In this document: in pieces, positions 1 to 64,000 of the stretch
How the letters are laid out: each line of letters begins with the position of its first letter
How positions within the stretch are numbered: position 1 is the stretch's first letter
From: Cyanobacteriota bacterium
GTDB lineage: Bacteria; Cyanobacteriota; Cyanobacteriia; CACIAM-69d
Length of the DNA stretch: 64,000 nucleotides
Direction: 5' to 3'
Assembly: GCA_022402445.1 (NCBI GenBank)
Contig: JAKRSF010000011.1
Location: 1-64,000, forward strand
Made by a program: the position numbers and the translations under genes
The notes under the pieces: model-generated
The model's input: only the letters and a program-made list of their open reading frames with translations
What the model was told of the DNA's origin: nothing
Databases searched by the model: none

Positions 1-18
1 GTTAATATTCAGTCGAAG

Positions 19-60
19 GAGCGGTGATGCCTAGTCAGCTACACCGCTCTTTTGCTTTTT
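19..60 (+). terminator. Rho-independent terminator for an upstream gene outside the window
   Basis: An 8-bp perfect stem (GAGCGGTG at 19-26 with CACCGCTC at 42-49) and a 15-nt loop are followed by a T-rich tail at 50-60. Only the + strand has the T tract, so it ends a + strand transcript entering from the left edge. It does not serve the minus-strand gene that ends at 89. Confidence 0.75.
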
Positions 61-88
61 GGAAACTCGTATGAGCGTGTTGATGCGT

Positions 89-463
89 TCAGCGCTGGAG
101 ATCCCGCTGCTGCTGTAGTTGCCAATCTCGCTGGCGCTGCTCGTAGCGATCGCGGTCCTGCTGCTGTTGCTGCTGTAGGGAATTTTGTAGGTTTTGATGC
201 TGTTGATTTTGACGATCGCGCTCTCCCCATTGCTCTAGTAGGAAGGGGCGTTCTGTGCTGGAGGGGGAAGAGGGAGGGGAGGTTTCCCACCAATCGCGCG
301 GCTGTGGGATGGGCGATGAATCGATTGAGGGGGAAGAGTGCGGCTCTGAATCGGTTCTCGGGGTGGCAAGGGCTGCGGGGCTCAGGAGGATGGCTGCGGT
401 GATGTTGATGAGAAAAAGGGCTTGGCCGCAGTGCTTCGGTTGTGGGGTGGGCTGAAGGGGCAT
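89..463 (-). CDS. Small exported glutamine-rich hypothetical protein
   Basis: About 124 residues from the ATG at 463; a TTG six codons upstream is the alternative start. The N-terminus has a basic stretch (PKHCGQ), a hydrophobic core (LFLINITAAILL) and an ALA-type cleavage site, so it is probably exported. The mature part is first rich in Ser and Pro, then ends in about 50 residues dominated by Gln, Arg and Asp (QQQQQQ, DRDRYEQRQRD), likely an extended or coiled charged tail. I recognise no family. The signal peptide and consistent composition support a real gene, but low complexity in a GC-rich genome leaves doubt. Confidence 0.5.
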   Translation of the reverse strand: MPLQPTPQPKHCGQALFLINITAAILLSPAALATPRTDSEPHSSPSIDSSPIPQPRDWWETSPPSSPSSTERPFLLEQWGERDRQNQQHQNLQNSLQQQQQQDRDRYEQRQRDWQLQQQRDLQR

Positions 464-657
464 GGTCTGTAGGGCTGGCAATATTTACAGTTGAGGATCG
501 ATAGAGAGGGGAGAGGCTAGCGATGCAGGTGTTGAGCTTTTAGTGCTGAAGAAATGGCTTTTAGGATGGGCTAAGTAGCTGTCGTGAACCTGGTCCTAAG
601 GAATGATGCGCTAAGGTGGATGGGTTAAAACTTGTGGATGGGTTTTAAGATCTGGAT

Positions 658-1044
658 ATGAAGGGTCATTTTCTGAGTCCTCGGATTTTGTTGGGATTGG
701 CGATGGCAGCTCCGGCGACGATCGCGGTGTTGCCCCATGCCACGCTAGCGCAAGCGGCGGCCGCTTTGAATGGGTCCGGGGGGATAGACGCAACGGCGGC
801 TAGCTCGGTGCCCGGAGCTGCGATCGCGCCCGGTGTGGCGGCCAACTACGGTCGATTGCAGGTGACGTCGATCCCCCAGGCGGCAACGCCCCGCGCCCAG
901 GTTCTGGGGCAATCCCTCGCCCCGGCGGCGACTCCGGAGGAATGGGGGGAGGCGTCCCAGCGGGATTATGATGCCAATCGCGACGATAACCGGGATGCTC
1001 GCTATGACTACAGGCCGGGGCGGCGATCGCGCGGCGGTAGCTGA
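658..1044 (+). CDS. Small exported hypothetical protein
   Basis: This 128-residue protein starts at ATG 658 with no clear Shine-Dalgarno sequence. Residues 1-32 form a typical signal peptide (basic start, LLGLAMAAPATIAVL core, cleavage after ATLAQA). The mature region is Ala/Gly/Pro-rich and low in complexity. The last 35 residues are charged and rich in Asp, Arg and Tyr (RDYDANRDDNRDARYDYRPGRR). No enzyme motif is visible. Its tail resembles that of the exported protein encoded at 89-463 in composition only. Function unknown. Confidence 0.55.
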   Translation: MKGHFLSPRILLGLAMAAPATIAVLPHATLAQAAAALNGSGGIDATAASSVPGAAIAPGVAANYGRLQVTSIPQAATPRAQVLGQSLAPAATPEEWGEASQRDYDANRDDNRDARYDYRPGRRSRGGS

Positions 1045-1149
1045 TGATGGCCCCGTGGAACGGTAGATTGAAATTCAAGAATGACCGGTTATGAAATTAA
1101 CCCGTTCTGAAGGGGCTTGATCTGACCAGTGGTGACGGCGAATTAAGGA

Positions 1150-2355
1150 TTGAGACATGGCTGGGGGGGCAGCGACGTGGGATGGGATTTGGCCGCACTG
1201 GTGCAGCCCCTAGAGATCTCCACTTTTTTGGGGCAGTATTGGACCCGGCGGGCGGTGGCGATCGCGGGGGAGACCCCGACCCGGTTTGCGTCGCTCTTTT
1301 CCTGGGCTTCCCTGAACCATGTGCTGAATTATCAGTCGTTGCATTCCCCAGCGGATGTGCGACTGGTGCGGGATGGCCAGTCACTGCCGATCGCGTCTCC
1401 CCAGGCAACGATCGCGGCGCTCCAGCAGGGGGCCACGCTAATCGTTAATGGGCTCCATGGGCGCGATCCGGCTCTGGCAACCCTGGCGGCTGCCCTGCGG
1501 GATGGGGTGGGGCATCGGGTGCAGATCAATAGTTACTGCACTCCGGCGCAGCAGCAGGGGTTTGACTGCCATTACGACACCCATGAGGTGATGGTGCTCC
1601 AGTTGGATGGCATGAAGGAGTGGTTTGTGTTTGAGCCCTCCGCGATCGCGCCGACGGCGGCCATGCGATCGCCCGCCGAGGTGCCCCCGGATGCCCCGCC
1701 CTACCTCAAAACGGTTCTGCAACCGGGGGATGTACTTTATGTACCCCGTGGCCACTGGCACTACGCGATGGCCTGTGGGGAGCGGCCCTCCTTCCACCTC
1801 ACGGTTGGGATTGATTGCGAAACGGGACTCGATTGGCTGGCTTGGTTGACGGAGGAGCTTGCCCAGCGGCCCCAGTGGCGCAAAAATTTGCCCCTGGTGT
1901 CGGGGGGGGACGATCGCGCCCTGCGGGAGGCGGTTCATGCCCTAGGGGTGGCCTTGGCGGCGGAATTGCAGAGTGAGGCGGGCATGGAGGCCCTGGCCCA
2001 AGCCTACGGCAATGCCCTGGCCCACGGGGCGCGATCGCCGGAGCCGTTCCAGTTGCCCCAGCAGTTGGGCCAGGATGTGTTTCCGGCGGGGCTGGAGACG
2101 GAGTTTTGGCGTCCTCCCTATCCCCGGCTGCGGTTGGTCCCCCAGGCGGACGGCGCAACGCAGATCCATTTTGGGGGGCAGCAGGTGACGGTGGCGGGTC
2201 TGGAACCGGCGGTGGTGGCGGATATTCTGGGGCGATCGCGGTTCACCCCCTGGGATCTGGCGGATGTGGTGCCGGATCTGGATTGGGAGACGGAGCTAGC
2301 GCCCCTGCTCCAGCGGCTGGTGATGGAGGGAATTTTGAGGGTGGTGAATCCTTAG
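1150..2355 (+). CDS. JmjC/cupin-type Fe(II)/2-oxoglutarate oxygenase (ribosomal-oxygenase-like)
   Basis: A 401-residue protein related to the JmjC-domain oxygenases typified by YcfD/RoxA, which hydroxylate ribosomal proteins or other targets. The double-stranded beta-helix occupies about residues 95-225. It carries the metal-binding His141-x-Asp143 (CHYDTHEVMVLQ) and a second-half histidine in GDVLYVPRGHWHYA (His202 or His204). The C-terminal 175 residues form the helical/winged-helix part expected of the ribosomal-oxygenase type. The start is uncertain: the frame opens with TTG at 1150, directly after AAGGA, and GTG at 1177 is also possible. The family assignment is solid; the substrate is not known. 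Confidence 0.8.
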   Translation: MRHGWGGSDVGWDLAALVQPLEISTFLGQYWTRRAVAIAGETPTRFASLFSWASLNHVLNYQSLHSPADVRLVRDGQSLPIASPQATIAALQQGATLIVNGLHGRDPALATLAAALRDGVGHRVQINSYCTPAQQQGFDCHYDTHEVMVLQLDGMKEWFVFEPSAIAPTAAMRSPAEVPPDAPPYLKTVLQPGDVLYVPRGHWHYAMACGERPSFHLTVGIDCETGLDWLAWLTEELAQRPQWRKNLPLVSGGDDRALREAVHALGVALAAELQSEAGMEALAQAYGNALAHGARSPEPFQLPQQLGQDVFPAGLETEFWRPPYPRLRLVPQADGATQIHFGGQQVTVAGLEPAVVADILGRSRFTPWDLADVVPDLDWETELAPLLQRLVMEGILRVVNP

Positions 2356-2385
2356 GCCCTAGAACCTCTGGAGGGGCAGCGGCTT

Positions 2386-3225
2386 CTAGGGAGGGTCCAG
2401 GCGTTCGAGGAGCCAGGGCAAAAATTCTTGCCAAAAGGCTAACAGGCCGGCCCGATGGGTGGATGGGGCGATCGCGAGGCGGGCGGCGAGGCCCATGGAG
2501 GGTGCCCGTTCGGGGTAATGGCGGGCGAAGGCGCGGTAGCAGGGGTAGAGATCGCGGGTGTAGGTCTGGTCCTGGGCCATGACCAGTTCAAACCCGGCCC
2601 GGACAATGCGGCGGTTGAGCCAAGCGCCTTTGGTGCGGACCTGGGCGGGGGAAATGGGTTGCCGTAGTCGGTCTGCGGTGCGCCGCCAATCTTGATGGAG
2701 GGTGGGTCGATGGAGCCAGAGGGCTGGACCGGGCCGCACGGGGGGCAGGGTGGCGATCGCGTCTTGGCCGGTCACTCGGTTACCTGCTACCCAGAGCCCC
2801 TGGCTTTTGAGGAGTGCGCCCCAGGTTTTGGCTGGATTGATCAGATCGTCAGCGGTGATGAGGCTGGTTTCGATCGCGCGGCAGAAGGGGTAGCGATCGC
2901 GCAGGCGTCGGTTCAGGCGCTCGCACCAAAGTACATCATCGGGCCGTTCCCCATCGGTGACCACCACCAGGCCATCGAGATCCGAAACCCCCGCGATCGC
3001 CCGTCCCCTCGGAATCGAGCCGCGCACATAAAACCCCACCGCGCGATCGCCCAGGGCCACGGCACAGGCCGCCACCCAGGCCGCCACCAAACTGCCCCAA
3101 CGCCCCTGGAGGTGGGCGCGATCGCAGGGATTGATGACATAGCCCGCCCCGTCGATCGCCCACAGTTCCCCCCACGGTTCCAGGGTTGGCCCCGCGATCG
3201 CCCCCTTGCCCTCGATGCGTTCCAC
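2386..3225 (-). CDS. Nucleotidyltransferase-fold protein
   Basis: A 279-residue protein with the polymerase-beta-type nucleotidyltransferase signature: Gly69-Ser70 in FYVRGSIPRGRA, then the metal-binding pair Asp82 and Asp84 in VSDLDGLVVV. Such proteins transfer nucleotides to small molecules, tRNA or proteins, and some act as MNT antitoxins. No HEPN partner lies next to this gene, so an antitoxin role is unsupported. The C-terminal half is helical and Arg-rich with no motif I recognise. The ATG at 3225 lies 26 bp downstream of the stop of the GGDEF gene, so the two may be co-transcribed. Confidence 0.7.
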   Translation of the reverse strand: MERIEGKGAIAGPTLEPWGELWAIDGAGYVINPCDRAHLQGRWGSLVAAWVAACAVALGDRAVGFYVRGSIPRGRAIAGVSDLDGLVVVTDGERPDDVLWCERLNRRLRDRYPFCRAIETSLITADDLINPAKTWGALLKSQGLWVAGNRVTGQDAIATLPPVRPGPALWLHRPTLHQDWRRTADRLRQPISPAQVRTKGAWLNRRIVRAGFELVMAQDQTYTRDLYPCYRAFARHYPERAPSMGLAARLAIAPSTHRAGLLAFWQEFLPWLLERLDPP

Positions 3226-3251
3226 CGCGTTTCCCCTTGCCCCCGCGATCG

Positions 3252-5024
3252 CTAGGACGGCACCGGGTTGAGGGGCCGCAGCAGGGCCGCCACCCGAATG
3301 CAGTTGCGGCCATCCGCCTTCGCCCGATAGAGCGCCTCATCCGCCAGGGCAAAAATCCGCATCGGATCCCCCGTGCCCTGGGGAACCACCGTCGCGATGC
3401 CAATACTCATCGTCACCTGGCTACTTGCCCGCGATCGCGCATGGGGGATCTGCTCCTGGGCCAAAAGCGCCTGCACCCGCTGGGCCACCTGCTGCGCCGC
3501 CGCCGGTCGAGCATTGGGCAGCAGCACCGCAAATTCCTCACCGCCGTAGCGCGTCGCCAAACCCGTCTGGGCCATCACCGCCTTGCGCAGGACCGCCGCA
3601 ACAATCTTGAGGCAGCGATCGCCCTCCAAATGGCCGTAATAGTCGTTATAGCGCTTGAAATCGTCCACATCCAGCAACAGCACCGACAGGGGCTGCTGGG
3701 TCTCCGTCAGCAGTCCCCACACCCGCGCCAGCACCGTCTTCAGGTGGCGACGATTGTGCAACTGGGTCAACTCATCCATGCTCGACAGGTGCTGCAACCG
3801 TCGATTCTTCGCCTGCATCTCGTCCCCCGAGCGGATCCGGCCCATCACCCCCCGCAGTTGCAGCGCCGCCGTATGCACCAGATCCACCAGGGCCGGACGA
3901 TTGGCCAAAGGGGTCGGTTGATAGAGCAGCAGCACACCGCTGGTGGCCTGGGGGGTGCCAATGGGCACCGCCGTCACGCTCCGCAGGCCCGCCGCCTGGA
4001 CCAGGTTAAACCGCTCACAAAAAAAACGGATGAGTGGATCGTCGGTGGGGTGCAGGGCCGCCAAGTCGGCAATCCAGGTGGGGCCACCCGTGATGATGGC
4101 GCTGTGGTAGAACGTGTGCTCGTCCCGCAGGCTCAGATCCTTGGCCGCCGCCCGCAGCGATCGCACCGCCGCGCGATCGCCCGCAAATGCCTTGACCAAA
4201 TAGGCCCGCACCAGCCGCAGCCCCTCCCCGGTGCGATCCATGACCCAAGCTTCGCCATAGCACCAGTCCGCCGCCTCACAGACCCGCCCCAGGAAGGTCT
4301 CTAAGGCCCCTTCAAAATCCGCCGCCTCGCTGACGGCCTGGATCGTCCCCAGCAGAAAGCGGGTTTCAAATTCCGCCCGGTGGCGCTTTTCGATCTCCGC
4401 CTGGAGCTGTTGGTTGCGTGCTTCGAGCTGACGCCGCTGGTGATGGATGGTCAGTTGGGTTTCAATGCGCGCGAGCACCTCTTCAATTTGGAACGGTTTG
4501 GTGATGTAGTCCACGCCGCCCACCTGAAAGGCTTGGACCTTGTGGCCGAGATCGTCCGCCGCGCTCAAAAACATGACTGGCAGATCGGGGGTGAGGGCTT
4601 CGGTTTTGAGGGCTTGGCAGATTTCAAAGCCGTCCCGGTGGGGCATCATGATGTCGAGCAACACCAGATCAACGGCCTCCTGGCGGGCGATGTCCAGGGC
4701 CATGGTGCCGTCGAGGGCGACGCGGATTTCGTAGCCCCATTTCACCAGCAGGCTCGACAGGATCCGCAGGTTATTCGGTTCGTCGTCCACGAGCAGGAGC
4801 AGGGCGGGCCGTCCGCCGATTTGGGCGATCGCGCGATCGCCGGTCGATTCTGGCCAAACTGGGGCCGGGGGGGGCAGGGCCGACTGAATCAACGGCTCCT
4901 GGGCCAAGGTTACCCCGCCCTGGAGCGCAGGCCCGCGATCGCGGAGTCCCCAGGTCGGTCCCTCATACGTGTACTCAACCATCAATCTATCCACCCATCC
5001 CAGTGACGATGCCCCTGCGGCCAT
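3252..5024 (-). CDS. Response regulator with GAF domain and GGDEF diguanylate cyclase output
   Basis: Counting from a TTG at 5123, the protein has a receiver domain at about 107-225 with acidic pair Asp113-Asp114, phospho-acceptor Asp157 (LLDIMMP) and Lys209. A short coiled coil (225-255), a divergent GAF sensor (about 260-425) and a GGDEF domain (440-610) follow. The active-site motif GGEEF at 526-530 is intact, so it should make c-di-GMP from two GTP. I prefer the ATG at 5024; ATG 4982 is also possible. No cognate kinase is adjacent, although several hybrid kinases lie in the window. It acts in the cytoplasm as phosphorylation-gated c-di-GMP output. Confidence 0.85.
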   Translation of the reverse strand: MAAGASSLGWVDRLMVEYTYEGPTWGLRDRGPALQGGVTLAQEPLIQSALPPPAPVWPESTGDRAIAQIGGRPALLLLVDDEPNNLRILSSLLVKWGYEIRVALDGTMALDIARQEAVDLVLLDIMMPHRDGFEICQALKTEALTPDLPVMFLSAADDLGHKVQAFQVGGVDYITKPFQIEEVLARIETQLTIHHQRRQLEARNQQLQAEIEKRHRAEFETRFLLGTIQAVSEAADFEGALETFLGRVCEAADWCYGEAWVMDRTGEGLRLVRAYLVKAFAGDRAAVRSLRAAAKDLSLRDEHTFYHSAIITGGPTWIADLAALHPTDDPLIRFFCERFNLVQAAGLRSVTAVPIGTPQATSGVLLLYQPTPLANRPALVDLVHTAALQLRGVMGRIRSGDEMQAKNRRLQHLSSMDELTQLHNRRHLKTVLARVWGLLTETQQPLSVLLLDVDDFKRYNDYYGHLEGDRCLKIVAAVLRKAVMAQTGLATRYGGEEFAVLLPNARPAAAQQVAQRVQALLAQEQIPHARSRASSQVTMSIGIATVVPQGTGDPMRIFALADEALYRAKADGRNCIRVAALLRPLNPVPS

Positions 5025-5226
5025 GGATCCCCGCGAGCCCCATTCCCGCCGATCGATGGCCGTCCTACTCCATACGGTACCCCAGTAATTTTGCGGATGC
5101 CAAATGGCAGAAATTCCCCCCAAATGTCCCCCAGACCCTGGGCCTTAGGACCGCCGGGGCAGCGGGGGCAAGGGTGACAGCCGGGGCAGCCCGAATCCGG
5201 GAAAGGATGCCCCCCTGGGGGAGCGT

Positions 5227-5256
5227 AAAAAAAATCGCCTGGGAACCCCCAGACGA
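5227..5256 (-). terminator. Rho-independent terminator of the cation/proton antiporter gene
   Basis: Read on the minus strand, TCGTCTGGG pairs with CCCAGGCGA (one G-U pair) around a 4-nt loop. Eight T residues follow, seen as A at 5227-5234 on the + strand. It sits 46 bp past the antiporter stop and before the response-regulator gene, so the two are probably separate transcripts. Confidence 0.85.
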
Positions 5257-5301
5257 TGGATGTAGACGATGCGATGGATCGCGCGTGATTCGAGGAATTA
5301 C

Positions 5302-6708
5302 CTAGGTTTCCGCCGGTTTGCCATCCGCCGGTTTACCCGTCTGGAAGGCCCAGCGCAACAGGGGCGGCGCGACAAAGGTGGTCAAGATCACCATGGTGAT
5401 GATGGCCGCCTCCAGGGGCTTGCTCAGGACGCCGCTGGCGGAACCGATGCCCGCAAACACCAGACCCACTTCCCCCCGGGGGATCATGCCGATGCCGATC
5501 GCGGGGCGGTTGATATTCTCTTGGCCAAAGACCGTCCAGCCGGTGATCACCTTGCCGATGATCGCCACTAGGATCAAGAACGTGGCGACAATCAGCCCCT
5601 CGCGGTTTTCCGCATTGAACGGATTGAGCACCCCCAGATCCGTCTTGGCCCCAACGGAAACAAAGAAAATCGGCACCAGGAGATCCGCGATCGGCATCAC
5701 CTGCTGATCCAACTCCTTGCGCTTATCGGTTTCGTCGAGCACCAGGCCCGCCGCAAAGGCCCCGAGGATGGCCTCCAGGTGGATCGCATTGGCCAAAAAC
5801 GCCATGGCAAAGGCAAATACAAAGGCCGGAATCACCAAATTGCCACGGGTCTGCAACCGCTCCGCGATCGCCACAAACCCCTTATTAAAGAACTGCCCCA
5901 GTAGAATCGCCCCCAAGGTAAAGGCCGTCGCCCCCACAATCGGATAGAGCACACTGGAAACATTCACCTCCCCCGTCTTCGCCAGACTGGCCACCACCGC
6001 CAGCACAATAATCCCCAAAACGTCATCAATCACCGCCGCTCCGACGATGATCTGACCCTCGCGGGATTTTAAGACGCCCAGCTCCGACAGCACCTTCGAG
6101 GTGATGCCAATACTCGTGGCCGTGAGCGCCGCCCCCGCAAAAATCGCCGGAATCGCCGCCACATGGAAGAACGTCATCAGGCCGATGGTGCCCGCCGCGA
6201 ACGGAGCCGCCACCCCCACAACGGCCACCACCGCCGCCTGGATGCCCACCTTCTTCAGTTCCCGCAGGTCCGACTCCAGACCAATTTCAAACAGGAGGAC
6301 AATCACCCCCAGTTCCGCCAGGATCGAAATGGCCTCGCTCTGGACGCCAAAAATGCCCGCCGTGGCCTCCGGTGACAGGTTGCCGAGCTTTTGCAGGGCA
6401 GCGGCAATCAGGGAATCGGACGCCCCTAGGGATCCTTCGGGGAAGACCAATAAATGCAGGGCCGATGCGCCGATGAGCACGCCGCCCACCAATTCCCCAA
6501 GAACGGGGGGTAAATCCACCGCCTTGGATAGTTCGCCGCCCACCTTACTGGCGAGGTAGATGGCGATGAGGCTCAGCAGGACGCCCGCCAAAATGAGGGA
6601 CCCATCCTCGGCACTGGCCGCTTCGGGCGCAGCTTCCGCCAGGAGGGGCAAGAGGGCTGGTGGCGACGCGATCGCGCCCCCCAGCCATGACAACAGGTTT
6701 GGGATCAT
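5302..6708 (-). CDS. CPA2-family cation:proton antiporter (NapA type)
   Basis: A 468-residue integral membrane protein from the ATG at 6708; an upstream extension of the frame is unlikely to be translated. About 12-13 hydrophobic segments span the sequence. It carries features of monovalent cation/proton antiporter-2 proteins: LGELVGGVLIG in an early helix, ELGVIVLLFEIGLESDL, AAVIDDVLGIIVLAVV (the paired Asp residues expected at the ion site) and GMIPRGEVGLVFAGIG. It should exchange Na+ or K+ for H+ across the plasma or thylakoid membrane. It lacks the long C-terminal RCK/TrkA regulatory domain of KefB-type members, ending after a short basic tail. Confidence 0.9.
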   Translation of the reverse strand: MIPNLLSWLGGAIASPPALLPLLAEAAPEAASAEDGSLILAGVLLSLIAIYLASKVGGELSKAVDLPPVLGELVGGVLIGASALHLLVFPEGSLGASDSLIAAALQKLGNLSPEATAGIFGVQSEAISILAELGVIVLLFEIGLESDLRELKKVGIQAAVVAVVGVAAPFAAGTIGLMTFFHVAAIPAIFAGAALTATSIGITSKVLSELGVLKSREGQIIVGAAVIDDVLGIIVLAVVASLAKTGEVNVSSVLYPIVGATAFTLGAILLGQFFNKGFVAIAERLQTRGNLVIPAFVFAFAMAFLANAIHLEAILGAFAAGLVLDETDKRKELDQQVMPIADLLVPIFFVSVGAKTDLGVLNPFNAENREGLIVATFLILVAIIGKVITGWTVFGQENINRPAIGIGMIPRGEVGLVFAGIGSASGVLSKPLEAAIITMVILTTFVAPPLLRWAFQTGKPADGKPAET

Positions 6709-7161
6709 GGAGCTATCGGTTATTAGGTACAAAGAAAGTTCAGGCCGCCTATCCGCCGGAGCAGCATCGGCCCCCAGCAATAGCAACCATGGTAGGGCGT
6801 TGCCCTGTGCTTGGAGCGTAGCGGCGGATTTGAGTCTGTTGGGGGATCCATTGTGGATTCCAATGGGACACGGGCCTTAACGGCGACATTGGGACGATTT
6901 CCACAAAAAATCGACAAGGAACCCCTTTCCCTTGCCGATCCCCAAAAGTCAAAATCAAGGTTGGAAAAGACTGGCGCGATCGCCCCCGATTGACTCCCCA
7001 TGCCCTGGGGCGATCGCCGCGCCCAACCGTTGCCGAACCATGGCCTAACCCCTGACTTGCGGCCCATGGCTGGGTTCTAGAACACTGACCTGAACCGGGA
7101 AGATGTCCCCCACCTCCTACGTTTCAGATCCTGTCCCATCAACACATTGGCCAGGATGAAC
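6709..7161. other. Intergenic region, 453 bp, no gene recognised
   Basis: This lies between the antiporter start and the end of the PEP-CTERM gene. It should contain the antiporter promoter on the minus strand (an AT-richer patch at about 6710-6735), but I cannot assign a convincing -35/-10 pair. Short open frames here lack signal peptides, motifs or good ribosome-binding sites, and I do not call them. Confidence 0.4.
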
Positions 7162-7830
7162 CTAAACGTCGCGGGTCCGGCGCAGCTTCCGCAAAGAACC
7201 GGCAGCGAACAGGCCCAACCCCAGAACCATACCGGGCTCAGGAACCTTCGTATCCGGCTCATCGGGCTTGTCAGCAATGAAGAGGGAGAAGTGGGACAAA
7301 TCCCGGCCAGTGGGGTTGCGAGGATTGCCGGTGAGGGATGTGCCGATGGTGTCCCACAGGCCGCTATCCACCTCGATCCCTAAATCGAAGTAGTAGACGC
7401 TGAAGGAGGTGCTGGTCTTGAGGCTGATGGCGAAGACCTGATCCTTGCCGATGCCATCTAGGAAGCTCCAGGTCCCTTTCCCTTCACCGGTGGTGTCCCA
7501 CGTCATGCCCGTATCGGCGCTGTTCTCGCTATCGTCCTTGTCAATGAACAGCCAATCGTAGTCCACATCGAACATGGTGTTCAGTTCCCCCAGCAGGGGG
7601 TTACCGTCCCCGAGGACGTCGTTAGGGGAGAAGACGCCATCGGTTGCGTAGGCCCCGGCACAGTCGGTGGCGTTGAGCCCTTCTGCAGTGACGTCGGTGA
7701 CGTTGCAACTGAGGCCGGTCAGGAGTTCTTCGTAGGGATCATCGGCATGGACGATACCGGCGCTCAGGGTGGTGGCGACGATCGCGGCGGTAGCGCTGAT
7801 GAAAACCTTGCTGAGGGTGAAGGGGGACAT
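7162..7830 (-). CDS. PEP-CTERM sorting-domain exported protein
   Basis: A 222-residue protein with an N-terminal signal peptide (residues 1-29, cleaving after VHA). Its C-terminal PEP-CTERM tag starts near residue 196: VPEP, a hydrophobic stretch (GMVLGLGLFAAGSL), then a basic RKLRRTR end. Such tags are recognised by an exosortase/cyanoexosortase, which cleaves and processes the protein during surface export. The mature domain is acidic, rich in Asp and Thr, with two cysteines (residues 42 and 57) that could form a disulphide. No exosortase is in the window. The mature domain resembles no enzyme I recognise and may be a surface or matrix component. Confidence 0.85.
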   Translation of the reverse strand: MSPFTLSKVFISATAAIVATTLSAGIVHADDPYEELLTGLSCNVTDVTAEGLNATDCAGAYATDGVFSPNDVLGDGNPLLGELNTMFDVDYDWLFIDKDDSENSADTGMTWDTTGEGKGTWSFLDGIGKDQVFAISLKTSTSFSVYYFDLGIEVDSGLWDTIGTSLTGNPRNPTGRDLSHFSLFIADKPDEPDTKVPEPGMVLGLGLFAAGSLRKLRRTRDV

Positions 7831-8108
7831 GGCTCTAAAGACTCCAGACTTGTGGGGAGGGGGGATTGAATCAGATTAAGCAGAGACGTTTTCGGGCCTA
7901 GCTTGGACAGTTTTGGGGGAATGTCCCAGCGGGCGGGCGTTTCTTTAGGGGCTGATAATTCATAGATATCTGATCTGGCCCGAACTTGGCTAGCAACTTC
8001 ATCAAGTTTTCATCGGAACTTCATGGCAGCTTTAAAAAAGAAGCGGCCTGCTGGGGTGGCGCAGGGGCTGAAGCGCTGTTTCCCTAAGGCTTTTGGGGGA
8101 TGGTGGGG

Positions 8109-11100
8109 CTAGCGGTTGATGGGGTGGGGGGGGATGCGGCGGAGGGCGGCCTGGAGGGCTTCGAGGCGGACGGGTTTGCTGACGTAATCGTTCATGCCGG
8201 CGGCGAGGCAGTCGTCGCGATCGCCGCCCATGGCGTTGGCGGTCATGGCGATGATCCAGGGTTGGCGTGGATTGTTGCCGCGATCGCGGATGTGCTGGGT
8301 GGCGGTGAGGCCGTCCATGGTGGGCATTTGTACGTCCATAAAAATGGCGTCGTAGGGCTGTCGGGCGATCGCCTCGAGGGCTTCGCAGCCATTGCTGGCC
8401 ACATCGGCGCGATAGCCCAGGCGCTCCAGCATCAGCAGGGCCACCTTTTGGTTCACCACCACATCCTCCACCACCAAAATGCGCAGGGGTGGCGCTTGCC
8501 ACTGTTGGTCCGGGGCGCTGGCGGGCACGGGGACGGGGACAGGCATTTCACCCTGGCTGGGGGGGGTGGCTTCTCCCGTGGGGGATGCGGGGGGTGCGGC
8601 GGGCCGGGGTGGCGGCGGCGGCGGCTCTAGGATTTTCCGCAAGGCCCGCTGGAGGGAAGCCTGTTTGAGGGGTTTCATTAGGGTGGCGGCCACGGCGGGG
8701 CGATCGCCCTGGGGAATGTCATGGCTACCGACGGACCGCAGCACAATGACCGGCAGCGATCGCCCGCCCTCACCTTTGGCCCCCTGGATTCGCTCCGCCA
8801 AATCTAAACTATCCATCTGGGGCAGACCCCCATCAATGATCGCCACATCAAACCCCTGGTCCGCCTCCAAAACCTTCAGGGCATCCGCCCCGGAAGCCAC
8901 CGCCGTCGTTTCCATGCCCCAGGTGGCCGCCTGGAGCGCCAGGAGTTTGCGGTGGGTGCAGTTGTCATCCACCACCAGCAGCCGTTTACCCACCAGATGC
9001 CCGCCACCGGACGGCTCCACCCGCGATCGCGGCACCCCCAGCACCCGCACCGTGAAATAGAACGTCGTCTCCGTTGGCCCCGCCAGACCCATCCGCCCCG
9101 GCCAGCCCCCCGCAGTCCCCCAGTCCGCCGGAGCCGTGCCCCCCGTGTGGCCCTGGCTATGGACCCAGAGGTGGCCCCCCATCAGTTCACAAAGGCGCTT
9201 ACTGATCGCCAGCCCCAGACCCGTACCCCCATGGGTCCGCGTAATGGACGCATCCACCTGACTGAAGGGACGAAACAGCCGCCCCAGGCGATCGCGCGGG
9301 ATCCCAATGCCCGTATCACTAATGGCAAAGCACAGCTCATGGGGCCGCGCATCCGGGCTTTGGCGACGGACTCCAGCCCCCCCCTCCAACCCCGACTCCC
9401 ACGGCAGTTCCCGGGCCGTCACCCGCAGCAGCACATCCCCCTTCTGGGTGAATTTCACCGCATTCGACAGCAAATTCACCAGCACCTGCCGCAGGCGAGT
9501 CACATCCCCCACCAGGCAGTCCGGCACGGATGGATCTAGATAGGAGGCCAGTTCAATGCGTTTTTCCGCCGCCCGGTGGCTCAGCAGATCCAGGCATTCC
9601 TCGACGCAGGGGGCTAGGTTGAAGGGATGTTCTTCTAGTTCGAGGGTGCCGGATTCGATCTTAGAAAAGTCCAGGATATCGTTGATGATGTCCAGCAGGG
9701 TGTCGCCGCTCTTGCGGATGGTTTCGGCGAAGTCCCGCTGTTGGGGCGTCAGGTCCGTGTCTAGCAGAAGGCCGGTCATGCCGATGGTGGCGTTCATGGG
9801 GGTGCGGATTTCGTGGCTCATCATGGCCAGGAATTGGCTTTTGGCGCGGTTGGCGCTTTCCGCTTCGCGGGTGGCCTGCTGGAGGGCGATGTTTTTGAGG
9901 GTGAGTTCCTTGCGCTGGGTGGTTTCCTGTTCGAGGAGCTGGGCCTGGGCGAGGGCGATGCCCACGTGGGCGGCGATGGTTTCGAGGAGTTCGATTTCTT
10001 CAGGGCTCCAGGTGCGGAAGTGATCGCACTGGTGCAGGCCGATCGCGCCGTTGGGTTGCCCTTGGTAGGAGGTGCGGACGCCGATCATTGACTTGACGCC
10101 CACCGATTCGCAAATGTCGATCGCATCCTTGAGGAGGGGTTCTTCGTAGATGTTGGGGCAGGCGATCGCGCGATCGCTGCTGAGGAGCTGTTGCACGTGG
10201 GGGTTCCCGTCGATCGGCACCTTGAGGCCCATCATCGAGGAGATATTGTCCCCCTGGAGATATTCCGACACGAGGGGGATGCTGGGCTCGGGGTCGGCGA
10301 TGTAGGCATGGATCAGGCAGCGGTTGGCCCCGAATAGTTCACCGACGCGGCGGGCGGTGGTTTCAAAGATGCGATCGATCCGCAGACTTTGGCGCACTTC
10401 TGTGATGATCTGCTGGAGGATCGAGGCGCGCCGCAGTTGATATTCCAAGGCTTCGCGGGCCTGGGTGCGTTCGAGGTCCGTGCCGAGCCATTGGGCCATC
10501 AGCCGCAGCAGTTGGCGATCGCGGTGGGCCAGGGGGACATTTTCGCGGGGGCTAGGGTCGATGAAACTCAGGACGCCGACGGGGTTACCCTCCACCACCA
10601 CCTGACAGCCCAGGTAGGAGCCAATGGGCCAGGTGCGATAGGCGGGATGGTCGTACCACTGGGCCGGATCGAGGCGGGTCAAAAAAACCGGCGTTTTGCT
10701 GCTCAGGGCCAAATGGCAGTAGGTTTCGCCCATCGGGCGCGCCTCCTGGAGGGCCGGGTCTGCGGGATCTAGATTGTCCCCCTGGTAGGCGCAGAGGCGG
10801 ACGAGGAAGTCGGGGCCGCTGCCTTCGAGGCGGGTGAAGAAGCCCATGGGGAAGCCGAAGCGCCGCCGACCGATCGCCAAAATGCCCTGGAGCCGCTGCT
10901 CGAAACTGAGGCCCACGGCGGCGGTGACCTGATAGAGCCCCTGGAGGGCGTTGCTTTGCTCCTGGGATTGGCGCTCGGCCCGCTTGAGTTCCGTGACGTC
11001 GGTGATGGTGCCCAGGTAGCCGATGGTTTGGCCCTGGTGGTCCGTCAGGGGCATGGCCCGCACGTAGACTTCCGTGAGGGTGGGGGGGTGGCCGTAGCGG

Positions 11101-12731
11101 CATTCGGTGGCGAAGTTCTGGCGATCGCGCAGGGCCGTTTGCCAGTCGGTTTCGACGCGATCGCGATCGTCGGGAAAGATGCCATCGGTCCAGGGAGCCC
11201 CCAGGGCCTGGGTCTCCGTCAGGCCGGTGATGGATTGATAGCGTTCATTGACAAAGCGCGATCGCCCCTCAAGATCCGTCTCAAAAATACCCACCGGCGC
11301 GAACTGGGCCAGGGTGCGGAAGCGGGCTTCACTGCGGCGCAGGTGCCGCTCGATCTGCTTACGTTCGGTGATGTCACGGATGGTGAAGAGGACGCCGTTG
11401 GGGCCGCTGGGGGTGACGCGCACCTCCTCATCGCGGGTGAGGGTGCCAATTTTGAGGGTTTGTTCGTAGATCAGGATTTCGCGGCCGGCGAGCACCTCTT
11501 CAATGGCGGCCAGGTGGCGGCGGGCCACGTCGGGGGGAACGAGGTCGATGATGTTGCGGCCAATGCGGGAGGTGGGTTCGCCGATTTGGACGACGTTGCG
11601 ACCGGCGTGGAAGTTGAGGTAGTTGCCCTGGGCATCGACGCGGAACATGAGGTCGGGGACGGCGGCGAGCATGTCGCGATCGCCGGGATCCAGGGGGCTG
11701 TTGATCTGGCTAGGGCTGGGCTCTGGGCTGGGGTCTAGGCGGGGCTCTGGGGCGATCGCGGGGGCTTCCCGGGGGGCCGGTGGGGCGATGAGTGGGGGCT
11801 GCGCCCCGATCGCGGCGGGGCCAGGGGGGCGATGGTGGTGGCGGTGGCGGCGGGCGGCCCGTTGGGCAATGGGGGGCGGGGCCTGGCGATCGCGCAGGAG
11901 GCCATAGAGAAAACTCGGGTGGGCCAGGGGCAGGTAATGGTGGGCCAGCAGGAGGCCGCTGGGGGCGGAGCCACTCCCCACCAGGATTTGCCGCTCCCCG
12001 TCTCCCCCCTGGGCAATGAGCTGCTCCACCTGCCGCAGGGGCGTGGTGGGCGATACCTGGGGCGGCAGGGGCCGGGCGATCGCCCCGAGGGGCAGGGCCA
12101 TGAGGTCGCCGCGATCGCACTGATGGGCCAGGTCAAGGCCGTCCACAATGCCCAGCGGTTGCCCCTGGGGGTTGGTGACCAAGACCGCCGCCGTGGGCCA
12201 GTCCAACAGGGCCGCGATCGCGCTGGCCACGGGGGCCGTTTCCGCCAGGGTGGGCAGGGGCGATCGCACCAACTGGCCCGCCGTCACCCAATCCAAAAGC
12301 TGCGTCTCCGCCAGCCGCGCGATCGCCGCCTCCAGATCCAATAGCCCCAGGGGGTGACCCGTCGCCGCATCCACCACCACCACCGGTTCCCCCCGCCGGT
12401 TCTGGAGGGCCAGGAGTCGGGCGAAGGGATCGCGATCGTCCAGGGTGACCGTTTCGTAGGGATCCGCCGTGGCCGCCGCTGGCTGCTGTTGCCAATCCCC
12501 CGCCGCGATCGGGGCGCAGCCCCCACTCATCGCCCGCAGCAGCGATCGCACCCCAAAGAGCAGGGTCGGCTGAGGCCCATCCCCCAACGCGATCGCCCCC
12601 CCGTGGGACTTTTGCAGCAGGTGTACCAGGGTACCCACGGGCGTCGTCAGGGGGAGCGGTGGCCGGGGCGATCGCCCGGACGGCGGGGCCGGGGCAAGGC
12701 CGTCACCGGGATTGGGGGAGGAAAAGGTCAT
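8109..12731 (-). CDS. CBS-PAS-PAS-GAF-GAF hybrid histidine kinase with two receiver domains
   Basis: This is a very large sensor kinase. Numbered from an unlikely upstream start at 12845, CBS-like repeats (about 65-320) precede a proline/histidine-rich linker, PAS domains (about 390-495 and 505-620) and two GAF domains (about 630-800 and 805-975). HisKA carries phospho-His1011 ([11 protein letters not shown]), HATPase follows (about 1105-1260), then two receivers. The first receiver keeps an unusual IIDGGLP at its phosphorylation site; the second has the standard IFMDVQMP and a C-terminal Lys in YVSKP. I take the ATG at 12731. No transmembrane helix is evident, so it is probably a cytoplasmic sensor. 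CBS at the front of such a kinase suggests adenylate-ligand input, which is inference. Confidence 0.88.
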
Positions 12732-13007
12732 GGATGGCAGAACCGTTGCGGCGGACAATCCACCGCAGAAAGGGATGCGGACAGACGCCAAAACACGGGC
12801 GACCGGTGGCACCACGGGCGGCGCAGTTGGGGGTAGGGAGAACACCTGATGCGATGACGGCAGGATGGGGCTGTGGTGTTGCTCTGGCCCCCACCGAGGA
12901 ACTGGTGCCCTAGCCCCCCATGTCCGTAATTTTCTTTAGCTTATCGCGATCGCCCGGAGGCCCGAATCGCCCCCCATGTCCCCCGGTCCCGCGATCGCCT
13001 AGGGGGA

Positions 13008-15707
13008 TTAGGCGGAAGCATCCTCCGTGCCGAGGGTGCCCCGGGTCAGGCCCAGTTGATTCTGCACCTTGAGGCGTTTCCAAAGCTGTTCACCGGACTG
13101 CTGCCCCCGCAGGAGTCGCTGATATTCCCGGAGGGTGCGGGTCACTTGCTCTGGCCCTTCGGTGGTGAATTCAATGCGGAACCGCCGCACGCCGCGCGGG
13201 AGCAGTTGGCGGATCGCTTCGGCTCCGGTCTGGGCGGTGCCGTTGAAGAGGGTGTTGCGGCAACCGGCGTCGGCCTTGAGCTGATGTTCGACTCCGGCGC
13301 GATCGCGTAGGGTGACTTCGTGGCGATCGCAGGGGCGGCCACAGTCGCGGTAGTCCTTGCCGTCGGACAAAAAGGCGCAAAAAACACAGTGCTCCATATG
13401 GAACATGGGCACATGCTGATGGAGGGTGACTTCAAACCAGTGGGCGGGGCAGCGATCGAGCAGGCTGCACAGTTGATCGGCGTTGAGGTCGTAGGCGGCG
13501 GTGAGGGCTTCGAGGCCGTGGACTTCTATAAAGTGGCGGGCGGTGATGGGGTTGGCGACATTGAGGGAAAAGTCGCCGATCGCGCGATCGCCCCTGAAAA
13601 AGTCCAGATGGTCGTAGTTGCGCACCAGATAGCCCGTGGCCCCGTCCTGGCGCACCTGGTTCAAAATCCACCGCTCCCCTTCTTTAAAAATGCGCGGCGG
13701 GGCGAGCCAGATTTCGCGATCGCCCCTCGGGTTCTGGCCATGGTTTTGCACGAGATCCACCGCCTGCCGGTAGTGGCGCGGATCTTCAAATTCGCAATAG
13801 TGAAGTTTGACGCCGGTTCCCAGGGCGGCCGCCAACTGATCGAGGCTGCGGCTGAGGGCCACGAGGCGATCGGCGGGGTCGGTGTCCGGGTCGATGCTGT
13901 GGCGGTTCTGGGGCTGGGGTAGGAGATCTTGCCAGGGGCGATCGCGGTGGAGAGTCCAAGCAGGGGGGCGCGATCGCAGGTCTTCGAGATCCGCCACCAG
14001 TTGCCGCCGCAGGCGATTGAGTTCGCTGGTGGGCAGCATCAGGCCCGGTTCCAGATCCGCCGTGGTCAGCTTCGCCAGATAGAACGGCGTATTGCCCAGA
14101 CGGCCCAACTGCTGCCCCAGGGTCTGCGGCGTGAGGGGATGATCCTGGGCCGCCACGAGGGCCATGGCGGACTGGGCTTCCACCCGACGGCCCGCCCCAT
14201 CTTGCATCGTGACCGTTAATGGCGCGCCTAAATGACCGGTTACATGGATCGCCACGGGCCGCCGCCATTTGGGTACATCCCCGGCGAAGGTTTGGCGCAG
14301 TTCCTTTTCTAGATGCGGGTCGCTGGTTTTCCAGACCTGCCAGCCCGGTTTGATGTGACCAATGGGCACGTCGCGCCCCAACTCGATGCCGATGGATTTG
14401 CCCTGGCTCACAATTCCATAGATCCGACCGCCCACTTCGCGATCGCGCGGCCCCCCCGATGAACGGCTCGGCGGCACTAAAACAATGCCATCCCCCGCCG
14501 CGATCGGTGCGCCGTTGGGCATTTTGGCCGAAATCCATAGCCGCCCCCCCTGCGATCGCTCGACGGTGCCCAGGAATACGCCCCGCTTTTTGCCATAGCG
14601 CCCGTGGACGAGGGTTTGGTTATCAATGCCCTCGAACCAGCCGGTGAATAGCCCCCGGGAAAAGGCCATTTCTAGTTCGTAGCGCGGCGATCGCCCGGTG
14701 GCCGTCTCCGTTCGGCCGATCGCGGGTTTCGGAAATTCCACCGTCTCCGTATCCGGGTCCGCTTCGTCTGGAATGGGGGGGGGGGTGAGGACCGCCGCGA
14801 TCGCGCGATCGAGCGCCTGCCGATAGACCCGAGTCACGCTGGCCACATATTCCGGCGACTTGAGGCGACCTTCCACCTTGAGCGATCGCACCCCCGAGCG
14901 CACCAACGATTCCAGCACCGGCAGCCCCGACAAATCCTGGGGACTCAGGAGATAGCGGCGATCGCCCAGATCCACCACCTCCCCATCCACCACCAGGTCA
15001 TAGGTCATGCGGCACGCCTGGGCACATTCCCCCCGGTTCGCCGATCGCCCCCCGAGCGCCTCACTGGTCAGACATTGGCCGGAATAGGCGACGCACAGCG
15101 CCCCATGCACAAACACTTCCAAGGGAATTTCAGTGCCTGCTTCCCCCTGCAACGCCTGGATTTTTTCGATCTCCGCGATCGAGCATTCCCGCGCCAGCAC
15201 AACTAAATTGCACCCCAGCGATCGCGCAAACGCCACCCCCGCCCCACTGGTCACGGTCATTTGGGTCGAAGCATGGATCGGAAAATCCGGCGACAGGTGA
15301 CGAATCAGCCGACAAATGCCCACATCCTGCACGATCGCCGCATCCACCCCCGCCGCGATCGCCGTCCGCAAATACTCCGTCGCCGCCGCCAACTCCGTCG
15401 GAAACACCAGCGTATTCAGCGTCAAATAGCCCCGCACCCCGCGCCGGTGCAAAAACGCCATCAACTCCGGCAAATCCGCCCGCGTGAAATTGTCCGCCCG
15501 CATCCGCGCATTGAAGCGATCAAGGCCAAAATAAACCGCATCCGCCCCATTTTCCACCGCCGCCCGCACACAGTCCCAATTGCCCGCCGGTGCTAACAAT
15601 TCCGGCCCCAAGCTTCCTAAATCCATCGGCCCCGACCCATGCGGCGCAGACCCCAACCCTTTCGACCCCACCGGAGCATCCGCGACCATAGGCCCCCGAA
15701 TTATCAT
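13008..15707 (-). CDS. Peptidase U32-family protein (RlhA/YegQ-like)
   Basis: An 899-residue protein. The N-terminal U32 domain begins with the hallmark PELLAPAGNWDCVRAAVENGADAVYFG and continues through CSIAEIEKI and EVFVHGALCVAYSGQC. The cysteine-rich stretch NRGECAQACRMTYD is typical of the family's iron-sulfur/prephenate-dependent RNA hydroxylation members. A middle domain (about 380-560) and a second conserved C-terminal block with cysteines (HCVFCAFLSDGKDYRDCGRPCDRH) follow. U32 proteins such as RlhA and TrhP hydroxylate rRNA or tRNA; the original peptidase label is doubtful. The ATG at 15707 is followed by in-frame ATGs at 15689 and later, so the exact start is uncertain. It is longer than RlhA, as is usual in cyanobacteria. 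Confidence 0.88.
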   Translation of the reverse strand: MIIRGPMVADAPVGSKGLGSAPHGSGPMDLGSLGPELLAPAGNWDCVRAAVENGADAVYFGLDRFNARMRADNFTRADLPELMAFLHRRGVRGYLTLNTLVFPTELAAATEYLRTAIAAGVDAAIVQDVGICRLIRHLSPDFPIHASTQMTVTSGAGVAFARSLGCNLVVLARECSIAEIEKIQALQGEAGTEIPLEVFVHGALCVAYSGQCLTSEALGGRSANRGECAQACRMTYDLVVDGEVVDLGDRRYLLSPQDLSGLPVLESLVRSGVRSLKVEGRLKSPEYVASVTRVYRQALDRAIAAVLTPPPIPDEADPDTETVEFPKPAIGRTETATGRSPRYELEMAFSRGLFTGWFEGIDNQTLVHGRYGKKRGVFLGTVERSQGGRLWISAKMPNGAPIAAGDGIVLVPPSRSSGGPRDREVGGRIYGIVSQGKSIGIELGRDVPIGHIKPGWQVWKTSDPHLEKELRQTFAGDVPKWRRPVAIHVTGHLGAPLTVTMQDGAGRRVEAQSAMALVAAQDHPLTPQTLGQQLGRLGNTPFYLAKLTTADLEPGLMLPTSELNRLRRQLVADLEDLRSRPPAWTLHRDRPWQDLLPQPQNRHSIDPDTDPADRLVALSRSLDQLAAALGTGVKLHYCEFEDPRHYRQAVDLVQNHGQNPRGDREIWLAPPRIFKEGERWILNQVRQDGATGYLVRNYDHLDFFRGDRAIGDFSLNVANPITARHFIEVHGLEALTAAYDLNADQLCSLLDRCPAHWFEVTLHQHVPMFHMEHCVFCAFLSDGKDYRDCGRPCDRHEVTLRDRAGVEHQLKADAGCRNTLFNGTAQTGAEAIRQLLPRGVRRFRIEFTTEGPEQVTRTLREYQRLLRGQQSGEQLWKRLKVQNQLGLTRGTLGTEDASA

Positions 15708-16001
15708 TCATCTCAATCTTTGCCAATCCTAAACAATAACCTGAAATGCTGAACCGGCCAAGCAATCCCTCGATAAGACAACAGAAAAGACAGGAAATTT
15801 AAGGCTTGCTTAGGCATCGTCCCGCGACCCGCCATCCACGGCGATGACTGGTGAAGCAAGGGGTTTCAGCCTGCTTACCTTGAAGGGCGCTTGGGGATGA
15901 TCAGGGGGTGCCACGGCGATCGCCGTCCCCTCTGCCAATCTTTAGGAAGCCTTCGCTAAGCTAGAACCGATCAAACGTCTCACCGCCCCCCTGGCCGCCC
16001 C

Positions 16002-16661
16002 ATGTCCGATCGCATTGCCCTGACCTTTGACGACGATCCAAAAATTACCCAGGACGACTCCGTACCCACGGGAACCTCAGAACTATTGCGGGTGGTCGAA
16101 GAACTGAACCAAACGCCGCCCTACCAAAAGCGGCCCATTCGCCTGACCTTTTTTGTGGTGGGGGTGAATGTGGAAAAAATGCTGTCCCTTGAACCGCAAC
16201 TGATTACGCGGATGGTGATGGGGGGCCATGAAATCGCCAACCATTCCCATAGCCATCCCAATCACTTTCATCGGCTTTCGGTGGATCAAGCCCTTGAGGA
16301 AGTGGGCAAAAACCATGATCTAATTCAGCATTTGCTGGGGCGGGAATCGCGCTTTTTTAGGCCCCCCTATGGCCTCATCAGTCAACCGTTAATTGATGCC
16401 ATCCTCAGGGAATTTCCCCGATATCAAATTGCCGGTTGGCATCGCCATGACGAAAAGGATAGCTACACGGCGGCGCAACTGAGCCGGGTGGTGGTGCAGC
16501 AGGCCCAGGGTAACCAGGTGGTGCTGCTCCATGGCTGGTACAAATCGACCCTGTGGGCCATGCGATCAATTTTTCAGGGCCTCCGCGATCGCGGCTTTTA
16601 TGCGGTCACCATGGGCGATCTCGCGGGGAAACCACCCCTGGGGGGGCTCAAGGGCCTCTGA
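16002..16661 (+). CDS. Polysaccharide deacetylase (NodB-homology domain)
   Basis: A compact 219-residue NodB-domain protein of carbohydrate esterase family 4 type. Visible motifs are TFDDD at residues 8-12 (catalytic base and metal Asp), HSHSHPNH at 81-88 (metal-binding histidines) and RPPYG at 120-124. Further on, LLHGWY at about 174-179 supplies the late His. It should remove N-acetyl groups from a polysaccharide such as peptidoglycan or an exopolysaccharide. No signal peptide is visible, which is odd for a cell-wall enzyme. A short direct repeat (TCTGAAGGTT) overlaps and follows the stop codon. Confidence 0.9.
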   Translation: MSDRIALTFDDDPKITQDDSVPTGTSELLRVVEELNQTPPYQKRPIRLTFFVVGVNVEKMLSLEPQLITRMVMGGHEIANHSHSHPNHFHRLSVDQALEEVGKNHDLIQHLLGRESRFFRPPYGLISQPLIDAILREFPRYQIAGWHRHDEKDSYTAAQLSRVVVQQAQGNQVVLLHGWYKSTLWAMRSIFQGLRDRGFYAVTMGDLAGKPPLGGLKGL

Positions 16662-16774
16662 AGGTTTTCTGAAGGTTTTCTGAGGGGCTTTAGTTTCTGT
16701 AGGGGATTGGAGTGTCTTGGTCCGGTTGATGTCCCTATAATTGTGCGTCTAATTGTGCGTTGGTTCCCCGATCC

Positions 16775-17569
16775 ATGGGCATTGTGACGGCCATTTTTAA
16801 TCAAGCCGGTGGCGTGGCGAAAACGACCCTGACGATGAATCTGGGCTATCACCTGGCCCTGCGCGATCGCCGGGTGCTGGTGATGGATATGGATCCCCAG
16901 GCGAGTTTGACGAAGGCCCTGAGCGTGGATGTGGATGCCCTGACGGAGGATCAAACGATCTATGGGCCAATCGTCGATCGCACGGAGCTGCCGGTGGTAC
17001 ACTGCCCGACCTTTGGGGTGGATCTGGTGCCGTCGGAGTTGATTTTGAGTACGGCGACGCCGAAGCTGGCGGCGGTGATGGCTCGGGAAACGCGGCTGCG
17101 GCAGGCGATCGCGCCGGTGCGGGATCAGTATGACCACATCTTGATTGACTGTGCGCCGACGGTGGAATTGCTGAGTTTGCTGGCCCTGATGGCGGCCGAT
17201 CGCGTGCTGATCCCCGTGGAAACCCAGTGGAAGGCGTGGAATGCGGTGCCGGAGGCGTTGCGGACCCTGGAGGCGGTGCGTGAAGCGCGGCTGATGTTTA
17301 ATATCACCGAACCGCTGACGATCGCGGGATTTGTCCCCACCCGCTACAGCAAAACCTACGAGGATCATCGGGCGACGCTGGCGGAACTGCGCGATCGCCA
17401 AACTGGGGCCGCCGCGATCGCGCCCGTCCTGGAAGCGGTGCCCAACTCGACCCTGTTCGGCAAAGCCTTTGCGGCAAACGTCCCCCTGGCGCTCTACGAT
17501 AAAACCCACAAAGCCGTGGGCGTTCTCAAGCGTCTGGCGGCTGCCCTGGATGCTGAAGAGCGCCCCTAA
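16775..17569 (+). CDS. parA: ParA-family partition ATPase
   Basis: A 264-residue MinD/ParA-type ATPase from ATG 16775. The deviant Walker A motif at 10-18 reads NQAGGVAKTT, so the usual signature lysine (KGGVGKTT) is Ala and the Gly before the catalytic Lys is also Ala. Walker A' MDMDPQAS lies at 37-44, and HILIDCAPTVELLSL provides the Walker B-like region. With the ParB gene three bases downstream it forms a parAB operon for chromosome or plasmid segregation. The single operon and lack of plasmid genes favour a chromosomal role, but this is not proven. Confidence 0.88.
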   Translation: MGIVTAIFNQAGGVAKTTLTMNLGYHLALRDRRVLVMDMDPQASLTKALSVDVDALTEDQTIYGPIVDRTELPVVHCPTFGVDLVPSELILSTATPKLAAVMARETRLRQAIAPVRDQYDHILIDCAPTVELLSLLALMAADRVLIPVETQWKAWNAVPEALRTLEAVREARLMFNITEPLTIAGFVPTRYSKTYEDHRATLAELRDRQTGAAAIAPVLEAVPNSTLFGKAFAANVPLALYDKTHKAVGVLKRLAAALDAEERP

Positions 17570-17572
17570 GCC

Positions 17573-18652
17573 ATGGCCCCCCAACCGCCCCGCCGTAAAT
17601 CTCCCCAACGGCTCAGCGCGCTCTTCAGTGGCCCGGTCAGGGATCCCGCGATCGCGGCTCAAGATGTTTCCCAAAACGCTGCCGATGGGGGCGATCGCGA
17701 AAATCTAGACCTAACAAATTTGGCGAATTTAGGCCGCGCGGATCTGGGGAACGGCGCGATCGCCCAGGCCATTCCCCTTGATCGCATCCTCCTGCCCGCC
17801 AGTCAGCCCCGGCGCTACTTTGATCCCGAAGCCCTCGATCGCCTCGTGGCCTCCGTGCGGCTCCATGGGGTGCTGGAACCGGTTTTGGTGCGGCCCCTTC
17901 CCGTTGAGGTTTCGGGAGATATTTCAGGAAATGCTGCGGGCGATCGCTACGAACTGGTGGCCGGTGAACGGCGCTACCGGGCGGCCCGCGCGGCGAATTT
18001 AACCCACATTCCCGCCATCAGCCGCCCCCTGGCCGACGGGGACGTGCTGCAAATTGCCCTGATCGAAAACCTGCTGCGGGAGGACCTCAACCCCGTCGAA
18101 GAAACCGAAGGCATTTTAGAGGTGCTGGCCCTGCGCCTGGGCACCACGCCCGCCGCCGCCGCCGCCCTCCTGCAACGGATGGATGCCGATCGCCGACGCG
18201 GGTCCGATAACGTTATGGGACAGCCGGAGGCCACGATCGCGATCGCCGTATTCGACGCCCTCGGACGGATGGGGTGGCGATCGTTCGTCGCCAATCGGCT
18301 GCCCCTGTTGGCCCTGCCGCCGGAAATCCTCGATGCCCTCCGCCAAGGCCACCTGTCCTACACCAAAGCCCAGGCGATCGCGCGGGTGCCCGACCCGGAC
18401 CAGCGCCGCCACCTGCTGACCTGGGCGATCGAACAGCAGCCTTCCCTCAGCGCCATCCGCACCGCGATCGCGCGATCGCGCCCCCCCGAACCCCCTGCAC
18501 CCGAACCTAACGAAGAAGAACAGATCCTGCGCGATCGGTGGCGCACCCTGATCCAGCGGGCCACCGCCGCCAAAATCTGGAGCGATCCCCAGCGCCGCGC
18601 CCCCCTGGCCCAACTGCTCACGGACCTCGAAACCCTCCTCCAGGATCCCTAG
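17573..18652 (+). CDS. parB: ParB/RepB/Spo0J-family partition protein
   Basis: A 359-residue protein with the ParB CTPase domain at about 65-180, including GERRYRAAR at 131-139 and ENLLREDLNPVEE at 165-177. A helix-turn-helix DNA-binding region follows (LSYTKAQAIARVPD), then a C-terminal dimerisation-like tail. The first 65 residues are a variable basic linker. It should load on parS sites and act with ParA in segregation. Codons for SDNVMGQ (211-217) coincide with a near-perfect copy of the 20-bp palindrome clustered at 44-53 kb. Confidence 0.88.
   Translation: MAPQPPRRKSPQRLSALFSGPVRDPAIAAQDVSQNAADGGDRENLDLTNLANLGRADLGNGAIAQAIPLDRILLPASQPRRYFDPEALDRLVASVRLHGVLEPVLVRPLPVEVSGDISGNAAGDRYELVAGERRYRAARAANLTHIPAISRPLADGDVLQIALIENLLREDLNPVEETEGILEVLALRLGTTPAAAAALLQRMDADRRRGSDNVMGQPEATIAIAVFDALGRMGWRSFVANRLPLLALPPEILDALRQGHLSYTKAQAIARVPDPDQRRHLLTWAIEQQPSLSAIRTAIARSRPPEPPAPEPNEEEQILRDRWRTLIQRATAAKIWSDPQRRAPLAQLLTDLETLLQDP
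18202..18221. repeat. 20-bp palindrome copy inside parB
   Basis: The sequence GTCCGATAACGTTATGGGAC is palindromic apart from one outer pair and matches the family otherwise found only at 44.3-52.8 kb. Here it is in frame with parB. Confidence 0.8.
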
Positions 18653-19103
18653 GCGATCGCCGCGCCCCCCACCGATCCCCACCGCATTCGGTTGTCCTTA
18701 AAAAAATCTTAAGAAAATAAACCCCCATTCCCGCCCCCCGCCATTGCGGAGCCTAGAATTGCCCCCCCAAGGCATTAGGGCGATCGCGGTGCCCCCCGCT
18801 TCAACCCACCCTCAACCGAGCTAAATCACCCCCTGAACTCGGCCCCGCCACACTGGCGCGATCGCGCGGGGCAGCCCCGGCAGGGATCAAAGGATTCCCC
18901 CCAAACATCCAGGGGATTCACCGTTTCGCCACAAGGGGGCCGTTACAATTTTTAGCAAAATATAGTATCCTCCCTAGCCAAAGGGGCACCGTCGCGTTGT
19001 GTCTGCGTTCTAGGGTGCTGCCCAGGGCGATCGGCGCGATCCCCAGGTTTCCCCCGCCCCCTTGCCGCCCTAAGCCAGTCGGATCTAGCCACCAAAGCCG
19101 TTT
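18653..19103. other. Intergenic region upstream of glgA, 451 bp
   Basis: The stretch after parB is GC-rich with HIP1 octamers, plus an AT-rich patch at 18700-18720. A second AT-rich island at 18940-18970 lies about 140 bp before glgA and is the likeliest promoter area. No gene is recognised here. Confidence 0.5.
18943..18966 (+). promoter_or_regulatory. Possible glgA promoter elements
   Basis: TATAGT at 18961-18966 looks like a -10 box in an otherwise GC-rich region. The only nearby -35-like hexamer, TTACAA at 18943-18948, is just 12 bp away, too close for a standard sigma-70 promoter. The call rests mainly on the isolated AT-rich island and the -10 match. Confidence 0.3.
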
Positions 19104-20576
19104 ATGTACATCGTCCAAATTGCATCGGAATGCGCGCCCGTCATCAAAGCCGGTGGCTTGGGCGATGTGGTTTATGGCCTCAGCCGTGAACTGGAACTGC
19201 GGGGGCACTGCGTCGAGCTCATCCTGCCGATGTACGACTGCATGCGCTACGACCACATCTGGGGGCTCCACGATGCCTACCGCGACCTGTGGGTGCCCTG
19301 GTACGGCGGCGCGGTCCACTGCTCGGTCTACTGCGGCTGGGTCCATGGGCGGCTGTGCTTTTTCATTGAACCCCACTCGGGCGATAACTTTTTCCATCGG
19401 GGTTGCTATTACGGCTGCCTCGATGACCACATGCGTTTTGCGTTCTTTAGTAAGGCGGCCCTGGAGTTTTTACAAAAGAGCAACAAGCGCCCGGATATCC
19501 TCCATGTGCATGACTGGCAAACGGGCCTGGTGCCGGTGCTGCTCTACGAAATTTATAAGCACCATGGCCTCGGGAATCAGCGGGTTTGCTACACGATCCA
19601 CAACTTTAAGCATCAAGGGATTGTGGGATCCGATGTGCTCTGGGCGACGGGCCTGAACCGACCGGAATACTATTACCAATACGACAATCTGCGGGATAAT
19701 TTTAATCCCTTTGCCCTCAATTTAATGAAGGGGGGTGTGGTCTATTCCAACTATGTGACCACCGTGTCGCCCCACCATGCCTGGGAGGCGCACCATGGGG
19801 ATTTTGGCTATGGTCTGGGCCATACGCTCCATGTCCACCAGGGCAAGTTTGCGGGGGTGCTCAACGGGATTGATTATGAGGTGTGGAATCCGGCGGGCGA
19901 TCGCTACATTCCCCAGCCTTATACCGCCGATACGTTTGAGGATAAGGCTAAGAATAAAAAGGCCCTGCGCGATCGCCTGCTGCTGCGGGATGAGCACAAG
20001 CCGCTCGTCGCCTATATTGGCCGCCTCGATGACCAGAAGGGCGTCCATTTGGTCCACCATTCCATTTACTATGCCCTCGGTCGCGGCGCGCAGTTTGTGT
20101 TGTTGGGTTCGGCGACGAAATCGGATATTAATGCCCACTTCTGGCATGAGAAAAACCACCTCAACAATAATCCCGACTGCCATTTAGAGCTTGGGTTCAA
20201 TGAGGAATTGGCCCACCTGATCTATGCGGCGGCGGACATCATTGTGGTGCCCAGTAACTATGAACCCTGCGGCCTGACCCAGATGATTGGCCTGCGCTAC
20301 GGGGCGGTGCCGGTGGTGCGCGGTGTGGGCGGTTTGGTGAATACGGTGTTTGACCGGGATTATGATTCCCTGCACCCGAAGGAGGAGCGCAATGGCTATG
20401 TGTTCTTCCAGCCGGATAACCACGCCCTTGAATCGGCCCTCGATCGCGCCTTGGGCCTGTGGTTCGAGTTCCCTGAGGAGTTTGAGACGCTGGCGAAGCA
20501 GGGGATGGCGATCGACTATTCCTGGAATGTGCCCGGTCAGCGCTATCAGGAAATTTACGAGTTCATTCGCGCCTAA
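19104..20576 (+). CDS. glgA: Glycogen synthase (ADP-glucose, GT5), GlgA2-like
   Basis: A 490-residue glycosyltransferase family 5 enzyme that extends alpha-1,4-glucan chains from ADP-glucose. The N-terminal ADP-glucose motif KAGGLGD (15-21) is intact with Lys15. Acceptor-side VHDWQTGL is at about 135-142, and the C-terminal catalytic loop NYEPCGLTQM contains Glu387. The DVVYGLSREL following the first motif and the overall length resemble the second cyanobacterial isoform, GlgA2, rather than the bacterial GlgA1 type; this subtype call is by recollection of the family. The convergent GH57 gene downstream suggests a glucan-metabolism neighbourhood. Confidence 0.92.
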   Translation: MYIVQIASECAPVIKAGGLGDVVYGLSRELELRGHCVELILPMYDCMRYDHIWGLHDAYRDLWVPWYGGAVHCSVYCGWVHGRLCFFIEPHSGDNFFHRGCYYGCLDDHMRFAFFSKAALEFLQKSNKRPDILHVHDWQTGLVPVLLYEIYKHHGLGNQRVCYTIHNFKHQGIVGSDVLWATGLNRPEYYYQYDNLRDNFNPFALNLMKGGVVYSNYVTTVSPHHAWEAHHGDFGYGLGHTLHVHQGKFAGVLNGIDYEVWNPAGDRYIPQPYTADTFEDKAKNKKALRDRLLLRDEHKPLVAYIGRLDDQKGVHLVHHSIYYALGRGAQFVLLGSATKSDINAHFWHEKNHLNNNPDCHLELGFNEELAHLIYAAADIIVVPSNYEPCGLTQMIGLRYGAVPVVRGVGGLVNTVFDRDYDSLHPKEERNGYVFFQPDNHALESALDRALGLWFEFPEEFETLAKQGMAIDYSWNVPGQRYQEIYEFIRA

Positions 20577-20597
20577 TTTGTTTCCCCTTTCACCCAA

Positions 20598-20689
20598 GAT
20601 CAGGGGCTGGGGGGTGGCCGGTGGGGCTGGGCGGGAAGACCCCGATCAGGGGCTGGGGGGTGACCGGTGGGGCTGGGCGGGAAGACCCC
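20598..20689. repeat. 46-bp tandem duplication between glgA and the GH57 gene
   Basis: Two adjacent 46-bp units (20598-20643 and 20644-20689) differ at a single base (GGCC versus GACC). They lie wholly in the 3' intergenic region and look like a recent slippage or duplication event. Confidence 0.9.
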
Positions 20690-20715
20690 GCCCCTACGGG
20701 ATCGTCGTTTTTCAC

Positions 20716-20754
20716 AAAAAAATGGCCCCGATTCCTACGGTGGGGATCGGGGCC
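20716..20754 (-). terminator. Rho-independent terminator of the GH57 gene
   Basis: GGCCCCGATTCC (724-735 of the 20-kb line) pairs with GGGATCGGGGCC across a short loop, with one mismatch. Seven A residues at 20716-20722 give a T tract on the minus strand. It sits about 55 bp past the GH57 stop. Confidence 0.85.
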
Positions 20755-20807
20755 GGTGATTTGGGGGATTCAATTTCCCGGTGTTACATGGTCATGGGCA
20801 AAGCAAC

Positions 20808-22289
20808 CTAGGCTCGGGCGATCGCGCTCTTGCCCTGTTCGTAGATCGTGCGGGCGTAGTCCGTCCAGGTGCCCTGGCCCCAGTAGCGGAAGCAACTGGT
20901 TTGCAGCAACAGGTTATAGAGCAGCGCCTCTTGGTATTCGCGGCTCGCGGTGACCGACGCATCCGCCGCCACCAGGGGATCAAACTTCTGGTGGAACTTG
21001 GCGCTCAGGTCGTTCATCGGTTCGAGCACATTGTCATAGCCCGACACCCAACTGAGGTTATCGGTCCAGGATGCGCCGTCCATGTGGAACCGGTAGTCCG
21101 TTTGCTTCAGTTCCGCGATCGCGGCCTCGACCGCCTCCGGTGTGGCACTGTTCGGATCCACCCGCTGCCAGATCTTGTGCTGCTGCACCGCCTGACAGAC
21201 CGGATAGGCCGCCGGATCCGCCCCCGCCGCCTCGATCAGCTCCAGATATTCCGTCCCATTAAACCCGGCCACGGACGGATTATTTTTCAGGTCGCCCCAC
21301 GCTTGCATGAAGCCACTGGGGAACTCATTCATCATCACGCCGCCATTTTCCCCATCGGCGATCTGCGACACCAACGACGGCACCTCGATCGAGCCACAGG
21401 AGCGCCGCCCGTAGGTCTTCGCCTCGTGGTAGGGCTGCATCTGCGCCACCAGTTTCGTGTCAGACCCCTGGGTTTTGATCAGGGCCGTGATGCTGATCTC
21501 CTGGCCGTGGGAATTGCGCGCCACCAGACGGTTCGGCACATATTTTTGCTCGTAGGGCAGGTCATGGCCCTCCGGCGACTCGACGGAATGCTCCTGCACC
21601 AGCAGCCACTGGTAGCCGCACTCCTTGAGGGCCTTGATGTATTCGTAGAGGGTGTCCGGGTGGTTGGGCAGGTGCATTTCCGGCGGCGAGAAGCCTTTGA
21701 CCCGCGCCAGGGCCTCATCCCCAAAGATGGCGGCAAAATGCTGCTGCCACGCGATCATGTGCAATTTCAGGTCGGGGATCGGCGTTGAGGGGGCCACCGC
21801 ATGGCTCCACATGGTGCCGAGCCATTCCACGTAGGGTTGATAGGTCGCGTCGGTGGTGACGCCCCGCAGGCTGTCGAGCACGTCGTGGCGGTTCATCTGC
21901 TGGAGGCCCCAGAGCAGGTTGCCGGAGTAGTCCAGCATGATGCGCGGGTTGCAGCCGTCGTTGACCAACTGGGGAATAAATTCGCCGATGCGTTTGTAAC
22001 ACCAGGAGAAGGGTTCGGCGTTGTGGTTGTCCCCTTCGCCCTGGTTTTCGTACATATGTTGCAGGTTGCAGATCAGGCTGCCGTTGGGGCCGGCGGGGAT
22101 CGTCGGCTGGTGCATGTGGAGGGCACAGGCAAAGCCGGATTGGATCTGGCTGAGGTTGAGGTTGCTGCGATCGCGGAAGGCAATCCGCTGGCGTTGGGCG
22201 ATCGCCTGGAGGTCTGCCTCACGACCGGACAGGGCGGCGAGGCCCGGTCGTAGGTCCGTGGTGAGCCGCTCGATTGTGGATGCGCTCAT
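20808..22289 (-). CDS. Glycoside hydrolase family 57 protein
   Basis: A 493-residue GH57-type protein. The family's first conserved block appears as ALHMHQPTIP at about 56-65, followed by CGYQWLLVQEHS and a run of conserved Trp, His and Asp residues through the barrel. GH57 enzymes include alpha-amylases, branching enzymes and 4-alpha-glucanotransferases acting on alpha-glucans. The convergent glgA makes a role in glycogen metabolism likely. I cannot tell hydrolase from branching activity by eye. AAGGA lies 11 nt before the ATG, supporting the start. Confidence 0.85.
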   Translation of the reverse strand: MSASTIERLTTDLRPGLAALSGREADLQAIAQRQRIAFRDRSNLNLSQIQSGFACALHMHQPTIPAGPNGSLICNLQHMYENQGEGDNHNAEPFSWCYKRIGEFIPQLVNDGCNPRIMLDYSGNLLWGLQQMNRHDVLDSLRGVTTDATYQPYVEWLGTMWSHAVAPSTPIPDLKLHMIAWQQHFAAIFGDEALARVKGFSPPEMHLPNHPDTLYEYIKALKECGYQWLLVQEHSVESPEGHDLPYEQKYVPNRLVARNSHGQEISITALIKTQGSDTKLVAQMQPYHEAKTYGRRSCGSIEVPSLVSQIADGENGGVMMNEFPSGFMQAWGDLKNNPSVAGFNGTEYLELIEAAGADPAAYPVCQAVQQHKIWQRVDPNSATPEAVEAAIAELKQTDYRFHMDGASWTDNLSWVSGYDNVLEPMNDLSAKFHQKFDPLVAADASVTASREYQEALLYNLLLQTSCFRYWGQGTWTDYARTIYEQGKSAIARA

Positions 22290-22668
22290 AAGCTGGGAAT
22301 CCTTCGTTGTCCTTCAGAAGAAAAGAAATCAATCGGGCGGTTGGGGCCGGTGAAGAGGCCAAGGCCCCAACCATGGCGGACGATGGTCGTTGCTAAATGC
22401 TCTCAGAACAATCCTGTCAAGAAGGGCAAGGGCGGACGCGATCGCCGCGTTTGGTGCTTGGATGAGGGTAGTGATTACCAAATCTGACCAATAGTTTTAG
22501 GGTAGGACGCGATCGCGGGCAATGGCGTCGCGGCGGCGGCTTTGGTGAGATTTGCAAGGTTTCGTTGCGCTTAGAAATAATCGTTTAGTCCCCGTCGCAA
22601 TGGGGGACGGGACCGCTGCAATTTGGGCCGTTGAATTGACATGTGAGGGATGAGGGGACCGGCGGGGC
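22290..22668. other. Intergenic region, 379 bp, between divergent-distance GH57 start and CHAT gene end
   Basis: It should hold the GH57 promoter on the minus strand. A small hairpin (GTCCCC at 22588-22593 with GGGGAC at 22603-22608) lies near the end of the TPR-CHAT gene. It lacks a T tract, so I do not call a terminator. No gene is supported. Confidence 0.4.
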
Positions 22669-25386
22669 TCAATAGGGCGAATGGCCGTCCCCAATGATCA
22701 CGAAGGCGGCCCAGTAGAAGGGATTCGGGTAGCGGGCGCGGATGCTGAGTTGGGCCAGACGCAGGGCTTCCGCGCGATCGCGGCCCGCCAGCAGATGTTG
22801 ATAAAACTCCTCCATGAGCATGGCCGTCTGTTGATCGGGCACCTTCCAGAGGCTCGCGACGACGGTGGGGGTGCCCGCCCGCAGGAACGCCCGCGCCAGA
22901 CCGATGACCCCCTCCCCGGTGATGCGGCCCTTGCCCGTATCGCAGGCGCTGAGGACGGCGATCTGGGCCGCCAGGGGCCGGTCAAAGATTTCCCCCAGGG
23001 TGAGTTTGCCGTCTTCCCCGTTTTGGGGATCGGGGGCCAGGGCCAGCCACGCATCGAGGACATCGCGATCGCCGATCTGAAAAATGCCGTGGGTGGCGAA
23101 GTGGAGCAGATCGGCGGTGTCGAGGCGGGCTTTGACGGCGGTTTCCGTGGCCTGGGGACCGAGGAGGGGGGCGGTGTCAAAAAATTGGGCGATGGTTTGG
23201 GCCTCCTGGGCGGCTCCGGCGAGGGGGCTTAGGGGTTGATCGTTGTGGCGGGGCATGGGGGCGGGGTTGCCGATCGCCAGGAGTCCTTGGCCGGTGCGAG
23301 GGCGATCGCGCGGGAGGGCGGCGAGCACCTGGATCGACGGGGCGATCGACAGGGTGAAGCGCTCCACCAGAAAGCGATCCTGGGAATCCAGCAGGGCTCC
23401 GAAGGGCAACATGCCCAGCTCCCGGTGGGGGATGATGATCAGCCGCTCGCCGGTCCCCTGGGGCAACAGGTCTTCGATGGGTTCAATCAGGAGGCGATAG
23501 CCCTGCTGGAGGCCGTCGGTGCCGTCGGTGGTGAGGGGGCCGGGATCATTTACGGCGGTGGCGGGGGCATCCGTGAGGCCGGAGCGGACCGCCAACACCC
23601 AATCGCTACTGAAGGGGGCGTCCACGCTGCCAAAGAAGAAGTCGTTGATGGGGTTGGTGGCGGTGGCGCGGGTGCTGGCGACGGCGGTGCGGATGGGGAT
23701 GCCGATCGCGGCGGGATCGAGTGATCGAAAGGTGATTTGGCCGCTGGGGGCGATGACCCAGGCCAGGAGTTCCTGATCGAGGACGGAATAGACAATGATC
23801 GTGGCGTTGCGATCGCGGGCGAGCTGCTGCATCTGGGCGATCGTCAGGGGCGATCGCGGCTGGCCAGCGGTGGCCGGTTGCAGAAAATCCGCCAGCGATC
23901 GCGCCCTGGCCTGGTCGGCGGCTTCGAGGGCGCGCTCCCACTGCCCCTGGGCCACCAAGACCCGCTGGAGATCCCCCCAGGCCCCGCCCCAGGTGTCAAA
24001 GAAGGAGACGCGATCGCGATCATTGGCCCCCAAATCCCGTTCAATGGCGGCGGAAACCGTCAGCCCCTCCTGGAGCGCCGCCGCCGCCAGATCCAGCGCC
24101 CCGGAGGCCAGATGCGCCCGCCCCAAATTCCGCAGGGTGGCCGCCTCCCCCAGGCGATCGCCGATCGCCCGCCGCACCGCCAGGGCCTCTTGGTAATACC
24201 CCAGGGCTTGATCCAAATCCCCGAGGTGATGGTGGGCGATCGCGAGGCCCTGGAGGGCGGCCCCTTCGCCGGGACGGTTACCGATCGCGCGGCTAAGGGT
24301 CAGGGCTTGGCCGTAGTACCCCTGGGCCTGGTCATACTGGCCGGACAGGTTATAGGTTGCGCCCATGCCCCGCAGGGTGGCCTCCTCCCCCGCCGGATTC
24401 CCCAGGGTGCGGAAGAGATCCAAAGCCTGCTGGAAGTAAACCAAGGCTTCCCCATAGCGCCCCAAACTGCGGTGGGCGGCCCCGAGGTTGCTGAGGCTGC
24501 TGGCTTCCCCGGTGCGATCGCCCACCTCCCGCCGAATGGTTAGCGTGCCCTCAAACCCCGCCAGGGCTTCGGCATATTGCCCAAGCTGGTAGTGGACCGC
24601 CGCCCGGTTATTGAGAATGGCCCCCTCCTCGATGCGGTTACCCGTGGCCTGACTGATGGCGAGGGCGTCTCCGTAGTAGTCGAGGGCGTCCCGGTAGCGC
24701 CCCTGCTGGTAGGCAATGACGGCCAAGCCGTTGAGGTTTTGCCCCTCGCCGCTGCGGTAGCCGATCGCGCGGTTGATGGCGAGGGCGGCCCCGTGGTCAT
24801 CGAGGGCTTCCCGGTAGCGCCCCTGGGCACCGTAGACAAGGGCTCGGTTTTGGAGGGTGATGCTTTCGCGCAGGCGATCGCGGTTTTCCCGGTGGATTTC
24901 GAGGGCTTGGCCGTAGTGGCGCAGGGCCTGGTCGTACTGGCCGGTGAGGCGGTAATTTTCCCCGAGGTTTTGGAGGGCGCTGCCTTCGCCGACGCGATCG
25001 CCCCCCTCGCGGCTGAGGGTGAGGGCCTGTTCCAGGTAGCCCTGGGCCTGGGGATAGGCCCCCTGCCGGTGGTAGAGCAAGCCGATGTTATTGAGCAGGG
25101 TTCCAGCTAGGGGGCGATCGCCGTCCCGAGGCAGGAGCCGTTCCGCCTCTAGGAGCAGGTCTAGGGCGTTGCGATCGCGGCCCTCCTGCATCAGTTGCAT
25201 CCCCCGCTGGAGCAGGTCCTGGAGGCGTTGCTGGGGAGGGGTTTGGGCCACGTTGGCGAGGGGGGCCTCAGGGGGTGGGGCCGGGGCGGCGGGGCTGGGG
25301 GCGTGCCATAGCCCTAGGCTGAACCATCCCGCCGCGATCGCGCTGCCCCAACGGGGTCGGTGCCGTGTCCATTGATCCATCTCCAT
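22669..25386 (-). CDS. Exported TPR-CHAT protein (caspase-like peptidase domain)
   Basis: A 905-residue protein. A hydrophobic segment at about 14-32 followed by Ala/Pro-rich sequence suggests a signal peptide or membrane anchor. About ten tetratricopeptide repeats of roughly 40 residues fill about 50-460 (repeated QGRYREALDYYGDALAI-type units). The CHAT domain covers about 600-905 with the catalytic dyad His766 (HFATHG) and Cys815 (LSACDTG), both intact. CHAT domains are caspase-like peptidases, and TPRs usually bind partner proteins or regulate the protease. Cyanobacteria carry many TPR-CHAT genes of unknown role; some bacterial CHAT proteins act in abortive infection. No gasdermin or effector partner is adjacent. 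Confidence 0.9.
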   Translation of the reverse strand: MEMDQWTRHRPRWGSAIAAGWFSLGLWHAPSPAAPAPPPEAPLANVAQTPPQQRLQDLLQRGMQLMQEGRDRNALDLLLEAERLLPRDGDRPLAGTLLNNIGLLYHRQGAYPQAQGYLEQALTLSREGGDRVGEGSALQNLGENYRLTGQYDQALRHYGQALEIHRENRDRLRESITLQNRALVYGAQGRYREALDDHGAALAINRAIGYRSGEGQNLNGLAVIAYQQGRYRDALDYYGDALAISQATGNRIEEGAILNNRAAVHYQLGQYAEALAGFEGTLTIRREVGDRTGEASSLSNLGAAHRSLGRYGEALVYFQQALDLFRTLGNPAGEEATLRGMGATYNLSGQYDQAQGYYGQALTLSRAIGNRPGEGAALQGLAIAHHHLGDLDQALGYYQEALAVRRAIGDRLGEAATLRNLGRAHLASGALDLAAAALQEGLTVSAAIERDLGANDRDRVSFFDTWGGAWGDLQRVLVAQGQWERALEAADQARARSLADFLQPATAGQPRSPLTIAQMQQLARDRNATIIVYSVLDQELLAWVIAPSGQITFRSLDPAAIGIPIRTAVASTRATATNPINDFFFGSVDAPFSSDWVLAVRSGLTDAPATAVNDPGPLTTDGTDGLQQGYRLLIEPIEDLLPQGTGERLIIIPHRELGMLPFGALLDSQDRFLVERFTLSIAPSIQVLAALPRDRPRTGQGLLAIGNPAPMPRHNDQPLSPLAGAAQEAQTIAQFFDTAPLLGPQATETAVKARLDTADLLHFATHGIFQIGDRDVLDAWLALAPDPQNGEDGKLTLGEIFDRPLAAQIAVLSACDTGKGRITGEGVIGLARAFLRAGTPTVVASLWKVPDQQTAMLMEEFYQHLLAGRDRAEALRLAQLSIRARYPNPFYWAAFVIIGDGHSPY

Positions 25387-25456
25387 CGCTGGGGATCCTT
25401 CCCTTGAGTCCGCTGTTCTAGGGATGGCACAGGCGGGGGGGATTTGCCCAATGGCC

Positions 25457-27283
25457 CTAGGGTTGGGGGCGATCGCAGTGGAAGTGGCGCAGCCGTTCCC
25501 CCAGGTCCTCCGGCGGGTTGGGCTGCCGCTGGCAGTGGCGCTGTTCCAGGTCCAGGTGGGGCGCGTCGCCGACGGTCCAGAGGTCCGCCTGGGGGGGCAA
25601 GGCGGCCAACAGGGCGGCGAGGGGGCTGGTGTCGTCGTTCCGGTCGGCGCGATCGCTCAGGAGCATCATGGCTAGGCGGTTTTGGGGCAGCCGGTGGCGT
25701 GCGGATTCGGCGGCGAGGGCGATCGCACTGCGCACCTCGGACAGACTATCGAGAGGGGTGACGACGATGACGGGGGCGGCGGGGCGCACGGCGGCGGCGA
25801 TGGTTTCCCAGAGGCGATCGCTCTGGATGGATTTTTGGAAACCCAGGTCCTGGACGACGCACAGGCTGCCCACGGCCCCCATCACCAGCAGCAGCCGACG
25901 CACCGGGGTCATCAGCGGTCCGGCGGCGGGGGCCACGGCGATCGCGATCGCGGCGATCACCAGGGGGAAGTAGGTGAACTGGTAGCGGGGGGCCACGGAC
26001 AGATCCGCCCGCCCGCCGTAGGCCATCAGCAAAAAGATCGCCAATGCGCCCCCCACCCCGGCCCCCAGCGCCCAATGCCCCACGCGATCGAGGGAGCTCT
26101 GGAACTGGACCGGTTCCGGGCTGGAGGACGGATCCCGCCGCCGCCCAAACCGCCGCCACACCAGCACCCCCAGGGCGATCGCCCCGGCGAGCAGCAGGAG
26201 GCCACTGGCGATCGCGATCGGCCACGGCTGACGCTCGATGGGCAGCAGCATCACCATCGACAGCAGCCACAGGATCAGCCGCAGGGGCACCATCAGCAGA
26301 TCGCCGCCGCTGAGGTGATCCCCCACCCATTCGGTCATCTCACTTTCTGAAGCCCGCCGCATGAAGGGGATCCACAGGGCGATCGTGGCCCCCTGGAGCG
26401 CCGCCAACAGGCCCAAACCGGCCCCCACCCGTCCCCCCAGCGATCGCCACCCCCACCGCCGCGATCGCGCGATCGCCAAGACCCCAAACAGCAGCCCCTG
26501 GGTGACGGTGACCAGGCCATAGAGATAGTGGGTCGCCATACCCAGGCCATTGAGCAAAACCCATAGGGACACCTCCGCGATCGCCCCGAAGCGCCCTTGG
26601 GGAGTTTGAGAAATATGACCGGTTATTTGATTCGAGGGTTGGGTGGGCCGGTCCTGGTCAAACCGTCGGGCCGAGCGCACCGCCAGAATCCAGGAGCCCA
26701 TCGCCAGCAGGGCCGCCAGCGTATAGTGGCGCGCCTCCTGGGATAGGTACACGCCGTAGGGGGACAGGGCCATCAGGGGTGCTGCCCAGAACGCCGCCCG
26801 CCGCGATCGCGCGATCGTCCTCGCCAGGGCCGCCGCCAGGGGCACCGCCGCCACCCCCAACAGGGCCGAGAGCGATCGCGCCGCCGTCCAGGTCACCTCG
26901 GCCCCCGGCGGCGTCAGGGCCGTCAGCCAGCCGCGCATCAGCAGGAAAAATAGGGGCGGATGGGTGCTCTGGTCCGCCAGCCGCTCGAGCAACTGGGCGA
27001 TCGACACGGTGGGATCCAACCGCAGGGCCGTCCGCAGCGCCTCCGGCGGCACCAGTTGATCCATGGGCACCGCCCCAAAGCCGTTGCCGAGGCCAAAGCC
27101 CACCGTGGCAATTTCAATGCTCGATGGGGGTTTCAGGTCCAACTGCCAAAACCGCAGCCCCGCCGCGATCGCGGCCCACAGCACCAGCCACCCCAGCCCC
27201 GTCCATCCGGGATCTCGGGGGGCCTTGGGGGGCGGCGACGGGGGAGCCGATGGCAGACCGTGGGAAGAATCAGTCTCAGTCAA
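25457..27283 (-). CDS. Membrane glycosyltransferase of the GT39/ArnT-like (GT-C) type
   Basis: A 608-residue polytopic protein with about 10-12 hydrophobic helices. After a Pro-rich cytosolic start, the first loop bears acidic residues and DQSTHPPLFFLLMRGWL, resembling the HPPL motif of dolichyl-phosphate-mannose-type transferases. LSQEARHYTLAALLAM matches the corresponding helix region of that superfamily. A C-terminal soluble domain (about 500-608) follows. It probably transfers a sugar from a polyprenyl-phosphate donor outside the membrane. The frame opens with TTG at 27283, as no early ATG exists. Substrate unknown. Confidence 0.75.
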   Translation of the reverse strand: MTETDSSHGLPSAPPSPPPKAPRDPGWTGLGWLVLWAAIAAGLRFWQLDLKPPSSIEIATVGFGLGNGFGAVPMDQLVPPEALRTALRLDPTVSIAQLLERLADQSTHPPLFFLLMRGWLTALTPPGAEVTWTAARSLSALLGVAAVPLAAALARTIARSRRAAFWAAPLMALSPYGVYLSQEARHYTLAALLAMGSWILAVRSARRFDQDRPTQPSNQITGHISQTPQGRFGAIAEVSLWVLLNGLGMATHYLYGLVTVTQGLLFGVLAIARSRRWGWRSLGGRVGAGLGLLAALQGATIALWIPFMRRASESEMTEWVGDHLSGGDLLMVPLRLILWLLSMVMLLPIERQPWPIAIASGLLLLAGAIALGVLVWRRFGRRRDPSSSPEPVQFQSSLDRVGHWALGAGVGGALAIFLLMAYGGRADLSVAPRYQFTYFPLVIAAIAIAVAPAAGPLMTPVRRLLLVMGAVGSLCVVQDLGFQKSIQSDRLWETIAAAVRPAAPVIVVTPLDSLSEVRSAIALAAESARHRLPQNRLAMMLLSDRADRNDDTSPLAALLAALPPQADLWTVGDAPHLDLEQRHCQRQPNPPEDLGERLRHFHCDRPQP

Positions 27284-27346
27284 GGTTCAGGGGGGAGAGG
27301 GGACAGCGGAACGGGAAAATCTGGGGAAAGGGGCGAGATCCTAATC

Positions 27347-28081
27347 CTAGGGATTGGGGCGATCGCGGGGGGATGGCCCCAGGGCGTCCGGCGGCGGCGT
27401 CCCCAGGCTTGCGTCCACCTCCAGATGGAATGACCAGTGGCCCAGGTGCTTGAGTAAACCGAGGCCCAGGACGGCGGAACCGGTCATTTCCATCGCCTCT
27501 TCAAGGACGGCCATCAGGGCATAGGTGAGATTTTGCTGCCCTTCTAGGTCCGAGTAGGCGCTGCCCACCATCTCTAGGCCGATCGCGCCGCCAAAGAACA
27601 GCAGCCCCGAGCCGATCAGGGTGCGCCGCAGGGGAACCGGCAGACTGGCCAGGAAGCGGCGGCCCTTGATCACCAACGCCGCCACCAGGGCCATGGCGGG
27701 GATCACCCAAATCTGCCGTAAAAACCCCGGTAAATTCAGCGCCTTGGCCAGGTCCGGAATGATCAAAATTTCGTGAATACTAAACCACTCATCCAGGGCC
27801 AAAAAGCCCAAAAACTGCGCCAGCCGTCGCCACGCCCGCGAGCCCCCCGGCCGTTGCCCCAGTCGATCCATCAGCAGCGCCCCCCAGCCCAGGAGCGCCG
27901 CCGAAAAGAAGGACGGCAGGTTCCATTCCCGATCCAAATTCCAAAAGCGCGTCCAGTCGGCCCGGTAGCCATAGCTATATTTGGCGATCTGCACCGCCGT
28001 GCCCGCCGCCACGAGGACCGCGATCGCGATCGCGAGGCCCCACCGCACCTGTCCCCTCGATGCCGAAATCCGAAGACGCAT
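27347..28081 (-). CDS. Multi-pass membrane protein of unknown function
   Basis: About 244 residues from the ATG at 28081 (a GTG precedes it directly). Six or so hydrophobic segments are visible at about 12-32, 55-72, 85-100, 120-140, 155-175 and 195-215. Polar features include DEWFSIHEILIIPDLAKAL and LEEAMEMTGSAVLGLGLLKHL, whose acidic and histidine residues lie near helix ends. I do not recognise a family with certainty. It ends 63 bp upstream of the glycosyltransferase start on the same strand, so the two may share a transcript. Confidence 0.7.
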   Translation of the reverse strand: MRLRISASRGQVRWGLAIAIAVLVAAGTAVQIAKYSYGYRADWTRFWNLDREWNLPSFFSAALLGWGALLMDRLGQRPGGSRAWRRLAQFLGFLALDEWFSIHEILIIPDLAKALNLPGFLRQIWVIPAMALVAALVIKGRRFLASLPVPLRRTLIGSGLLFFGGAIGLEMVGSAYSDLEGQQNLTYALMAVLEEAMEMTGSAVLGLGLLKHLGHWSFHLEVDASLGTPPPDALGPSPRDRPNP

Positions 28082-28335
28082 CACCAGACCTCCCCGTAAG
28101 CCGACCGCATTATATAGCTAGGCTCCGCCGTTCACGTCTTCGATCCGCGCCGGGACTGGGGCCGTTCCCTCTAAGGGTTGCCAAAAATTACCGGTTACTT
28201 AATCGGTGACTGGAGCGCCCTTAACCCATGGTCTGGCCGCCGATCGCGATTGAGAGCAATCTAAAGGGATCTCACCCTTAAATCCGCCCCCACGCCCCCC
28301 TAAAAAAACTCCAACCATGCCCTCAAAACCCTTAA

Positions 28336-28366
28336 CTTAATCCAAAAGTTAATGGGGTTTTAATCT
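28336..28366 (+). promoter_or_regulatory. Candidate Pho box upstream of the PhnD-like gene
   Basis: TTAAT cores recur at 28337, 28349 and 28360 (spacing 12 and 11) within the 8-mers CTTAATCC, GTTAATGG and TTTAATCT. Cyanobacterial PhoB/SphR boxes are three imperfect YTTAAYYW repeats at 11-bp spacing. Two of the three units match well and the middle one poorly. The site is about 155 bp before the start. The rest of the 434-bp gap (28085-28518) shows only inverted repeats TTAACTT/AAGTTAA and GGGGTTT/AAACCCC. Confidence 0.4.
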
Positions 28367-28518
28367 AAACCCCTTAGAATCGGCAAAGACCTCTGCACAT
28401 CAATTCGGAATTACCGATCACTCCCAGGCTTGACCCCCCTGAACCCACCCTTCCATGACCCAGATCCGCCTCTCCACCGCCCCATCGTGCCCCCCCATAT
28501 CTCCATAACTTGATAGCC

Positions 28519-29415
28519 ATGATTCGACGGCGGCAATTGTTTCGAGCTAGCTTTTTTGGCCTTCTATTCCTGCTCGGTTGTGCTGGTGCCCAATCGGGAA
28601 ATCCCGCTGCTGAGGACGCGATCGCCCTGCCCAATCCCCTGCGTCTGACGGTGACCGATGAACTGGGGATCGAGGCCCTAGAACGGGACTATGGCGCATT
28701 TCAGGCGGCCCTGGCGGCGGCCCTGGGGGTAGCGGTGGAGCTGGTGCCCGTGGAGGATCAGGTGTCGGGCGTCCTCCTGCTCAAGGATGGGAAGGTGGAT
28801 CTAGCCCTGGTGGGGCCGTCGGAGTATGTGGTCATTCATGCCCGCACTAATGCAATACCGGTTATTGGCATTACCCGGCCAGATTACCGGTCAGTGCTGG
28901 CGGTCCGGAGCGATAGCCCCATCCGCTCGGTGGCGGATCTGCGCGGCAAAACCCTCGCCCTTTCCGATGTGGGGTCCACTAGTGGTCACTTAGGTCCGGT
29001 ACAAATGCTGGTGGCGGCGGGGTTAGATCCGCAGACGGAGGTGACCGTTGAAATGCTAGGGGATGAGGGCAGCGTCGAGGCCCTGACCGCGGGCAAGGCG
29101 GCGGCCTGGGGGGGCTCCCTGACGGACTATCGCGCCATGGCGGGGGATGATCCGGAGGCGTTCCGTATTGTGCAGGAGGGGGAGCCGCTGCCGAGTGATC
29201 TATTGGTGGCCAATAGCCAGTTGCCGGGGGCGGTGGTGACGGCAATTCAAACCAAAATCCTGGCCCAGGAAACGGCCCTGACCACCGCGATCGCGGAGCA
29301 GGAAAATAAATATCGCGGCTCCACCCTGAAGACCCCCCAGGATAGTGACTATGACGGCATCCGCACGGCCTATCGCACCATTGGCCAGGGGGCATTTATT
29401 GATGCAGAAAATTAA
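28519..29415 (+). CDS. PhnD-like phosphate/phosphite/phosphonate-binding lipoprotein
   Basis: A 298-residue periplasmic-binding-protein-type lipoprotein from ATG 28519. The signal peptide ends in a lipobox (FLLGC), so it should be lipid-anchored. The body shows PhnD features: LRLTVTDE at the start, KDGKVDLALVGPSEYVV, LAVRSDSPIRSVADLRGKTLALSDVGSTSG, and a C-terminal TAYRTIGQGAF region. The family binds phosphonates, phosphite or phosphate for ABC import. No permease or ATPase gene follows; instead two sensory kinases do, so it may present ligand to the membrane kinase encoded at 29996. Confidence 0.85.
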   Translation: MIRRRQLFRASFFGLLFLLGCAGAQSGNPAAEDAIALPNPLRLTVTDELGIEALERDYGAFQAALAAALGVAVELVPVEDQVSGVLLLKDGKVDLALVGPSEYVVIHARTNAIPVIGITRPDYRSVLAVRSDSPIRSVADLRGKTLALSDVGSTSGHLGPVQMLVAAGLDPQTEVTVEMLGDEGSVEALTAGKAAAWGGSLTDYRAMAGDDPEAFRIVQEGEPLPSDLLVANSQLPGAVVTAIQTKILAQETALTTAIAEQENKYRGSTLKTPQDSDYDGIRTAYRTIGQGAFIDAEN

Positions 29416-29995
29416 AAGGACAATGGCCTGCCGATTGTCGATATGAAATCTTCCATGGGGGAAAGTTCTTAACCCTTGGGTGTTATCAATCGCTTCGGTT
29501 TAGGGAAAAATACCCATGGAAGCAATGCAATACTGGCATGAAATAACTGGATTGGTAATGAATGTGAAATCAGTGATGAGATAGCCTTAAGAAAACCTTT
29601 TTAAATCGGAGAAGCTGAGAAATTTTTGTTAGCAAGGGATCTAGGACATGAAGCTGATCCAAGGTTCTCCGATCAAAGGTGATCCTTCGGGGTTGGGCCG
29701 CTCTATGGGTGCCCGTCCCGCCGGTTGGCGAGGGTGGCCTCGGTGACCCAGCGGCCTAGGCAAACGACCTAGGTCAGTGATCTAGGCAAAGGTGTTCCGT
29801 CGGGTGCTGGGGCTGGGTTGGACTAGGGCTGCTCTGGATTGGGAGCCAAGGGGCACAAATCCGCTGTTTTGCCGTCTATCCAGCTATCGATCTGTGCCTG
29901 TTTCCCTTGAGTTGCCCCGTTGATTCGCTGCCCGCTGTTGCCCAAGCGGTGTTTGCCGCCACCGTGATCGCGTCCTATTTATCCCCTTCGACCCC
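29416..29995. other. Intergenic region, 580 bp, between binding protein and kinase
   Basis: Besides an inverted repeat at 29450-29522 it holds the 10-bp palindrome GACCTAGGTC (29766-29775) flanked by short CTAGGCAAA direct repeats. No open frame with a convincing start or motif is seen. The length suggests the kinase gene has its own promoter or a long leader. Confidence 0.4.
29450..29522. repeat. 10-bp perfect inverted repeat downstream of the PhnD-like gene
   Basis: CTTCCATGGG (29450-29459) and CCCATGGAAG (29513-29522) are exact reverse complements separated by 53 bp. The loop is too long for a normal terminator; the arms may be operator half-sites or a structured 3' end. Confidence 0.5.
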
Positions 29996-32725
29996 ATGAC
30001 TCCGCTGAATTTTCGCCCCTTTCAACTGCCACAATTTGCTAGAGATTTGGGCATTATTCAAAAAATTAGTGCGGGATTCACCCTGGTCATTGGTGTGGCG
30101 GTGGTGGGGGTTTCAACGGGGCTGATGCTGGGGGAGCGGGCGGAACAGCGATCGCTGGATGCCCTAGAGGCGGCCAGTGAGCATCAGTTACTCCTGAGGG
30201 ATTTAGAGCGGGCCGTTTTGGAGCTTCAGGATCATCCCCAAAAACTCCTGAATGTGGTGGGTAATTCCGTTTGGATTCAGTATGAAAAAAGCCGTTTTAC
30301 CATTCATCTGCAACAGGTGGTTGAACTGACGGAGGAGTTGGAAAAGACGGCCCGCTCTTCGACGCTGATCGATCCGAAACAAGGGGCAATTCTGCAAACC
30401 TTGGGGGAAGAATATCGTCGGGCCGCCGCCGCCTATCGGGAGCGGATTGAGGCCCTCTGGGCGATCGCAAAGCCGGAAACCGTGTCCCTTGCGCCGGAGG
30501 CGGTGCAGCGGGGGCGGCAGGTGATTTTGGCGGAAATGAGTGCGGGGCCAGCGCTGCAAATCCAAGTGAGATTTGAGCGGTTGGCGGAACAGTTGCTCAA
30601 GGAAACGGCGGCGGCGACCCAGCGCTACAGGGCGGCCCAGGACAGTTTTGCAGCGGCCCGTGAACTGCGGCGACTCATTGTGGTGGGTGCCCTGATGGCT
30701 TCGGCCCTGGCGGCGTTGGCCCTGGCGTGGTTGCTCAGTCGCGCGATCGCGCGGCCCGTGGAATATGTGACGGAAATGGCCCAGCACATTACGGATCAGG
30801 CCAATTTTGAGTTGCAAATTGCCATCACGGGGCGTGATGAAACCGGCCGGCTGGCGGAATCCTTAAATCAACTGGTGCAGCGGATGCGCGGCCTGCTGGC
30901 GGAACAGGGGCAGCGGGCGGTGGAACTGGAGCGGGCGCGGGTGGTGGCGGAGAAGGCTAACCAGGCTAAAAGTGATTTTCTCGCAAATATGAATCACGAG
31001 CTGCGGACGCCCCTCAATGGCATCCTCGGCTATGCCCAAATCCTAGACCGCGATCGCGACCTCACGACCCAGCAGCGACAGGGGGTTCAAATTATTCAAC
31101 GGTGCGGAACCCACCTATTGACGCTCATTAATGATGTCTTAGATCTGGCCAAAATTGAAGCACGGCGGGTGGAACTGTATCCACAACCTCTGGCGTTCAA
31201 GAGTTTTCTGCTCACCACGTCAGAAATTTGCCGCATTAGGGCGGAGGAAAAGAAGATTGCATTTCAGGATGAAATTGCCGACGATTTACCAACGGCAATC
31301 CACGCCGATGAAAAGCGACTCAGACAGGTGTTGCTCAATTTATTAAGCAATGCTGTCAAGTTCACAGACCAGGGGACGGTGACCCTGCGGGTCTTTCGGG
31401 TGGATCCATCCTCCAATTCTAATCTCCGCCCTCGCCCTGATGGCGCGACCGATCAAGGGGCCTATGGGGAAATCCATGACGCGATCGCAGCGGATCTAGA
31501 CTTGACTTCACCCCAATCTCAAGTTCTAGAACAAAACGAAGATCAAAAAAGCGAGGAAGAGTCAAAGCAGTCGGCCCGGAATACGATTCGCTTTGAAATT
31601 GAGGATACGGGCCTTGGAATGCCTTCGGAAAAACTCAGCAAAATCTTTCTACCCTTTGAACAACTGGGCAATCGCGCCCAGAAAGAACAGGGCACTGGCC
31701 TAGGTTTGGCCATTAGCCAGCAAATTGTTGAACTGATGGGGGGACAATTGCAGGTTACGAGTCAAATGGGCCAAGGAAGCCGCTTTTGGTTTGACCTAAC
31801 CTTTTCAGAAGATGCCCCCGATCAAGATCCCTTGGATCCTAGTCACCAAGCCCCTGTCATTGGCTACCTTGGAAAACGGCGCTGCATTTTGGTGGTTGAT
31901 GACTATGAGGAAAATCGGGCAGTGCTTCGGGGAATGCTGGAGCCCCTTGGATTTTATGTTAAGGAGGCCAGTAACGGACGGGAAGGCTTGGAACGGGTGC
32001 AACAGTGGCGACCGGACTTGATCATCACTGATGTGGTGATGCCGGAATTAGATGGCCTAGAAATGACAAGGAGACTGCGAGTGTTCACCGAATATCAAGC
32101 ATTCAAAAAAATTCCCATTGTGGTCTCCTCCGCTAGCCTATCTCTGCCGAATCGACGGGCTAGTATGCGGGCGGGGTGCAATGCGGTGCTGCCAAAGCCT
32201 GTTAAGTTTGACGATTTGCTAATCACCATTCGACAAATTCTAAATGTGCAGTGGCAATATGAAGATCAACAACAGCCTCTGACCTTCTCTGCACAATCTA
32301 AAACGCTAGGAAATGGACTTGCCCTAGGATCAATTCATCCCCATCATAACGGCGGTGGAAAGATTCAAGAACAATGTCATGGTTCAGAAAACTTGAGCCA
32401 TGGTGCCCGCTCCGAAGACCCTGGTCAGGGACAAGTTGTTCCATCAATGGCTGCCCCTGGCGCAATGCCTGAGCCATCCAGAAAAACGAGCCATATCATG
32501 ATGCCTAACCCAAAGGATCTTCAGTTACTCCATGATGCGGCCTCCGCTGGTTTCCTGAGTCAGGTGCGGGCCATAACCCAGGGACTAACCGATCAAAATC
32601 CGTCCTATCACCCCTTCGCAGAGCGCGTGATGCGGTGGGCGGATGATCTGGACCTTGAGGCGATCGCGGAATGGATTGCTCCCCACCTGGAGGTTGAACC
32701 GGTAAGTTCATCTGATCCCTCCTAG
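29996..32725 (+). CDS. Membrane-bound hybrid histidine kinase with HAMP and receiver domains
   Basis: A 909-residue sensor. TM1 (about 24-45) and TM2 (about 224-249) bracket a helical extracytoplasmic sensing domain, followed by HAMP (about 250-305). HisKA contains NMNHELRTPLNG with the phospho-His around residue 335. In HATPase, an Asp/Glu/Gln-rich insert of about 60 residues (near 475-535) precedes the DTGLGM box. A receiver has the phospho-acceptor in IITDVVMPELDG, and a helical tail ends the protein. It lies 580 bp downstream of the PhnD-like lipoprotein and likely reads its ligand state. The next gene, encoding a receiver-kinase, is a likely partner. Confidence 0.9.
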   Translation: MTPLNFRPFQLPQFARDLGIIQKISAGFTLVIGVAVVGVSTGLMLGERAEQRSLDALEAASEHQLLLRDLERAVLELQDHPQKLLNVVGNSVWIQYEKSRFTIHLQQVVELTEELEKTARSSTLIDPKQGAILQTLGEEYRRAAAAYRERIEALWAIAKPETVSLAPEAVQRGRQVILAEMSAGPALQIQVRFERLAEQLLKETAAATQRYRAAQDSFAAARELRRLIVVGALMASALAALALAWLLSRAIARPVEYVTEMAQHITDQANFELQIAITGRDETGRLAESLNQLVQRMRGLLAEQGQRAVELERARVVAEKANQAKSDFLANMNHELRTPLNGILGYAQILDRDRDLTTQQRQGVQIIQRCGTHLLTLINDVLDLAKIEARRVELYPQPLAFKSFLLTTSEICRIRAEEKKIAFQDEIADDLPTAIHADEKRLRQVLLNLLSNAVKFTDQGTVTLRVFRVDPSSNSNLRPRPDGATDQGAYGEIHDAIAADLDLTSPQSQVLEQNEDQKSEEESKQSARNTIRFEIEDTGLGMPSEKLSKIFLPFEQLGNRAQKEQGTGLGLAISQQIVELMGGQLQVTSQMGQGSRFWFDLTFSEDAPDQDPLDPSHQAPVIGYLGKRRCILVVDDYEENRAVLRGMLEPLGFYVKEASNGREGLERVQQWRPDLIITDVVMPELDGLEMTRRLRVFTEYQAFKKIPIVVSSASLSLPNRRASMRAGCNAVLPKPVKFDDLLITIRQILNVQWQYEDQQQPLTFSAQSKTLGNGLALGSIHPHHNGGGKIQEQCHGSENLSHGARSEDPGQGQVVPSMAAPGAMPEPSRKTSHIMMPNPKDLQLLHDAASAGFLSQVRAITQGLTDQNPSYHPFAERVMRWADDLDLEAIAEWIAPHLEVEPVSSSDPS

Positions 32726-32819
32726 GGATCGAAGGTTAATCCAATTGTGACGGCAGTCACCTCAATTGCCACGGATCAAATCACCCATTTCAAGAAGACG
32801 CAAAACTGCTGAGGTTGAT

Positions 32820-34175
32820 ATGAATGCTGACACGGATCATGACCTTAATGTGCCGACGGTTTTAGTGGTTGATGATACCCCGACTAATATTCAAGTGTTG
32901 TTTAGCCTGCTGGACGAGGTGGGCTATCGAGTTGCGATCGCCAAGAGTGGTGAAACGGCACTACAGCGGGTTGAACATCATCGACCGGACCTAATCCTAT
33001 TGGATGTCATGATGCCGGGGGGAATCGATGGCTTTGAAACCTGCCAACGGCTGAAGGCTAAGGAAGCGACCCGAGATATTCCAATCATATTCATGACGGC
33101 CCTTTCGGACACGGTTGATAAGGTCAAGGGGTTGCGTCTTGGGGCCGTTGATTACATCACAAAGCCGATCCAGCATGAGGAAGTGCTGGCGCGCATGGAT
33201 GTGCATTTGCAGTTGTATCGCCTCAACCGAAACCTGGAGCAGGTGGTTATGGAGCGGACGGCGGCCTTGAATGGGGCGCTAGAGGATCTGAAAAATGCCC
33301 AAGTGCAGCTTGTTCATGGGGAAAAAATGTCCACCCTAGGGCAACTGGTGGCGGGCATTGCCCATGAAATTAATAATCCGATCAATTTTATCTACGGTAA
33401 TTTTCAACCCGCCAAGGACTATATTGAAGATCTATTGTCATTGGTCCAGGTTTTTACGGAAGAATATCCAACGCCGAGCGATCGTGTGCAGGAAAAAATG
33501 AATGCGATTGATCTGGAATTCCTGCGGGAGGATTTACCTAGATTGCTCCATTCCATGCAGTTTGGCACCCAAAGAATTAGGGATTTGGTGTTATCACTGC
33601 GCAACTTCTCAAGGCTAGATGAATCGGAGCTAAAAGCGGTTGATCTCCATGAGGGGCTAGAAAGTACGCTACTAATCCTGCAAAATCGCCTCAAGTCTAA
33701 AACCACTGCCAGAGAAATCTTGCTGAATCGAAACTATGGAAATCTGCCGTTAGTAGAATGCTATCCGGGACAGCTCAATCAAGTTTTTATGAATCTGTTG
33801 AGCAACGCCATTGATGCCCTTGAGGAACGGATATTGCCCCATGTGGGGAATGGCCCTGAAGATCATCAAAGTCCTGAGATTCGGATTGCGACGCAGATGG
33901 TATCACGCGATCGCGTTCAGGTGATGATTGAAGATAATGGTCCTGGTATTGCACCGGAAGTTCAATCTAAAATTTTCGATGCGTTTTTCACCACAAAACC
34001 CATGAATAAGGGAACGGGGCTGGGTCTCTCAATTAGCTATCAAATTATTGTGGATAAACATGGGGGAGAGTTGAGGTGCGTGTCACGGCCCGGAGAAGGA
34101 ACCCAGTTCGTAATTGAGCTGCCGCTGCGGCTAGGATCTGCCGTTGAACATTCCCTGTCGGCAAACGTGAGCTAA
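32820..34175 (+). CDS. Response regulator-histidine kinase fusion
   Basis: A 451-residue cytoplasmic protein from ATG 32820. A receiver domain at 12-130 has Asp62 (LLDVMMP) and Lys115. A coiled linker follows, then a kinase core with phospho-acceptor His182 in the AHEINNPINF form of the H-box, and an HATPase domain with NLLSNAIDAL, DNGPGI and GTGLGLSIS. The same H-box type occurs in the eight-PAS kinase at 40106-44212. The receiver-first order suggests it is itself phosphorylated by an upstream kinase, probably the hybrid kinase encoded 94 bp before it, and relays the signal. Confidence 0.9.
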   Translation: MNADTDHDLNVPTVLVVDDTPTNIQVLFSLLDEVGYRVAIAKSGETALQRVEHHRPDLILLDVMMPGGIDGFETCQRLKAKEATRDIPIIFMTALSDTVDKVKGLRLGAVDYITKPIQHEEVLARMDVHLQLYRLNRNLEQVVMERTAALNGALEDLKNAQVQLVHGEKMSTLGQLVAGIAHEINNPINFIYGNFQPAKDYIEDLLSLVQVFTEEYPTPSDRVQEKMNAIDLEFLREDLPRLLHSMQFGTQRIRDLVLSLRNFSRLDESELKAVDLHEGLESTLLILQNRLKSKTTAREILLNRNYGNLPLVECYPGQLNQVFMNLLSNAIDALEERILPHVGNGPEDHQSPEIRIATQMVSRDRVQVMIEDNGPGIAPEVQSKIFDAFFTTKPMNKGTGLGLSISYQIIVDKHGGELRCVSRPGEGTQFVIELPLRLGSAVEHSLSANVS

Positions 34176-34195
34176 AGCCCTATTCATGGCCTTGG

Positions 34196-34954
34196 TTAAA
34201 ATTGACCATTGCTCCACTGAAGAATCCAAGCAATGGCCTCCTCAACGGTTGCTACAGATGGCCCCGGCGGCGGACTTGGCCGCTGAATCATCACCACCGG
34301 TAACTGTAATTCCCGCGCCGCTATGATTTTGCCATAGGTGGCTGTGCCGCCGCTGTTTTTACTAACCACGGCTTCAATGGCGTATTGTTCCAACAGCGAT
34401 CGCTCGGATGTCGCGAGAAATGGCCCTTTTTCTAATAGAATGAATCCGGGCAGCAACAATGCCGCTGCATCGGGCTGCTCCACCATTCGCATCAAAAACC
34501 AAAACTCTTTTAAGTGGGCATAATTTGCCAAATCTTGACGACCAATACTCAAAAAAATACGCCGTCCCAAAGTCAATAATTGGGCAGCCGCTTCCCGATG
34601 ATTGGCCGCTTCAATCCAGCGATCGCCAGCCCCAGGTTGCCAGGGCGATCGCGTCAGCCGCAGGTAGGGCATAGCGAGGGCATCCGCCGCTGCCCAAGCT
34701 TGGTGGGAAATCTGATCGGCAAATGGATGGGTCGCATCCACCAGCAGATGAATGGGCACCGTCTGCAAATAATGCTTTAAACCCTCCAGACCGCCAAAAC
34801 CGCCGATGCGAACTTGCCAATCTCCCGGAAATTGCGATCGCGTGCGACCCGCTAAAGAAAGCACTAAAATCCACGGGTGGGATGCCGTCAACTCCCGCAG
34901 GGCCTTGATTAAGGCTAATGCGTCACCGGTACCTCCTAGGATCAAAATGTTCAT
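34196..34954 (-). CDS. cobK: Precorrin-6A reductase (CobK/CbiJ)
   Basis: A 252-residue enzyme that reduces precorrin-6A to precorrin-6B with NADPH in corrin ring synthesis. Visible features are the N-terminal MNILILGGTGDA nucleotide-binding-like start, DATHPFA at 73-79 and SKNSGG followed by K..AA in the C-terminal part, all typical of CobK. It lies 12 bp downstream of cobI and is convergent with the receiver-kinase gene (20 bp gap). Confidence 0.9.
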   Translation of the reverse strand: MNILILGGTGDALALIKALRELTASHPWILVLSLAGRTRSQFPGDWQVRIGGFGGLEGLKHYLQTVPIHLLVDATHPFADQISHQAWAAADALAMPYLRLTRSPWQPGAGDRWIEAANHREAAAQLLTLGRRIFLSIGRQDLANYAHLKEFWFLMRMVEQPDAAALLLPGFILLEKGPFLATSERSLLEQYAIEAVVSKNSGGTATYGKIIAARELQLPVVMIQRPSPPPGPSVATVEEAIAWILQWSNGQF

Positions 34955-34966
34955 GACTAATTCCCA

Positions 34967-35725
34967 TTAATCCAAAGCATTCTCTGAAGTATTGAGTCCT
35001 AAAGATTGATCACCGGATGCCGATGGGGTGCGATCGCTGAGAATTAAAATTAAAGACCAATAGGGCACTTCAGCGGGATTGACCGCCGCTAAGGGCAGGA
35101 TACGCTGCATGGGTTGACTGATTCGCTCCAGGTAAAGGGCGCGATCGTCCAAACCTAATTCCCCTAAGAGGGACGAAATTTTATGAAAATGACGACCTAG
35201 CTTAATGATGATAGCCGCATCAATTTTGGCGAGCTGAGTGCGCAAGACTTCAATGGGAAGGGTCGCCGGAAAAATTGATAGAATATCATTGCCATAGGTT
35301 AAGGGATGACCTGCAATGGCACCACTAGCCAAGGTGGAGGAAATGCCTGGTATGACTTCTATGTCAAAATGTCCTGAAAGACGATTTAAAAGATACATAA
35401 AACTGCCGTACAGCATGGGTTCTCCCTCGCATAGAACCGCCACATCTTGGCCTTGATCTAGATGATTGCGCAGTTTTAGGGCGGCGCGATCATAATAGGG
35501 AGCCGCTGACTCTTGAGCACGAAAGGGCAGTGGGATTGGTATTTCCACTTGATCAGAACGCAGCCACTGGGCCACGATATTTCGGGCAACGGAAGTGCCA
35601 TCCTCCGAACAAGGGTAGGCAATGACAGGCACCGTTTGCAGCAGACGCAATGCCTTTAAGGTCAACAGTTCAGGATCACCGGGGCCAAGTCCTAATCCAT
35701 AAAGCTTGCCTGCTGTACTGTTCAT
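34967..35725 (-). CDS. cobI: Precorrin-2 C20-methyltransferase (CobI/CbiL)
   Basis: A 252-residue SAM-dependent methyltransferase of the tetrapyrrole methylase family. It has GLGLGPGDPELLTLKA at the N-terminus, the CEGEPMLYGSFMYL motif around residue 99-112 and VIPGISS near 125. It methylates precorrin-2 at C20 during cobalamin synthesis. It lies in a cobH-cobI-cobK run on the minus strand, 72 bp after cobH. Confidence 0.92.
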   Translation of the reverse strand: MNSTAGKLYGLGLGPGDPELLTLKALRLLQTVPVIAYPCSEDGTSVARNIVAQWLRSDQVEIPIPLPFRAQESAAPYYDRAALKLRNHLDQGQDVAVLCEGEPMLYGSFMYLLNRLSGHFDIEVIPGISSTLASGAIAGHPLTYGNDILSIFPATLPIEVLRTQLAKIDAAIIIKLGRHFHKISSLLGELGLDDRALYLERISQPMQRILPLAAVNPAEVPYWSLILILSDRTPSASGDQSLGLNTSENALD

Positions 35726-35797
35726 ATCACCCTGGAGCCACCATGAAATTTAAAATCGACCGGGACGTTTAGTATGACTGACTAGAACCTGAACCAC

Positions 35798-36439
35798 CTA
35801 GGGGGCAGAAAACTTGCCCAGCGCCAAGCCATTGACCGCCGCCGCCGCGATCGCGCTGCCGCCGCGCCGCCCCAGGAGTGTGAGATAGGGCACCCCGCGA
35901 CTATTGGCCACCAACTCCGCCTTAGATTCCGCCGCCCCCACAAAACCCACCGGAAAGCCTAGAATGAGCGCTGGCTTGGGTGCCCCTTGATCTAATAATT
36001 CCAGGAGATGAAATAAAGCCGTTGGGGCATTGCCAATGGCCACAATAGCCCCGTCCAATTGATCGAGCCACAATTCAACGGCCGCTGCTGATCGGGTATT
36101 TTGAATGTGCTTGGATCTCGCCGCGATCGACTGATGATTGAGGGTGCAGATGATCGAATTGTTGGCCCTTAAATGTCGAGATAAAATGCCATGGGCCACC
36201 ATTTCCGCATCACAGAAGATGGGAGCCCCCGCCGCTAGGGCTGATCGACCCCGCGCGATCGCATCCGCCGAAGCCACCAAATCTTTTACCACATCCGTCA
36301 TGCCGCAGGCGTGGATGATGCGCACCGCCACCACTGCCAAATCCTGAGGAAGATTCGCGAGATCCGCCGCCGCTTCTGTCTGAATGGTTTCAAAGGATCG
36401 TTGATAAATTAAATCGGGATCGCGAATATAGTCCAACAT
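35798..36439 (-). CDS. cobH: Precorrin-8X methylmutase (CobH/CbiC)
   Basis: A 213-residue enzyme that moves the C11 methyl group to C12 to form hydrogenobyrinate (or the cobalt form). The catalytic histidine is His43 in VRIIHACGMTD, the position known for CobH. Other conserved blocks are IFCDAEMVAHGI and IGNAPTALFHLLEL, with ILGFPVGFVGAAESK near the end. It heads the minus-strand cob operon and is divergent from cobL across a 161-bp promoter gap. Confidence 0.93.
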   Translation of the reverse strand: MLDYIRDPDLIYQRSFETIQTEAAADLANLPQDLAVVAVRIIHACGMTDVVKDLVASADAIARGRSALAAGAPIFCDAEMVAHGILSRHLRANNSIICTLNHQSIAARSKHIQNTRSAAAVELWLDQLDGAIVAIGNAPTALFHLLELLDQGAPKPALILGFPVGFVGAAESKAELVANSRGVPYLTLLGRRGGSAIAAAAVNGLALGKFSAP

Positions 36440-36537
36440 GATTAACAGATGTGCTGCAATTCTAGCGAGATCTAAATGCCCTAAAAATCAATCTAAGATT
36501 GTGCTTGATTTTTTCATTTGAGTCTATTTTAACTGAT

Positions 36538-36566
36538 TTGAGTTAAAAATAATGGGACAATAATTA
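36538..36566 (+). promoter_or_regulatory. Putative sigma-70 promoter of cobL
   Basis: TTGAGT (36538-36543) and TAATTA (36561-36566) are 17 bp apart, ending 34 bp before the cobL ATG, in an AT-rich stretch. I looked for a B12-box and cobalamin-riboswitch core between cobH and cobL and saw none; the 161-bp gap is also short for one. Confidence 0.4.
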
Positions 36567-36600
36567 AAAGCTTTGACCGAGATCGAACGCCCCTAACTCC

Positions 36601-37821
36601 ATGACTGAATCCACCCCCTGGCTCGCCATTGTTGGCATTGGTGAAGATGGCCTCGATGGCGTTTCCCCCGCCGGTCGCGCCCTCATCCAGGGGGCCACGG
36701 TTCTGGTGGGCGGCGATCGCCACCTGGCCCTGGTGCCATCGGATGATGATCGTGAAATTCTGCCCTGGCGATCGCCCTTTGAAGCCTCCATCCAAGCCAT
36801 TGTGGCGCGGCGGGGGCAGCGGGTTTGCGTCCTCGCCAGTGGTGATCCCCTCTGCTATGGGGTTGGGGTGACGCTGCTGCGGGCCATCCCATCGACGGAA
36901 ATCACGATTGTTCCAGCCCCTTCGGCCTTCAGTTTGGCCTGTAGCCGTCTACATTGGCCGTTTGTTGATGTTAATTTTGTGAGTTTATGTGGACGCGATC
37001 TGGCCCACCTGCGCCGCCACCTCTATGGGGGGGCGCGCATCTTGGCCCTCAGTGCCGATGAACGCACCCCGGCCCAGGTGGCGAATTTATTAAGGGCGTC
37101 TGGGTGGGGCTCGGCTAATCTCACAATCCTAGAGCGGCTTGGGGGACCGCAGGAGCGCATGGTTGCGGGACGGGCCGACAACTGGCCAGATCTACCGGTG
37201 GATCGACTGAATCTCATGGCGATCGCCTGCCCCAACGATCCCCAGGCCCCCAGTCAGCCCCCCGGCCTTGCGGGCCTGCCCGACGGTTGCTATCACCATG
37301 ACGGCCAACTCACAAAAGCAGAAGTTAGGGCGATAACGCTAGCAAAATTAGCGCCCTTGCCCGGTCAGTTACTTTGGGATGTGGGGGCCGGGTGCGGGTC
37401 CATTGCCATTGAATGGCTCCGGTCGGATCGCCGCTGTCGGGCGATCGCGGTCGAGCAGGCGGCCCATCGAGTGCAGTTGATTGCCGAAAATGCCATCGCC
37501 CTGGGCACCCCGAATCTGCAAATTGAACCGGGTCGCGCGCCGGATATCCTGCGATCGCTGCCCAACCCCGACGCGATTTTCATTGGCGGCGGTCTCACAA
37601 CCCCTGACCTATTCACCACCTGTTGGGATGCCCTGCCGGTTGGTGGCCGCCTCGTCGCCAATGCGGTCACCCTGGAAGGGGAACAGGCGCTGTTCCAATG
37701 GCGCGATCGCTGGGGCGGACACCTCAGCCGCATCGCCATTCAGCGGGCAGAACCCATTGGCAAGTTTCTGGGCTGGAAGCCCATGGCCCCCGTGACCCAA
37801 TGGTGCGCCATTAAACCCTAG
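36601..37821 (+). CDS. cobL: Precorrin-6Y C5,15-methyltransferase (CobL; CbiE-CbiT fusion)
   Basis: A 406-residue fusion of two methyltransferases. The CbiE-like half (1-210) is a tetrapyrrole methylase with VGIGEDGLDGVSPAGRALI and LASGDPLCYGVGVTLL. The CbiT-like half (about 230-406) has the SAM-binding motif LLWDVGAGCGSIAIEW at 258-272. It methylates C5 and C15 and decarboxylates the C12 acetate. With cobH, cobI and cobK it accounts for mid-pathway corrin steps; other cob genes must lie elsewhere. Confidence 0.93.
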   Translation: MTESTPWLAIVGIGEDGLDGVSPAGRALIQGATVLVGGDRHLALVPSDDDREILPWRSPFEASIQAIVARRGQRVCVLASGDPLCYGVGVTLLRAIPSTEITIVPAPSAFSLACSRLHWPFVDVNFVSLCGRDLAHLRRHLYGGARILALSADERTPAQVANLLRASGWGSANLTILERLGGPQERMVAGRADNWPDLPVDRLNLMAIACPNDPQAPSQPPGLAGLPDGCYHHDGQLTKAEVRAITLAKLAPLPGQLLWDVGAGCGSIAIEWLRSDRRCRAIAVEQAAHRVQLIAENAIALGTPNLQIEPGRAPDILRSLPNPDAIFIGGGLTTPDLFTTCWDALPVGGRLVANAVTLEGEQALFQWRDRWGGHLSRIAIQRAEPIGKFLGWKPMAPVTQWCAIKP

Positions 37822-37829
37822 CAATCGCC

Positions 37830-39725
37830 CTAATAAAACTCCCCAGATTCCTGTAAGGAATGGAGCCGTTGATAAAGACCTCCCTGTTCAATTAAGGCTT
37901 GATGGGTACCCACCTCCGCAATTTCGCCCCCATCCAAAACCACAATCCGATCCGCCTCACGAATCGTGCTCAAGCGGTGGGCGATCGCCAGGGTTGTGCG
38001 CGTACCCAACACCGTTTGCATGGCAATTTGAATGGAGCGTTCCGACTCGGAATCTAGGCTAGAGGTGGCCTCATCAAAGATCAGCACATCCGGATTAACT
38101 AATAAAGCCCGCGCAATGCCCAATCGCTGCCGTTGCCCCCCCGAAAGCCGCAGGCCCCGCTCCCCAACCACCGTTTGGTAGCCCTGGGGCAAGGTCTGCA
38201 CAAATTCATCCACCCGCGCGATCGCGCAGGCTTGCTCCACCTCCCTTTGGGTAGCCTCGGGGTTGCCGTACCTTAAATTAGATAGCAAGGTGCCATTAAA
38301 GACATCCACCTCCTGATGGACAATGGCGAGCCGTCGTCGATAGGCCGTTGCATCCAGGGTTTTAATATCCTGGCCGTCAATGAGGATACGTCCCCCATCC
38401 GGCTCAAAATAGCGAAACAGCAGCTTAACCAAAGTGGATTTGCCGGACCCGGATCGCCCCACGAGGGCAATGGTTTCGTAGGGTTTAATGAGTAAACTAA
38501 AATCCTTCAGAATGGGACGCTGACCGTCGTAGCTGAAGCTGACGTTTTGAAATTCAATCTCCCCCTTAAATTGATAGGCTATGGCTGAATCTCCAGCGAA
38601 TTGAAGGGGCCGTTGGGACGGATCAGAGTCTGGGGTGGATGATGGTGCCTGAAGGGAATTTGCCCAGGATAGGGCCTGACTGTCGAGCCCCGCATCCTCT
38701 TCCATAAACTCATGGAAGCGCTGGATCGGCGAATAGCGACGGGCTAACAACTCTGCAATTTGGCTGATGGGTTCTAATTCCGCATAGCCCATATTTGCGA
38801 TGGTCATCAGGGTCACAAAGTGGCCCAGGGAAATTTGACCGACATAGGCGGCCCAGAGGGCAATGGTCAAAACTCCAAAGGATGCGCTTTGAATGGCGGT
38901 GCGCTGCCAGGTATTGAGGATCACATAATCCCGATGAATGCCGCGAATAATGGCAAAGGTTTCGCGATTGAGCCGCTGCCGCTGCCGCTCATATTCTCGA
39001 TATTCCGTTGCAAAGGCTTTGACGGTTTTGATATTGGTGACCAGTTCTGAGGTGCGACTGGCGGTATTTTCCATGTGGTGGTCAATGCGCTGTTCCTTGC
39101 GAATGATTTTGCTCAAATCCCGCAGGGCTAGGGCCATTACGGTGGTGAATGAAAGCAAAAAGGGAACGGCAACGCGCCAATCAATGACCACCATAATCAT
39201 AAAAATGCCGCCAACCCTTGCCAGTTTGGGCATGAGTTGTCCTGCCACTTCTGGATAGCTCCAGGTGTGATTTTCTAGGCCGCGATTGATGCGATTGGCG
39301 ATGCGACCGGGGTTATGGGTGTCATAGAATTCAAGGGGGAGGGTGAGGATTTTGGCGATCGCGCCCGCCTGACGATCGCGCCGTGCCTGGAGGGGAATGA
39401 GCCAATGGAACCAGGCGCTAATCCAGGGTTGAATGGGGGCGCGCACGACGGCGATGAGAAAAATAAATCCCATCAAAATCATGAGGGCCAGGGGGCGTTC
39501 CCCGAGGCCATAGTTGCCCAAGGAAAGGGCTAGGGGACGGACCACGGCTCCCGTGACCGCATCAAGGGGCTGACCCGACAGGACATTGAGAATTTGACCG
39601 ATCGCGTAGGGCACCAACAGATCAAGAATTTCAAAGGCTCCATGGGCAGCGATGCTCATGCCCGCGAGGGGCCAATAGGGCTGAAAATAGCGGCCAATCC
39701 GCTGCAAAAATTTCCGACGGGCCAT
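37830..39725 (-). CDS. ABC exporter, fused permease and ATPase
   Basis: A 631-residue type I ABC half-transporter. Residues 1-320 form six transmembrane helices (with the coupling-loop-like FYDTHNPGRIANRINRG). An acidic, Pro/Ser-rich linker precedes the ATPase, which shows GRSGSGKST (Walker A), LSGGQRQR (signature), VLIFDEATSSLD (Walker B) and the H-loop IAHRL. It should function as a dimer that exports lipid, peptide or drug; substrate unknown. I take the ATG at 39725 because the upstream extension is low-complexity. It is convergent with cobL with only 8 bp between them. Confidence 0.92.
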   Translation of the reverse strand: MARRKFLQRIGRYFQPYWPLAGMSIAAHGAFEILDLLVPYAIGQILNVLSGQPLDAVTGAVVRPLALSLGNYGLGERPLALMILMGFIFLIAVVRAPIQPWISAWFHWLIPLQARRDRQAGAIAKILTLPLEFYDTHNPGRIANRINRGLENHTWSYPEVAGQLMPKLARVGGIFMIMVVIDWRVAVPFLLSFTTVMALALRDLSKIIRKEQRIDHHMENTASRTSELVTNIKTVKAFATEYREYERQRQRLNRETFAIIRGIHRDYVILNTWQRTAIQSASFGVLTIALWAAYVGQISLGHFVTLMTIANMGYAELEPISQIAELLARRYSPIQRFHEFMEEDAGLDSQALSWANSLQAPSSTPDSDPSQRPLQFAGDSAIAYQFKGEIEFQNVSFSYDGQRPILKDFSLLIKPYETIALVGRSGSGKSTLVKLLFRYFEPDGGRILIDGQDIKTLDATAYRRRLAIVHQEVDVFNGTLLSNLRYGNPEATQREVEQACAIARVDEFVQTLPQGYQTVVGERGLRLSGGQRQRLGIARALLVNPDVLIFDEATSSLDSESERSIQIAMQTVLGTRTTLAIAHRLSTIREADRIVVLDGGEIAEVGTHQALIEQGGLYQRLHSLQESGEFY

Positions 39726-40105
39726 GGAAATGTTCCTAAATGATGGCGAATGATGGGGAGGGTCGAAGGGGCTGAGGGGGGGCGCAAATGATCGAAAATC
39801 TGGGGCGCAGACCTGGGGCAGAGATCTGGGGCAAAGCGCTGATCCCCAGGGACGCCCCAATCCCTTCGAGAGTTGCCCGCTGCTTCCCTAATTGTTTTGG
39901 GGGAGGCGCTGGAAAATTCCCTCAACCTGAAGGGCTGCGCCACTGGGCTGGAGTGATTTAGGCTGTTTTAGGTCGATGCTTCAGCGTGCCGTTTGAGTGG
40001 TGTTTGCCAAGTGTGTGCGCTGCAATCTGGGGGCGGCTTTGCCCCGTATCAACGTTGATGATCCCATATCTCCCCCTTGTCTACCCCCGTCTACCTACGG
40101 CGACC
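39726..40105. other. Intergenic region, 380 bp, no gene recognised
   Basis: Between the ABC exporter start and the end of the eight-PAS kinase. It should contain the exporter promoter on the minus strand. I see no strong repeat, terminator or coding frame. Confidence 0.4.
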
Positions 40106-43100
40106 CTACCAGCGGCCCGATTGGCGGATCGGGATCTCAATATTAAACCGTGTTCCGTCCTGGGGGCTGGACTGGCAATCTAGATGGCCGTGGTGGCGCT
40201 CGGTCACGATCTGATAGCTGATGGACATGCCCAATCCCGTGCCTTTGCCGACTTCTTTGGTGGTGAAAAAGGGATCAAAAATGCGCTGCTGTACCTCGGG
40301 CGGTATTCCGGGGCCGTTGTCCGCGATCGCGACCCGCAGCCAATCATCCCCGACCCGCTCCGTCGTGATCGTAATGATGCTGGGATGTTGCTTGAGAACT
40401 TCAAAGGGCTGTTCGCGATCGCGCTCCTCCAGGGCATCAATGGCATTGCTCAAAATATTCATAAATACCTGATTGAGCTGCCCCGCAAAACATTCCACCA
40501 GAGGCAATTCCCCATAATGTTTGATGATCTGAATGCCGGGATGATCTGATCGCGCCTTGAGGCGATTCTGCAAAATCAAGAGGGTACTATCAATGCCCTC
40601 ATGGAGATCCACCGCCTTATAGGCCGCCTCATCCAGCCGCGAGAAATTGCGCAGCGACACCACAATTTCCCGAATCCGCTGCGCCCCCACCCGCATCGAT
40701 TCCAAAAGCTTCGGCAAATCCTCCATCAAAAAGTCTAGATCCACCTCATCGATGAGATCCGCCAATTCATCATCGGGCTCCGGCAACCGCTGCTGATAGG
40801 CCGCCACAACGTCTAGAAGCTGCTGGGCATAGTCATTGGCATGGCTGAGATTGCCAAAGATGAAATTGACGGGATTATTGATCTCGTGGGCAACCCCGGC
40901 GACGAGCTGGCCGAGGCTCGACATTTTCTCACTTTGCACAAGCTGGTTTTGGGTGCGCTTCAATTCCGCCAGGGCCGCCTCCAAATCCGCCGCCTTTTGC
41001 CGCAGGGCCGCCTCTGAATTCCGCAGGGTTTGCTCCGCCTGCCGCCGCTCGGTGACATCCTCGAAGGAGCCCAGCAACCCCACGACTTTTCCGGCGCGAT
41101 CGTGGAGGGGTAACTTATTAAATTCCAGGTAGCAGAGGGAGCCGTCTGGCAGGGGTTGGATGGCAGTGCCGCGCCGGATCGGTTGATCCTGCTCCATGAC
41201 CTGCTGATCCATTTTGCGGTAGTCTTCGGCGATTTCCTGGGGAAGGTTGAAGTCGAAGTCGGTTTTGCCGATGACGTCGCGATCCTGGGACAGGTCCATG
41301 GATTCGGCAAAGGCGCGGTTGCAGCCGAGGTAGGTGCTGCTGCGATCTTTCCAGAACACGGCCTGGGGGATGGTGTTGAGGACCAGCAGCAGCAGTTGCT
41401 GGGATTCGTAGAGTTGGTTTTCCGCTTGGCGGCGGTGGGTGACGTCCATGACGACGCCGAAGGCCCGCTGGAGGGTGCCGGTGCGGCCGTGGCTGGCTTC
41501 GCCGCGATTTTGTACGTACCGGATTTCGCCGGTTTGGCCGTGGATGATGCGCAGTTCGATGTCGTAGCTTTCGCCGGTGGCGATGCACCGTTCTAGGGCT
41601 CCCTGGAGGGCGGGCCAGTCTTCGGGGTGGTAGTACCGGCTCAGGCCGAGGATGTCCGGGGGGCCGTCGGCGCGATCGCGGCCAAAGATGCGAAAAATTT
41701 CATCGGACCAGTTAATATGGCTAGTTTTTGGATCAAATTCCCAGTTGCCGATGTGGGCGATGCGCTGGGCCTCCTGGAGATTGCGGGTGAGTTTGCGGCG
41801 GGCGGCTTCATTGCGGCGGCGATCGGTCACGTCGTGCATCACGGCCACCGCGCCGATCTTGTGGCCATCGCGATCGTAGAGGGGGTCCGCATTGGTCACT
41901 AGCAGCCGGAGGGGAAGCTCGGGCCGCGCGATCGCCATCTGCGCCCCCCGCACCGATTCGCCACCGAAGGCCCGCAGGAGGGGAATTTCCGCCATGGGCA
42001 ACGGCGCTGAACCATCCCCGGTGCGCAGGTCGTAGTAATCGGACCACTGCTCCTGGGGGAGCGATCGCGGATCGCAGCCATGCCACTGGCGCGCCGCCCG
42101 GTTAAACAACTTCAGATTGCCCTCCGCATCGCAGGCCACCACCGCATCCGAAACGCTCTCGACCACCACCCGCACAAACTCCTGCTCCTGGGCCAGGGCC
42201 GCCTCCGCCAGCTTGCGGGGCGTAATGTCAATAATCAGCCCATCCCAGAGGGAACTGCCATCGGGGAAAAAGCGCGGGCGCGCCGACGCCTGCACCCACT
42301 TCAGGTCGCCATTGGGAAAGAGAATGCGGTACTCACAATCCCACTGACATTTGTGCAAGACCGCTTGGGTGGTGCTCCACTGCACCCGGATCAGATCGTC
42401 CGGATGGGTCCGCCCCCACAGGGCCATGGGGTTGGCGGTGCCCGTGGCCGGGTCGATGCCATAGAGGTCGCGGCAGCCCGGACTGAGGTACAAAAATTCC
42501 CCGATTTCATCGTCCGGCCCCGCAAGGCGGTACTGATAAATCATGCCGGGGACGCTGTTGGTGAGCCGCTGGAAGCGATCGCTCAGTTCCTTCAGGGCTT
42601 CATCGGCCGCCTTGCGATCGGTCACATCCAGCAAAATTCCATCCGACAGGAGCGTCCCGTCCGGCTGAACCTGAATCCGCGAGGTGCCCTGGATCCAGCG
42701 GAGGGTCCCATCCGCCAGCAGGAGGCGATGCTCATTGCGCCAATCGCCATCAGTGGCGGCGGCCTGATCCAAGGAGGCGGCAAAGGCAACCACATCCTCC
42801 GGGTGAACGCACTGCCACATCAGGCCCGAGTCCGCCTGGACCGCAGCGGGATCCAGGTGATAAATATCCTGGACCGCTGGACTGATATAGATAAATTCCC
42901 CGAGGGGATCGCCGGGGCGGCGGCGATAGTGGTAGACGACGCCGGGGAGGTTCGAGGCGAGTTTTTCGTAGCGATCGTTCAGTTGCCGCAGGTTGTCCTC
43001 CACCTGGCGCTGGCGGGTGGTTTCGACGACGATGCCGCCGATACTCTCCACCTGACCGTCCCCAAACCCGATGGGGAAGTAGGACACGAGCCAGGACCGC

Positions 43101-44212
43101 CGCTGGTCGGGGGCGGTTTCGACGCTGCCCTCGAGTTCGATGTTGTGGATCGGTTCGCCAGTGTCGAGCACCCGTTGCAGCAGGGGTTCGAGGTGCTGGG
43201 CCACATCGGGGGAAATGTCCCGCAGGAAGCGGTCCGTGTGCTGGTCGATCGCCCAGCCGTCCATGTCTGCGATCGCCTGATTCACCTGCAAAAAGCGAAA
43301 TTGGCGATCCAGGATGACGATGCCGACGGGGGCATTTTCGACGAGGGAATTGAGGAGCGATCGCTCCTGCTGCCAGTTCCGTTCCGCCCAGCGGCGATCG
43401 GTGATGTCCTGGGCGATGCCGACGAGGTGGGTGGGTTGACCGTCCTGGAACAGGGGCACCTTGAGGGTGCGGTAGAAGCGGGTTTCCGTGGGGGTGACGA
43501 TCGCCTCTTCGGGGATTTCGTGCAGGATGCCTTCGGCGAGGACGCGGCGATCCATGGCGATGAAGTCGTCGGCGGCCTCCGGGGAGAAAATGTCCCGGTC
43601 GGTTTTGTGGAGGACCTGATCCACCCGCTCGTAGCCTATGGCTTGGGCAGCGCTGATGTTGAGGGCGTCATAGCGCAGGTCTTCGGCCCGTTTCACGAAC
43701 ACCATGATGGGGATGGCGTCGAGGACCGCTTGCAAAAATTCCTGGCTTTGGCGTAGGGCATCGGCGGCGGCGCGGCGATCGCTCGTATCAATGGCCAAAC
43801 CATCCCAGAGAACGGAACCATCCTCCTGGCAGGTGGGGCGTGCCCGAAGCTGAACCCATTTGGTGACGCCGTTGGGCAATTGCACCCGCCCTTCCCAGTC
43901 CACGTCGGTGAGGTGGGTTTGCGATCGCTGGTGGATGGCTTTGAGGGCGTCGCGATCGTCGGGATGCACGAGGGGCACCACCTGGGCCATGGCGTCGGGG
44001 GAAACGCCAAAAAGTTCGTAGGTGCCGCTGGAGGCGTAGGAAAAGGTGAGGGTACCGTCGGGGCTGAGGATGGCTTGGTAGACCACGCCGGGGAGGTTGG
44101 CGGTGAGGCGCTCAAAGCGGGCTTCGCTGGCACGCGATCGCGCCCGTAGGGTTTCCAGTTCGGCCTGGAGCGCCCCATAGGCGGCGGCATCGAGGGTCAC
44201 GGAGGCGATCAT
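40106..44212 (-). CDS. Histidine kinase with eight PAS domains
   Basis: A 1368-residue kinase from the ATG at 44212. I can delimit eight consecutive PAS/PAC units of about 125-135 residues, many ending in DITDRR-type PAC tails; they fill roughly residues 20-1080. A short coiled coil leads to the H-box AHEINNPVNF, then HATPase with NILSNAIDAL, DNGPGI and GTGLGMSIS. No transmembrane helix or receiver is seen, so it is a cytoplasmic kinase that must signal to a separate regulator. The multiple PAS units suggest sensing of redox, light or small ligands. The kinase core closely matches the receiver-kinase encoded at 32820-34175. Confidence 0.9.
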   Translation of the reverse strand: MIASVTLDAAAYGALQAELETLRARSRASEARFERLTANLPGVVYQAILSPDGTLTFSYASSGTYELFGVSPDAMAQVVPLVHPDDRDALKAIHQRSQTHLTDVDWEGRVQLPNGVTKWVQLRARPTCQEDGSVLWDGLAIDTSDRRAAADALRQSQEFLQAVLDAIPIMVFVKRAEDLRYDALNISAAQAIGYERVDQVLHKTDRDIFSPEAADDFIAMDRRVLAEGILHEIPEEAIVTPTETRFYRTLKVPLFQDGQPTHLVGIAQDITDRRWAERNWQQERSLLNSLVENAPVGIVILDRQFRFLQVNQAIADMDGWAIDQHTDRFLRDISPDVAQHLEPLLQRVLDTGEPIHNIELEGSVETAPDQRRSWLVSYFPIGFGDGQVESIGGIVVETTRQRQVEDNLRQLNDRYEKLASNLPGVVYHYRRRPGDPLGEFIYISPAVQDIYHLDPAAVQADSGLMWQCVHPEDVVAFAASLDQAAATDGDWRNEHRLLLADGTLRWIQGTSRIQVQPDGTLLSDGILLDVTDRKAADEALKELSDRFQRLTNSVPGMIYQYRLAGPDDEIGEFLYLSPGCRDLYGIDPATGTANPMALWGRTHPDDLIRVQWSTTQAVLHKCQWDCEYRILFPNGDLKWVQASARPRFFPDGSSLWDGLIIDITPRKLAEAALAQEQEFVRVVVESVSDAVVACDAEGNLKLFNRAARQWHGCDPRSLPQEQWSDYYDLRTGDGSAPLPMAEIPLLRAFGGESVRGAQMAIARPELPLRLLVTNADPLYDRDGHKIGAVAVMHDVTDRRRNEAARRKLTRNLQEAQRIAHIGNWEFDPKTSHINWSDEIFRIFGRDRADGPPDILGLSRYYHPEDWPALQGALERCIATGESYDIELRIIHGQTGEIRYVQNRGEASHGRTGTLQRAFGVVMDVTHRRQAENQLYESQQLLLLVLNTIPQAVFWKDRSSTYLGCNRAFAESMDLSQDRDVIGKTDFDFNLPQEIAEDYRKMDQQVMEQDQPIRRGTAIQPLPDGSLCYLEFNKLPLHDRAGKVVGLLGSFEDVTERRQAEQTLRNSEAALRQKAADLEAALAELKRTQNQLVQSEKMSSLGQLVAGVAHEINNPVNFIFGNLSHANDYAQQLLDVVAAYQQRLPEPDDELADLIDEVDLDFLMEDLPKLLESMRVGAQRIREIVVSLRNFSRLDEAAYKAVDLHEGIDSTLLILQNRLKARSDHPGIQIIKHYGELPLVECFAGQLNQVFMNILSNAIDALEERDREQPFEVLKQHPSIITITTERVGDDWLRVAIADNGPGIPPEVQQRIFDPFFTTKEVGKGTGLGMSISYQIVTERHHGHLDCQSSPQDGTRFNIEIPIRQSGRW

Positions 44213-44339
44213 AGGGGGGGTGAGGCGAGATGGGCGGGGGGAAGGCGCGCGGGGGGCTGATGGGTGGGGCACCCCATCCCCAAATTATAGTCCCGTGGCC
44301 TTGGGGGCTCCGGTTCCGAACCTTTGGCTTTGGGGGGCT

Positions 44340-44359
44340 GTCCCATAATGTTATGGGAC
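44340..44359. repeat. 20-bp palindrome copy upstream of the sugar dehydrogenase gene
   Basis: GTCCCATAATGTTATGGGAC has one central change (AATGTT for AACGTT). It is 62 bp upstream of the ATG at 44422. Confidence 0.85.
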
Positions 44360-44421
44360 CGTTTTTGACGGTGATGTTTCTGGGTTACGGTTGTTGGTTT
44401 TTGGTTGGCCAGGGGGATGGA

Positions 44422-45669
44422 ATGAAGGGGATTGTGGGGCGATCGCTGGTGCGGTGGGGCGTGGGGGTGGCGGCGCTGGGGGCGATCGCCTGCGGGGCTC
44501 CGACGGTGACGGAATCGGCCACGGGGCCAGAGCAAACCGCTGCTGGAAATGGCACCCGAACGGCCAACGGAACAGCGGCGGCGATGGGTGGGGGCGTTGC
44601 CCCGATCACGGATGGGGTCCGGGCGGTGCCGCTGACGGAGGGGCTCGAACACCCCTGGGGCATGGCGTGGCTGCCGGATGGATCCATGCTGATCACGGAG
44701 CGACCGGGGCGGCTGCGGCGTTTCCGGAATGGTCAACTGGAGCCGACCGCGATCGCGGGGGTGCCGGAGGATGTATTTGTCAGCGGCCAGGGGGGGCTGT
44801 TGGACATTTCCGTCCATCCGCGCTTTGGGGAAAATGGCCTAATCTTTTTCACCTATGCGAGCGGCACGATTGATGGCAACCGGGCAACGGTGGCGCGCGC
44901 CCGCTGGGAGGGGGATCAACTGCGGGATTGGGAGGTGATTTTCCAGGCGACGCCGGATAAGCCGGGGAGTCAGCATTTTGGCTCGCGTCTCACTTGGCTG
45001 CCGGATGAAACCCTGCTCGTTGCGATCGGCGATGGGGGCAATCCGCCGCTGCAATTGAACGGGGAGGCGATCCGGCTCCAGGCCCAAAAGCTCGATAGTT
45101 TCCTCGGGAAGGTGGTGCGGCTGACGGCTGACGGACAAATTCCGCCGGATAATCCCGCGATCGCGGGCAACCGGTCAGCGATCTGGAGCTACGGCCACCG
45201 CAATATCCAGGGGCTCACCTACGATGCCACTCGCGATCGCGTCTGGTCCACGGAGCATGGGGCGCGGGGGGGCGATGAATTCAATGGCCTCGCCGTCGGT
45301 GAGAATTATGGCTGGCCGATGGTGAGCCACAGCCAAGAATATTTCGCCGATCAGCCGGTTTCCACGGCGCGATCGGCCCCTGGCATGATCGACCCGCTGA
45401 TTGTCTGGACCCCCGCGATCGCCCCGTCGGGCCTGATGGTGTACCAGGGCGATCGCTTCAGCGGCTGGCGCGGGCAACTGCTGGCGGGGGGCCTCGTGAG
45501 CCGGGACGTGCGGCGCATTGCCATTGACGATCGCGGCGTCGCAACGGAGGTGGAGGCGATCGCCATCGGCCAGCGGGTGCGGGATGTGCGCGAGGGGCCG
45601 GACGGGTTGATTTACGTCCTCACGGATGCGGACAACGGCCAACTGATCCGCCTCGAACCGGCCAATTGA
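44422..45669 (+). CDS. PQQ-dependent sugar dehydrogenase-like lipoprotein (GSDH family)
   Basis: A 415-residue beta-propeller protein. AGGGGG lies just upstream of ATG 44422 and supports that start. The signal peptide ends in a lipobox (GAIAC), so it should be a membrane-anchored periplasmic lipoprotein. Family blocks are HPWGMAWLPDGSMLITERPGRLR, QGGLLDISVHPRF, HFGSRLTWLPD, SYGHRNIQGL and STEHGARGGDEFN. It probably oxidises aldose sugars using PQQ. No PQQ synthesis gene is in the window. It begins downstream of a 20-bp palindrome. Confidence 0.9.
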   Translation: MKGIVGRSLVRWGVGVAALGAIACGAPTVTESATGPEQTAAGNGTRTANGTAAAMGGGVAPITDGVRAVPLTEGLEHPWGMAWLPDGSMLITERPGRLRRFRNGQLEPTAIAGVPEDVFVSGQGGLLDISVHPRFGENGLIFFTYASGTIDGNRATVARARWEGDQLRDWEVIFQATPDKPGSQHFGSRLTWLPDETLLVAIGDGGNPPLQLNGEAIRLQAQKLDSFLGKVVRLTADGQIPPDNPAIAGNRSAIWSYGHRNIQGLTYDATRDRVWSTEHGARGGDEFNGLAVGENYGWPMVSHSQEYFADQPVSTARSAPGMIDPLIVWTPAIAPSGLMVYQGDRFSGWRGQLLAGGLVSRDVRRIAIDDRGVATEVEAIAIGQRVRDVREGPDGLIYVLTDADNGQLIRLEPAN

Positions 45670-45690
45670 CGGGTTGAAGGGCGGTTTTAT

Positions 45691-46197
45691 TTAGGCATCT
45701 TCAGAGGTTTCGCTAGGGTCGTCAGGGGCGTCGGGGGATGGCGCGATCGCAGCCTCAGGGACAGAAGATTCAGGGGCAGACTTAGGCGCTTCCGGTTTCG
45801 GCGCATCGGATTTAGGTGTTTCAGCCTTCGGTGCTTCAACCTTTGGAGCGGGGGGCGTCGGCGGCAAACCAAGCTGGGCCTTCGCCTGATCCAGCGCAAA
45901 CCGCAAACTGCCCACACTCGCCGTCTTCAGCGCTTCCCCCGTATCCGCCACCACGCGATCGCCCGACAGATCCTGCGCCCGTTCCACCGCCCCCTTGCTC
46001 CACTGGCCCACCGCGATCGCCCCGCGCCCCAGCCACTCCAGCGCCACAATGCCCAAACACAGCACCAGCCACAGCAGCACCAGCGTCTCTTTAATAATCT
46101 GCCCCGTCACCACCACCACCCGGCGATAGGCCAGGAGCGTCTCCGCTGACGCCAGCAGCGCCCAGAGGGTTTGTAACTGTTCCTTGAGGCGGGTCAT
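45691..46197 (-). CDS. Small membrane protein with an Ala/Pro/Lys-rich tail
   Basis: A 168-residue protein with one clear transmembrane helix (about 37-58, TLVLLWLVLCLGIVALEWLG) after a basic amphipathic N-terminus. The middle is helical. Residues about 112-168 contain repeated EAPK/DAPK-type units then an acidic Ser/Asp end. The tail could span a wall or bind nucleic acid or membrane lipid; this is speculation. No family recognised. It is divergent from the alanine/tryptophan-rich protein, sharing a palindrome-bearing gap. Confidence 0.65.
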   Translation of the reverse strand: MTRLKEQLQTLWALLASAETLLAYRRVVVVTGQIIKETLVLLWLVLCLGIVALEWLGRGAIAVGQWSKGAVERAQDLSGDRVVADTGEALKTASVGSLRFALDQAKAQLGLPPTPPAPKVEAPKAETPKSDAPKPEAPKSAPESSVPEAAIAPSPDAPDDPSETSEDA

Positions 46198-46269
46198 GGG
46201 AAAAGCTCCTATCGCGCGATCGACTAGCTTGGAATGGTCTTGAATGTATCAGATGCCCCATCCAAACCC

Positions 46270-46289
46270 GTCCCATAACGTTATAGGGG
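46270..46289. repeat. 20-bp palindrome copy between divergent membrane-protein genes
   Basis: GTCCCATAACGTTATAGGGG keeps the ATAACGTTAT core but has a degraded right arm. It lies 72 bp from one start and 62 bp from the other. Confidence 0.8.
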
Positions 46290-46351
46290 GATTCTAGTCA
46301 GGCTGATTTCTTCAACGCCGACCACCTCACCCCAGTAGGAAAAGTACCGTC

Positions 46352-46987
46352 ATGGTTTTGAGCAAGGGCAACCGGGTCTGGGGATGGCTGGTGGGCTGCG
46401 TGATTGCCTACACCGTCGTGGGCGTTGGGATCAGCGTCGGATCCTCAAGTGTCATGGGGCCGTTGGCTTGGACTTTGGTGGGATCTTTAGCTTGGGCCGG
46501 GGCGTTGGCTGGGGCGATCGCGTGGGCTGGCTCTTTGAATTTGGCCTGGGCGGGGGCATTGACCTTAGCTTGGGCCGGGGCGGGCGTGTTGGGGGTGGCG
46601 ATCGCGGTGGCTTGGGTCGGATCTGTGGCGCTGGCTTGGACCGGGTTGGGGGCGTTGGCCTGGGCGATCGCGATCGCGGTGGCGATCGCTTTGGTGGTGG
46701 CTTGGGCCTTGTCTTGGCCTTGGGCGTGGGGGGTGGCTTGGGCGGTGGCGATCGCGATCGCGGGGGTTGGCCTAGGGCGCGGGACGTGGGAATTGATCGG
46801 CGGTTGGGAAAACTTTTTCCTGGGCCTCTGGTGGGGCACTTGGCCCTTGACCCTGGGTGTGATTCCCGGCAAGGCCGCCGCAGAACTGGAAACGTTTCAA
46901 AACAAGGCGATTCTTCTACCCACCTTGGCGGCGGGGTTGGGGTTGACCCTTGGGGTACTGATTTACCGCGCCGTGCATCCGGTTTAG
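46352..46987 (+). CDS. Alanine/tryptophan-rich repetitive membrane protein
   Basis: A 211-residue, highly hydrophobic protein with ATG 46352 preceded by AGGAAAAG. Residues about 38-145 repeat units such as LAWAGAL, IAWAGSL and ALAWAIAIA, giving regularly spaced Trp in Ala/Gly/Leu helices. A more ordinary segment (GGWENFFLGLWWGTWPLTLG) and a short charged loop precede a final helix. The + strand is strongly G/T-skewed. I know no function. The regular Trp spacing is unlike neighbouring genes and could be helix packing or low-complexity expansion aided by HIP1 octamers. Confidence 0.65.
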   Translation: MVLSKGNRVWGWLVGCVIAYTVVGVGISVGSSSVMGPLAWTLVGSLAWAGALAGAIAWAGSLNLAWAGALTLAWAGAGVLGVAIAVAWVGSVALAWTGLGALAWAIAIAVAIALVVAWALSWPWAWGVAWAVAIAIAGVGLGRGTWELIGGWENFFLGLWWGTWPLTLGVIPGKAAAELETFQNKAILLPTLAAGLGLTLGVLIYRAVHPV

Positions 46988-47012
46988 GGGTCGGCTCCTT
47001 GAGCCAGCGTTG

Positions 47013-47032
47013 GTCCCATAACGTTATAGGAC
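47013..47032. repeat. 20-bp palindrome copy upstream of the methyltransferase gene
   Basis: GTCCCATAACGTTATAGGAC, 72 bp before the methyltransferase ATG. A degenerate half-copy (GTCCCATATCGC) starts at 47048. Confidence 0.85.
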
Positions 47033-47104
47033 CGCCCATACCGCACCGTCCCATATCGCTAGCCAAAGCTAAATTGGGAGAGCGCGTTTTCAAGATTTGC
47101 CGCA

Positions 47105-48370
47105 ATGGAGCCGAAGTTGAATCTCCACACGCACCCAGCCGCCACAGTCGTTGACCTCTTCTGCGGTGCAGGCGGGCTGGGGCTCGGGTTCCATGCGCAG
47201 GGCTTCAAAATCCTCTGGGCTGCCGATGCGTTCTCACCGGCCGTAGAAACCTACCGCAGGAATATCGGGGGGCATGTGACCGAAGTAACGCTCGACTGGG
47301 ATACGGAGCTACCGCCCTGCGACATCATCATCGGCGGTCCCCCGTGCCAGGGATTCTCGTCAGCGGGTCTGCGGAAACAGGGTGACGATCGCAACAGGCT
47401 TGTGGCCGTATTCGCCCACCTTGTGGCGAGGCATCGACCCAAAGCCTTTGTTTTTGAAAATGTCGAAGGGTTCCTAACGGGCGAAGGGGGACGAGGGGTG
47501 ACCGATCTACTCGATCCCCTCGTGGCGGCTGGCTACTGCGTTCACCTTCGCAAGATTAATGCCGCCAACTACGGCGTTCCACAACACCGAAAACGGGTGC
47601 TCGCCATTGGCGGTTTAGGATGGGATCCCGACTTTCCGGAACCGACCCACCGTGCCGCAGGTGCCCCAGGTGCCAACCTCGTCGCAGGTCAACTTCCATG
47701 GTGCGATAGCGTCGCCAAAGCGCTTGACGGACTACCCGCAGCGGCGGACGATCCGGCAACCGCAGCCATTTCCGATCACGTCTCCCGTCCGCCTAATCCA
47801 ATGGACCGTCTTCGTTTTGAGGCCCTTGGCATTGGCCAAACCATGAAGGACATTCCAGAGGAACTCTGGCACGAAACCTACCGCCGCCGTGCCTTCAGAA
47901 GGGTGATGGATGGCACCCCAACGGAACGTAGGGGGGGCGCGCCTTCAGGGCTGCGGCGACTCGATCCGGACCTGCCGTCAAAGGCCATCACCAGCGGGGC
48001 AACGTCTGAATTTGTCCACCCGATCGCCCATCGCCATCTGACGCTTCGAGAATGTGCGCGCCTCCAGACCTTTCCCGATACTTTTGAGTTTGTGGGGACC
48101 CAGGCCCAGCGATCGCGGCTGATCGGCAATGCTGTACCGCCTCGTTTCGCCAACGCGATCGCCGCCCATCTAGCCCGCACCTTCCGAGAAATGGGAGACC
48201 GAAGGGCAGAGCCAGGACTAAAGAGTTTCGTGCCGACGAACTCAAACGGCATGAGCCCAGCCCTTCAGAAGACCGTCGATGCCGTCGAGGGCAGATACCG
48301 TGCCGTTGACCGGTCCCGGCAGCTTATGCTGTTCGCAGCCCCTGAGACCGTGCAAGTGGGAGAGCACTGA
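47105..48370 (+). CDS. DNA (cytosine-5)-methyltransferase
   Basis: A 421-residue type II C5-methyltransferase. Motif I is DLFCGAGGLGLGF (17-29), motif IV GGPPCQGFSSAG with catalytic Cys81, motif VI ENVEG (118-122), motif VIII QHRKRV (160-165) and motif X GNAVPP in the C-terminal part. The target-recognition region lies between about 170 and 300. The next gene, 8 bp downstream, encodes a PD-(D/E)xK endonuclease, so it is the protective half of a restriction-modification pair. Full HIP1 octamers are sparse here (two in the pair), and degenerate forms such as ACGATCGC are present, mildly suggesting transfer. Confidence 0.93.
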   Translation: MEPKLNLHTHPAATVVDLFCGAGGLGLGFHAQGFKILWAADAFSPAVETYRRNIGGHVTEVTLDWDTELPPCDIIIGGPPCQGFSSAGLRKQGDDRNRLVAVFAHLVARHRPKAFVFENVEGFLTGEGGRGVTDLLDPLVAAGYCVHLRKINAANYGVPQHRKRVLAIGGLGWDPDFPEPTHRAAGAPGANLVAGQLPWCDSVAKALDGLPAAADDPATAAISDHVSRPPNPMDRLRFEALGIGQTMKDIPEELWHETYRRRAFRRVMDGTPTERRGGAPSGLRRLDPDLPSKAITSGATSEFVHPIAHRHLTLRECARLQTFPDTFEFVGTQAQRSRLIGNAVPPRFANAIAAHLARTFREMGDRRAEPGLKSFVPTNSNGMSPALQKTVDAVEGRYRAVDRSRQLMLFAAPETVQVGEH

Positions 48371-48378
48371 GAGCACTA

Positions 48379-49431
48379 ATGGCAACGTACAAACTCACGC
48401 TCGCCCAGAAAACGCTGATTGAAAAGGCGCGCAATGTGGGCAGCAGCGAAATGGCGGTGCCCCTTTCTGCGGAGGTTTGCGCCTATCTCTGCGGCGTTGT
48501 GGTCAGGGATCTCAACCTCGGCTCAGCAATTCCCGAGATCCCTCAACATCTGCCGGCATTTTTCGAGACTTGGCCGGTTTCTTCCCTCGCGTTGACAGGG
48601 ATTCCGTTTGAGGAGTTGGCCGCAAAGGTCTTTGCTCTCAAGCCAGACTCGGACACGTACTTCTCGTGCCTCGCAACCTTGCACAAGAGCCGTCTGAAGT
48701 ATGAGCAGATCCTACAGCGGCAAGCGTTCCCCACATTCGATCAAGTGGGGCCGCGTGGCTTGCTCCAGTTCGGTAGCCTGCCGCCCCCAGCGCTCACGGG
48801 GATGCTGTACTGGCGCAAGTGGCTCTACGATTTGGACAATCGCGCGGCCCAGGAAACGGGATATCTCTTTGAGCCGATTCTGGCCCATGCGATCGGCGGT
48901 ACGCCGGTGAGTGCAAGTCGAAGCCCCGTGAAACGACATGACGATCGCGGAAGGGGCCGTCAAGTTGATTGCGTGAAGCAGAAGTTAGCATACGAATTCA
49001 AGATCCGCGTAACGATCGCGGCGTCGGGCCAAGGCCGGTGGCGGGAAGAGCTTCAGTTTCCACTTGACTGCGTTGGGTCAGGGTTCACCCCTGTGCTGGT
49101 GGTGCTCGATCCGACCCCTAGCCCCAAGCTGACGGACCTGGTTAAGGCATTCCACGACGCGGGCGGGCAGACATTCGTTGGCGACTCCGCTTGGCAGCAC
49201 CTTGAATCCCAGGCTGGACCTGTGATGGGCGTGTTTCTGGAACGATATGTCCGGCAACCCCTGACCGCGCTGCTGGATGATGCGCCGGAGCCTTTGCCGC
49301 CGATGACGGTGAGGATGGCCGATGGAGGAAATGTCGAGTTTGAGGTTGGCGGCAGTCGGCTCCGCATTGGGCGCGCCGCTGAGCTTGTCGATGCGGATCC
49401 GGAGGCCATACCTGACGATGTTTCTGACTGA
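48379..49431 (+). CDS. Type II restriction endonuclease, ApaLI-like candidate
   Basis: A 350-residue protein with PD-(D/E)xK features: Glu165 in GYLFEPILAHAIGG, Asp197 in RQVDCV and Glu206-Phe-Lys208 in AYEFKIRVT. Other blocks I associate with the ApaLI-type family are SPVKR and TIAASGQGRWREELQFP and PVLVVLDPTPSPKL. It follows the C5-methyltransferase by 8 bp, the usual operon order. ApaLI cuts GTGCAC, and I found none of this hexamer in the window. The restriction-enzyme call is strong; the ApaLI specificity is inferred from recollected family motifs and site absence. Confidence 0.8.
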   Translation: MATYKLTLAQKTLIEKARNVGSSEMAVPLSAEVCAYLCGVVVRDLNLGSAIPEIPQHLPAFFETWPVSSLALTGIPFEELAAKVFALKPDSDTYFSCLATLHKSRLKYEQILQRQAFPTFDQVGPRGLLQFGSLPPPALTGMLYWRKWLYDLDNRAAQETGYLFEPILAHAIGGTPVSASRSPVKRHDDRGRGRQVDCVKQKLAYEFKIRVTIAASGQGRWREELQFPLDCVGSGFTPVLVVLDPTPSPKLTDLVKAFHDAGGQTFVGDSAWQHLESQAGPVMGVFLERYVRQPLTALLDDAPEPLPPMTVRMADGGNVEFEVGGSRLRIGRAAELVDADPEAIPDDVSD

Positions 49432-49462
49432 TCCCGGTTATGGGGGATTGCATTTCAGGGAT

Positions 49463-49482
49463 GTCCCATAACGTTATAGGAC
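49463..49482. repeat. 20-bp palindrome copy after the endonuclease gene
   Basis: GTCCCATAACGTTATAGGAC, 31 bp past the endonuclease stop and 162 bp upstream of the holin-like gene. Confidence 0.85.
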
Positions 49483-49629
49483 GGCGGGCGGGGGTGGGAC
49501 GATCGCGCGATCGTAACGCCTCGTATCGTTCTGGGGAGCCTTTTCAAAATCAACGTATCGTGGGCGAGAGGCCCAGGGGACAATGCTTCAGCGGCACCCC
49601 GAGGCCAGGGACATCAACTGTTTTTGAAG

Positions 49630-49635
49630 AGGAGG
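49630..49635 (+). promoter_or_regulatory. Strong Shine-Dalgarno deciding the holin-like start
   Basis: AGGAGG sits 9 nt before ATG 49645. It excludes the TTG at 49624 as the start. Confidence 0.8.
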
Positions 49636-49644
49636 GCGATCGCC

Positions 49645-50013
49645 ATGGCGTTTCTGATTCCGTTTTTAATTGGGGTGGTCATCACCGCCGTCAGTCTGCT
49701 GATCATTTCTAAGCTGCCCTTTGGGGTCGAGATCGACAGCCCCCAGAAGGCGCTCCTGGGCGGTTTGGTTCTGGGGATTTTAAATGGCATTGCCCAGGCG
49801 GTGCCGGGGATTTTAACGATCCTGCCGAAACTCCTCACCCTGGGGCTGTTTTCGCTGATCGTCAATATGATCTTTTTCGGCCTGACTGCGTGGCTGATCG
49901 AGGGCTTCCGCCTGCGGATGGGCATCTGGAGCGCTCTGCTGGGGGCGGTGAGTTTGGCGATTATTAACTCGATTCTGTTCAAGATTCTGAGTCTGGTGCC
50001 CGGTCTGGGCTAG
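49645..50013 (+). CDS. Four-helix membrane protein, phage-holin superfamily IV-like
   Basis: A 122-residue protein with four predicted transmembrane helices (about 2-22, 37-55, 62-82 and 95-118) and short charged loops. Pattern and length resemble the family annotated as mycobacterial 4-TMS phage holin superfamily IV, which is widespread in cyanobacterial chromosomes and not proof of a phage. Function is unknown. It lies between the restriction pair and a convergent NACHT gene, flanked by palindromes on both sides. Confidence 0.75.
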   Translation: MAFLIPFLIGVVITAVSLLIISKLPFGVEIDSPQKALLGGLVLGILNGIAQAVPGILTILPKLLTLGLFSLIVNMIFFGLTAWLIEGFRLRMGIWSALLGAVSLAIINSILFKILSLVPGLG

Positions 50014-50046
50014 GGGCGATCGCGGCTTAGTGCGCCCATTTCGCCA

Positions 50047-50066
50047 GTCCCATAACGTTATAGGAC
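50047..50066. repeat. 20-bp palindrome copy, first of a pair
   Basis: GTCCCATAACGTTATAGGAC in the 81-bp convergent gap between the holin-like and NACHT genes. No promoter is expected here. Confidence 0.85.
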
Positions 50067-50083
50067 AGTTCCCAGTTCCGACG

Positions 50084-50103
50084 GTCCCATAACGTTATAG
50101 GAC
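50084..50103. repeat. 20-bp palindrome copy containing the NACHT stop codon
   Basis: GTCCCATAACGTTATAGGAC, 37 bp from its neighbour. On the minus strand it encodes the last two residues (Val-Leu) and the TAA stop (50095-50097) of the NACHT protein. Confidence 0.88.
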
Positions 50104-51507
50104 GGGGGGCGGGTCGATCTCGGCGGTTTCGGGCGTCCCCTCGGGCGGTATCTCGGGGGGCGTTTCGGGCCACTGGGTTTGCTTGCGGAGGTTTTCGATC
50201 AGCCAGAGGAGGTGGTGGGGCGCTTCGGCGGCGGGGTCGTCCGGGTTGGCGCGATCGCGATCGAGCCGTTGGTAGGCATCTTCGATCAGGCGCGATCGCG
50301 GATCCGCAGGCACCCCATCCGGCGGTGGTGATGACAGTCGCGGCGCGATCGCCTCCGGCGTTGGGTAGGCAAAGACCATCAAATCCAGCATCAGGGGCAA
50401 TTTTGACAAGGTGCCCAGACCGGCGCGATCGCCCTGGAGCGGTTCGATCAAAAAATCACGCCCCGTCGCCCGCAAATAATCCGCCACCTGCTTGGCCGTC
50501 AGGGGCAACAGCTCCACCGCCCCATCGAGCCGCTGCAACAGGGACCGCCGCTGGGCCGCGATCGCCGTGAACGTAGCCGGTCGCCCGCACAGCACCAACG
50601 GCACCCGCCCCGCCCGATCCTGCAACAGGCGATCGAGGGCACCAAGGGCCACCAGTTGCCGCGCCGGGGGCAGATCATCGAGGCCATCGAGCAGCAAAAT
50701 CAACCGGCCCCCATCGAGCCATTGGCGCACCGTCGCCGCCGTCAGGGTGCCGTCATGAGCTGTCAAGGTTTGGACAATCCACGCCGCGATCGCGGGATCC
50801 CCCTCCGGCCAGGTGGTCCAATCGAGCCAAAGGGGCAGGGGGGCGCGGCGATCGCCCTTCGCCTCACCGATCAATTGCAACCCCAACTCCAGCAGCAGAA
50901 TCGTCTTCCCCGCCCCCAACGGCCCCACGATCGCCAGCCGCCCATGGGACGCCGCCCAGGCCCGTTGCAGATCCGCCGGATCCGTCAGGGGGCGCACCCG
51001 CCGCGAGGCCCGATCCCACAGTCGCCGCCCCCAGCGCCGCAGGCCAATGGTGCCCTTGGGGGGCGGTGGCTCTAGATAACTGCGGTTGAGCTGCAACGGC
51101 ACGGCGATCGGCTTCGGGCCTTGGATCCGCGATCGCAGCCGCCCATCCCAGCTTTCTTCCAATAAATCCAGGAGCCGTTCCCGCTGATCGCGCGGAGCAA
51201 TGGCCCCCAGCCCCGGCGATCGCCCAAACAGCACCAGGGTCAGCAGGCCCAAGGGCAAGCCCAGACCGCAGGTGATCCGAAACAGGTGGGGCTCCAGATT
51301 GCCCTGGCCCAGCAGCACCCCCGCCGCCACCGTCAGAATGCTATTGAGCAGCCAGGTCACCAAAATCGCCAGTTTACGAACCGTGCCCACGGCCCCATCA
51401 AACCGGGCGGGCAAAAATCCCGTATTGATCGTCAGCAGGGCGATCAACCCCACCAGGGCAACCCATTGGGGCGAAAGGTTGGGGAGCCAGTCGAGCGGCC
51501 CGTCCAT
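50095..51507 (-). CDS. Membrane-anchored NACHT/STAND ATPase, apparently truncated
   Basis: A 470-residue protein. Three hydrophobic helices at about 13-30, 46-66 and 78-95 anchor it. The NACHT ATPase has Walker A GPLGAGKT at 195-202, Walker B LILLLDGLDD at 269-278, and sensor-like VPLVLCGRP downstream. The LLWLIENLRKQTQW segment near residue 434 resembles the region where other cyanobacterial NACHT proteins continue into long C-terminal sensor or membrane domains. Here the reading switches to a Pro/Glu-rich tail and stops inside a 20-bp palindrome, suggesting loss of the C-terminal part. STAND ATPases often act in defence or signalling; its restriction-modification neighbourhood is suggestive. 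Confidence 0.85.
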   Translation of the reverse strand: MDGPLDWLPNLSPQWVALVGLIALLTINTGFLPARFDGAVGTVRKLAILVTWLLNSILTVAAGVLLGQGNLEPHLFRITCGLGLPLGLLTLVLFGRSPGLGAIAPRDQRERLLDLLEESWDGRLRSRIQGPKPIAVPLQLNRSYLEPPPPKGTIGLRRWGRRLWDRASRRVRPLTDPADLQRAWAASHGRLAIVGPLGAGKTILLLELGLQLIGEAKGDRRAPLPLWLDWTTWPEGDPAIAAWIVQTLTAHDGTLTAATVRQWLDGGRLILLLDGLDDLPPARQLVALGALDRLLQDRAGRVPLVLCGRPATFTAIAAQRRSLLQRLDGAVELLPLTAKQVADYLRATGRDFLIEPLQGDRAGLGTLSKLPLMLDLMVFAYPTPEAIAPRLSSPPPDGVPADPRSRLIEDAYQRLDRDRANPDDPAAEAPHHLLWLIENLRKQTQWPETPPEIPPEGTPETAEIDPPPVL

Positions 51508-51571
51508 GGGCGATGTCCTCGTGTGTCCGGGGAGTGGTCAACAATGCGGGCCGGATCGGTCGGATCCATCG

Positions 51572-51591
51572 GTCCCATAACGTTATGGGAC
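51572..51591. repeat. 20-bp palindrome copy upstream of the NACHT gene
   Basis: GTCCCATAACGTTATGGGAC is the only perfectly symmetrical copy. It lies 64 bp upstream of the NACHT ATG and 16 bp past the ABC ATPase stop. Confidence 0.88.
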
Positions 51592-51607
51592 AGACCCGCG
51601 ATCGCGG

Positions 51608-52513
51608 CTAGGGGGAGGTGCCCTGCGATCGCGTCAGTTCTAGGTATACATGTTCGAGGTTAACGGGGTGGCGGGCAATGGAGTCGATCGCGATGCCCTC
51701 GAAGGCCGCCAGCAGTTCCGCCAGGGAGAGCCGCTCCGGTACCCAAAAGGCCAACTGACCGCCATAGTGCCGGGTCGGCCAGTTGAGTTGCTCGGCTCGG
51801 GCGATCGCGGCGGCCTCGTCCGGTGTTTCGATCGTGGCCACCTCGGCGGCGGGGACCGCTTGGCGCAATTCTGCCAACGTGCCCGAGGCCAATAATTTTC
51901 CCCGCTGCAAAATGCCGATGTGCTGACACAGCCGTTCCGCCTCATCGAGCAGGTGGGTGGTTAATAAAATCGTCATGCCCCGCGATCGCAACGTGCGGAT
52001 GAGGTCCCAAAATTCGTGGCGCGCTTCGAGATCCAGGCCCGTGGTGGGTTCATCCAGGATTAGTAGATCGGGCCGATGGACGATCGCCACGGCGGTATTT
52101 AACCGGCGCTGCATCCCACCGCTGAGGGTTTCCACGGGGCTGTCGGCGCGCTCAACTAAATTCACCGCCGCCAACGCTTCCCGGATCCGGCCCTCGCGAT
52201 CGCGGCGCGGCACCCCATAAATCGCCGCAAAAAAGCGCAAATTTTCCACACAGGACAGGGATTTGTAGAGCAAATTTTCCTGCGGCGCAATGCCAATGCG
52301 CCCCTTCGTCGCATCGGAAATTGGCTTACCCCCTAGGGTGATCGTGCCGCGATCGGGCCGCAGGAGATTGCAGATCAAATTAATCGTCGTCGTCTTGCCC
52401 GCCCCGTTGGCCCCCAGCAGCCCATACACCTCCCCCACCTCCAGCCGCAGGGACAGATCCACCAGCACAGCGCGATCGCCAAAGGACTTAGAAACCTGGT
52501 CAAGGGTCAGCAT
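51608..52513 (-). CDS. ABC transporter ATP-binding protein (ABC-2 exporter type)
   Basis: A 301-residue ATPase from ATG 52513. Walker A is GANGAGKT, the signature LSGGMQRR, Walker B LLILDEPTTGLDL and the H-loop TTHLLDEAE. A C-terminal extension of about 80 residues follows, as in DrrA/NatA-type exporters. It works with an ABC-2 permease, very likely the one encoded upstream at 52784-53563 on the same strand. The substrate is not evident. Confidence 0.92.
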   Translation of the reverse strand: MLTLDQVSKSFGDRAVLVDLSLRLEVGEVYGLLGANGAGKTTTINLICNLLRPDRGTITLGGKPISDATKGRIGIAPQENLLYKSLSCVENLRFFAAIYGVPRRDREGRIREALAAVNLVERADSPVETLSGGMQRRLNTAVAIVHRPDLLILDEPTTGLDLEARHEFWDLIRTLRSRGMTILLTTHLLDEAERLCQHIGILQRGKLLASGTLAELRQAVPAAEVATIETPDEAAAIARAEQLNWPTRHYGGQLAFWVPERLSLAELLAAFEGIAIDSIARHPVNLEHVYLELTRSQGTSP

Positions 52514-52540
52514 GGGCAGCAACAGCGAGGATAAAAATTG

Positions 52541-52560
52541 GTCCTATAACGTTATGGGAC
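52541..52560. repeat. 20-bp palindrome copy upstream of the ABC ATPase gene
   Basis: GTCCTATAACGTTATGGGAC, 27 bp before the ABC ATPase ATG. The first of three copies in the ATPase-permease gap. Confidence 0.85.
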
Positions 52561-52704
52561 ACGGGGAAAATCCGTCAGGCCAAGGGCAAATCATCCAGTC
52601 CATCCCCGTAGGGGTTGGGTTTCCCAACCCTCGCCCCACCGATCGCCCCAAACCCGCTCCACCTTGGGCACCTCCGCGATCGCAGGGCAGGGAGAAAATG
52701 AACG

Positions 52705-52724
52705 GTCCGATAACGTTATGGGAC
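52705..52724. repeat. 20-bp palindrome copy in the ABC intergenic gap
   Basis: GTCCGATAACGTTATGGGAC is the same variant as the copy in parB. Confidence 0.85.
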
Positions 52725-52736
52725 GCCGGGATAATG

Positions 52737-52756
52737 GTCCTATAACGTTATCGGAC
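52737..52756. repeat. 20-bp palindrome copy near the ABC permease stop
   Basis: GTCCTATAACGTTATCGGAC, 12 bp from the previous copy and 27 bp past the permease stop. Confidence 0.85.
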
Positions 52757-52783
52757 GGGGGAGATGGGAACGGGGGATGGGGT

Positions 52784-53563
52784 CTAGAGCCGCCGTTCTA
52801 GGGTAACGGTCTGGCGATAGGACAGGGCCGCCACGGGTAAGATGACGGCCAAAAATCCCAGCAGAACGGTCAGGTGCGATCGCAACACGTCCCCATCCGA
52901 CTCGGTAGCAGCCACCGCGATTGCGGCTTCATTGAGGTGAAAAATCGGATTGAACTGGGCCAGATCCAGGAGCGAGTCCGGGAAAAACTCCGACGGCAAA
53001 AACGTGCCCCCCAGGATCAGCAGCGGCACCCCAAAGGCGGCGATGAGGGCATTGGCATCCTCCGTGCGGCGGGCAAAGCGCGTCCCCAGAATCACCCCCA
53101 ACCCCACATAAATCGCGATCGCCAGGGCCAACACCAGCAGCCCCAACGGAATCGACCCGCGAAACGTCGCCCCGAACAGGGCCGCCACGCCATAGATCAA
53201 CAGCCCCTGCCCCACCGCGATCGCCCCATGGGCCAGCGTCAGCCCCAGCACATACGATCGCCCCCGCAGCGGCGCAATGAACAGGCGCTTGAGGGTTTGC
53301 TGCTCCCGCTCCGCCACCAGGGTCGAAACCGTCCCCCCCAGGCAGCTAAAAAATAACGCCGCCCCCACCAACGCCGTCGGGGCCGCCGCCTCCAGGGCAT
53401 CGACGAGGGAAATCTGCGCCCGCTCCGCCACGATCGCCCCATTGAGCAACAAAATCGCCACGGGAAACACCGCCCAAAACACCAAACTGCGGCGGCGGCG
53501 CACCAACTCCGTCAAAATGCGGCGCGCCACCGCGATCGCCTCCGTCCAAACACCCATGGCCAT
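52784..53563 (-). CDS. ABC-2 type transporter permease
   Basis: A 259-residue membrane protein with six hydrophobic segments (about 28-46, 62-80, 108-128, 140-160, 173-193 and 232-252). The EREQQTLKRLFIAPL loop between helices two and three is typical of ABC-2 permeases, and GGTFLPSEFFP in a later loop also fits. It pairs with the ATPase gene 270 bp downstream. The long gap carrying three palindromes is unusual for a two-gene transporter operon and may reflect insertion of these elements. Confidence 0.88.
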   Translation of the reverse strand: MAMGVWTEAIAVARRILTELVRRRRSLVFWAVFPVAILLLNGAIVAERAQISLVDALEAAAPTALVGAALFFSCLGGTVSTLVAEREQQTLKRLFIAPLRGRSYVLGLTLAHGAIAVGQGLLIYGVAALFGATFRGSIPLGLLVLALAIAIYVGLGVILGTRFARRTEDANALIAAFGVPLLILGGTFLPSEFFPDSLLDLAQFNPIFHLNEAAIAVAATESDGDVLRSHLTVLLGFLAVILPVAALSYRQTVTLERRL

Positions 53564-53627
53564 CCCCAGACAACAACATCCCTTCCCCCACCTGATCCTG
53601 GCGGCGGCGCGATCGCCCGCAACACCC

Positions 53628-56234
53628 CTACGGCGGCGGCGTCAGGGCAGACTCCCCCTTGCGGATCAGGGCCGCATCCACCGCATCCAGAATGACATCA
53701 AACTTGAAATGGTCGATCGCGTGGAGGATCGCCGCCGCCATATAGGGATCACTGCTGGCCACCTCATGGGCACAGGCCGCCACCGCCTCCGTCTCGCAGG
53801 TGAGGGCTGCCTGGTGGAGCCGTTCGAGCCAGGGGATTTCCATGCGGGTCAGTTGATCCCCCTGGAGGATGCTTTCTGGATCGTTCAGGGGGGCCGGGGG
53901 GGGAGCGGGCGGTTGGGGGGGCGGAGCCACGGGGCGCGGCCCAAGCTGCCGGGTCAAACAATCAAAAAATTCACTGGCGCTGACGGGTTTCGCCAGGAAA
54001 TCATCACAGCCAATGGCGAGGGCGCGCTCGCGATCGCTCTGGAACACATACCCCGTCAAGGCCACAATCTTCACCCGCGATCGCCCCTCCTGGGCCTCCG
54101 CATCCCGAATGGCCGCCGTGGCATCAAACCCATCGAGCTGGGGCATCCCCAAATCCATAAAAATCAAATCCGGCCGCCAACTGCGCCACCGGGCGATCGC
54201 CTCCGCCCCGTCCGCCACTTCGCAAATTTCACAGGGCACCTGCCCCAGGAGCGCCAGGAGCAGTTGGCGATTGGTATCAATATCATCCGCCACCAGGATG
54301 CGCCATTGCGGTCCCTCCTGGGGCCACGCGGACGACACCAGGGGGGCCGCCGACGGTCGCGGCACCGGGGGCAGCGAAGCCGAAGACTGGGCGATCGCCG
54401 TCTGGGGCCGCAGGGGCAACTGCACCCGGAACGTACTGCCCTGGCCCGGTTGACTCGCGATCGCCAAACGCCCCTGCAACAGCTTCAGCAGCTCCTTCAC
54501 GATCGCCAAGCCCAGCCCCGCCCCCTGCTGCGCCCCGTGCCACGGATCCGCATTCACCCGCACAAAGGGCTGACAAACCTGCTCGCAGTCCGCCGGACTC
54601 AGGCCCGGTCCCGTGTCGGTGACGGCGAATTCCAGCCAAAAGGGTTCCGGTTCCTCCGTATCGGTTGCCCCCGGATCGGTTCCTTCCGGTTCAGGCGTCT
54701 CCCCGTCAGATATCTCCGGTTTAGGTGCCTCCAGATGGGTTGCTGCCGGTTCAGGGGTCTCCGATTCCGGTGCCTCCACCGCGATCGCCGCGCCCCCCCC
54801 TTGACCAGGGGCCGTGCAGGGCTGTGCCCGCAGGGAAACGGAGCCTTGGGAGGTATATTTCACCGCATTACTGGTGAGGTTGAGGAGCACCTGGCGCAGT
54901 TTATTGACATCCCCCACGGCCCCCTGGGGCAGGCTGGGATCGATGTCGAGGGAGACCGTGAGGCCCTTCTGTTGGGCGTGGGCCTGTACCATCGCCAGCA
55001 CCGTGCGCAACATGCCGTGGAGATCAAAGGGTTCCGCGATCGCCTCGACCCGCCCGGATTCGATTTTGGCCAGATCGAGGATATCCATGATCAACGTCAG
55101 CAGGTGTTCGCCGCTGTGGTTGATGATTTCCAACTGTTTGCGCTGGGGGGTGGGGATGGCCGGATCCGTGGCGAGGAGTTGCGCAAAGCCGATGATGGCA
55201 TTGAGGGGGGTGCGCAGCTCGTGGCTCATGCTGGCGAGGAATTTGCTTTTGGCCTGGTTGGCCCGTTCCGCCTCGGCCTTGGCGACCATCAAATCGCGCA
55301 CCAGGTTGGACTGCTGGATGGCGATCGCGATCTGGGCGGTGAGGCGATCGAGAATGCGGGCTTCGGGGCCAAGCCAAGCGGAATCCTGGTGGCAGTGGTG
55401 GGCGATCAGGATGCCCCAGAGGGTCCCCCGCTGGAGGATGGGCGCGCTCAGTTCCACCCGCACCCGCCATTGCTGCAACAGGTTGCGACGGGGCTCGTCC
55501 AATGACCCAAAGTCCGCCGCCGGGAGACGCCGTACCCCAGCGGTGGGGGTTTCTAGGGGAAGGCCCTGCCACCAATGGATGCCCCCCAGGGGCCAGTCCC
55601 CCTCGGGGCCAAGGGCGCTTTCGACCAGTTGATAGCCCCCCTGCTCGTAGCAGCGGACGATGAAGACGCGATCGGCCCCGAGGATGGTCTGCAAATCCCG
55701 CACCACTTCCCCCAAGACTTCGTGCAGGTCCATCGAGTGGTGGATGCCCTGGACGAGTTTGCGGAGGATGCGTTCCTGGCGAGCCCGGTGCTGGGCGCGA
55801 TCGCGCAGGCTCTTCAGCTCCAGTTGATTTTTGATCCGCGCCAGCAGTTCCGGCGGCTGAAAGGGTTTGGTGAGATAGTCCACCGCGCCGCTGTCGAAGG
55901 CTTCCACCAGCTTTGCCAGTTCGTGGCTGGCCGTGAGGAACATGATGGGCACCTCCGCGAGGGTGGGGTCGCGTTTGAGGGTGCGGCACACGGCGAGGCC
56001 ATCGAGGTCCGGCATCATCAAATCCAGCAGGATCAGATCGGGGCGGGCGCTCTTGGCCCGTTCAAGACCCTGGCGACCCCCCAGGGCGAAGGTGAGCCGG
56101 TAGCCGATGGGCTCTAGAAGTCCCCGCAGGACCTTGAGGTTGGTGGCGCTGTCGTCCACCAGGAGTAGCAGGAATTGCTCGGGGTTGGGTGAGCTGCTGT
56201 CGTCCTCCAGTTGCTCGTGCCAGGGTTCGTTCAC
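53628..56234 (-). CDS. Response regulator-GAF-histidine kinase-receiver hybrid
   Basis: An 868-residue cytoplasmic sensor starting at GTG 56234. Receiver 1 (20-140) has Asp71 (LLDLMMP) and a Lys in YLTKP. A phytochrome-like GAF domain follows at about 155-320. HisKA contains SMSHELRTPLNA, and HATPase has NLTSNAVKY and DTGPGL. A Pro/Glu/Thr-rich insert of about 45 residues lies between these boxes. Receiver 2 has IFMDLGMPQLDG, and the C-terminus ends in a helical domain. GAF fits chromophore or redox sensing, but I do not see the bilin-attachment Cys with certainty. No transmembrane helix. Confidence 0.9.
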   Translation of the reverse strand: MNEPWHEQLEDDSSSPNPEQFLLLLVDDSATNLKVLRGLLEPIGYRLTFALGGRQGLERAKSARPDLILLDLMMPDLDGLAVCRTLKRDPTLAEVPIMFLTASHELAKLVEAFDSGAVDYLTKPFQPPELLARIKNQLELKSLRDRAQHRARQERILRKLVQGIHHSMDLHEVLGEVVRDLQTILGADRVFIVRCYEQGGYQLVESALGPEGDWPLGGIHWWQGLPLETPTAGVRRLPAADFGSLDEPRRNLLQQWRVRVELSAPILQRGTLWGILIAHHCHQDSAWLGPEARILDRLTAQIAIAIQQSNLVRDLMVAKAEAERANQAKSKFLASMSHELRTPLNAIIGFAQLLATDPAIPTPQRKQLEIINHSGEHLLTLIMDILDLAKIESGRVEAIAEPFDLHGMLRTVLAMVQAHAQQKGLTVSLDIDPSLPQGAVGDVNKLRQVLLNLTSNAVKYTSQGSVSLRAQPCTAPGQGGGAAIAVEAPESETPEPAATHLEAPKPEISDGETPEPEGTDPGATDTEEPEPFWLEFAVTDTGPGLSPADCEQVCQPFVRVNADPWHGAQQGAGLGLAIVKELLKLLQGRLAIASQPGQGSTFRVQLPLRPQTAIAQSSASLPPVPRPSAAPLVSSAWPQEGPQWRILVADDIDTNRQLLLALLGQVPCEICEVADGAEAIARWRSWRPDLIFMDLGMPQLDGFDATAAIRDAEAQEGRSRVKIVALTGYVFQSDRERALAIGCDDFLAKPVSASEFFDCLTRQLGPRPVAPPPQPPAPPPAPLNDPESILQGDQLTRMEIPWLERLHQAALTCETEAVAACAHEVASSDPYMAAAILHAIDHFKFDVILDAVDAALIRKGESALTPPP

Positions 56235-56309
56235 GGTGCCTGCCCTCTTGGGATGGGGGTGGGGGTGGGGTGGGGCGATCGCGCGATCGCGAGTGGATCA
56301 ATCGGTCAA

Positions 56310-56331
56310 CGGATAACGGATAACGGATAAC
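56310..56331. repeat. Three tandem 7-bp units upstream of the GAF kinase gene
   Basis: CGGATAA is repeated exactly three times (56310, 56317 and 56324) in the 119-bp gap between the two hybrid kinases. It may be a slippage tract or binding-site array. Confidence 0.7.
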
Positions 56332-56353
56332 AGAGATCGGATTCGGTTGCTGA

Positions 56354-59300
56354 CTATTTTGGCGGGTTTAGCGATGGGCTGACGGTTTTGCCGACTTCGG
56401 CGAGATCCGCGTCGGGGGGCGGAGCCTTGAGGGACTGGCGAAGCTGGTGCAGGAGGGTGGCGAAGGCGTCTACGGTTGCCGGGAGCCGATCCCAGGCAAA
56501 GTCCTCCAACTGCTGGGTGAGGGTGCGGCCATAGTGGATCAGGGGGGGGTAGGGGTAGCGATCGGCGAGGCGCTGGAGGTCTTGGGCAAAGGCTTCGAGA
56601 TCCTGGAGGGCGAGGGTTTGGCGCAGGGGTTGCCAGGGGCCGTCCGCGAGCTGTTCGAGGGCGTCGGCGAGGGGGGCGATCGCCACGGCCGTGACCGCCG
56701 CACCGCCCTGGGTCTTTCCTACAGATTGCCCAGAAATGGCCGGTAATACCGGAGGGGCGGTCAAGATGGCGGGGGCAGCGGTGCCCTGGCCGTTGGTCCT
56801 TGCTGGGGGCTGCCCTGGGGGAAATAGCCGCGCGAGGGTTTCGGCCACCTGGGCGCGATGGACGGGCTTGAGGAGGAAGGCGTCGCAGAGGTTGACTAAA
56901 ACGGTTTCTTCGCTGGCCTGGGAGGAGGCGGTGAGGATGGCGATCGCGATGTGGCAGGTGGCGGGGTCTGCCTTGAGGCGTTCGGCGACCGTATGGCCAT
57001 CGAGGCGGGGCATCCGCAGGTCCAGAAAAATCAAATCCGGGCGCAGTTTTAGGGCCAAATCTAGGGCCTCTTGGCCGTCCTGGGCAAGGAATAGGTGATG
57101 GTGGGTGCCGGCAAAGTAGCTCATCACCAGCTCCCGATTGGAGGCCACGTCATCGGCCACCAGGATCGAGAGGGGGGCAATGTGATTGAGATCGTTGGGG
57201 GTGTCCATGGGCGATCGCGCCCCCAAGACCCCCCCAGGGGCCACCGGCACCACCCGCGCCGGGAAACGGAAGGTGAAGGTACTGCCCACCCCAATGGCGC
57301 TATCGAGGGTGACGGTGCCGCCCATCATCTGCACCAGCCGCTTGGAAATGGCTAGCCCTAGGCCGGTGCCGCCAAAGCGCCGGTTGCTCTGGCCCTGGCT
57401 CTGGGTGAACACGTCAAAAATGCGCTCCTGATCCTCTGGGGCGATGCCGATGCCCGTGTCCGCGATCGCCAGCTCCAGCATCACCCCCTCCGAGGGCTCC
57501 CCTTGAGCGCCGCCATCATCCCCCGCCAGATCCGGCAGCGGCTCCGTCAGGGTGGACCAATGCACCGTCGTGCGCACCTCCCCCCGCTCCGTGAATTTGA
57601 GGGCATTGCCCAGGGTATTGAACAAAATCTGCCGCAGGCGCACCTCATCGAGCACCAATACCGTGGGCAGGTCCGGCGCGATCGCCACCCGCAGCGCCAG
57701 CCCCCGTTCCGCCGCCCGCTGGCTAAACATATGCTTCACCTCCTGCACCAACTGCCGCAGATTCACCGGAGTCGCCTGCAACTCCAGCTTGCCCGCCTCA
57801 ATTTTTGACAGATCCAAAATGTCATTAATCAACGCCAGCAGCGTCTTGCCCCCCGTATCAATCGCCTGCAAATACTGCTTTGGCACCGGATCTTGGATCA
57901 GGGGCTTGAGCAATTCCGTAAACCCCAGCACCGCATTCATCGGCGTGCGAATCTCGTGGCTCATGTTCGCCAAAAATTCACTCTTGGCCCGACTGGCCGC
58001 CTCCGCCGCCTTCGCCGCCGCCGCTAGACTGGCCTCCGCCTTCTTCGATTCCGTGATGTCCGTAATCGTCCCCACCGCCCGGTAGGGCACGCCGCTGGCA
58101 TCGCGCAGACAGGTGGCCTTCGAGGCAATCCAGCGATAGTCCCCATCCCGATGGCGGAGCCGATAGACCCCCTGGAAAATTTCCGTGCGCCCCGCTAGGC
58201 ACTCCTGAAACCGCTCATAGGTGGCCTCTAGATCGCCTGGGTGGACGCGATCGCTCCAGGTCTCCGTGGTACCGGGCAGGTCATTATTTTCGTAGCCCAA
58301 AATGCGCATCCAGGATGCGGAGTAGTAGACCGAATTGGTGACTAAATTCCAGTCCCAGATGCCATCATTCGTGCCCGATATCGCCAATTCATAGCGCTCT
58401 TCCCGGTTGCGTAGGGTGGCCTCGACCTGGCGGCGACGCTTGATTTCCTGCTTGAGGGTGCGGTTGGTGCGCTCTAACTCCTGGGTCCGCTCCCGGACGC
58501 GGGTTTCTAGGGTGGCGTTGATGTGCTGGATTTCATCAAATTTATCCCGTAGGGCCGTGGTCATGCCCTGGAAATTGTGGGTGAGGTGGTCCAGCTCCAC
58601 CAGGCCGACGGGTTTGATCTGCACAATGGGCTGATCGCGCCCGAGGCGACGGGGCACATCCGCCGTGGCGGCGCTCAGGGCCACCAGGGGGGAGACCAGA
58701 TAGCGGCTGAGCCAGTGGGCACCGGCGGCCCCCAGGGCCACCAAAAAGAGCATGGTGCCCATGTTCCGCAGGTAGGTGTGCTGGAGGCGATCGATGTACC
58801 TGTTGGGGGAGAATTTGATGAGGACGGTCCAGGTCAGTTGGGGGTGGAGGGGCTGTTCGCGGATGTAGCGGGAGGCGCGCCATGCGGCCATGGGGTTCAA
58901 GTCCTGGCGGGGCATCCACTGGTAATGGCCAGGGGGGGCGAGGGCTTTGATCCGACCGCTGGCGCGCCAGTTGTAGGGTTGGTAGAGGAGGAGGTCCGGG
59001 TCGCTGGTGGCGAGGGTGAGGCCGTGCCGATCCTGGAGGGTTAGTTTGACGGCGGCGGGCAGGGGGAGGGTTGTGAGCCACTGCTGGAGCCCCTGGAGGT
59101 CCACTTCGCCGTAGACCCAGCCCTTGAGGGTGGAGCCTTGGCCGAGGGCGGTGACCAGGTGGACATGCTGGGGGGGGCTGCCGGGGCTATCGCGGCGTTC
59201 TGAGGTCAGGTCGGAAAATTGGACAATGCCGGTGCGTTGGGCGAGGCTAAAGACGGGGTCGGAGGGATCAATCCGCTGGCCGAGGCGACTGCCAATGCGC

Positions 59301-60190
59301 GATCGCACGGACTCCCCTTGGCTTTCGGCCACAATGGTTCCGTCTGGCTCCAGGACGTAGAGTTCTAGGAGGTGGGGAATTTGCTGCCGCACATAGGCCA
59401 GGATGTCGTCGGCAATTAGGGGGCTGCCGTTGCCGTTAGCCTGCACCCGCGATCGCAGAAACTTAGACGTATCCACCGTCCGTTGATACCACTGGCGGAG
59501 TTCAGTTTGCGTAATTTCTCCGGCATAATTCAAACGATCCTGGATATCCGGCTCAACGCGATTAAATAATTGCCGCCCCTGCACGACGGTAAGGCACAGC
59601 AGCGGCACCAAAATACAGGCTAAAAATAAGTTAAAAAGCCCCACCTGTAGGGAACTCTGCCGCCGCCGGGAGGAATGCCCCAGACTCTGGAGCACATCCC
59701 ACAGGAGCCCCGCCATCAGGGCATTAAAAATCCCATTGATGGACTGCTTGAGGGTGACCACCACCGTCGCCAGCCAGGGCATCCCCAGGATGAAGTGATA
59801 GATCAACAGCACTAGGGGCAAGGCCCCGAGAACCCAATAAATTGTGTCGGCGAAGACTAGGCTATGGCGATCTTTCCTGATCCGAAATCCGACAAAAACC
59901 GCCTCTAGGGTAACAATCATCATGGCAAAGGGATGTCGCCATAGCACCCACGTATAGCTGCCAATGATGGTGGCGCTTAGGACACCAATGGACAGGCCAT
60001 ACCGTTGCAGGAGCAGGAGGGCAAAGGTGCTGCCAAAGATAAAGTCAATCCCAAAAAATAGGGGCAGATTCACATAGTTTCCCAGCAGTCCTAAGGCGAT
60101 GCCCAGGAGAATGATTAGCCAATCTCGGTGCCCGGTGGGGATGGCGAATCGATCCGGTCTGATCGCGTCACGGAGTGCTTTAGAGAACAT
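56354..60190 (-). CDS. Membrane sensor histidine kinase with Cache-like, HAMP, PAS and receiver domains
   Basis: A 1278-residue sensor. Residues about 23-190 hold five or six transmembrane helices resembling an integral membrane sensor. Another helix (about 195-215) starts a Cache-like extracytoplasmic domain (to about 485). A helix near 490-510, HAMP (about 510-565) and a coiled coil follow. PAS (about 600-720), HisKA with [12 protein letters not shown], HATPase with DTGIGI and [10 protein letters not shown], a receiver with IFLDLRMPRLDG and a helical C-terminal domain complete it. It signals from the membrane to the cytoplasm. ATG 60190 is a good start. Ligand unknown. Confidence 0.9.
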   Translation of the reverse strand: MFSKALRDAIRPDRFAIPTGHRDWLIILLGIALGLLGNYVNLPLFFGIDFIFGSTFALLLLQRYGLSIGVLSATIIGSYTWVLWRHPFAMMIVTLEAVFVGFRIRKDRHSLVFADTIYWVLGALPLVLLIYHFILGMPWLATVVVTLKQSINGIFNALMAGLLWDVLQSLGHSSRRRQSSLQVGLFNLFLACILVPLLCLTVVQGRQLFNRVEPDIQDRLNYAGEITQTELRQWYQRTVDTSKFLRSRVQANGNGSPLIADDILAYVRQQIPHLLELYVLEPDGTIVAESQGESVRSRIGSRLGQRIDPSDPVFSLAQRTGIVQFSDLTSERRDSPGSPPQHVHLVTALGQGSTLKGWVYGEVDLQGLQQWLTTLPLPAAVKLTLQDRHGLTLATSDPDLLLYQPYNWRASGRIKALAPPGHYQWMPRQDLNPMAAWRASRYIREQPLHPQLTWTVLIKFSPNRYIDRLQHTYLRNMGTMLFLVALGAAGAHWLSRYLVSPLVALSAATADVPRRLGRDQPIVQIKPVGLVELDHLTHNFQGMTTALRDKFDEIQHINATLETRVRERTQELERTNRTLKQEIKRRRQVEATLRNREERYELAISGTNDGIWDWNLVTNSVYYSASWMRILGYENNDLPGTTETWSDRVHPGDLEATYERFQECLAGRTEIFQGVYRLRHRDGDYRWIASKATCLRDASGVPYRAVGTITDITESKKAEASLAAAAKAAEAASRAKSEFLANMSHEIRTPMNAVLGFTELLKPLIQDPVPKQYLQAIDTGGKTLLALINDILDLSKIEAGKLELQATPVNLRQLVQEVKHMFSQRAAERGLALRVAIAPDLPTVLVLDEVRLRQILFNTLGNALKFTERGEVRTTVHWSTLTEPLPDLAGDDGGAQGEPSEGVMLELAIADTGIGIAPEDQERIFDVFTQSQGQSNRRFGGTGLGLAISKRLVQMMGGTVTLDSAIGVGSTFTFRFPARVVPVAPGGVLGARSPMDTPNDLNHIAPLSILVADDVASNRELVMSYFAGTHHHLFLAQDGQEALDLALKLRPDLIFLDLRMPRLDGHTVAERLKADPATCHIAIAILTASSQASEETVLVNLCDAFLLKPVHRAQVAETLARLFPPGQPPARTNGQGTAAPAILTAPPVLPAISGQSVGKTQGGAAVTAVAIAPLADALEQLADGPWQPLRQTLALQDLEAFAQDLQRLADRYPYPPLIHYGRTLTQQLEDFAWDRLPATVDAFATLLHQLRQSLKAPPPDADLAEVGKTVSPSLNPPK

Positions 60191-60406
60191 GATGGCTGAT
60201 CCTATCCACGGGCACGGTGGGGGCCGGTGGGGGTGAGGGGAGAGGGGGCGCGCGATCGCGCTTCTTTTTCTAGATTACGCGACGGGGTTCGGGGAATGGG
60301 GCGGCGGGTGGATCGCCCGGGGGTTTACAAGATGCCGTAGTCTGGGAAGACTTTCGGAAGTATGTGTTGAAAACCGGATGCCCGGTTGCGGGGGTTGGCC
60401 GTTGCC

Positions 60407-61387
60407 ATGGTTGTTTGTCCCTATCCCTTGTCGATCGCGCCGATGATGGAGCGTACCGATCGCCACTATCGCTATTTCATGCGGCAACTGACCGGGCGGA
60501 CGCTGCTGTATACGGAGATGGTGGTGTGTGCGGCGCTGCTCCATGGCGATCGCGATCGCCTGCTGGGGTTTGATGCCCTCGAACACCCGATTGCGTTGCA
60601 GTTAGGGGGCGATGATCCGGCGACCCTGGCGGCCTGCGCGCGCATTGCGGCGGATTGGGGCTATGACGAGGTGAATTTGAATGTGGGCTGTCCGAGCGAT
60701 CGCGTGCGCGATGGGCAGTTTGGGGCATGTTTGATGGCGCAGCCGGAGCGGGTGGCGGCCTGCGTGGCGGCGATGCGGGAGGCGGTGTCGATTCCGGTGA
60801 CGGTGAAACACCGCATTGGCATTGACGATCGCGATGCCTATGAGGATATGGCGGACTTTGTGAGAATTGTGGCGGCGGCGGGGTGCGATCGCTTCTCGGT
60901 CCATGCCCGCAAGGCGTGGCTCCAGGGCCTCAGCCCCAAGGAAAATCGCCAGGTGCCGCCCCTGCGCTACGGGGATGTCTATCGCCTGAAGGCGGAATTT
61001 CCTCACCTGGCGATCGAGATCAATGGCGGCATCACCACCCTAGAGGGGGCGCGCACCTGTCTAGGGCAAGGGGTGGATGCGGTGATGATTGGGCGGGCGG
61101 CCTACGATCGCCCCTACCTATTCAGTGCGGTGGATCAGGAGTGGTTTGGGGAGCCGACGCCGCCGCGATCGCGCCATGGGGCCGTGGAAGCCATGTATCC
61201 CTACGTGGAAGCGTGGCTGATGAAGGGGGGACGGCTCAATCAAATCGCGCGCCATTTACTCAATTTATTCACGGATTGCCCCGGGAGCCGCGCCTGGAAA
61301 CGCCACATCACCGAGCGGGCCACCCAACCGGGGGCGGGGGTGGAGGTGCTGCAAGAGGCCCTGGCCCTGGTGCCGCCGCTGCCGTAG
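60407..61387 (+). CDS. dusA: tRNA-dihydrouridine synthase DusA
   Basis: A 326-residue flavoenzyme from ATG 60407 that reduces uridines in the tRNA D-loop using FMN. It has the N-terminal SIAPMMERTDRHYR, the catalytic Cys95 in NLNVGCPSDRV, KHRIGIDD and the FMN-phosphate motif INGGITT, then IGRAAYDRPYLF. The RTDRHYR start and Cys context match the DusA subgroup. It reads on the opposite strand to its large neighbours and is convergent with the recombinase-like gene. Confidence 0.93.
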   Translation: MVVCPYPLSIAPMMERTDRHYRYFMRQLTGRTLLYTEMVVCAALLHGDRDRLLGFDALEHPIALQLGGDDPATLAACARIAADWGYDEVNLNVGCPSDRVRDGQFGACLMAQPERVAACVAAMREAVSIPVTVKHRIGIDDRDAYEDMADFVRIVAAAGCDRFSVHARKAWLQGLSPKENRQVPPLRYGDVYRLKAEFPHLAIEINGGITTLEGARTCLGQGVDAVMIGRAAYDRPYLFSAVDQEWFGEPTPPRSRHGAVEAMYPYVEAWLMKGGRLNQIARHLLNLFTDCPGSRAWKRHITERATQPGAGVEVLQEALALVPPLP

Positions 61388-61448
61388 GGGTTGGGTCTTC
61401 CAATCTGCCCCCCCGCGATCGCATCGCCCTGCATCTAGGCTCGTGTGT

Positions 61449-63281
61449 TTATGTGAGATTGTCCAGGGTTTCCACCAGGGGCCATACGTCGGCGCGGATC
61501 TGGGCGGCGAGGCCCTGCTTGCGGTGGGTGCGGTTGTAGTAGGTTGGCTGGTCGATGCCGTGGCGGCGGTGGTGATCGTCGATCCAGTCGGCGCGATCGC
61601 GGAGCCATTGGGACACGAGGCTTGGGGCGATGGTGCAGGGCATCAGATCGCGGATGGCGCGCCCATTGATGGCCCATTTGCGATCGCTTTGGTCATTCCA
61701 GGCCATGATCGCCCGGACGCAGCGATCGATGCGGGCTTGGCTGGCGGCGTGGGTGCGCGACAGTTTGTGGTCCCCGAGGCCGAAAAGTTGCCGGTGATCC
61801 TGGGGGCGATCGGCGGCGATCGGGGCCGGGGACGCTTTCGGGGGCGCTGCCGTTGGGGGGGCGGATTTGGGGGCGCTGGCCTCTGGGGTGACGCGATCGG
61901 CGGCGGGGACTAGGGCGGCGATCGCGCGCTGGAGGTCGGTCAACTGCTGGGTGAGGGCGGCGATCGCGGCGGCATTGTGGGCGACCTGCTCCGCGAGGGC
62001 CGTCGTTGCCGCTGCGGGGGCCATGGGCTCAGGCTCAGGCTTGGGTTCAGGCTTGGGTTCAAGGTCCGCCTCGGCGGGGTGATGGGTTTGATAGAACGCC
62101 ACCAGCCGCGCGATCGCCGCCGATTCCTCACACTGCCAAATCTCACATTGCCGCCGCAGCCAGCTATGGTCCGCCGCCGCGATCGCCACCTGCACCGTTG
62201 CCGGTTCCTGCGGCGCGATCGCCCTTGGCTCCGCCGCCGCGATCGGCCAATGGGGCACCGGACCCGCCACCTGATAGTCCGTATAGCCCAGGGTGGTGAG
62301 CAGGTGCAGCAGGTCGCGATCGCTCGGCGTTTCCTCCTCCACAAAATGGCCCAACTGCCGCGCCGCATAGAGCATCGCCTCCCCTGGCGACGCCTCCGGG
62401 CAGTCCCGCTGCACCACCAGCACCGCATAGGCCGCCCGCAGTCCCTGGCAGTTCACCCGCGATCGCGGTCCCGCCTGCCGGGGCGCTAAAACTTCACTAA
62501 AATGATTTCGCACCGCCCGATTAATGGACGCATTGCAGCGGCGATCGACGGCCCCATTATCGTCCCCGCACTCCGCCAGCACCTTGGCCACCGTCGGGGC
62601 CGCCCGCAGCCGCTCCACCGCCGCCACCACCCGCTCCGCCGGAAGCAATGGCGCGATCGTCAGCCGGGGAGTTTGGCCCCGTTTTTTCGCCTGCCCGATG
62701 AACTGGAGGCGATCGCCCCGACTCACTTTAAATTGCCCCCTAGCGATCACTTCCACCGGCCGCCGCCCCGTCGCCGCCACCAGGGCCGCCGCAATTTCAG
62801 ACCAGCGGGTGGCATCCAGCAGCCGATCCGCTACGGTTAGATATTGCAGTGGATCAATGGGATACTTATGGTGCTGGGGTGTGAGTCGATCAAGAACGCG
62901 GGTGGTGCCATTGCGGCGATCCCATTCCTCCGGCGTTAGGCCAATCCACCGCAGGGCGCGATGCTGTAGCTTCGTACCGATGGTCTGACCGGTGGCGTCG
63001 TGGCGATCGACGAGTTCGGCGTTTTTGCCTGCGCTTAGGAGCAGAGTCCGTAGGTTTTTGTAATACCCTGCGCTGCTCAGTTTTGTGCCCAGGGTGTCGA
63101 TGTTGGGATAGGTTTGCCGGAGCCATTGCCCTTCCGGTTGGGCGATCGCGTCGATGGCGTCAAAATCCATCAACGGCGCGATCGCTTCCACAAATAGTCT
63201 GGCGCGGGCCTTGAGGGAGCGGCACTGCTGGGCAGCGGCGTAGGTTTGGCGGGCGATCGCGAGGGATGCATCCGGGCTCAT
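61449..63281 (-). CDS. Telomere-resolvase (protelomerase)-like tyrosine recombinase
   Basis: A 610-residue protein from ATG 63281. The N-terminal half resembles the core/catalytic region of telomere resolvases. Candidate active-site residues are Arg173 in AATGRRPVEVIARGQF, Lys199/200 in GQAKKRG, Arg282 in CQGLRAAYAVL, His312 in RQLGHFVEEE and Tyr333/336 in GYTDYQV, in the order used by tyrosine recombinases. A Lys/Pro/Glu repeat and an Ala-rich coiled segment (about 405-490) lead to a basic C-terminal domain (about 515-610), probably DNA-binding. Protelomerases make hairpin telomeres on linear replicons. The family call rests on motif recognition; a phage or plasmid integrase-type recombinase is the alternative. 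Confidence 0.65.
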   Translation of the reverse strand: MSPDASLAIARQTYAAAQQCRSLKARARLFVEAIAPLMDFDAIDAIAQPEGQWLRQTYPNIDTLGTKLSSAGYYKNLRTLLLSAGKNAELVDRHDATGQTIGTKLQHRALRWIGLTPEEWDRRNGTTRVLDRLTPQHHKYPIDPLQYLTVADRLLDATRWSEIAAALVAATGRRPVEVIARGQFKVSRGDRLQFIGQAKKRGQTPRLTIAPLLPAERVVAAVERLRAAPTVAKVLAECGDDNGAVDRRCNASINRAVRNHFSEVLAPRQAGPRSRVNCQGLRAAYAVLVVQRDCPEASPGEAMLYAARQLGHFVEEETPSDRDLLHLLTTLGYTDYQVAGPVPHWPIAAAEPRAIAPQEPATVQVAIAAADHSWLRRQCEIWQCEESAAIARLVAFYQTHHPAEADLEPKPEPKPEPEPMAPAAATTALAEQVAHNAAAIAALTQQLTDLQRAIAALVPAADRVTPEASAPKSAPPTAAPPKASPAPIAADRPQDHRQLFGLGDHKLSRTHAASQARIDRCVRAIMAWNDQSDRKWAINGRAIRDLMPCTIAPSLVSQWLRDRADWIDDHHRRHGIDQPTYYNRTHRKQGLAAQIRADVWPLVETLDNLT

Positions 63282-63487
63282 GGGTTTGGGGGGCAGGGGG
63301 ACGGGGGCCGCCAACTTCAGCTAACCTACGCAAATTTAAGCAGGTTTGCCAGTCCCTAGGGGAGGCGATCGCGCGATCAATGATCCAAAAAATGGGGCGG
63401 GAATTGGGGATGGCTGACTGGGATTGGGGCCTGCGTCAAGGGGGCTCAGGCTTTGGGGCTACGGTCGGCATCGGATGACGTGCCCTG

Positions 63488-63523
63488 AGTCCCCCAAGAT
63501 TTCCTAGGGGAAAGTGAGGGACT
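63488..63523. repeat. Hairpin-forming inverted repeat beside the CRISPR array
   Basis: AGTCCC (63488-63493) pairs with GGGACT (63518-63523), and the inner arms TTTCC (63500-63504) and GGAAA (63509-63513) pair around TAGG. It lies 52 bp from the first repeat. The rest of the 63282-63574 gap shows HIP1 elements only and no supported gene. Confidence 0.55.
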
Positions 63524-63574
63524 GGGGCTAGGGGGCTATGGCGATCTGTTGCGGCGTTTCGGGGAAGTAGGGAG

Positions 63575-64000
63575 GTTTCCAATCAAGTGGGGGCCCCAGC
63601 GAGTGGGGCCCCTGTGTACCCTCCAATAGAACGTGGGTCAATCCGCCCTTGAAAGTTTCCAATCAAGTGGGGGCCCCAGCGAGTGGGGCCTTCTTCAGGA
63701 GCGAACTATTTGGCTGCGCAAGAGGTTGAGTGTTTCCAATCAAGTGGGGGCCCCAGCGAGTGGGGCCCCATGTCGGACACGTCAGCACCGCAGACGTTCT
63801 CAGTCAGTTTCCAATCAAGTGGGGGCCCCAGCAAGTGGGGCCGTGAGGTCTCTGAATGAAAGAACTAGATCTGAGGTGTGTTTCCAATCAAGTGGGGGCC
63901 CCAGCGAGTGGGGCCGGTAAGGAGTTCAACCTCGGGACGGTCTACGTTCCGGGGGTGGTTTCCAATCAAGTGGGGGCCCCAGCGAGTGGGGCCTGGGTCA
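63575..64000 (-). CRISPR. CRISPR array, six repeats seen, continuing past the window
   Basis: Six 36-bp repeats start at 63575, 63655, 63732, 63807, 63880 and 63958. They are identical except for one G-to-A change in the fourth. Five complete spacers are 44, 41, 39, 37 and 42 bp and unrelated to each other by eye. Each repeat begins GTTTCCAATC on the + strand and contains GGCCCCA-GCGAG-TGGGGCC, a 7-bp stem with a 5-nt loop. The reverse complement ends ATTGGAAAC, like 3' handles of many cyanobacterial type I-D/III repeats, so transcription is probably on the minus strand with the leader beyond the right edge. No cas gene is in view. Confidence 0.95.

Follow-up and report, generated by a model that had tools for sequence, protein, structure and literature searches.

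A gene for a telomere resolvase (protelomerase) lies on the minus strand of the 64,000-nucleotide stretch of DNA analyzed here (the window), at positions 61449 to 63281, and is the only gene of its kind in the genome. By family, the encoded protein is securely assigned to the ResT/TelK type of telomere resolvase. It is reasonably probable that the protein is a competent resolvase of the type carried by cyanobacterial plasmids, that the chromosome took up from a linear plasmid and that acts in trans, on a replicon absent from the assembly.

Family, active site, and domain layout of the protein

The open reading frame is uninterrupted, and translation from the ATG at 63281 gives a protein of 610 amino acids, while an alternative upstream TTG at 63314 (33 bases before the ATG) would give 621. 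A sequence-only reading had called the protein protelomerase-like, and Pfam profile, structure, and catalytic residues now agree on this. The only Pfam family matched was PF16684 (ResT-TelK_cat), with an E value of 7e-26 and a score of 91 bits against a curated cutoff of 27 bits. Using phmmer, the protein was found to match TelK (2.8e-6), and a family profile made from the window protein and 47 cyanobacterial relatives (48 sequences) matched TelA (1.7e-12), TelK (1e-11), and ResT (1.5e-6). The same alignment was used for an AlphaFold2 model with a mean pLDDT of 82, in which the N-terminal/catalytic and C-terminal regions are well folded and the linker is mostly disordered. Comparison of the model with the PDB, a check against TelK that the earlier reading had proposed, did not return an unrelated fold; the nearest structures were TelA (2.5e-8, over approximately 350 columns), TelK (3.1e-7), and ResT (5.6e-5), and all of the significant matches (ranks 1 to 8) were to one of these three. 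The best folds among viral models were phage VHML ORF1 and the ResT/TelK protein of Emiliania huxleyi virus 86 (EhV-86).

The general tyrosine-recombinase catalytic fold is held in common with ordinary phage-type tyrosine integrases and Xer recombinases, but XerA, the next PDB match at 0.02, and lambda integrase were far weaker structurally, and ResT/TelK was the sole Pfam family matched. As no match to the window protein was present in 50,697 phage records or among viral contigs, it is extremely improbable that the gene encodes such an integrase or recombinase, the outcome that would have counted against the sequence-only reading. A phage origin was also rejected on the basis of these records and contigs, and no phage genes surround the window gene.

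The order of motifs recognized from the sequence alone was confirmed, namely TGRRPVEV (R173/R174), QAKKRG (K199), LRAAYA (R282), LGHF (H312), and YTDY (Y333 and Y336). Residues R174, K199, H312, Y333, and Y336 are invariant across the 48 sequences, and R282 is conserved in 46, with either Y333 or Y336 being the predicted nucleophile. Position 279 is Gln in the window protein, Lys in 43 of the 48, and Thr in the remaining 4. This residue lies three positions ahead of R282, at the place where the HxxR motif of tyrosine recombinases begins, and in our own alignment it corresponds to Tyr363 of TelA. By analogy with TelA, TelK, and ResT, a dimer of the window protein would bind a palindromic replicated-telomere site, both strands would be cut by the catalytic tyrosine (Y333 or Y336) with the aid of R174, K199, R282, and H312, and each cut strand would then be folded back and resealed to leave a hairpin end.

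Four regions of the protein, all encoded on the minus strand, were delineated. The largely helical N-terminal domain (amino acids 1 to 142; 62856 to 63281) is a confident region of the model and is conserved among relatives; by its position it would be the equivalent of the core-binding/hairpin module. The catalytic domain (amino acids 142 to 343; 62253 to 62858), defined by a profile match at 62328 to 62858 and by residue conservation, contains R174, K199, Q279, R282, H312, and Y333/Y336. It is followed by a linker (amino acids 344 to 510; 61752 to 62252), recognized from predicted secondary structure and low pLDDT (at residues 408 to 421 and 463 to 503), which consists of a small helical pair, a long helix (amino acids 423 to 462), and disordered Lys/Pro/Glu stretches. 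The C-terminal helical domain (amino acids 511 to 610; 61452 to 61751) has residues R520, A524, N529, W559, H570, and N583 conserved with relatives. The Lys/Pro/Glu linker and basic C-terminal domain had been considered unusual, a view that did not hold, as full-length cyanobacterial relatives share the same architecture. TelN likewise has two C-terminal domains (PMC12624138).

TelA of Agrobacterium tumefaciens, the nearest solved fold, belongs to the same mechanism class, but the window protein is not its equivalog, scoring 18.5 bits with the NCBIfam TelA model against a cutoff of 800; moreover, TelA has Tyr363 where the window protein has Q279 in our alignment, and it maintains a linear chromosome that is known. 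The window protein matches the catalytic profile of TelK, and a multidomain layout with C-terminal domains is common to it and to TelK/TelN of phages phiKO2/N15. These enzymes are carried by linear plasmid prophages and have known target sites, whereas no target site was found for the window gene, which has no phage genes around it. ResT of Borrelia also matches in the catalytic domain, and resT similarly lies away from the majority of its telomeres; however, ResT serves many known linear replicons, and none was found for the window gene in the draft assembly.

Cyanobacterial relatives, their telomeres, and upstream boxes

Using translated searches, relatives of the window gene were identified in 15 cyanobacterial plasmids and at 53 loci in species genomes. 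Protelomerases of Nostoc, Calothrix, and Fischerella plasmids (WP_114084150.1 of Nostoc pNsp_d and those of Nostoc N6 pNPM8 to pNPM10) share approximately 29 to 34% identity with the window protein over the full length and 36 to 42% over amino acids 15 to 342, with the same N-terminal, catalytic, linker, and C-terminal layout. These copies are on plasmids, many of them linear with AAATTAACRGAC ends, and often lie beside a GIY-YIG gene and a gene for a protein of approximately 720 amino acids, with TAACNNGTTA boxes; in contrast, the window gene is on a chromosomal contig, has neither these neighbors nor the boxes, and encodes Q279. Nostoc N6 plasmids pNPM8, pNPM9, and pNPM10 are reported to have covalently closed hairpin ends with AAATTAACRGAC at each end (PMC5987646), and these ends are visible in the plasmid records.

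A perfect palindrome, GTTAATTTAAATTAAC, with the core GTTAATTT|AAATTAAC, was present at 10 of the 53 relative loci (10 occurrences in 0.76 Mb, with 0.001 expected by chance), in most cases on or close to a contig end or in the middle of a hairpin that had been assembled through, and two further contigs end within a few bases of the palindrome axis. This core agrees with the hairpin ends published for the Nostoc linear plasmids; a cyanobacterial telomere palindrome is GTCYGTTAATTTAAATTAACRGAC. At one Brasilonema locus (L091, position 15017) the core is the variant GGTAATCTAGATTACC. Telomere-like palindromes with other cores, e.g., GGTAATCTAGATTACC, TATGTTAATTAACATA, and TTATGTTATATAACATAA, were also found on protelomerase contigs (L091:15017, L146:3142, L149:3272, L150:18, and L171:11221), suggesting several target specificities among cyanobacteria.

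In a quick tree, which contains long branches, the window copy was placed beside copies from Symploca and a Coleofasciculaceae metagenome-assembled genome with an SH-aLRT support of 93. Its own branch is long (1.41), and thus its exact position is unsure. In Symploca, the plasmid gene set is still present around the copies.

In 40 of 49 relatives (L063 to L113), one to five TAACNNGTTA boxes occur upstream of the resolvase gene, often approximately 20 bp apart. Their density there is 9.5 per kb, compared with 0.18 per kb elsewhere in the loci, a 53-fold enrichment, and the 10-mer is also present in some subterminal telomere arms. The boxes likely serve in autoregulation or are bound by another plasmid protein. 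No significant presence of such operator boxes was identified upstream of the window gene, where chance alone would give the best motif score 0.41 times per 300 bp. Before the start codon, at 63320 to 63349, lies an imperfect inverted repeat, GCTAACCTACGCAAATTTAAGCAGGTTTGC, which is a weak candidate for a degenerate operator, without significance; it was rejected as a telomere or operator as its symmetry does not exceed that of shuffled DNA. It was the best palindrome candidate there, and the earlier observation that no long palindrome lies beside the gene still holds.

The host genome contains only two TAACNNGTTA sites and many more of a reversed control pattern. Avoidance of the site was rejected as an explanation, as tetranucleotide frequencies alone predict its rarity, and the site is scarce as well in sister genomes that lack the enzyme. 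One of the two sites is included in a 32-bp near-perfect palindrome, ACAGCAAGGTATAACCGGTTATATCTTGCTGT, which contains TAACCGGTTA, at approximately C1:59781 to 59812 (L115:19781 to 19812), directly after the stop codon of a porin gene; this palindrome is more likely a terminator than a telomere site.

Chromosomal setting and possible targets of the window gene

The 83.7-kb contig carrying the window gene (C3) looks chromosomal, as it also carries glgA, cobalamin genes (CbiC), and Dus. The window gene is solitary, between Dus and a CRISPR array of 10 repeats (C3:63575 to 64310), beyond which lies a type III-B operon encoding Cas10b, Cmr3, Cmr4, Cmr5, a Cmr6-Cmr1 fusion, and a CARF-HEPN protein; a second array of 23 repeats is located at C3:75561 to 77299. 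A probable regulator is upstream of the type III-B locus (L021:8575 to 19147). Neighbors conserved on plasmids are not found at the window gene, whose neighbors are Dus and CRISPR, and a search that had no positive control did not recover the plasmid-type protein of approximately 720 amino acids. As the neighbors of Dus vary among relatives, synteny did not provide a clean insertion border. The adjoining CRISPR repeats are partly palindromic, yet they were rejected as a telomere, and CRISPR spacers gave only short chance matches to the protelomerase loci examined.

The composition of the window gene is that of its host, with a GC content of 0.66, a GC3 of 0.76, and 13 HIP1 sites, whereas relatives range from 0.38 to 0.49 GC. 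The gene nevertheless carries no lesion. Its shift to the host composition points to selection without proving it, and no homologue close enough for a dN/dS test was found. None of five genomes from the same family carries the gene. A CyRepA1 replicase (NCBIfam score of 344 bits, cutoff 200) is encoded beside chromosomal genes on host contig C1 (L035:14108 to 17344), a sign that plasmid genes have integrated into the chromosome, which we count in favor of capture from a plasmid.

The core of the family telomere was absent from the whole host genome with up to three mismatches allowed, although a divergent resolvase could use a different core, and no palindrome with arms longer than 16 bp was present in the approximately 2.4 of 4.08 Mb scanned (approximately 60%, in partly overlapping segments). 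Nearly all contigs terminate in short repeats that recur at the ends of other contigs, the pattern expected of an assembly interrupted by repeated elements. Two ends do not fit it, namely one of C13, which looks like a 5S rRNA from its sequence, and one of C1, which lies inside an ABC transporter gene. Thus, no linear replicon is visible, and no contig end is telomere-like, in the draft assembly, which as a draft cannot exclude one.

These results bear on whether the host chromosome, or a large part of it, could itself be linear with hairpin ends kept by the window enzyme. The enzyme is the sole resolvase of the genome, and other cyanobacterial assemblies have perfect palindromes bearing protelomerase genes in chromosome-sized contigs, but a linear host chromosome is very improbable given that the gene is not near a telomere-like end, that the contig ends are repeat-like, 5S rRNA-like, or within the ABC transporter gene, and that the scanned part has no long palindrome.

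Alternatively, a linear plasmid could have integrated and left the gene behind as a stranded, decaying remnant, a former resolvase without a target that is drifting to loss. The absence of a telomere, of a nearby plasmid module, and of operator boxes is consistent with this, as are the unique Q279, the long branch, and the gene's absence from sister genomes. We regard such a remnant as rather unlikely, however, as the reading frame is full length, the N-terminal, catalytic, and C-terminal domains are present, and the other catalytic residues are intact despite a composition shifted to that of the host.

A comparably small chance, though placed slightly lower, is given to a resolvase repurposed for a chromosomal task, such as handling of hairpins or palindromes, sequence-specific regulation, or action on incoming linear elements beside CRISPR. 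Such a domesticated enzyme, for which we hold the odds to be equally low, would be retained under selection for the processing of palindromes or hairpins in DNA, or for a role in aiding or attacking linear plasmids that visit the cell, and not for maintaining a linear replicon of its own. The gene is chromosomal, solitary, and adjoining CRISPR arrays and the Cmr operon, and a second relative (L079) is also among chromosome-like genes; however, the neighbors of L079 differ and no genomic partner is conserved, PADLOC has no defense role for the resolvase, and the adjacency to CRISPR may be due to chance.

Capture from a plasmid followed by action in trans is the explanation we favor. The chromosome probably acquired the gene from a linear plasmid, and the gene would have been resident long enough for its composition to match the genome while remaining intact. 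Most likely, the resolvase remains active in trans, its substrate being a linear plasmid that is absent from the assembly or only sometimes present. Separation of the gene from its target has parallels in Borrelia, where resT on the circular plasmid cp26 serves linear replicons (PMC4379921), and in host-integrated telN, which aids the establishment of linear plasmids (PMC12624138). Against this explanation stand the missing target, Q279, operator boxes that are not significant, the long branch, and the absence of the gene from the five family genomes. Sequence alone cannot separate a trans-acting resolvase, a decaying remnant, and a repurposed enzyme, and a chromosomal copy with no visible target poses a testable question, namely, an unseen linear plasmid versus a new role.

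Wider occurrence in cyanobacteria

Most work on telomere resolvases concerns Borrelia, Agrobacterium, and a small number of phages. Matches to PF16684 were identified in 98 of 390 sampled cyanobacterial genomes of the same class (approximately a quarter), suggesting that the domain is far more common than the few described systems imply. As telomere palindromes are recognizable in many of them, cyanobacteria seem to be a rich source of hairpin-ended DNA that has received little study.

Two large palindromes were identified in other genomes. The single 4.68-Mb contig of genome G023 contains a perfect palindrome of 6,159 bp (C1:2110111 to 2116269; L164:6112 to 12270) with one gene for an 876-amino-acid protelomerase per arm, flanked by ordinary chromosomal genes and located roughly opposite the contig start. 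This palindrome resembles the two hairpin-telomere ends of a linear chromosome joined by the assembler, the alternative being a real inverted duplication. In genome G117, a perfect palindrome with arms longer than 8 kb, the center TATAGAATTCTATA, and a protelomerase copy in each arm is present at approximately 916523 of the 1.5-Mb contig C1 (center at L166:10523), probably reflecting assembly through the hairpin end of a large linear replicon.
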